Below are positions 1 to 32,670 of a stretch of DNA of 32,670 nt, in pieces. Under the pieces are notes generated by a model. The model ran no database searches, was not told where the DNA came from, and saw only the letters and a list, made by a program, of their open reading frames with translations. Made by a program: the position numbers and the translations under genes. Positions within the stretch are counted from its first letter, which is position 1. Each line of letters opens with the position of its first letter. This DNA is from PVC group bacterium (ex Bugula neritina AB1) (GTDB lineage: Bacteria; GCA-001730085): the NCBI GenBank assembly GCA_001730085.1, contig MDLB01000095.1:1-32670 (forward strand), read 5' to 3'.

Positions 1-159
1 AATGAATGGGACAATGGTTTTTCTGCCTCTTCGGAGGTTATACGAGCTATTAAAAAATATAATGAGGACTACCCTCATTCTGTAATAAATTATTTTACTC
101 CTAATGCGTTCGATAATTTATGTAAACAAAAGGACCTTTATTCAAGAAGTTGTGCTTGA
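1..159 (+). pseudogene. C-terminal fragment of integrase-core (DDE) transposase
   Basis: An open frame enters from the left edge and stops at TGA 157-159, giving 52 codons. The translation contains IKKYNEDYPHS followed by NYFTPNAFDNL. This matches the usual tail of IS3/IS481-type transposases, in which a tyrosine-asparagine-rich helix is followed by an (R/Y)PHS step and a TP-x-x-F motif. The catalytic DDE residues would lie to the left, so the window cannot show whether the gene is whole or already broken. No clear terminal inverted repeat could be picked out in the next 40 bases. The assignment rests only on this short tail. Confidence 0.6.
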
Positions 160-196
160 CTTAACGTATAGCATTACATATGTCTGTATTTTCTAT

Positions 197-225
197 TTGA
201 CAAATAAAATAAAAAAATGTATAAT
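197..225 (+). promoter_or_regulatory. Consensus sigma-70 promoter for the 354-aa secreted protein gene
   Basis: TTGACA at 197-202 and TATAAT at 220-225 both match the consensus in full and are separated by the ideal 17 bp. The predicted transcription start is near 232, giving a 5' leader of about 80 nt. The promoter lies about 40 bp after the transposase stop, so it may be native or brought by the element. Confidence 0.8.
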
Positions 226-312
226 AGTCTTTGTGACGATTAGTTTTCTTAATCAGTCATTCGTTTGAGTTTTTGTTTTTATTTCTCGTAAGAAAAATGG
301 AGAGGATGTGAT

Positions 313-1377
313 ATGTCTCATTTCTTAAGTTTTCAACTTGTTTTATTATCCGTTATATTAATGCAGAGTTCCTTGTTTGGCCTCGCAGCACCAAGCGCAA
401 CCGCTGACCCCCAGGCTATAGAAAACACTCTAGGTGAGGCACAACGTTTGGTAGATCAACAACAGGCACAGACGGCTGCTCAATCTTCCCCCATAATGTT
501 GAGCGAAGAATATTCACAGGACTCTGATCAATATGGAGAGTCCTCTGGAGCGACCTCTGGAGCGGTCTCTAATCGATATATAGCAACTCTTATTGGTAAA
601 CCAGAGCTAGCCGAAATATCTTCGGTAAATGAAGAAGGCAGAGAATACCTTTCAGAAATGGTAAAAACCTTAGAAGGTGTAGCCCGAAATGCGTCTGAGA
701 AATTCGGAATAACCATATCAATTAGGGAAGAGCGTCACCCAGGAATGTCAGAACGTGTAATGGCAAGAATTGCCTCTAACGTCACTACACCAAAAGGACC
801 TGATACCCAAGGAAGCATTGTCATTTACTTATCACCTGATGTTATGCAACACCTAACTCATGCTGTTAATAGAGAGAACGATGTCGCTGTATATAATACT
901 TTACTTTGCGTTCTCAATAGCGAAATTAGTGAAGGTCTAACCGTCTTGGACAAAGATAGAGGTGAAACTGTCTCCAGCATCATTAACACCAGCTCTGACC
1001 TAGATAGGTCTAATCCTCAAGACGTCGCTGTTGCTGTTCAATTAGCAGCTCTTATTGAAGGATACAAATCCGCAAAATACTTGAGTATTATTGAAGAGGA
1101 CGGTCTACCAGGTATGTCAGCGTATTTAAATAGGTTCAGAGAGAATGTTTTAAAGCTCGATGGAGATATGCCTCATATATTTTCTTCAGAGGCTACTAAC
1201 TCTTTTATCAAAGCTATCGACTTTTTGATCTTAAATATTAGTAAATATGTTGATAAGTCAGACCAAACATTTGAAAGTGTTATGGGTACTCTACTTAGTT
1301 CAGATAGTGCTACTTCCGAAGGAGAAACTATTCTTGCGACTCTTGTATCGCACTTGAAAGTCGCTCAAAGTGCTTAA
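313..1377 (+). CDS. Secreted protein, first of three related; degenerate M48-like C-terminal domain
   Basis: The 354-aa product starts with a probable Sec signal peptide: a hydrophobic stretch at about residues 6-25, the motif SLFGLAAPS, and cleavage likely at an Ala site near residue 26-32. A low-complexity Q/S/G-rich stretch follows, with a 12-bp tandem repeat at about 543-566 encoding SGATSGA. From about residue 110 the layout resembles an M48-type zincin: IASNV (153-157), strand IVIYLSP (169-175), helix with SEISE (E204) where HExxH would be, then LIEGYK with E249. The zinc-binding histidines are absent, so catalysis is not expected. GGAGAGG at 299-305, 7 nt before ATG, supports the start. 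The gene looks richer in G and C than the two secreted genes downstream. I recognise no named family, and the M48 resemblance is by eye only. Confidence 0.85.
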   Translation: MSHFLSFQLVLLSVILMQSSLFGLAAPSATADPQAIENTLGEAQRLVDQQQAQTAAQSSPIMLSEEYSQDSDQYGESSGATSGAVSNRYIATLIGKPELAEISSVNEEGREYLSEMVKTLEGVARNASEKFGITISIREERHPGMSERVMARIASNVTTPKGPDTQGSIVIYLSPDVMQHLTHAVNRENDVAVYNTLLCVLNSEISEGLTVLDKDRGETVSSIINTSSDLDRSNPQDVAVAVQLAALIEGYKSAKYLSIIEEDGLPGMSAYLNRFRENVLKLDGDMPHIFSSEATNSFIKAIDFLILNISKYVDKSDQTFESVMGTLLSSDSATSEGETILATLVSHLKVAQSA

Positions 1378-1410
1378 TCAAATATAAATTCGTATTTATA
1401 TTATCTTATT

Positions 1411-1447
1411 CGAAAAAAGCCTTCCCAAATTGGGAAGGCTTTTTTCG
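1411..1447 (+). terminator. Rho-independent terminator
   Basis: A perfect inverted repeat has arms of 16-17 bp around a loop of 3-5 nt. The left arm starts with an A tract and the right arm ends in a T tract, so it could stop transcripts from both directions. It lies 34 nt after the secreted-protein stop codon. Confidence 0.9.
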
Positions 1448-1757
1448 ATCTATTAAATCCGCAACCCCTATTCCTTTATTTCCTTTTTCCCTACTTGAGA
1501 TCAATATCTACCAGCTCAAAACTACTTACTAAATCCTAAGTATTATCTTCATCAACCTTATAAGACACATTTTCTAAGTCTCCTTTTCGAAGAAGATTTT
1601 AAAAATACCTAGCAAGTGTTCTTATGATTATGTTTAATTCTAAGTTTCTTTATCTAAATCCTATCCCTCTACGCCATTTTGAAAGCCTTCATGAAACTCT
1701 TTTCATAAATGATCTAAAGTATTTTATAACAATTTCATTTTTAAAAAATATATAAAC
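1448..1757. other. Intergenic gap without a supported gene
   Basis: No convincing coding frame is present on either strand. The + strand is strikingly C-rich and G-poor; for example 1501-1560 has 16 C and 2 G. Read on the - strand, one frame shows protein-like runs broken by stops (about 1490-1600, containing GDLENVSYKVDEDNT then a stop then DLVSSFELVDIDLK). This may be a decayed gene or chance. Confidence 0.4.
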
Positions 1758-1787
1758 TTGAAAAAAAAACAAACAATATTATATATA
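1758..1787 (+). promoter_or_regulatory. Possible promoter for the 317-aa secreted protein gene
   Basis: TTGAAA at 1758-1763 is followed about 18 bp later by TATATA in an alternating AT run (1781-1790). The extreme AT content makes chance matches easy, so the exact -10 box is uncertain. Confidence 0.4.
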
Positions 1788-1836
1788 TATAAATATATTT
1801 AATTTAATTTTAAAAGCAACAAAAAGGAGATAAAAT

Positions 1837-2790
1837 ATGTTTTATTCAAAAAAATACATGTTTATGTTTTTTTTATTTTTTTCTCATTCTTTATTTGGAA
1901 TATCTTCCCCCAATATAACTATGAAAGGAAAAAAAACATTTTCAAAGTTTCTAAACAAAATGAATCAAAGAAAAGATATCTACGCATTAGACAAATCTGA
2001 CTTAACAAGCTACCCTATTGGCGAACAAAAAAGTTCATCTAAAGATATTCTTGCCTTAGAAAAAGAGCTCCCCTCTCACCTGAGCAGTATTCAAAACATG
2101 ATAGAAATAAATAGTCAAAATTTATCTGGAGATTCACATAATCATGCGAACCTTTTTTTGAGTGACATTAAAGTCGGATGGCCTAATCATAATGAATCCT
2201 CAGCAATAGCAACTCATGTGGAAGAGGAAAATCAGGTTATTGTCTACATTTCTCCAAACATCTCTACTCAAATCAAAAGTTTTAAAAAGAAAAGTTCCTT
2301 TTTAAATGGGTTGGTTTTATTAGAATATTTTGAAGCTATTGCTAAAAAAGGTCTAAAAGCGCAAGTTAATATATCACCTCCTTCCGAATTTAAAAATGAT
2401 AAAGAGAGCATTTCACATTATTACGTGAAACTACAAATCATGGCTTTTTTATTAGCTGACCAAATGGTCGATCTCTCTAACCCTTTTTGGGTTCAAGAAA
2501 TGATCGAAGGATACAGGTTCATAGAAAAAAATATAGGGAATCAAAACACATATTATTTCAAAGAAAACACCTCTAATCCGGATTTTAGTAGAAGAAAAAC
2601 CATGGCTAAAAACTACATAGACTTTTTAGAAATCTATACTCTCTGGAAAAAAAACTTCGATAAACATTTTTTGACAACAGTCAAAACTTTTAAAGATATT
2701 AATAAACTTATCGATAAAAAAGTTTTTCTAAACTCTAAAGGAAAAAAAATAAGTTTAGAAGAATGGCTCTACGCTCACCTAAAATTTTAA
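1837..2790 (+). CDS. Secreted protein, second of three related; degenerate M48-like domain
   Basis: The 317-aa product has a classical signal peptide: KK near the N-terminus, a Phe-rich hydrophobic core (about 8-16), then HSLFGISSPN, which closely parallels SLFGLAAPS in the preceding protein. The mature protein is lysine- and asparagine-rich. The same order of motifs seen in the first protein recurs: IATHV (124-128), strand VIVYISP (134-140), helix with LEYFE (E163) at the HExxH position, and MIEGYRFIE with E224. Histidine ligands are missing, so a pseudopeptidase-like binding role is more likely than proteolysis. AAGGAG at 1824-1829, 7 nt before ATG, supports the start. The gene stands alone between long gaps. 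No named family was recognised. Confidence 0.82.
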   Translation: MFYSKKYMFMFFLFFSHSLFGISSPNITMKGKKTFSKFLNKMNQRKDIYALDKSDLTSYPIGEQKSSSKDILALEKELPSHLSSIQNMIEINSQNLSGDSHNHANLFLSDIKVGWPNHNESSAIATHVEEENQVIVYISPNISTQIKSFKKKSSFLNGLVLLEYFEAIAKKGLKAQVNISPPSEFKNDKESISHYYVKLQIMAFLLADQMVDLSNPFWVQEMIEGYRFIEKNIGNQNTYYFKENTSNPDFSRRKTMAKNYIDFLEIYTLWKKNFDKHFLTTVKTFKDINKLIDKKVFLNSKGKKISLEEWLYAHLKF

Positions 2791-2839
2791 ATAGAAAGAA
2801 CTAGAAAAAAGGATTATACTCTATTTTTCAAGTGTATTC

Positions 2840-2930
2840 AGAAAGGCCACCGCACAAGCTCATCTATACCTGAGTTATAAAACAAACAATAGAGGTCTCT
2901 ATTAAAATTGTTCCGTGGCCTTTCTTTTTT
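2840..2930 (+). terminator. Branched RNA hairpin ending in a T tract; terminator or small structured RNA
   Basis: An 11-bp perfect stem (2840-2850 with 2915-2925) is followed by a run of T. Its 64-nt interior can form two further hairpins: 2857-2862 with 2871-2876 (6 bp, one G-U, 8-nt loop), and 2885-2890 with 2907-2912, with AGAG/CTCT inside the latter. The whole is a three-way junction. It lies 50 nt after the stop of the 317-aa protein gene and probably ends its transcript. The elaborate loop is unusual for a simple terminator. Confidence 0.6.
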
Positions 2931-3400
2931 TCTAAAAAGTAATCGCATATCTATCCTTAAATCTAAAAAAATAATTTTCTTTTTGAGGTCAATAAAAATC
3001 TCATCACTAGGCTTCCACTTCTGACCATTAAGTCTATTAAACTATTACTCCACTCTATCAACTTTATCTGTCTAAATAAGACACTCTTAAATGAAACTCC
3101 TACGCTCTCTTTTACTAAAAGGATACTCGTTTACCTCACAAACTAACCCCTTTACAACCCTCTTTGTAAATATACAAACTAAAAAAATTTACACCCAATC
3201 TCAAAAATTTAATATAAATATATATTTAAATTAAAAAAATATGATGTTTTATGCAATTATAAAAAAATATAAATTTTAAAATAATCCTCATTCTTATCAA
3301 ATATATTATGATTTATTTTAAAATATAATGATATATATAATTTAAAGTTTTTTTGAACAATCTTAAATCTACACCTTTATACGAAAGATTTGAAGAAAAG
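2931..3400. other. Intergenic gap without a supported gene
   Basis: The left part (to about 3170) is C-rich and G-poor on the + strand; 3001-3060 has 18 C and 4 G. The right part (about 3180-3360) is almost pure A/T. The - strand holds only short open stretches interrupted by stops, of about 25-50 codons. No gene can be supported. Confidence 0.4.
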
Positions 3401-3418
3401 TGTGTCTTAAAAGACACA
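3401..3418. promoter_or_regulatory. Perfect 8+8 palindrome upstream of the giant secreted protein gene
   Basis: TGTGTCTT-AA-AAGACACA is an exact inverted repeat 58 bp before the ATG at 3476. A second palindrome, TTAAAAATTTTTAA, follows at 3425-3438, and an AT-rich possible -10 (CATAAT) lies at about 3439-3444. The position suits a dimeric regulator's operator. No matching site was seen before the other two secreted-protein genes, and no clear -35 box was found. Confidence 0.4.
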
Positions 3419-3475
3419 AAGTGATTAAAAATTTTTAACATAATAATCATTTAACCAGCCTAAGGGATAATAAAA

Positions 3476-6400
3476 ATGCGAAAAAATAGTATATCCATAT
3501 TTTTTTTACACATAATATCTATACATCTATTCCTATCAACATGTTTATTTTCTTTAGCCCCATTATCTCCTCTAAGAGTCGATAAAGATCAAAAAAAACA
3601 ATCTTCGCCTAAAGAACAAGTTAGCTTAAAAAAACCTTCTCCTGAAACTCCTGTGGAAAGCTCTACAAATTGGAACCATTATTTTGAAGAGCTAAAGGCT
3701 TCTAAAAGCACAAAAGAGCTACAAAGTTTTTGGAGTAAAGTTATTGCTGAAAATAATTTAAAAAATTTATTAGAAAACTTTATCCATACCCAAACAATGG
3801 ATAATAACTTAGACAATGCGTTCGACAGTGCTTTAAATAAAATAAAAATTTTAAATTTAACTTTAGACTACCTTTTTTCTTCCTCTATAGATAAAGAATA
3901 CCATGAGCAAATACAAGAGACTATATCGAACTCTATGATCACATTATTAGACATCTGTAAAGAATCTTATGAGGCAAGAAACTACCTTTCAGCAACACAA
4001 AGAGCTCTTCAGTATCAGAAGGATATAGAAGAAATTTATCTAAAATTCACTTTTTCTTCAAAAAGACCAATGACACTTTTAACTGATAAAGTAAATGAAT
4101 TACTTAGAGATTTCGACCAAAAAGCTATAGATTTTTTGAATAACAAAAGAACAGAAACCTTTATTCAAAATCTTGCCGAAAATCACTCACCAAAATTTAT
4201 CGAAGAATACATGGAAATTTTTTCATTTTTAAAATATCCCTATATGACAAAAAAAATGAGAAAGTCTATTAAAGATAAAATTATTTTATTCGATAAACTT
4301 TTGATTAATATTTTTTTAAAAAACCCAAACGCCTCTATAACACTTAAAAGTTTACCTACCGATAAACTATCTTTTATCGCTCAAAGATATTCCCAATCTA
4401 AAGAGAATCAAAGTACAAAACAGCAAAAAGATAAACAAGGAGATCAAGATAGAAGTGAGTTTGATGAATCTATATGGAGTGAGCTGATTTCTTCTTACAA
4501 AAGCACTGACTTTCTTAAAACAAAATCGTGGTCAGAAAGAGATGCCTTTTTTAGCTGTGTTAGTCATCTAGAAAGAGCTGATTTTCACTCTAAAGAAAAA
4601 CCAATAGCAAATCTCCAAAAACCTTCTCTTGAGACTTATTCTTTAAAAGACTTAAAAGAGTTATTCGATACAAGGATGTGTCTTTCTCTCTTGCGAAGTC
4701 TTTTAGACAGATTTGCACATCCTACAATCGATGATAAAAAAGACATTTCCTTGTGGTTAAAAAAAATCGGAACTCTCCAGAGTTTATCTGATATTATTAA
4801 TGATCAATCTACAGAAGCATTTACAGACACAGTACAACCTTCTTTAACCCCCAATGAAAAAACCGAAGCCTTAGAAATTATTCAACAATCTATGTCTGAA
4901 CTAAGTGAATATAAAAGCTTTTATACGAGTGACCCCAATATGCACTCAATCGAAACCCTTCTCCAAGCTGAAGAAAAAATCTCACCTGCCATGTTTTCCT
5001 TTACAAGTGATTCTGACAAAGAAACCGATGGAGAAGATATTGCAAAAACATCTCTTTCAATTGAAAACTGGTTAAAAGTGGTTCTATCCTCTTTAGAAAA
5101 TATTCAAAATTCTTCTTTTACACATATAAATAATGCGGACAGAAGTAGCTACTTTGTTTTATATAATTATCTAAAAAATCACGATAAATTCGTAACCCAA
5201 GAGTCCCCTACTTCCCGTTTAGAAGATTTTTATCGTATATGGACAACAACACAAACTCTTTTAAAATCCCAAAAAGAAGCCTCTAAACAAAAAGCAACCG
5301 GGTTGAAATTTTTATCCAAAAGTTCTGTGGAAAAAGTTTTAAAAAAGATGGAAAGTAATATGATAAAGACTTTAGAATTTTTTCCTGTAGAAAACACAAG
5401 TACTTGGATAAGTTTTCTAAATATAAATAAACTTCTACAAGAAAAAGAAAATGTATCAGAAAATTTAAAAAGGGCATTCCGATTAAAAGAAAAAAGGATG
5501 TTGCAAGCTTCTAAAAATGTTCTGTCCTCTTTTTTGAAAAAAGACCTCCCAGAACTTTTACTAGCACCTAAAACTGATGGTTCTTCTATCACAACAGCCT
5601 TATTCTTTGTTCAAAAATGTCTAAGTAACCAAAAAAAAGATATAAAAAGATACCTATCCCTTGGTCTTAGAGAATCTTATCAGCAAGGTGGCTGGTCTAA
5701 TATCTATAACCTATATCTTTTCAAAAAAAACGACCTTCTTTTAAATCCAGAAGAACGTGAACGTCTTTCTATTATTTTAACTACAATATCTGAAATCTTT
5801 TATAGAGAAGCATTCCCTGTTACCTTAGAATCTAAGACCCCTATAGATTTCTCACCTTCCTTAAATGTGAACGACCTTTTAGCAAGCGAAGATTTCTTAA
5901 AACAATTCTTTTCTCTAAAGAACTCCGAGGTAGAGTTTTTTGCTCTTAACCTTATGTATCAATTTAATAGTAAGGAAGCTTTAAGTTTAATTATAACTAA
6001 GTTAGTATACTATAAAGAATATATCGAAAAAGAAGAAGCGGATTTTTTGAAGGGAAAAAGACTTTTTACAAATAAATCATTTGAAAGACATTTAGAAAAA
6101 ATATTCATATTCATGGTAACGATTAGAAAAAATGCTGCTTACAGAAAGTTCTTTTCAAGATCAGATTCGCTATCCCAAACTTTAGACATTAATATCGGAA
6201 ATTTACAAAAAAGACTCCCTAGTATTTTTTCTAATTCCTATTTTACTAGAACTCAAAATGAAAGATCTTACGAAGAACAAGAAAGCCGTGACGAAAATAT
6301 ACCCTTATTTTCTGCTCAAAGATTTAACGATCTTTATAATGATATGATAGAATTCATACAAAGCATTGAAGAAAATAATAATCCTAATATTTACGATATA

Positions 6401-9400
6401 TTAATCGTGTTGGATCGTCAAAAATATTTTCAACAAATCTTAAATCATTGGCAAAGGGATATCTTTTATAGTTTTAATAAGGATTTACTTGATAGAAAAA
6501 AAATTCTAGACGCATCTATACAAAGTATGATAAAAAGATACAAAAACTCACTTCGAAGGAAGAATGCCGAAGATTCCGTTTCGGTCATAGATAAACTTGG
6601 ATTACAAGTTGATTTAGAGAATTTTAACTCATCATTGAACGATGCCAATATCGCTTTAAAAATATTTTTAGATACGCTAAATAAACGAAAAACTAAAAGC
6701 CAAAATAAACTAAGGGAGTACCTAAACGAAAATTTTCACATAACCGTATGGCCAATTATCAAAGACTCTATCGAGCAAGATCTCAGCGGAACTCGTATAC
6801 GTTGGGATCAACGATCTTTAAGAGAAGAAACTCTCACTCTATTATCTAAAATGTATGACGAATCTAACTTAACAGAAAGCGTAACAGAAGATTCCTTAAC
6901 AATCGAAGAGCTCTTAAGCGATCAAAATAAATTTGACTCTTTAAACTTAGAAGTATTAGAAGAAACCTTAGAAAAATTCTTAGACATACAAAAAGAAGAC
7001 ATCCCAACTGTAGATAGCGTCGATAAAACTTTAGCCAATTTTTATAAACTTTTCGAAAAAATAAACGCCCTCGATAAAAATTCCATTACTCCTATTGATA
7101 AATCAAAAGCCTTAAGAATTTTGATCGATCAGAGAAACAGATACATTGATAGTATAATACCACGCATTGATCAACCCTTGAATATTGAGGGTTTTCTTCA
7201 AAATAAATGGGAACAATTGGATTCATTAGAATTCGAATCTCTCTCTTCTCCCCTCTCGGATAGCTCCCGTATGTGGCATTTTCTACAAGAAACAACTATT
7301 AAAGATTACTTTATGCAAAGCACCTCCTATGATCCTTTAGCGGTGCAACAAGGACCTGTTTCTATCAATAAGATCTTGACAGCCTCTTCATCAATACATG
7401 CGTTCTCCAGCAATATAGAGAATGTAACCTATAAAATATCTATGATAAAACTGCTTGCGCTCATTTTGAATAATATTCAACCGCTCAATCTATCACCGCT
7501 ATCTCCTAATCTAACTTTACCTTTGATAAAAAGTAAAGCTAAAACAAACCTTAGCGCATATATGTATAAACTCAACAAAGATTTAGAAAATTTACAACAA
7601 TCTGTTAGTAAATTGCAGACAGAAGATATGCCTAAAGTTTGGCAAATTTTGTCAGAAATATCATCTGTAAAAAATCTTTTTGAAAATATTACAGATAGCT
7701 ATGACGTGAGCACTTTGGATAAAAAGTTTAAATCCTTACATAAGACTCTTATATCTCAAATGAAAAAGCAATCCACTCGCTCCCTTGAATCTATGTTTAA
7801 TCAATGTCTTCGTCAATTAAGTTTAAGTCCTACTCCTAATATCGACCCTATGTATCTGTTTTTACAAGATTTTAGAAAAGTCATATCAAAAAGAAAATCC
7901 ACATTTCAACAATCTCCAAATAAAAATATTATCGAAACTTTTTATAAAAAGTACAGTTCATATATAGAAAATTTTTCTAAAATCTCAAAAAGTGATATCT
8001 CCAAACCTCTTCATATCATCTATCTCTTCTGTGACATTCTTAAAAAAGATCTCCCTGCAAATATTAGAACATTAAACCTTAAAGATCTAGAAGCTAACTA
8101 TGTCTCCGAAAATGCTTTTTCAAGTCTAAACTCATTTTCTTTGGATCAAACATTAGCCACTATAAATCCTTTTTCCTTTGATCAAGCTTTAACGGAATAT
8201 TTAAAAGATTTAGATATTCCTTCAACAAAGTCTTCTGATAGAGAAAAAACTGTTATATCACGATTAAGAACTTTGATAAATCTTTCATACATCGTGAAAG
8301 ATTTGGATTCTTCTTACAAAGAGAAAATCGCAGCTACTATAATACAACTCTTATCTTTAGAGTCACTTCCTTCTATGAATTTAACAAAAAATCCAAAAAC
8401 ATTTAAAAGGTATAAAACAACAGATCAATTGATTAATCAATTTAAAGTTTCTTTATATATTAAATTAGGATTAAAATATGGATTAAACTTTCAAGGATAT
8501 AAAAATATTACTAATATATCTAAAAATTTATTAAATATTAACAAATTAGGAGAAGAGTTTAAATCATATGAACTTACTAATTTATATCCTTCTCTTATTG
8601 AACCTGAATTAATAGACATTTTACCTTCTCTTATTCAACCTGAATTAATAGGCATTTTATATAGAGCAGTTGAAAACAGTGATTTTTTTAAGATTTTAAA
8701 TTTGTTTAAAAAATATCTAGCTTTAGATCCTACAAAACTTAAAACCTTTAAAAGTAATTTAGACACTTGGATAACAAGTGATCCGGAATTTTCTAACAAA
8801 ACCGATGAGGAGTTAACAAACTTCCGAAAGCGTATTTTCAACATTTTTACAGATATAAGTACCGAACTCTCTAGTTCCACAAGTACTGCACCTATCGAAA
8901 TCACAGAAAGTGAAAAAGCAGAAGCACAACAACTGATTGATAACACAAAAATGGCCACTTTAAGCGAAGAAGATATTTTTAGTGATGGTAGCTGGAGCGA
9001 CTACGCTAGCAGTGAATGGGATGAGTTCACTACTGTTAATCAAGGAGAAGAAAATATCTTGCAAGAAGTAGCATCCGATAATAAATCAATCGACGACAGT
9101 CCTTTTCAATGGGAACAAGATATCTTACAAAAAAGCGACATTTTGGACGATAGAACTTACGAAGAGATTGATAGAACTTACGAAGAGATTAGATCATCTC
9201 TCGATATTGATAATATCGAAAATGACAATATTGAGACTATTGATGCTACTTTTGAAAGCAGCGAAAATGATTTACTTACAGGCGAAGGACTTGTCGACGG
9301 TGAGCCTGAAAGTTACAATCAAGAGAAAGATCCTCTTTATGCTCCCATCAATAAACAAAACCCTCTATTTGTTGACATGGAGCAATTAAGTTCTTCTATC

Positions 9401-11005
9401 TATGAAAACTATGAGGATCAAGGGTTTGAAAGTGACACTGAAAGAAACAGTGAGGATAATCAACAACAAATTTCTAATGATAATGACAACTGGAGTGACT
9501 ACTCGAGTATGTTCGGAAGCGTCGATTCAACTGAAACTTCTGATACTCAAGATATTACCAAGAGAATGAGAAATTTTCGAAAATTTCTCAACGATACTTC
9601 TAGCCAGGTTGATGAAGATGAAAAAGTGTCTGCTTCGCAACCAAAAGCTTCTTCTACTATGTTATCAAATTTTACAAGCTCTGAAGCTTCTGGAAATGAT
9701 CAACAAGAAATTTCTAATGATAATAACAACTTGAGTGACTCCTCGGGTATGTTCGGAAGCGTCGATTCAGCTGATACTTCTGATAGTCAAGATATTACCA
9801 AGAGAATGAGCAATTTTCTCAACGATACTTTTGTCCCGGTTGATGAAGATGAAAAAGTGTCTGCCGCAGCCAAAAGCTTCTTCTTTTCTATGTTATCAAA
9901 TTTTACAAGCTCTGAAGCTTCTGGAAAGCTTGTAAGTAGCGATTTTAGAAAACCTGAAGATTTCTCTAAACTATCAAATATTTCTGTAGACTCTTCTAAT
10001 ACATTGCAAAGATATTCAACTCAACAAAAAGCTTCTTTCAATGATTCAGGTATAGCATCCACTTCTTCTAATACCTCTTTACCTGAAAACTCTCTCACAT
10101 CTCAAGATGATTATTCTTCAGCTCAAGCCTATCTTCAAAGCTCTTTTGTCAAAGCCTCTTCTTCCATCATACCGGCGGGTTCTGATCATCCCTACTCAGA
10201 ATTCTCTTCTTATGTACAAGAACCAAGACTTAATCTTCAACCGAGCATAAGAGGCCTACTCAATATTGATCAAGTGCCAAGTGAAAAAGATTTAAAAGCT
10301 GTCCCTGAACATTTCAAAGAATCCCTTAATATCAATTTTTCAAATAGTAATCTAAGTGTAAGTGATTCTTTATCGGAAGCCATTCGAGCCTTAAATGAAA
10401 AGTATAAACAAGAAAACAAACCCCTCGTTGAATTTTATTATCATACAGATAGAGACGAACCAAAGCCTTTGATGGCTTCGCCTGTCATGAGAAAAGATAA
10501 TAAAATCATTATAAGTGAACTATTCATAAATTTTCTTATAAAAAATAACTCTTCTTACAAATCTTATCTTACTTCTCTGATAAAAGAGCGTCTATACGAA
10601 ATGTATCATACCGAACAAGAGTCTCTTTTTACAGAACGTGGACGTCTTAATCAAGGTTTTTTTAATAAGTTCATTACAAAGAAAATGTTCAGCTGGTTAA
10701 GTTTATCTCAGGAGGAATTAGATAAACATAGTGTATTCGAAGCTGCTTGGTTCGAACATATAAAAGCTCAAGAAAATTTACCCGCTACAACACCTTATAG
10801 TTCAGATATAAGAATAATGAAAGAAAGATTCATCAAAGAAAAAGATCAATCTAAGCTTCGTAAACTCTCTATTCAAAGCAGTTACAAAGACACAGATTTC
10901 GATACAAGTATGTTAAATGATACCTCTTTTGAGTTTAACGAAGAAAAAATTAGAAATGTTCTAGAAACAATAGCTCTAGAACAAAAAATCGACCTTTCAA
11001 CCTAA
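3476..11005 (+). CDS. Giant secreted protein (2509 aa), third of the related trio
   Basis: This gene takes up nearly a quarter of the window. Residues 1-26 form a signal peptide with an RK-rich start, a hydrophobic core, then CLFSLAPLSP, echoing the SLFG motif of the two upstream proteins. Residues about 50-1800 are Lys/Leu/Ser-rich, appear mostly helical, and match no family I recognise. About 1805-2270 is an acidic, Ser/Asp/Glu-rich linker holding tandem duplications. Residues about 2300-2500 carry the shared C-terminal layout: MASPV (2333-2337), strand KIIIS (2343-2347), helix KERLYE (E2371), and FEAAWFE with E2422. These correspond to an M48-like zincin without its histidines. AAGGGA at 3462-3467 precedes the ATG at 3476. 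There is no lipobox, Cys-rich repeat or autotransporter barrel, so export by Sec to the periplasm or beyond is inferred. Function is unknown; a structural or host-facing role is possible. Confidence 0.88.
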   Translation: MRKNSISIFFLHIISIHLFLSTCLFSLAPLSPLRVDKDQKKQSSPKEQVSLKKPSPETPVESSTNWNHYFEELKASKSTKELQSFWSKVIAENNLKNLLENFIHTQTMDNNLDNAFDSALNKIKILNLTLDYLFSSSIDKEYHEQIQETISNSMITLLDICKESYEARNYLSATQRALQYQKDIEEIYLKFTFSSKRPMTLLTDKVNELLRDFDQKAIDFLNNKRTETFIQNLAENHSPKFIEEYMEIFSFLKYPYMTKKMRKSIKDKIILFDKLLINIFLKNPNASITLKSLPTDKLSFIAQRYSQSKENQSTKQQKDKQGDQDRSEFDESIWSELISSYKSTDFLKTKSWSERDAFFSCVSHLERADFHSKEKPIANLQKPSLETYSLKDLKELFDTRMCLSLLRSLLDRFAHPTIDDKKDISLWLKKIGTLQSLSDIINDQSTEAFTDTVQPSLTPNEKTEALEIIQQSMSELSEYKSFYTSDPNMHSIETLLQAEEKISPAMFSFTSDSDKETDGEDIAKTSLSIENWLKVVLSSLENIQNSSFTHINNADRSSYFVLYNYLKNHDKFVTQESPTSRLEDFYRIWTTTQTLLKSQKEASKQKATGLKFLSKSSVEKVLKKMESNMIKTLEFFPVENTSTWISFLNINKLLQEKENVSENLKRAFRLKEKRMLQASKNVLSSFLKKDLPELLLAPKTDGSSITTALFFVQKCLSNQKKDIKRYLSLGLRESYQQGGWSNIYNLYLFKKNDLLLNPEERERLSIILTTISEIFYREAFPVTLESKTPIDFSPSLNVNDLLASEDFLKQFFSLKNSEVEFFALNLMYQFNSKEALSLIITKLVYYKEYIEKEEADFLKGKRLFTNKSFERHLEKIFIFMVTIRKNAAYRKFFSRSDSLSQTLDINIGNLQKRLPSIFSNSYFTRTQNERSYEEQESRDENIPLFSAQRFNDLYNDMIEFIQSIEENNNPNIYDILIVLDRQKYFQQILNHWQRDIFYSFNKDLLDRKKILDASIQSMIKRYKNSLRRKNAEDSVSVIDKLGLQVDLENFNSSLNDANIALKIFLDTLNKRKTKSQNKLREYLNENFHITVWPIIKDSIEQDLSGTRIRWDQRSLREETLTLLSKMYDESNLTESVTEDSLTIEELLSDQNKFDSLNLEVLEETLEKFLDIQKEDIPTVDSVDKTLANFYKLFEKINALDKNSITPIDKSKALRILIDQRNRYIDSIIPRIDQPLNIEGFLQNKWEQLDSLEFESLSSPLSDSSRMWHFLQETTIKDYFMQSTSYDPLAVQQGPVSINKILTASSSIHAFSSNIENVTYKISMIKLLALILNNIQPLNLSPLSPNLTLPLIKSKAKTNLSAYMYKLNKDLENLQQSVSKLQTEDMPKVWQILSEISSVKNLFENITDSYDVSTLDKKFKSLHKTLISQMKKQSTRSLESMFNQCLRQLSLSPTPNIDPMYLFLQDFRKVISKRKSTFQQSPNKNIIETFYKKYSSYIENFSKISKSDISKPLHIIYLFCDILKKDLPANIRTLNLKDLEANYVSENAFSSLNSFSLDQTLATINPFSFDQALTEYLKDLDIPSTKSSDREKTVISRLRTLINLSYIVKDLDSSYKEKIAATIIQLLSLESLPSMNLTKNPKTFKRYKTTDQLINQFKVSLYIKLGLKYGLNFQGYKNITNISKNLLNINKLGEEFKSYELTNLYPSLIEPELIDILPSLIQPELIGILYRAVENSDFFKILNLFKKYLALDPTKLKTFKSNLDTWITSDPEFSNKTDEELTNFRKRIFNIFTDISTELSSSTSTAPIEITESEKAEAQQLIDNTKMATLSEEDIFSDGSWSDYASSEWDEFTTVNQGEENILQEVASDNKSIDDSPFQWEQDILQKSDILDDRTYEEIDRTYEEIRSSLDIDNIENDNIETIDATFESSENDLLTGEGLVDGEPESYNQEKDPLYAPINKQNPLFVDMEQLSSSIYENYEDQGFESDTERNSEDNQQQISNDNDNWSDYSSMFGSVDSTETSDTQDITKRMRNFRKFLNDTSSQVDEDEKVSASQPKASSTMLSNFTSSEASGNDQQEISNDNNNLSDSSGMFGSVDSADTSDSQDITKRMSNFLNDTFVPVDEDEKVSAAAKSFFFSMLSNFTSSEASGKLVSSDFRKPEDFSKLSNISVDSSNTLQRYSTQQKASFNDSGIASTSSNTSLPENSLTSQDDYSSAQAYLQSSFVKASSSIIPAGSDHPYSEFSSYVQEPRLNLQPSIRGLLNIDQVPSEKDLKAVPEHFKESLNINFSNSNLSVSDSLSEAIRALNEKYKQENKPLVEFYYHTDRDEPKPLMASPVMRKDNKIIISELFINFLIKNNSSYKSYLTSLIKERLYEMYHTEQESLFTERGRLNQGFFNKFITKKMFSWLSLSQEELDKHSVFEAAWFEHIKAQENLPATTPYSSDIRIMKERFIKEKDQSKLRKLSIQSSYKDTDFDTSMLNDTSFEFNEEKIRNVLETIALEQKIDLST
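8588..8659 (+). repeat. 36-bp tandem duplication within the giant gene
   Basis: Two adjacent 36-bp copies (8588-8623 and 8624-8659) differ at only a few bases and encode PSLIEPELIDIL then PSLIQPELIGIL. The unit is 12 codons, so the frame is kept. Confidence 0.9.
9149..9190 (+). repeat. 21-bp exact tandem duplication within the giant gene
   Basis: Identical 21-bp copies at 9149-9169 and 9170-9190 encode DRTYEEI twice in the acidic linker. Exact identity suggests a recent slippage event. Confidence 0.9.
9455..9925 (+). repeat. Large in-frame tandem duplication (240 + 231 bp) in the acidic linker
   Basis: Unit 1 (9455-9694) and unit 2 (9695-9925) align along their full length. Shared landmarks are QQ-x-ISNDN, MFGSVDS, QDITKRM, FLNDT, VDEDEKVSA and MLSNFTSSEASG. 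Unit 2 lacks a 9-bp stretch of unit 1 (extra residues RKF/RNF region). Near 9629-9660 versus 9862-9892 the copies read the same bases in different frames because of paired 2-bp indels, giving PKASS in one and KSFFFS in the other. Confidence 0.9.
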
Positions 11006-11097
11006 ACGAGAAAGTCCAAGATCTCTGTTATTTCAAAAAGATGGGAAATTCCAGAAAAGCTTAAAGTCGTTGCAAAATATAAGACTGTTTCAAGATA
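11006..11097. other. Convergent gap between the giant gene and recJ
   Basis: These 92 bp separate the ends of two converging genes. No hairpin with a T tract could be recognised for either direction, although one might be expected here. Confidence 0.5.
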
Positions 11098-12825
11098 TCA
11101 ATCCTCGTTAGAGTATTGCCAATCTTTCAAGAATAATTGAAGAGAAATTTGACCTTGCCATTCATTCAGGTTCATCTGGTAAAGGATATTGATTGATCTT
11201 TTCTTTAAAAAAACTTGATCAAATTCTTCAAAAAAATCACCTTTGCCAAAAGCCATAACTGTCAACTTTGAACCCTTTTCACCCCCTATTTGTAAACGAA
11301 GGTGTTTTTCTTTAAGCAACCGTGGTCGCATCAAAAGTCTAACATTTTTACTCAAAAAAACAGGTGTTTCATTAGCAGCACCAAAGGGTGCAAGCTTTTG
11401 AATTTCACTGTAGAGGTTCAAGGAAAGATTATCAAAATCGACATCCATGTCTACTCTAATTTTACGAAACATCTGATTGTCTTGAATAGATTTATCCGCA
11501 TAGGTATTGATATGATCTCTCAATGAATCAACATTTTCAGGTGACATAGAAAAACCTGCGGCACAAGCATGGCCTCCATATTTATGTAAAAAAGTTTTCG
11601 AATCATTCAAAGCATCCAAAATATTAAAAGAAGGGATACTTCTACAAGACGCCTTAGCAATATTGCCTTCGGAACCAGCCATCATAATCACTGGTTTATA
11701 ATAAGCCTCCAAGAGACGTGAAGCAACGATCCCTATAACCCCTTCATGCCAATGAGGTTTATATAAAACTAAAACTTTCCCTTGATAATTCCCATCTATG
11801 TTTTCTTTGATCATCTGATGAGCTTCTTCTAGTATGTTCTTTTCGATGGCCTTACGCTCTTGATTATCGTCATTGAGTTTTTGAGCAATATCATAAGCGA
11901 AATTTTCGTCTTTCGAAACAAACATTTTTAAGACATCCGAAGGGTCTCCCAACCTTCCTCTTGCGTTTATACGAGGAGCTATCTGAAAGCCAATATGACC
12001 AACATTTAGAGGCTTACCACTAAGTCCACAAACACTTAAAAGAGACTTTAATCCTATTTTTTTTGTTACGCTAAGTTCGTTTAACCCTTTGCTCACCAAA
12101 ATACGGTTTTCGCCCAATAACGGAACCACATCTGCAACAGTTCCTAGTGTCACCAAGTCCCAAAGCTCATCACTCACACCCAATGCCTGTAAAAGTTTAA
12201 AGGCAACTCCTACTCCTGCCAAATCTTTACACGGATATAATGAATCTTTTCTTTTAGGATTTATAACTGCCAAAGCTTCTGGGAGTGAATCCTTTGGCTC
12301 ATGATGATCTGTAATAATGACATCTATATTTGAAACATTCGCTTTTTCAACAACTTCAAAAGCGGTGACTCCACAATCAGAAGTCACCAATAAAGTCATA
12401 TCATTTAACTTAGCTTTTTTTAAAGCGGCTTCACTAACCCCATAACCGTCAGACATCCGGTTAGGTAAAAAAAAGTCTACGCGCTTAAAACCCATCGCTA
12501 GGAATCCCCAGTAAAGCAATGCCGCAGAAGATATACCGTCCACGTCATAGTCTCCGTGGATCAAAATACCCTCTTGGTGTTTTAAAGCTTGCAAAATCCT
12601 ATCGACAGCAGCACTCATATCTGGAAGAAGAAAAGGATCATGACAGGAAGAAACATCTGGATTTAAAAACGAAGACATCAACTCTTCTGTCTTACAACCC
12701 CTAGCCCACAGCAAAGCACCTACGGTCGGAGAAATCCCAAGCTCTTCACTCAGTTTCTTGATTTGAATCTTTTCTTCTGAAGAATATTCTGGGATATCCC
12801 ACTGCGTTTTAAACGGTCTGATCAA
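11098..12825 (-). CDS. recJ: Single-stranded-DNA-specific exonuclease RecJ
   Basis: RecJ degrades single-stranded DNA 5' to 3' in recombination and repair, using two metal ions held by the DHH phosphoesterase core. The 575-aa length matches E. coli RecJ. Visible motifs are HGDYDVDG (90-97), SDCG (149-152), TDHHEP (172-177), PRINARGRLGDP (284-295), WHEGVIGIVASRL (359-371) and the DHHA1 signature GGHACAAG (417-424), so the enzyme looks intact. Motif III reads DCG where many homologues have DSG or DNG, probably tolerated. The start is a TTG overlapping the secF stop by 4 nt (TTGA), and no strong ribosome binding site precedes it, so translation is probably coupled to secF. It is the last gene of the leftward array. 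Confidence 0.97.
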   Translation of the reverse strand: MIRPFKTQWDIPEYSSEEKIQIKKLSEELGISPTVGALLWARGCKTEELMSSFLNPDVSSCHDPFLLPDMSAAVDRILQALKHQEGILIHGDYDVDGISSAALLYWGFLAMGFKRVDFFLPNRMSDGYGVSEAALKKAKLNDMTLLVTSDCGVTAFEVVEKANVSNIDVIITDHHEPKDSLPEALAVINPKRKDSLYPCKDLAGVGVAFKLLQALGVSDELWDLVTLGTVADVVPLLGENRILVSKGLNELSVTKKIGLKSLLSVCGLSGKPLNVGHIGFQIAPRINARGRLGDPSDVLKMFVSKDENFAYDIAQKLNDDNQERKAIEKNILEEAHQMIKENIDGNYQGKVLVLYKPHWHEGVIGIVASRLLEAYYKPVIMMAGSEGNIAKASCRSIPSFNILDALNDSKTFLHKYGGHACAAGFSMSPENVDSLRDHINTYADKSIQDNQMFRKIRVDMDVDFDNLSLNLYSEIQKLAPFGAANETPVFLSKNVRLLMRPRLLKEKHLRLQIGGEKGSKLTVMAFGKGDFFEEFDQVFLKKRSINILYQMNLNEWQGQISLQLFLKDWQYSNED

Positions 12826-13703
12826 GATTTCTCATTCCAGTAACGCAACAAAGATCCTGCGACGAAAACGGAAGAATATGTCCCAACAATAACACCAATC
12901 ATCAATGCCAATGCGAACTCATGAATCACTGTTCCTCCAAACAAGAAAAGCATCAAAACAACAATAAACGTTGTGATAGAGGTCAAAATGGTTCTACTCA
13001 ACGTTTGATTAATACTGATGTTTATAAGTTCGGAAAAAGATTGATTCTTCGTGTTCATTTTTTTTGTCTCACGGATCCTATCAAAAACAACAATTGTATC
13101 GTTCAAAGAATATCCGACTATCGTCAATAACGCCGCCAATATCTGGATAGAAAGCTCCACCTGAAAGAAAGATAAAAGACCTGCCGTTATCAAAATATCA
13201 TGAAAAAGAGCTGCGATAGCCCCAACAGCATATTTGAATTCAAAACGAAAGGAAACATATATCAAAATACCTAACAAGGCAAAAATCAAAGCATACAATC
13301 CTTGTCGGCGTAAATCTTTCCCTACTGTAGGTCCGACCATTTCTTCACGCATAACTTCGAATTGATCTTCACCGTGAATGTTTTTGATGGCCTCTCGAAG
13401 AGAAGCAATCTCTTCGAGCGATGATCTCACCATAAAAATGGTTTTATTTCCATCGTGAACTTCTTGCAAAGAGACACTTTTTAAATCATTTTTTTTAAAA
13501 GAGTCACGCAAAATTTGAGCAGTTGTCGGTTTAAAAAAAGCGATCTGCTCCATCACACCTCCAGTGAAATCAATGCCAAAGTTTTTTTCTCCTCGAAAAA
13601 AGATAGAAATAACTCCAACACACAGAAAAAAAACAGAAAGAATCATTCCACGCTTCATCTTTCCGACAAAGTCTATATTCATATTTTGGTTCAAAAGTTC
13701 CAT
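12822..13703 (-). CDS. secF: Protein translocase subunit SecF
   Basis: SecF pairs with SecD to use the proton motive force to pull exported proteins through SecYEG. The frame has TM1 near residues 20-37, then the periplasmic FGIDFTGG motif of the P4-like head, VGPTVGKDL, and a block of five TM helices with VGYSLNDTIVVFDRIRE and the conserved SLSRTI-type segment (NQTLSRTILTS). Length, about 293 aa, is normal. I chose ATG at 13703 because AGGAGA (13710-13715) sits 6 nt upstream. An upstream ATG at 13718 in the same frame (298 aa) would place that Shine-Dalgarno sequence inside the coding region. The gene follows secD after a short gap and overlaps recJ. Confidence 0.96.
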   Translation of the reverse strand: MELLNQNMNIDFVGKMKRGMILSVFFLCVGVISIFFRGEKNFGIDFTGGVMEQIAFFKPTTAQILRDSFKKNDLKSVSLQEVHDGNKTIFMVRSSLEEIASLREAIKNIHGEDQFEVMREEMVGPTVGKDLRRQGLYALIFALLGILIYVSFRFEFKYAVGAIAALFHDILITAGLLSFFQVELSIQILAALLTIVGYSLNDTIVVFDRIRETKKMNTKNQSFSELINISINQTLSRTILTSITTFIVVLMLFLFGGTVIHEFALALMIGVIVGTYSSVFVAGSLLRYWNEKS

Positions 13704-13726
13704 GAAAAATCTCCTCATATAAAAAT

Positions 13727-15052
13727 TTATATACTCAAACTTTGCGAAGTGCTTTTGCGATAAAAAAGATCAAATATCGCCCGCGACACAAAAAGAGCCG
13801 TGAACATACTCGATAAAACCCCTACAGAAAGAGTCACAGCAAAACCACGTATCGGACCTGTCCCAAACTTAAACAAAATCAAAGCTGTGATCAATGTCGT
13901 CAAGTTCGCATCCATTATCGTAACAAAAGCTTTGTCAAAGCCAAGCTTCAAAGCAGATTTAACTGTTTTTGATTGACGAAGCTCTTCTCTAATTCTTTCG
14001 AAAATAAGAACATTGGCATCAACCGCCATACCTATCGTCAAAATGATCCCCGCGATACCAGGTAAAGTCAGGGTAGCATCAAAAAAAGAAAGTATCCCAA
14101 CAACAAAAAGGATATTCAGAAGAAGAGAAACATTGGCTATCAAACCTGCACCTTTATAATAAATCAACATAAAAAGGATAACCAAGATCAAGCCCAATAA
14201 AGCTGACTTCATACCTTTCTTGATAGAGTCTGCACCCAATGATGGTCCCACAGTGCTTTCCTGAAGAATCTTGATCGGAGCAGGCAAGGCACCTGCACGC
14301 AAAGAAATAGCCAAATCTTTGGCTTCATCTACCCCAAAACTACCGGATATCTGAGCACGACCTCCAGGTATTTTCTGTTTGATGGCTGGTGCAGATTGGA
14401 CTTTCCCATCTAAAACAATCGCCAAACGACGGTTAACGTTATCACCCGTTAATTTTTCAAACCTGCGTGCACCTTTTTTATTAAACTCTAAGGAAACAGA
14501 AACGCCTCCAAATCCTCCTTGATCAAAAGCGACTATCGCATCTGTCAACATATCTCCGGTCAAATAAGTTGTTTTCTCTATCAAAAGGAACTCTTCTCCT
14601 TGGCTTGTTGCCATTGGTAAAAGCTCATAGTCTCTCTTGTCTGCCGGAGAAAGTTTTCCTTCCAAAGCTTTTTTTCGCTTCTTTTCATTATCAACAACCA
14701 AGCGGAACTCTAAAAAAGCTTGACGCATAATAATATTTTTAATACGCTGAGCTCCTTCTGTTTCAACACCGGGAACCTGTACTATCAAGCGATTATCTGT
14801 ACCTTTTTGAATAATAGGTTCTGCCACACCAAATTCATCCACACGGTTACGTATAATCTCCAAAGCCACATCAACAACATCTTTTTTTTCTTTTTCTGTC
14901 AATTTGGAATCATCAACCTCTAAGGTTAAATAGCTCCCACCCTGCAAATCAAGACCCAGATTTATAGCTTTTTTGAGAGGGGTGATCTTCCATGCCATCA
15001 AAAGAACCATCCCTGCAATCAAAACCCATTTTCGCCGAAAAGACATATTCAT
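13727..15052 (-). CDS. secD: Protein translocase subunit SecD
   Basis: Partner of SecF in the Sec export motor. The 441-aa protein has TM1 near residues 8-24 and GLDLQGG (33-39). The P1 head follows, with IIRNRVDEFGV and the IVQVPG segment, and the late TM block contains GMAVDANVLIFERIREEL and a GPIRGFAVTLSVG segment. It is much shorter than the roughly 615-aa E. coli SecD, which has additional periplasmic sequence, but this size is common outside Gammaproteobacteria. The ATG start overlaps the phosphatase stop by 4 nt (ATGA), with AAGGAG about 11 nt upstream. The M3 codon, 6 nt further in, is a possible alternative start. Confidence 0.97.
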   Translation of the reverse strand: MNMSFRRKWVLIAGMVLLMAWKITPLKKAINLGLDLQGGSYLTLEVDDSKLTEKEKKDVVDVALEIIRNRVDEFGVAEPIIQKGTDNRLIVQVPGVETEGAQRIKNIIMRQAFLEFRLVVDNEKKRKKALEGKLSPADKRDYELLPMATSQGEEFLLIEKTTYLTGDMLTDAIVAFDQGGFGGVSVSLEFNKKGARRFEKLTGDNVNRRLAIVLDGKVQSAPAIKQKIPGGRAQISGSFGVDEAKDLAISLRAGALPAPIKILQESTVGPSLGADSIKKGMKSALLGLILVILFMLIYYKGAGLIANVSLLLNILFVVGILSFFDATLTLPGIAGIILTIGMAVDANVLIFERIREELRQSKTVKSALKLGFDKAFVTIMDANLTTLITALILFKFGTGPIRGFAVTLSVGVLSSMFTALFVSRAIFDLFYRKSTSQSLSI

Positions 15053-15855
15053 GCTTTGACCAGCTCCTTACTTTTATCAATTTTAAAAATAACCGCTGTC
15101 ACATCATCAACGGCACCAGCCTCCTTTGCTTCATCTATCAATTTCCGAACAGCATTTTGACAATTCATTCGTTCACTCAAAAGACAGTTATGTATTTGCC
15201 CTTCTGATAATCCCGAAGTTAAGCCATCCGAACACAAAAGATAAAACCCCTCTCTAAGACACTCTTTATAAAAATCAACCTCCACATCCCTTAAAGCCCC
15301 AATAGCTCTTGTTATCACATTTTCAATTTTCAAAGAAAAAGCATCAGCTTTTCTCACATACTTTTTTGACCGTAACTCTTCAATCAAAGAATGATCGTTT
15401 GTGATTTGTCTGATCAATTGATCATTAATATAGTAAGCACGACTATCGCCCACATTAATAAAACAAATATCTTTACCTTCTCGTATATAAAGAGAAACCA
15501 AAGTTGAACCCATTCCCTTTAGAGATTTTTCTACAGTCGACCTTTTATGAACTTTATCATTCGCTATATGCGCCAACTGTACGAAATTATTCTCATCAGG
15601 GAACATCGCTGCATTTTTTTGACACATTTTCATCTCTTCAAAACATGAATGATCGAGTATATCATATGTTTTAAATACGTCAACCACCATTTCACTAGCT
15701 TCGGCTCCACCATTGTGACCACCGATCCCATCACAGACACATGCTATTTTATTTTGAGGGTCTATAAAAAAGGCATCTTGATTAGAATCGTGCTTAAGCC
15801 CATGTTCTGTCATCCCTGCCATCTCTACCTCAAAGCAAAAATCATTGGGTAACAC
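15049..15855 (-). CDS. PP2C-family serine/threonine protein phosphatase (PrpC/Stp type)
   Basis: Metal-dependent (Mn/Mg) phosphatase that removes phosphate from serine and threonine in proteins. At 268 aa it has the full bacterial PP2C core: NQD (25-27), CDGIGGHNGG with D42, GMGSTL (114-119), VGDSRAY (135-141), ITNDHSL (151-157), ITRAIG (181-186), CSDGLT with D210, and the final VDDVT with D250/D251. The aspartates that hold the metals are present, so it should be active. It has no TM helix and is probably cytoplasmic. The assigned start is GTG at 15855, inside the end of the DUF4340 gene (14-nt overlap); ATG at 15822 is an alternative with GAGGT just upstream. No serine/threonine kinase gene is in the window, so its partner is unknown. 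Confidence 0.94.
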   Translation of the reverse strand: MLPNDFCFEVEMAGMTEHGLKHDSNQDAFFIDPQNKIACVCDGIGGHNGGAEASEMVVDVFKTYDILDHSCFEEMKMCQKNAAMFPDENNFVQLAHIANDKVHKRSTVEKSLKGMGSTLVSLYIREGKDICFINVGDSRAYYINDQLIRQITNDHSLIEELRSKKYVRKADAFSLKIENVITRAIGALRDVEVDFYKECLREGFYLLCSDGLTSGLSEGQIHNCLLSERMNCQNAVRKLIDEAKEAGAVDDVTAVIFKIDKSKELVKA

Positions 15856-17203
15856 GAGGAGATCCCTTTTCTAAAAAATCATCAAAAGACATTGTCACAT
15901 AGTCTAAAAAGCTTTCCAAAACATTTAAAACATAACTATCCCAAATCAAAAATAATTTTTCACCTTTTTTATAAAAAACATATTCCCATTGCTCACCTTT
16001 TTTAGAAAAAACTTTAAGAGTTAGAAGAATTTTTCCATCCACAAGTATATCTTTTTTTTTATTCAAGAAACCATGATATCTTTCAACAAGACCGTTATTT
16101 AGTGCAGACAAAAAGCGTAAAAAATGAATATTAGGATTATAAAGATGCTCTTCTTTTTTATAAATCTTCCACGTGAGATTATCTTGTTTAACTGCCCAAT
16201 CCAATTTTTTCTGCTTCCATATTTCCATTTTCGTAACCTCTTCTATATTAAACGGGAAGATTTTTTTTTGAAACATATCGTAAGGATTAAATATCAAGCG
16301 ATTCATCACGTCTTTTTTCAAAGCATGCGTTTTTTCAGAAGCAAAAGTTTTCAAGGGATAAACCTGTTTTTCTTTATCCAAAGGAGCAAAAATCAAACGC
16401 TGAGACTTATCTCTACCTTTAAAAAAACACTCTATCTCTAAGAAAGGATTTTTCCAATCAACTTCTTTATCAAAAACACTCGCATCAAAACCCAAGTGAA
16501 ACATATAATCAAGCATTTTTTCAACTTTTGAGGTGTTCAAATCTTCTTGAAAAGGCTGCGTCGATTTCCATTTCTTATCTTTTTTAATGATTTCAAAAGT
16601 TTGTGTTCCCAACTTAGAAAACCTAGAGTCGATCCACTTCACTTTTTCTAAATTATCAAGCCCATGAGAAAATAAACTTGTTTTTTGAATATTAGAGGGT
16701 GAACGAAACATATAAGAAAAAAACTCTTTACGCAAAAGAAAAACATACGACAAATGCTTCCATTTAGCATAATAAGCATTTTCAACCATCACCATATCCC
16801 CTACCATTAAAGCATAGTTATCTTTACTCGTCACAACGGTAAAAACTGATGAAGCATCTTTTAAACCATACATCTCTAAGTCTTTTTTAGATAAATCTCT
16901 TTTAACAATAGTTCCAGCACTAAAAGGAGAAAAAGCCTGCGAAAATTGGTCGAAAAACCCTTGCTCCACATCTGCGCGATAAGGAGTAATCAGTTTCCAT
17001 TGATCTCCTTCACTAACACGCCTAATAGTGTGTCGTTCTTTGGGATTTTGTATATTGAATCCTAGGATATTTTTGTGGTCAATTTTAAAGGTTTCAGATG
17101 CTTCAAGCGAAGCTTTTGTAGAATATCTCTGTAAAAAGATTACCCATGCAATAAAAAAAATCACAAAAAAAAGTAAAATATTTTTAGAAAAAAACTTATA
17201 CAT
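15842..17203 (-). CDS. DUF4340-type membrane-anchored protein
   Basis: A 453-aa protein with one N-terminal TM helix (about 8-25), with most of the chain likely outside the cytoplasm. The body fits the DUF4340 pattern: W-x-L-x-x-P at WKLITP, then a pair of repeats each with a helix-rich 'FSAFSAG' type segment and a YGLKD-like step (MYGLKDASSVFTVV), and VGDMVMVENAYYAKW. DUF4340 proteins are regularly found next to GldG-like and GldF-like genes, as here, and are thought to belong to the same membrane complex. No enzymatic motif is visible. It starts 3 nt after the gldG-like stop with only a weak GTGAG, so coupling is likely. It overlaps the phosphatase start by 14 nt. The residue-level family call is from memory of the pattern. 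Confidence 0.8.
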   Translation of the reverse strand: MYKFFSKNILLFFVIFFIAWVIFLQRYSTKASLEASETFKIDHKNILGFNIQNPKERHTIRRVSEGDQWKLITPYRADVEQGFFDQFSQAFSPFSAGTIVKRDLSKKDLEMYGLKDASSVFTVVTSKDNYALMVGDMVMVENAYYAKWKHLSYVFLLRKEFFSYMFRSPSNIQKTSLFSHGLDNLEKVKWIDSRFSKLGTQTFEIIKKDKKWKSTQPFQEDLNTSKVEKMLDYMFHLGFDASVFDKEVDWKNPFLEIECFFKGRDKSQRLIFAPLDKEKQVYPLKTFASEKTHALKKDVMNRLIFNPYDMFQKKIFPFNIEEVTKMEIWKQKKLDWAVKQDNLTWKIYKKEEHLYNPNIHFLRFLSALNNGLVERYHGFLNKKKDILVDGKILLTLKVFSKKGEQWEYVFYKKGEKLFLIWDSYVLNVLESFLDYVTMSFDDFLEKGSPRVTQ

Positions 17204-17206
17204 ATC

Positions 17207-18595
17207 TCACTTTTGTCTTAAAAAGAAAACAAAAATCCCACAAATGAACCACCCACAAGGTATAACAAAAAAGAGCCATATATTAAAATTTTTCAATTGT
17301 CTTTCCGTCAAAGGCAAGCTCATTTTTCGTAATGTCTTCGCAGGAATACTTATCAACTCTTCTTGTTCCATTAACCAGCGAACTGTGTTCAAAAAAAGAT
17401 ATTTATTACCTCCAAAATTTATAAATTGATTAGAAATAAAATCACTATCACCCCAAACCACAAGGCGGCTTCCCGTTACAACATTTTCACTTGAAACACC
17501 AACAGACAACGGTCCAACATTATCCTTTTTTTTGTCATACATATAAGGTGTTTGTCGATAATCTGTCTCTCCCCACGCATCTAGAGATGTTTTTGTGAGC
17601 GGCGAAGCTTGATATAGAGACTTTAAAGACAAAGCATTTGTGGACCTAGGTAATACAAATTTTGTATAAACTTGATACATTTTTTCTGTCAGGGGGTGTT
17701 TCTCATAATTAATCGTCAAAAGATTCAAAAGAGACGTGTTTGCTTCGGTGAATTGAGGATCAACAATTATGTCATCACCCACACCTACATTATAATCTTT
17801 CAACCATGGGATAAGGTTTGTTTGCTGTTGAGAGTCAAGCAAAACAATCAATCGACCACCTTCTTTTAAAAATCCCGTCAAAATTTTCACTTCTGCATCC
17901 GTCAGAGGATAGGACCCTCCAGGAATAACGATATACTCAACCTTAACCTCTTCCTTTTTCATATTCACAAGGTGCAAAGGTTTCACTTCTAAATTTTGTT
18001 TTAGCAGAAGATTTTTCAAAGACAAAAGACCTTCTTTCCCAGAGTCCCCGACGCTTTTTTCACCATGCCCTGTCACGAAGTGAAGTGTTTTTTTCTTCGG
18101 ATTTTGTAAAGCGAAAATAGCTCCCGAAATAGCCGCTTCCCCTGAAAAACTTTGCAATTGGGGTGGCATCCCAACATTTACTGGAGAATAATCGTACACA
18201 GCAATATCTCTAAGCCTCAATAGTTGGGTTTTGTATTTGTGACGAACTAAAACAATCTCTTCTTTGAGTTCAAATCCATATTTAGATGCCAAGATCTTGC
18301 TCTGCCCAACATCTTTAATAGGATCAACATAATTAACTAATATCAAGGAAGACTTTTGTTGATACTGTTCTAATAAACGCTTGATTTGAGTATAGATAAG
18401 TCTTTCTTTACGGACAAAAGCAACAATTTCCACATCTCCATCTAAGCTATTTAAAATGTGTTTTGTTTTATCGCTTAAAGTGAACATCTTTTCTTTTGTA
18501 AGATCAAAAGATTTTTTATAGTAAGAAGCAATATAAGTTACCAACACTACACAAACAAAAAATAAAACTATCCGCCATATTTTTAGTTTTTCCAT
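17207..18595 (-). CDS. GldG-like ABC-associated protein (auxiliary component)
   Basis: A 462-aa protein with a TM helix at about residues 8-26, a large non-cytoplasmic domain and a second TM helix near the C-terminus (about 436-458). It shows the GldG-family features TKEKMFTLSDKTKHIL after TM1, the FSGEAAISGAI segment, HFVTGHGEKS, and a glutamine-amidotransferase-like fold region with VIPGG and FLKEGGRLIVLLD. In Bacteroidetes the GldA/F/G set is linked to gliding; elsewhere the same trio occurs without gliding and its substrate is unknown. GGAGAG (18602-18607) sits 6 nt before ATG and lies inside the permease gene, which it overlaps by 13 nt. Confidence 0.88.
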   Translation of the reverse strand: MEKLKIWRIVLFFVCVVLVTYIASYYKKSFDLTKEKMFTLSDKTKHILNSLDGDVEIVAFVRKERLIYTQIKRLLEQYQQKSSLILVNYVDPIKDVGQSKILASKYGFELKEEIVLVRHKYKTQLLRLRDIAVYDYSPVNVGMPPQLQSFSGEAAISGAIFALQNPKKKTLHFVTGHGEKSVGDSGKEGLLSLKNLLLKQNLEVKPLHLVNMKKEEVKVEYIVIPGGSYPLTDAEVKILTGFLKEGGRLIVLLDSQQQTNLIPWLKDYNVGVGDDIIVDPQFTEANTSLLNLLTINYEKHPLTEKMYQVYTKFVLPRSTNALSLKSLYQASPLTKTSLDAWGETDYRQTPYMYDKKKDNVGPLSVGVSSENVVTGSRLVVWGDSDFISNQFINFGGNKYLFLNTVRWLMEQEELISIPAKTLRKMSLPLTERQLKNFNIWLFFVIPCGWFICGIFVFFLRQK

Positions 18596-19320
18596 CGACG
18601 ACTCTCCAAAATTTTAACGGCCACATACAAGTGAAAAAAAGTCATCATCAATAAAAAAACAAGCTGTGCTAAGTCAAGCTGACCAGCACCTAAGGCTCTC
18701 ATAATACTCAAAGGCCAAACAATATCCAAAAAGGTCTGAAACCATGGTATTTGAACCAAACTTTGCGAAAACCCGAGCATAAAATAAAAAAGTAACATCG
18801 CCAACGTCATTCCTCCTGAAGCTAGCTGGTGGGTGAAGAAGCAAGAAAACATAAGACCCATACTTAGGAGCATAGCTCCTATAGAAAGAACCCCTAAAAG
18901 ACAAAGTATCCAAATATTCCAATCAAAGTTCCCCAAAAATATTAAAAGGAATGTGTAAAGAAAGCTTGGAATCCATAAAAAAATATAAAAAATAAAAACA
19001 CTAAAAAATTTTGCGCAAATGATTTGACAGTCTGTGATTGGTGCCGTCATTAATAACTCTATACACCCACTTCGTTTTTCTTCACTTATCAACCTCATTG
19101 TCAACATAGGAACCATCGCTATCAACGAAAGCCAGAAAAAAAATGTTCCTCCGAAGAAAAGAGAAAGTAAATCTTCTTGGACTTGAGACATAGGACTAGC
19201 TAAAAGCTGTAAAAGAACGCAAAAAACACGACCATTCATGAGTGCAACAATACCTGCAACCATATAGGCCAAAGGTGAAAAAAATAAACTACGCAATTCT
19301 TTTTTCAAAAGAGCCTTCAC
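18583..19320 (-). CDS. ABC transporter permease, GldF-like
   Basis: A 245-aa inner-membrane protein with about six predicted TM segments. The ABC-2/GldF pattern is clear: it opens LLKKELRSLFFSPLAYMV, has the loop LTMRLISEEKRSGCIELLMTAPI, which contains the coupling region toward the ATPase, and ends near residue 245 with SRRWKN. Partner of the GldA-like ATPase next door. The start is GTG, overlapping the ATPase stop by 4 nt (GTGA), with a strong AAGGAGG (19327-19333) 6 nt upstream. The substrate cannot be told from sequence. Confidence 0.92.
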   Translation of the reverse strand: MKALLKKELRSLFFSPLAYMVAGIVALMNGRVFCVLLQLLASPMSQVQEDLLSLFFGGTFFFWLSLIAMVPMLTMRLISEEKRSGCIELLMTAPITDCQIICAKFFSVFIFYIFLWIPSFLYTFLLIFLGNFDWNIWILCLLGVLSIGAMLLSMGLMFSCFFTHQLASGGMTLAMLLFYFMLGFSQSLVQIPWFQTFLDIVWPLSIMRALGAGQLDLAQLVFLLMMTFFHLYVAVKILESRRWKN

Positions 19321-20342
19321 TCTGAACCTCCTTCAGAATCGTCTTGATCACCTTCTTTTTCGGGTTCATCGCTCACAGAAGACTGCTCAGATTTTTCTTG
19401 ACTTTGCTGCGTTATCTGAACAAAAAGCTGTTCAAGAGGAACCTCATCAAAGCTGACATGAACCAAGTCCCAAGACTTCGTTGCTATCAAATGAAAAAGT
19501 TGCTGTTGAAAAACCCCTCTATCAACATCTTGAAGGGATACGCTAAATCTCCATCTATCCTCATTCAAATTTTGGGCTTCAACAGAAATAACACCCTGCA
19601 TATTAGAAAAGGTTTGAATCACATCGTCTTTTTCTTTAATATTCCCCAAAATGATCTCAAGAGGAATACTCCCCAATGTCATTTGACTGATTTCTTCAGA
19701 GGTACCCTCCGCGATCAAAGCACCTTTCTGAATGATCACAAACTTGTCACAAAGCATTTCTAATTCGGATAACCTATGAGATGAGAATAAAACGGTATGT
19801 TTTCCGGAAAGAGATTTGATCAAATGTCTCATTTTAATGATTTGATGAGGATCAAGACCATTAGTAGGTTCATCTAAAATGAGGATCTCAGGATCACCAA
19901 TCAAAGCGTCGGCGAGCCCAACTCTTTGCCTATAACCTTTAGAAAGCTTCCGAATGATTTTGCCTTGAACATCTTCTATTAAACATTTATCTAAAACATT
20001 AGAAACAGAAGATATTATCTTCGACTTGGAAACACCCTTAAGCTCAGCACGAAATTTGAGATATTCATCAACCCTCATGTCGACATACAAAGGATTATCT
20101 TCGGGCAAATAACCTGTTATTCTTTTAACCTTTAAAGGGGCTTCTTTTACATTATGCCCACCTATAAGGATGTTCCCTTTATCTGGAAACAAATAACCTG
20201 TCATCATGCGCATCGTAGTTGTTTTACCTGCACCGTTGGAACCCAAAAAGCCAACCAAGTCACCCTTATCTACAGAAAAAGAAAGGTCATTGACAACGCA
20301 GTTTTTACCAAAATTTTTGGTCAAATTCATAATATCTATCAT
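19317..20342 (-). CDS. ABC transporter ATP-binding protein, GldA-like
   Basis: Cytoplasmic ATPase that drives the adjoining permease. From the chosen start the motifs are Walker A GSNGAGKT (34-41), signature LSKGYRQR (133-140), Walker B ILILDEPTN (D157/E158) and the H-loop SSHRL (H189). A C-terminal domain of about 110 residues follows and ends in a very acidic tail (EKEGDQDDSEGGSE). That tail is not part of the ATPase core and could bind partners, or could simply be tolerated because the next gene's Shine-Dalgarno overlaps it. ATG at 20342 has AGGTGG about 11 nt upstream and is preferred; GTG at 20357 would add 5 residues but has no ribosome binding site. It starts 70 nt after carB with no terminator between. 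Confidence 0.94.
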   Translation of the reverse strand: MIDIMNLTKNFGKNCVVNDLSFSVDKGDLVGFLGSNGAGKTTTMRMMTGYLFPDKGNILIGGHNVKEAPLKVKRITGYLPEDNPLYVDMRVDEYLKFRAELKGVSKSKIISSVSNVLDKCLIEDVQGKIIRKLSKGYRQRVGLADALIGDPEILILDEPTNGLDPHQIIKMRHLIKSLSGKHTVLFSSHRLSELEMLCDKFVIIQKGALIAEGTSEEISQMTLGSIPLEIILGNIKEKDDVIQTFSNMQGVISVEAQNLNEDRWRFSVSLQDVDRGVFQQQLFHLIATKSWDLVHVSFDEVPLEQLFVQITQQSQEKSEQSSVSDEPEKEGDQDDSEGGSE

Positions 20343-20411
20343 GAATAAAGCACCCACCTAGAAAACACACAAATAACAAACAAGGCTATTCTATACTAAT
20401 ATCTCTATTTT

Positions 20412-23645
<3,234 letters not shown>

Positions 23646-23647
23646 GT

Positions 23648-24736
23648 TCACCCTTCCATCATATCTATAAATTCTTGAAACAAATATTCCGAATCTCTAG
23701 GCCCTGGAGAAGCCTCGGGATGATATTGAACAGAAAAAAGAGAAAGATCTTTATGACGAATACCCGCCAGTGTTTTATCATTCAAGTTCCAGTGTCTGAT
23801 GTCAATATTACCCGTATTTAAACTCTCTGGATCAACGCAAAACCCATGATTTTGAGAAGAAATATACACCTTATTTTTCAAAGTATCATAAATAGGGTGA
23901 TTAGCACCTCGATGACCAAACTTCAATTTATATGTTTTACCTCCGAGCGCTATGGATAAAATTTGATGCCCCAAGCATATCCCAAAAATAGGTTTCAGAC
24001 CTATCAAGTTTTTCACTGTTTTAATAACATAATCCAAAGGCTCCGGATCCCCGGGCCCATTAGAAATCAAAATCCCATCAGGGTTGATTTTTAAAATATC
24101 CTCAGCAGATGAGGTAGCCGGGAAAACATGAACTTCACAATTTTTATCTCGCAATATATTTAAAATATTTCTTTTAACACCACAGTCCAATACGGCGACA
24201 GTTCTTTTCTTAGGCGCGATAGATTCAAGAACATAGGGCTCAGAGGTCGTAACCTCTTTAACCAAATCCTTGCCTAACATTTGCGGGAAATTTTGAACCT
24301 TTTGTAAAAGATCATCTAAAGAAGAAGTCTCGGTAGAAACAATCCCCCTCATAGAGCCTTTTTCGCGAAGATACTTGGTCAACTTACGCGTATCAATGCC
24401 TTCAATAGCGATTGTTTTATTTTCTATCAAATAATCTTTTAAGCTTTTTGTTTCGGCATATCCAGAATACACCTGACTGTATTCTTTCATGATAAAAGCC
24501 ACGGGGTGAACTTTATTAGATTCATCACTTACCGGATTAACACCATAATTCCCGATGAGGGGATATGTCATAGTCATGATTTGGCCAGCATAAGAAGGGT
24601 CTGTCAAAATCTCTTGATAACCCGTCATCGAAGTATTAAAAACCATCTCCCCACAAGCTTCTCCATCAACTCCGACGGAAATTCCCTCAAAAGAAACACC
24701 ATCCTCTAAAACAACATATGCTTTTTTAAGACCCAT
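23648..24736 (-). CDS. carA: Carbamoyl-phosphate synthase small (glutaminase) subunit
   Basis: Hydrolyses glutamine and passes ammonia through a tunnel to CarB. The 362-aa protein has the N-terminal CarA domain ([16 protein letters not shown] at 34-49, IGNYGVN) and a class I glutamine amidotransferase domain with nucleophile Cys254 in GICLGHQ and His339/Glu341 in [10 protein letters not shown]; the triad is complete. Also visible are the SNGPGDP loop (225-231) and NHGFCVD. AAGGGAG (24747-24753) is about 10 nt before ATG. Only 20 bp separate it from gltD, and the large subunit follows 2 nt later, so equal production through coupling is likely. No pyrimidine- or arginine-type attenuator was seen in the 20-bp gap. 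Confidence 0.98.
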
Positions 24737-24756
24737 ACTGATCTTACTCCCTTAAA

Positions 24757-26244
24757 TTAGCTGGCCTCTTCTGATAAAAAAGAACCTTTTTTTTGCAAAA
24801 GTCGAGAAGAACGCTTCATCAAATACTCATCCACATGGTGAGCACATTCACGTCCTTCCGAAATAGCCCATACAACAAGAGACTGTCCTCTTCGGACATC
24901 TCCGGCAACAAAAACTTTTTCCTGATTGGTCGCATAGCGCTCATCAGAACGAACATTACCACGTTGATCCTTTTCAAAATTTAAATCTGTCAATAATCCT
25001 TTATGCTCAGGATGTACAAAACCCATAGCCAAAAGAAGAAGATCCGCTTTTAGGCTAAATTCAGATCCCTCTATCTCATTAAACTTCGGAGGAGCAGTTC
25101 CGTCTCCCTTATCCCATTCTATCCTAACACATTCTAAAGCCTTAATCTCTCCAGCTTCATTTTTAACAAATCTTTTAGTCAAAACAGCAAAGTCACGTTC
25201 ACAACCTTCAGCCTGTGAACTAGAAATACGGAAAACTCTAGGATAAAGAGGCCATGGCATTGTCTCATCTCTGTCAACAGGCGGCTTAGATAAAAGCTCA
25301 ATCTGTGTAACAGAAGCAGCCTTTTGACGAATAGAAGTTCCCACACAGTCAGAACCTGTATCCCCACCTCCGATAACAATCACATGTTTACCCGTAGCAA
25401 GAATAGCTTCATCTTCTGGGATCGTTTCTCCCAAAACTCGCTTCGTGTTTTGAGTCAAAAAGGACATTGCAAAATATATCCCTTTCGCTTCTCTTCCCTC
25501 TATAGGAAGGTCTCTCGGTTTCGTAGAACCTATAGCCAAAATAACGGCATCAAAATCATTAAGGATCTCATCTGTTTTTTTATTAACGCCAACGTGAACA
25601 CCCGTCTCAAAAGAAACACCTTCTTCTGTCATTAAATCAACACGTCTATCAACAATAGCTTTGTCTAATTTAAAGTTGGGGATCCCGTACATCAAAAGAC
25701 CACCAATACGGTTTTCTCTTTCAAAAACAGTCACCTTATGTCCAGCCTTATTCAGTTGATCAGCGGCGGCTAAACCTGCCGGACCAGAACCGATAATAGC
25801 AACTTTTTTACCCGTAGAAAAAGAAGGCTTCCTAGGCTTCATATAGCCTTTTTCATAAGACTTATCACTAATGGTCACTTCTATATTTTTGATCGTCACA
25901 GGTGGCTTCACGATACCCAAAACACATGCTGATTCACATGGTGCAGGACAAATACGTCCTGTGAACTCAGGAAAGTTATTGGTCGAAAAAAGCGTCTCAA
26001 AAGCTTCTTCCCATCTCCCCTGATAAACCTGATCATTAAACTCTGGGATAACATTACCAAGTGGGCAACCATATTCACTATGACAAAAAGGCACACCACA
26101 ATCCATGCATCGAGAAGCTTGATCATTCAAATCTTTATCGGAAACTTGACAAATAAAATCATCCATATTTTGAATGCGTTCTTCAACTGACCTGTAACTA
26201 GGATCTTTTCGATCAAATTCCTTAAATCCTGTTATTTTTCCCAT
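24757..26244 (-). CDS. gltD: Glutamate synthase [NADPH] small subunit
   Basis: Transfers electrons from NAD(P)H through FAD and iron-sulfur clusters to GltB. The 495-aa protein starts with two cysteine groups (C46, C49, C54, C60 and C99, C103, C107) expected to bind the [4Fe-4S] clusters. FAD-binding GSGPAG (152-157) and NADPH-binding IGGGDTG (291-297) follow, and VFVAGDVRRGQSLVVWAI lies near the C-terminus. E. coli GltD is 472 aa, so the length is ordinary. AAGGAAG lies 5 nt before ATG. The gap to gltB is 31 bp. It looks complete and is certainly the GltB partner by order and motif. Confidence 0.98.
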   Translation of the reverse strand: MGKITGFKEFDRKDPSYRSVEERIQNMDDFICQVSDKDLNDQASRCMDCGVPFCHSEYGCPLGNVIPEFNDQVYQGRWEEAFETLFSTNNFPEFTGRICPAPCESACVLGIVKPPVTIKNIEVTISDKSYEKGYMKPRKPSFSTGKKVAIIGSGPAGLAAADQLNKAGHKVTVFERENRIGGLLMYGIPNFKLDKAIVDRRVDLMTEEGVSFETGVHVGVNKKTDEILNDFDAVILAIGSTKPRDLPIEGREAKGIYFAMSFLTQNTKRVLGETIPEDEAILATGKHVIVIGGGDTGSDCVGTSIRQKAASVTQIELLSKPPVDRDETMPWPLYPRVFRISSSQAEGCERDFAVLTKRFVKNEAGEIKALECVRIEWDKGDGTAPPKFNEIEGSEFSLKADLLLLAMGFVHPEHKGLLTDLNFEKDQRGNVRSDERYATNQEKVFVAGDVRRGQSLVVWAISEGRECAHHVDEYLMKRSSRLLQKKGSFLSEEAS

Positions 26245-26275
26245 ACCAACTTCCTTCGTATTTCATGGACAAAGA

Positions 26276-29200
26276 TCATTTTTGATTCTCTCTAAGCACT
26301 CTTTTATAATCTTGTGGCATCACTTTGATAAATTTGTGACGACAGTTTTCCCAATCATCTAATATTTCTTGCCCTTTTTGACTTTTAGTATGATCTACAT
26401 GTTTTCGAATCAACGTAGAAACTTCATCAAGATCTTCATCTGTTTCTAAAGGATCTAAATCAACAATCCCGGTATTTATCCTAGAAGCAAGAACACCTTT
26501 CTCATCAAAGATATAAGCGATCCCACCACTCATTCCTGCAGCAAAATTATGGCCAATTTCGCCCAAAACAACAACTCGACCACCTGTCATATATTCACAG
26601 CCATGGTCTCCAATCGATTCAACAACAACAGAGACTCCTGAGTTCCTAACACAAAAGCGTTCTCCGGCAAGACCATTAATGAAAGACTCCCCACTTGTAG
26701 CTCCATAAAAAGCCACATTACCAACAATCACATTTTCGTTTGAAACAAAAGAAGATTTTTGTGGCGGATATAAAATCAATCGCCCACCACACATACCTTT
26801 TCCAAAATAATCATTTGCATCACCTTCCATCTCCAAAGTGACTCCGGGAACAGTAAAAGCTCCAAAACTTTGACCACCCGTTCCCTTGCATTTAAAATGC
26901 AAAGTGTCTTGAGGCAAACCTTTAGCTCCGTATATTTTTGTAACTTTAGAGGACAATATAGCTCCAAAAGTTCTTTGTGTATTTTTTAACTGAACATCAT
27001 CACGAAAAGGCTTTTGAGAACGTATAGCATCCGAAGACTTTTCAAACAACTTATAATCAAAAGCATCCTCTAAAACGTTCGCTTGTTTTTCAAAAGCATA
27101 CGCCTTTCCATCTTCACATTCGGACATTTTATACAATAAACTTTCTAAATTTAAAGTTTTAGCTTTCCAATGTTTAATATTATCTCGAGATTTCAATTTG
27201 TCCGAACGACCAACCATCTCATTAACAGTCCTAAATCCTAGTTTGGCCATGGTTTCGCGTAAATCTTGCGCCATAAAGCGAAAATAATTAACCACATGAT
27301 CAACTTCACCATGATAAAGGTTTCGCAAATCCTTATCCTGTGTTGCAATACCCACAGGACAAGTATTCAAGTGGCACTTACGCATCAAAATACATCCTAA
27401 AGCAACTAATCCAGCCGTTGCAACTCCCCATTCCTCAGCTCCAAGTAACGTCGCTATAGCAAGATCTCTTCCTGTACGCATCTGACCATCGGCCTGCAAA
27501 ACAACTCTGTTACGTAATCTATTTTTCACCAATGTTTGATGTGTCTCCGCAAGACCAAGCTCCCAAGGCAATCCGGCATGCTTAATAGAAGTCTGAGGAG
27601 AAGCTCCCGTACCTCCATCATATCCGGCAATAAGAACAACATCAGAATAGGCCTTTGTAACACCAACAGCGATAGTCCCAACACCAACTTCAGAGACCAA
27701 TTTTACGCTCACACGTGCTTCATCGTTGGCATTTTTTAAATCAAAAATGAGCTGCGCTAAATCTTCAATAGAATAAATATCATGATGTGGAGGAGGAGAG
27801 ATCAATCCAACTCCAGGAGTAGAATGGCGAACTTTTGCAATCGCTTCATCAACCTTATGCCCCGGCAACTGACCACCTTCTCCAGGTTTAGCCCCTTGCG
27901 CGATTTTAATCTGTATCTCTTCTGAATGAACAAGATAATCAGAAGTAACTCCAAACCTTCCGGAAGCGACCTGCTTTATCGCGGAACAAGCATTATCACC
28001 ATTTTCAAAAACAGAAAAACGTTCAGGGTCTTCACCCCCCTCTCCCGTATTGCTTTTAGCTCCAATCCTATTCATAGCAACAGCTAAAGCCATATGCGCT
28101 TCCTTAGAAATAGAACCATAAGACATCGCCCCTGTCGCAAATCTCCGACATATACTTTCAACAGACTCAACCTCTTCTAAAGGTATAGATTCTGTTTCTT
28201 TAAAGTCCAACAATCCTCGGAGAGTTAAAAAGCTTTCCTTTTGATCATCGATCAGAGTTGTAAACTTCTTATATGTATCATAACTGTTTTGACGAACAGA
28301 GCGTTGCAAAGTATGAACAACTTCAGGAGAAAAAATATGAGCCTCACCTCTCTGTCTCCAGTGATAATAACCACCTGTCTCAAGAGAACTCCGGTCACCT
28401 AAAATCTTATCCGACACCTTCGATTCATCATTTGAATTTAAACTCAAATGAGCCTCGGGGTACGCAGAGGAGTGACGTATTAAAGTCTCTTTTTGTATCT
28501 CTACAAGGCCAATACCTCCAATACGTGAAGGTGTCCCACAAAAATAACGATCCACTAGATCTTCGCCCAAACCAATAGCTTCAAAAATCTGAGCACCTCT
28601 GTAAGATTGAATCGTAGAAATCCCCATCTTAGAAATGATTTTCAACAAACCTTTATTGACCGCACGAATATAATTAGCTTCTGCATCTTTTTGATCCAAT
28701 GCAACATCCAAATACCTTCTTTCCTTCATATCTGAAACACATTCAAAAGCTAGGTAAGGACAAATAGCGTTCGCTCCATAACCAATAAGAACAGCAAAGT
28801 GGTGAACCTCTCGAGCTTCTCCTGTTTCAACAACCAAAGAACACTCTGTCCTTAAACCTTTTTCAATCAAACGATGATGAACGGCCGCCGTTGCTAACAA
28901 CGAAGGGATCGGAGCCTGTGAAGAAGAAACCTCTTTATCTGATAAAACAATTATGGAATGACCAGCTTCCACTTCTTTGACCACCTGAGAGCAAATTCTT
29001 TCCAAAGACTCTTCAAGTGAACCAGTATTTAGGTCAAAAAGGATAGACAAAACTTTTGTTGACAAAGTAGAAGTCTCTAAGCTTTTTAATTTTTCTAAAT
29101 CTTCCACAGAAACAACAGGAGAAGCAAGCTCAATAAAAAGCGGTTCAGTTTGCTTTTTATCATCATAGGAGAAGTCCAAAATATTACCCTGAGCTCCCAA

Positions 29201-30844
29201 CAATGTCCTTAAACTCATAACAGACTCTTCTCTGATAGGATCAATAGGAGGATTAGTAACCTGCGCAAAAAGTTGATGAAAATAATTAAAAAGATTAACA
29301 GATCTATTAGATAAAACAGCAACGGGAGTATCATTCCCCATTGATCCAATAGCTTCCATTCCTGTTGCCATCATTGGGCGCATCAAAATATTCAAATCTT
29401 CTAAGGTATAACCAAAGCACTGCTGTTTTTCCAAAAGGCCAGTAAACTCTGACTCAGAAACAGGCTTAGAAGAGGGCAAGTCTGCAATCTTTTTTTGCCT
29501 TGCTTCCACGAGATCACCGTAAGGCACATCTCGACTCACACTAAGCTTGATTGTTTCATCATCGAGACACATCTCACCTTTGTTTAAATCCAAAAGAAAC
29601 ATCTGACCGGGCCTTACTCTACCCTTCAAAACAACATCCTCGGGGAAAACATCCAAAGCTCCCTGCTCAGAAGCCATAACAAAAACATCATCCTTATCCA
29701 AAGAATAACGAGAAGGCCTAAGACCATTCCTATCAAGAATCGCACCTATACAGCAACCATCGGTAAACGCTACCGAAGACGGTCCATCCCAAGGTTCCAT
29801 AAAAGAGGAATGAAACTCATAAAAAGCTCTAATATCCGGATGTATTTCTTTATTTTTTTCCCAAGCCTGAGGAATCAACATCATCATAACATGTGGCAAA
29901 GAACGCCCAGACAAAGTTAAAAACTCAACCGCATTATCTAAAACAGAAGAGTCAGAACCATCTTCATCAATAATAGGACATATTTTTGACAACTCTTCAT
30001 CCGAAAACTTTGCTGACTTAAAAAGGTTTTCACGAGCCTTCATCCAGTTCATATTCCCACCAACTGTATTTATCTCACCATTATGAGCTAAATAGCGAAA
30101 AGGCTGTGCCAAAGGCCAACTAGGAAAAGTATTTGTTGAAAAACGACTATGAACCAAAGCCAATGCCGAAGCCATTTTAGGATGAGACAAGTCATCAAAA
30201 AAACCCGAAAGCTGATTCGTGATCAACTGCCCTTTATAAACAATAGTTTTGTAAGATAACGACCCCACATAATAATATTTTTTAGCACCTTCAAGCTTTT
30301 TCAGGACTTGAGCACGAACATATTTTCGGATAACAAACAATTTTCGCTCAAAATCCATATCATCAATACAAGATGCGTCCCTTTGGATAAAAACTTGAAA
30401 CATCGCAGGTTCCGTATCCAAAACCATCTGCCCCAAATCTCCACTATCTTTAGGAACAGATCTCCACCCAAGAACTTTTTGACCACACTCTTTGACACAA
30501 TCCTCAAAAAGAGTCTTACATTGCTCTTGAAGATTTTTCTGTGGGGGTAAAAAAACTTGTCCAACAGCATATTGTCCAAATTCTGGGACTTGGAATCCCA
30601 GTTCAGAAGATATTTCTAAAAAAAACTCATGCGGTAACTGGATCAAAATACCAGCACCATCTCCAGAGTTAGGCTCTGCACCTACAGCCCCTCGATGTTC
30701 CAGGTTTAAAAGCAACTGTATACCTTTTTGAACTATTGAGTGAGACTTTTTTCCTTTAGCATGAGCAACAAAACCTACACCACAAGCATCATGCTCAAAT
30801 CGAGGACAATAAAGTCCCTCCTTTGGGGGCAAAAAACGTAACAT
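26276..30844 (-). CDS. gltB: Glutamate synthase large subunit
   Basis: Glutaminase/synthase subunit that makes two glutamates from glutamine and 2-oxoglutarate. The 1522-aa protein has a 20-residue propeptide followed by catalytic Cys21 in DACGVGF, so it must be cut before Cys21 to become active. The Ntn amidotransferase domain (EHRGAVG, SGDGAG) is followed by the central domain, the FMN/synthase domain with the 3Fe-4S cysteines C1151, C1157 and C1162 (CHLNTCPVG), and the C-terminal beta-helix domain rich in G-x-x-G. No frameshift was found. GAGG lies 5 nt before ATG. It is the first gene of the leftward array, and a 537-bp region with a promoter precedes it. Confidence 0.98.
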   Translation of the reverse strand: MLRFLPPKEGLYCPRFEHDACGVGFVAHAKGKKSHSIVQKGIQLLLNLEHRGAVGAEPNSGDGAGILIQLPHEFFLEISSELGFQVPEFGQYAVGQVFLPPQKNLQEQCKTLFEDCVKECGQKVLGWRSVPKDSGDLGQMVLDTEPAMFQVFIQRDASCIDDMDFERKLFVIRKYVRAQVLKKLEGAKKYYYVGSLSYKTIVYKGQLITNQLSGFFDDLSHPKMASALALVHSRFSTNTFPSWPLAQPFRYLAHNGEINTVGGNMNWMKARENLFKSAKFSDEELSKICPIIDEDGSDSSVLDNAVEFLTLSGRSLPHVMMMLIPQAWEKNKEIHPDIRAFYEFHSSFMEPWDGPSSVAFTDGCCIGAILDRNGLRPSRYSLDKDDVFVMASEQGALDVFPEDVVLKGRVRPGQMFLLDLNKGEMCLDDETIKLSVSRDVPYGDLVEARQKKIADLPSSKPVSESEFTGLLEKQQCFGYTLEDLNILMRPMMATGMEAIGSMGNDTPVAVLSNRSVNLFNYFHQLFAQVTNPPIDPIREESVMSLRTLLGAQGNILDFSYDDKKQTEPLFIELASPVVSVEDLEKLKSLETSTLSTKVLSILFDLNTGSLEESLERICSQVVKEVEAGHSIIVLSDKEVSSSQAPIPSLLATAAVHHRLIEKGLRTECSLVVETGEAREVHHFAVLIGYGANAICPYLAFECVSDMKERRYLDVALDQKDAEANYIRAVNKGLLKIISKMGISTIQSYRGAQIFEAIGLGEDLVDRYFCGTPSRIGGIGLVEIQKETLIRHSSAYPEAHLSLNSNDESKVSDKILGDRSSLETGGYYHWRQRGEAHIFSPEVVHTLQRSVRQNSYDTYKKFTTLIDDQKESFLTLRGLLDFKETESIPLEEVESVESICRRFATGAMSYGSISKEAHMALAVAMNRIGAKSNTGEGGEDPERFSVFENGDNACSAIKQVASGRFGVTSDYLVHSEEIQIKIAQGAKPGEGGQLPGHKVDEAIAKVRHSTPGVGLISPPPHHDIYSIEDLAQLIFDLKNANDEARVSVKLVSEVGVGTIAVGVTKAYSDVVLIAGYDGGTGASPQTSIKHAGLPWELGLAETHQTLVKNRLRNRVVLQADGQMRTGRDLAIATLLGAEEWGVATAGLVALGCILMRKCHLNTCPVGIATQDKDLRNLYHGEVDHVVNYFRFMAQDLRETMAKLGFRTVNEMVGRSDKLKSRDNIKHWKAKTLNLESLLYKMSECEDGKAYAFEKQANVLEDAFDYKLFEKSSDAIRSQKPFRDDVQLKNTQRTFGAILSSKVTKIYGAKGLPQDTLHFKCKGTGGQSFGAFTVPGVTLEMEGDANDYFGKGMCGGRLILYPPQKSSFVSNENVIVGNVAFYGATSGESFINGLAGERFCVRNSGVSVVVESIGDHGCEYMTGGRVVVLGEIGHNFAAGMSGGIAYIFDEKGVLASRINTGIVDLDPLETDEDLDEVSTLIRKHVDHTKSQKGQEILDDWENCRHKFIKVMPQDYKRVLRENQK

Positions 30845-30906
30845 ACCTACCTCTTTGTAAGAAAATATAAAATAAAAATAGCTGTGTTGAAAATCGATAC
30901 CATCTC

Positions 30907-30929
30907 CTTATCTTAATGTTAAGAATAAG
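30907..30929 (-). promoter_or_regulatory. Hairpin close to the gltB start
   Basis: On the - strand this reads as CTTAT-T-CTTAA-CA-TTAAG-ATAAG, a 10-bp stem with one bulged T and a 2-nt loop gap. It ends about 62 nt before the gltB ATG. No T tract follows on the - strand, so it is not a simple terminator for the leader. Confidence 0.4.
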
Positions 30930-31026
30930 AAGATTTTTAATTTCACTAAAGCGATCTCTTCTAGACAACTAGGGGGTCCCGTTTCACAGAGAATCTTAAC
31001 ATAAATCTGATCCACAGGCTTAAATC

Positions 31027-31053
31027 GGGTTTGCATAACCCTACGATGCAAAC
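31027..31053 (-). promoter_or_regulatory. Two mutually exclusive hairpins in the gltB leader
   Basis: On the leader RNA, GTTTGCA can pair with TGCAAAC (31047-31053 with 31029-31035, 11-nt loop), or GGGTT with AACCC (31037-31041 with 31027-31031, 5-nt loop). The two share bases and cannot form together. That is the geometry of a switch, but no known riboswitch class was recognised. Confidence 0.3.
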
Positions 31054-31206
31054 ATTAAAGCAAAATAATTAATAGCTCTGTCTGCAAAAATACTTTAAAA
31101 CAAAAGCCTTTTAAGTCCCTTAAATATAAAGTAGGGAATATTTTAAGATTTGATCATATCAAACCAAAAAACACAAAAAGCTTCTTTAAAGAATTAAACA
31201 CTCCAT

Positions 31207-31282
31207 GAACAGTCTCACGTACCTCTAAATCTAAACGATTTTAACAATAGTTCACATAATCAAGAGATATTTGAGACTGTCC
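31207..31282 (-). ncRNA. Candidate structured leader or small RNA upstream of gltB
   Basis: Beginning about 11 nt after the predicted start site (near 31293), an 11-bp stem (31272-31282 with 31207-31217; 10 Watson-Crick pairs and one G-U) closes a 54-nt loop that has a further CTCT/AGAG helix inside. A CTC/GAG pair may extend the base. Downstream the RNA is U-rich around 31165-31195, but the hairpin there is too weak to be a sure terminator. It could be a free RNA of about 110 nt or part of the gltB leader. Confidence 0.35.
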
Positions 31283-31299
31283 AAAGAGCTATGAATATA

Positions 31300-31328
31300 A
31301 TTATAGGGTAAAACCATTAAAAATTCAA
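31300..31328 (-). promoter_or_regulatory. Sigma-70 promoter directed toward gltB
   Basis: On the - strand TTGAAT (31323-31328) and TATAAT (31300-31305) are separated by 17 bp. The predicted start, near 31293, gives gltB a leader of about 450 nt. This is the best promoter seen anywhere in the region between the transposon remnant and gltB. Confidence 0.65.
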
Positions 31329-31353
31329 GTTTCTTTTCTTTACTTAATCATGT

Positions 31354-31365
31354 TGAGTATACTCA
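31354..31365 (-). mobile_element. Possible IS200/IS605-type right-end hairpin
   Basis: TGAGTATACTCA is a perfect 12-bp palindrome lying 16 bp beyond the tnpB stop. On the - strand it runs directly into TCAA, the cleavage tetranucleotide known for the right end of IS608. The position downstream of tnpB is where an IS605-family end should be. The other end cannot be placed because the gene is truncated. Confidence 0.4.
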
Positions 31366-31381
31366 TGACATGCTCCCTCCA

Positions 31382-32012
31382 CTAAACAGCTAAAGCTTTT
31401 ATATTGGGGGATTCTTTCGACCTACCTACCTTATGAGGCAACCCTTTCGCCTTAGACCCTACGCTGATAGGTATTTTTAAGGAGGAACTCTTTACAAATT
31501 CACTCTGCCCGAGCGACTCAACTAAACATTGTTGTTTGATATTTTTGGCGGCATTGATATCTCTATCTAGCTCCATCCCACAAGAAGGGCATAGCCACTT
31601 CCTAATGATTAATGGGCGCTTTTTTGATTTATAACTACAATTATGTAAAATCTTAGAACTAGCGAAAAAAAAGAGAGACTTTTATCATTTTTTTCACATA
31701 CAAATCACTTTTATACTTTAAAAATGTGATAAATATTGACCATTCTGCATCATGGATTGACTTAGAAAGTTTTTTATTTTTTACCATTCCTTTGATATTC
31801 AAATCTTCTACCGCAAATATTGTTACTTGGTTTTTGACAACAAGTTCATACGTTAGTTTGTGATGAATATCTTTTCTAGTGTTTTTTATTTTTTCATAAA
31901 TATTGGCAACTTTATATTTTTGTTTCTTTCGATTGATTGCGTTTTTTGATTTTCTACACAAAAATTTTTGTTCTATTGCTAATTTTTTTGATATTTTTTC
32001 AGTATTTTTTGG
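31382..32012 (-). pseudogene. tnpB: Decayed tnpB (IS200/IS605-family RNA-guided nuclease) fragment
   Basis: Only the rear half of a TnpB/OrfB remains. From about 32012 the frame reads TEKISKKLAIEQKFL, then RKDIHHKL, AVEDLNIKGM (RuvC-II glutamate), KNKKLSKSIHDAEW and KVSLFF. An extra T in an 8-T run (complement of A 31665-31672) then moves it to a TAG at 31659. The next frame continues ASSKILHNCSYK, WLCPSCG and the RuvC-III motif DRDINAAKNI to the TAG at 31382. The first zinc-finger half reads LHNC instead of the usual C-x-x-C. RuvC-I and the DNA-binding N-terminus are missing beyond a stop at 32013-32015. The gene is therefore dead unless translation shifts frame, and even then it lacks its front half. 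Confidence 0.88.
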
Positions 32013-32043
32013 TTATTTTTTTTATCATTTCAAGCCGAGAAGA

Positions 32044-32077
32044 CCTCTTCCTTTAGGTTGAGGATGAGAGGCTTTTT
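32044..32077 (+). terminator. Hairpin with T tract between the two tnpB genes
   Basis: CCTCTT (32044-32049) can pair with GAGAGG (32066-32071, one G-U), and a CTTTTT run follows at once. This looks like a terminator on the + strand. It may also be part of a transposon end or of the RNA scaffold region of an IS605-type element. No + strand gene ends just before it. Confidence 0.4.
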
Positions 32078-32157
32078 CACAGATATTAAAAATGTGGAGA
32101 GCTTTGGTTTTTAATATATTTTTTAATTTTCCATAGAGCCTATGTTAAAGTGTGTGA

Positions 32158-32670
32158 ATGAAAAAAGTTAAGAGTTTTAAATTTAAATTAAAATTAAAAA
32201 GTAAAGAACAAGAAATTACTTTGAAGAAAAATCTTGGTTGTAATCGTTTTGTTTGGAACAAAGCTCTTGCTATTCAAAAGGAAAGACTGGAGAACAAGCA
32301 AAAGCTTTTGAGCTGGTACGAACTTGACTGGTGGAAAAATAATTTTTGGAAGAAAAGCGAAGAATATGATTTCTTAAAAGAGGTTTCGTCGCAACCACTT
32401 AATCAAACGTTGAAAATGTTAGATAGAGCTATTTGGGATTGTTTGACGAAAAAAGTCAAAGGACGGGGATTCCCTAGATTCAAACATAAAAAATCAGACT
32501 CAGGATTTAGATACCCTGTAGGTGTCAAAATAAAAAACAAACAAGTATTTCTTCCTAAAATAGGCTGGGTGCATTTTTTCAAGAGCCAAGAAGTAATAGG
32601 TACTCCCAAAAATGCCACTGTGACTTATTATGCAGGTGATTGGTTCGTTTCTATTCAGACGGAGATTGAG
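32158..32670 (+). CDS. tnpB: TnpB, RNA-guided nuclease of IS200/IS605 family (5' part)
   Basis: An uninterrupted frame of 171 codons runs from ATG 32158 off the right edge. The N-terminus MKKVKSFKFKLK, then CNRFVWNKALAIQKE, QPLNQTLKMLDRAIWDC, KGRGFPRFKHKK and RYPVGVKIKNKQVFLPKIG match the helix-turn-helix and wedge-like front half of TnpB/OrfB proteins. The catalytic RuvC part lies outside the window, so activity cannot be judged. No good ribosome binding site is seen before the ATG. A small hairpin, CATA-gagcc-TATG (at about 32132-32144), lies just upstream and may mark the element's left end. It is transcribed away from the - strand tnpB remnant. Confidence 0.9.
   Translation, partial: MKKVKSFKFKLKLKSKEQEITLKKNLGCNRFVWNKALAIQKERLENKQKLLSWYELDWWKNNFWKKSEEYDFLKEVSSQPLNQTLKMLDRAIWDCLTKKVKGRGFPRFKHKKSDSGFRYPVGVKIKNKQVFLPKIGWVHFFKSQEVIGTPKNATVTYYAGDWFVSIQTEIE

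Follow-up and report, generated by a model that had tools for sequence, protein, structure and literature searches.

A lineage-specific C-terminal module with a degenerate HExxH-like site in giant secreted proteins of a PVC group bacterium

The secreted protein P0003 of the PVC group bacterium (ex Bugula neritina AB1) ends in a C-terminal module that, judged from sequence comparison, is real, previously undescribed and lineage-specific. The same comparisons establish a family of such modules, its conserved residues and its absence elsewhere in the data searched. We assign a probability of about 0.5 to the wider reading, in which P0003 belongs to a lineage-specific, mostly giant secreted family whose module has a zincin-like fold, a degenerate site and a binding role. 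The window, i.e. the whole stretch of 32,670 nucleotides analysed, is the entire contig C95 of a draft genome (1.9 Mb, 108 contigs, 97.6% complete). It contains the following features of P0003:

3476..11005, + strand: P0003, open reading frame of a 2509-aa secreted giant with leader, long body, Ser/Asp/Glu-rich stretch and C-terminal module
3476..3568, + strand: leader of P0003, ending in CLFSLAPLSP (sequence)
8876..10225, + strand: Ser/Asp/Glu-rich stretch of P0003 (composition)
10358..10795, + strand: C-terminal module, residues ~2295-2440, common to five proteins of the genome (matches on C87, C21, C40 and C74; alignments A2/A3; model)
10442..10450, + strand: invariant motif H2323-x-D2325, which follows predicted strand 1 (alignment)
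10472..10492, + strand: M-x-[FS]-P-V-M-R motif, residues 2333-2339, followed by an I-I-x-S strand (alignment)
10595..10609, + strand: YEMYH (2374-2378), degenerate HExxH-like site with the family form [YF][ED]xxH (alignment and model)
10736..10750, + strand: FEAAW (2421-2425), conserved [ED]xxW at a third-ligand-like acid position (alignment)

A genome search with P0003 yielded two further places that match its C-terminus, and an alignment of these, used as query, led to those on C40 and C74. The module alignment comprises five sequences, all from this one genome, over ~150 residues, and its profile matches P0003 and the proteins on C87, C21, C40 and C74 with E-values from 9e-66 to 5e-55. The copies are 26-37% identical to P0003 and have 15 invariant columns in common (H, D, M, P, V, M, R, I, I, S, F, F, Y, H, W), which in P0003 include H2323, D2325, M2333, P2336-R2339, H2378, and W2425. 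A sixth candidate on C94 (E 6.5e-4) begins inside the end of a HAD-like open reading frame, enters non-coding sequence and has a stop, and was rejected as a chance match.

The HExxH-like motif of the module retains its second histidine in every copy, while the first is replaced by Tyr or Phe in all five (YEMYH, YEIVH, YDMMH, YEIFH and FDMYH). About 45 residues downstream, [ED]xxW lies on a predicted helix, with D in one copy. An earlier sequence-only reading had taken P0001, P0002 and P0003, three neighbours in the window, for secreted paralogues with a histidine-less, M48-like pseudopeptidase domain. The three open reading frames and all motifs it quoted are present at the residues given for them. 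The description as histidine-less is wrong for P0003, because His2378 is invariant across the five copies. Among the quoted P0003 motifs, E2422 in FEAAW is indeed the conserved acid, while E2371 is unconserved and the acid of the helix is E2375 in YEMYH. Likewise, MASPV is a real motif of P0003, and its conserved form is M-[APS]-[FS]-P-V-M-R.

No relative of the module was found in G001, the one other genome that makes up the phylum comparison, nor among 386 other genomes sampled; weak matches in other genomes are short, frequently stop-containing and at chance level, and were not accepted as relatives. A pattern-based search of an 84,980-species genome collection, from which the organism's own genome was possibly left out, returned none either, and no relative of the module, P0001 or P0002 was found in viral contigs. 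Further, no relative of the module was found in Pfam, NCBIfam or the PDB sequences, with PDB sequence matches at chance level only, and a description of such a protein family was not found in the literature.

The module closes proteins of a common plan. The C87a (2073-aa frame) and C40 (1790-aa frame) proteins consist, like P0003, of leader, long body, Ser/Asp/Glu-rich stretch and module. In P0003, the S+D+E fraction is 0.37-0.41 across residues ~1800-2250, and a segment of ~230-240 nt is duplicated inside this stretch at 9456-9927 (repeats D1-D3). Similarity between the bodies is weak and partial (C87a/C87b, E 3e-7; C40/P0003, E 3e-8; C87b/P0003, E 8e-4). Four of the five module proteins are giants when the C21 copy is counted as a probable giant tail. 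Contig C21 ends within a Ser-rich repeat (KSIKD-GKSPSETSS) that also closes the second C87 giant; because this repeat is common to both ends, C21 may be the tail of that giant and the two a single gene, and no sequence overlap between them was found. The fifth copy, on C74 (L030:5000-7904), is frame-broken: it lies downstream of a membrane-hairpin stretch that stands in another frame and is interrupted by stops, and is thus either a decayed gene or a misassembly.

AlphaFold2 modelling of P0003 residues 2270-2509 on the five-sequence alignment predicts the order helix-strand-strand-strand-helix-helix(YEMYH)-helix-helix(FEAAW), with a pTM of 0.60 and a core pLDDT of mostly 66-87; the model spans all 240 residues, and its disordered ends depress the scores. 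Foldseek returned no match to this model at E 0.001, and zincins are absent from the PDB list. Among the viral models of BFVD, the top 50 weak matches include ~10 SprT, IrrE, M48, M61 or metalloprotease entries; the best named zincin match in that list is M61 (probability 0.89), and the zincin matches have TM-scores of at most 0.30. The same BFVD search with a low-confidence model of P0001 gave no zincin among 42 matches. Because the element order fits and the BFVD list is rich in zincins but non-significant, we lean towards a zincin-like fold and regard the P0003 module as a probable, albeit unproven, zincin-like pseudopeptidase module. That the module instead adopts an unrelated α/β fold, its HExxH-like look being coincidental, is the less likely reading. 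It would account for the lack of a significant zincin match in fold or sequence and for the moderate confidence of the model, whereas the weak viral lean to zincins and the conservation of both [ED]xxH and the downstream acid argue against it.

Membership of the module in M48 fails in every sequence test made. Pfam, NCBIfam, PHROGs and PDB gave no peptidase sequence match, and hhalign of the module against the genome's own M48 returned nothing. PF01435 detects this true M48 at E 4.7e-39, and P0001-P0003 and the five module copies have no Pfam match. In place of the HExxH of M48, the five copies carry [YF][ED]xxH, P0001 SEISE and P0002 LEYFE. By eye, NAFF..IVLFDTLIEQL..VLAHEMGHF of the active M48 can be laid over MAFPVMR..IIISERFLNFL..LLYEIVHDF of the module. 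For P0003, the predicted helix, three strands and following helices and the degenerate HExxH-like site fit the earlier proposal of a pseudopeptidase fold; its M48 assignment does not hold at the sequence level.

The module resembles M48 (PF01435) and other gluzincins in its predicted element order; a hydrophobic strand precedes the active-site-like helix, ExxH is left of the zinc motif, and an acid follows downstream. In contrast to them, its first zinc histidine is Tyr or Phe in 5/5 copies, it has no profile or significant fold match, and PVMR and HxD are signatures unique to it. SprT-like and IrrE-like zincins are named most often in the weak viral Foldseek list, whereas the module lacks a complete HExxH and a significant match and is C-terminal in giant secreted proteins. 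A review of metallopeptidase pseudoenzymes covers ADAMs, M14, FtsHi and others, including first-position substitutions in FtsHi such as TEVGV and NEAAM, and does not mention M48 (PMC11266112). The module resembles these pseudoenzymes in the loss of HExxH residues and in a likely binding or scaffolding role; unlike them, its family is bacterial, secreted and so far found in one genome only.

The leaders of the three neighbours do resemble each other, as first read, and their pattern [WFL]GL[AS]PxS is real and genome-wide. As a codon pattern, G[L/F][A/S]Px[S/T] has 28 matches vs 2 in the reversed control; ~9 of the 28 are N-terminal and directly follow a hydrophobic stretch (C39, C40, C58, two on C87, C90, C94 and two on C103). 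In G001, the pattern is not enriched (12 vs 22 in the control) and no match is a leader. Leader sites lie in L042, L043, L046, L053-L055, L057, L063 and L064 of the own genome and at 313, 1837 and 3476 of the window. The leader is found on giants, on membrane-hairpin proteins and on an E1-E2 ATPase, and most leader-bearing proteins have no module. Since it also stands before membrane-hairpin proteins and the ATPase-like protein, it does not mark the module, contrary to the sequence-only reading; from its distribution, it is a lineage-specific export leader independent of the module. The P-type (E1-E2) ATPase-like protein (L037:8119-11346 on C94, 1076 aa) starts with the leader SWGLAPSSEVLKP, which is unusual for a polytopic transporter. 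Leader proteins in L042, L055, L063 and L030:10370-14536 and 14739-17291 combine membrane hairpins that come in pairs with long charged regions, which we take to be reminiscent of Chlamydiae Inc proteins.

Type II secretion genes gspD/E/F are located on C108. A separate cluster comprises two PilM-like genes and two that encode secretins, one of these secretins having TPR repeats; the stretches concerned are L082 (C92) and L083 (C108). The module could be conceived as a sorting or anchoring tag for an export or surface-attachment machine, with nothing to do with peptidases, a reading we hold to be rather unlikely. It sits at the C-terminus of secreted proteins with weakly alike bodies, just as known C-terminal sorting domains sit at the C-terminus of dissimilar secreted proteins, and the type II cluster together with the further secretin and PilM genes could export such proteins. 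However, known sorting-domain profiles do not match, and export does not require the module because most leader proteins lack it. Moreover, a tag of this kind would be compatible with a zincin-like fold.

The two smaller neighbours and their flanking elements are:

197..225, + strand: perfect match to a sigma-70-type promoter (TTGACA-17-TATAAT) upstream of P0001 (consensus match only)
313..1377, + strand: P0001, open reading frame of a 354-aa secreted protein with leader SSLFGLAAPS; candidate only for the module family (sequence)
919..933, + strand: SEISE (203-207) of P0001, HExxH-like only by eye (sequence)
1413..1446, + strand: terminator-like hairpin 3' of P0001, AAAAAAGCCTTCCC-AAATT-GGGAAGGCTTTTTT (read directly in the sequence)
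1837..2790, + strand: P0002, open reading frame of a 317-aa secreted protein with leader HSLFGISSPN; candidate only for the module family (sequence)

P0001 and P0002 are likewise secreted proteins, with leaders of the kind seen in P0003. A secreted family with a common C-terminal module, as first proposed, exists in the form of the five proteins above; the claim that P0001 and P0002 are paralogues of P0003, with one module in proteins from 317 to 2509 aa, found no significant similarity to rest on. BLAST, phmmer, hhalign and shuffled alignments detect none among the three, and pairwise alignment scores fall within the shuffle range (P 0.06-0.8). The module profile gives -0.6 bits for P0001 and 2.7 bits for P0002 vs 206 bits for P0003, scores that are equalled by 30% of shuffles for P0001 and 5% for P0002. 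The profile-profile comparison by hhalign, which the sequence-only reading had itself suggested, returned nothing; three MAFFT modes never place the motifs of the three proteins in one register, and none of the three has a Pfam or NCBIfam match above curated cut-offs. The single-sequence AlphaFold2 model of P0001 (pLDDT 43) is uninterpretable, and fold comparison is meaningless at such confidence.

It is nevertheless conceivable, if unlikely, that all three are paralogues with the module and that P0001 and P0002 have diverged past sequence detection. Their similar leaders and adjacency favour this, as does a helix-strands-helix plan in which SEISE and LEYFE can be matched visually to YExxH; P0001 and P0002 also have [IV]-[IV]-Y-[IL]-S-P and IEGY in common. 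The strict chain of motifs, with [IM]A[ST]xV, three I/V and two E at set spacing, is rare in shuffles (P0001, 5.5e-4; P0002, 5e-5; P0003, 0/20,000), frequencies that are not true P values because the chain was picked after looking, and none of 12 housekeeping proteins encoded in the window contains it. Against common descent stand the alignment and profile scores, the empty hhalign result, the inconsistent MAFFT registers and the P0001 model, which has no zincin match. We therefore consider membership of P0001 and P0002 in the module family improbable. Most doubtful is the broadest scenario, in which a giant secreted family expanded in a sparsely sampled phylum, its tail being a pseudo-zincin binding module and P0001 and P0002 its stand-alone, further-degenerated versions.

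P0001, P0002 and P0003 are all encoded on the + strand and are followed by convergent housekeeping genes on the - strand, by reading recJ, secF, secD, carB, carA, gltD, and gltB. AT-rich gaps of ~460 bp (P0001-P0002) and ~690 bp (P0002-P0003), together with the promoter match of P0001 and the terminator-like hairpin, suggest that each of the three is probably transcribed as a unit of its own. P0002 is followed at 2840-2925 by a long hairpin that has a T run and whose internal loop is structured (RNA fold z-score of -4.5); it may be either a terminator or a small RNA. Both contig edges look by reading like transposase remnants, with an integrase-core-like tail at 1-160 and a TnpB/OrfB-like frame at 31659-32670.

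Returning to the pseudo-zincin reading of the P0003 module, a family protein would begin with an export leader at its N-terminus, continue through a very long body and a stretch rich in serine and acidic residues, and end in the conserved ~150-residue C-terminal module. The leader would direct it to Sec and then perhaps to the type II system (gspD/E/F). The module would have a zincin-like fold in which HExxH has decayed to [YF][ED]xxH. As the first histidine is lost, it probably carries no catalytic zinc and would have lost catalysis. It might instead bind or hold a partner, be it a peptide, a component of the envelope or a protein of the host.

Sets of secreted and membrane proteins often mediate host or cell-cell contact in general. 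If the reading is right, it would add a bacterial pseudopeptidase-like module that is secreted, multi-copy and part of very large proteins, and an export leader, specific to this genome, that marks a group of secreted and membrane proteins in a phylum hardly studied so far.
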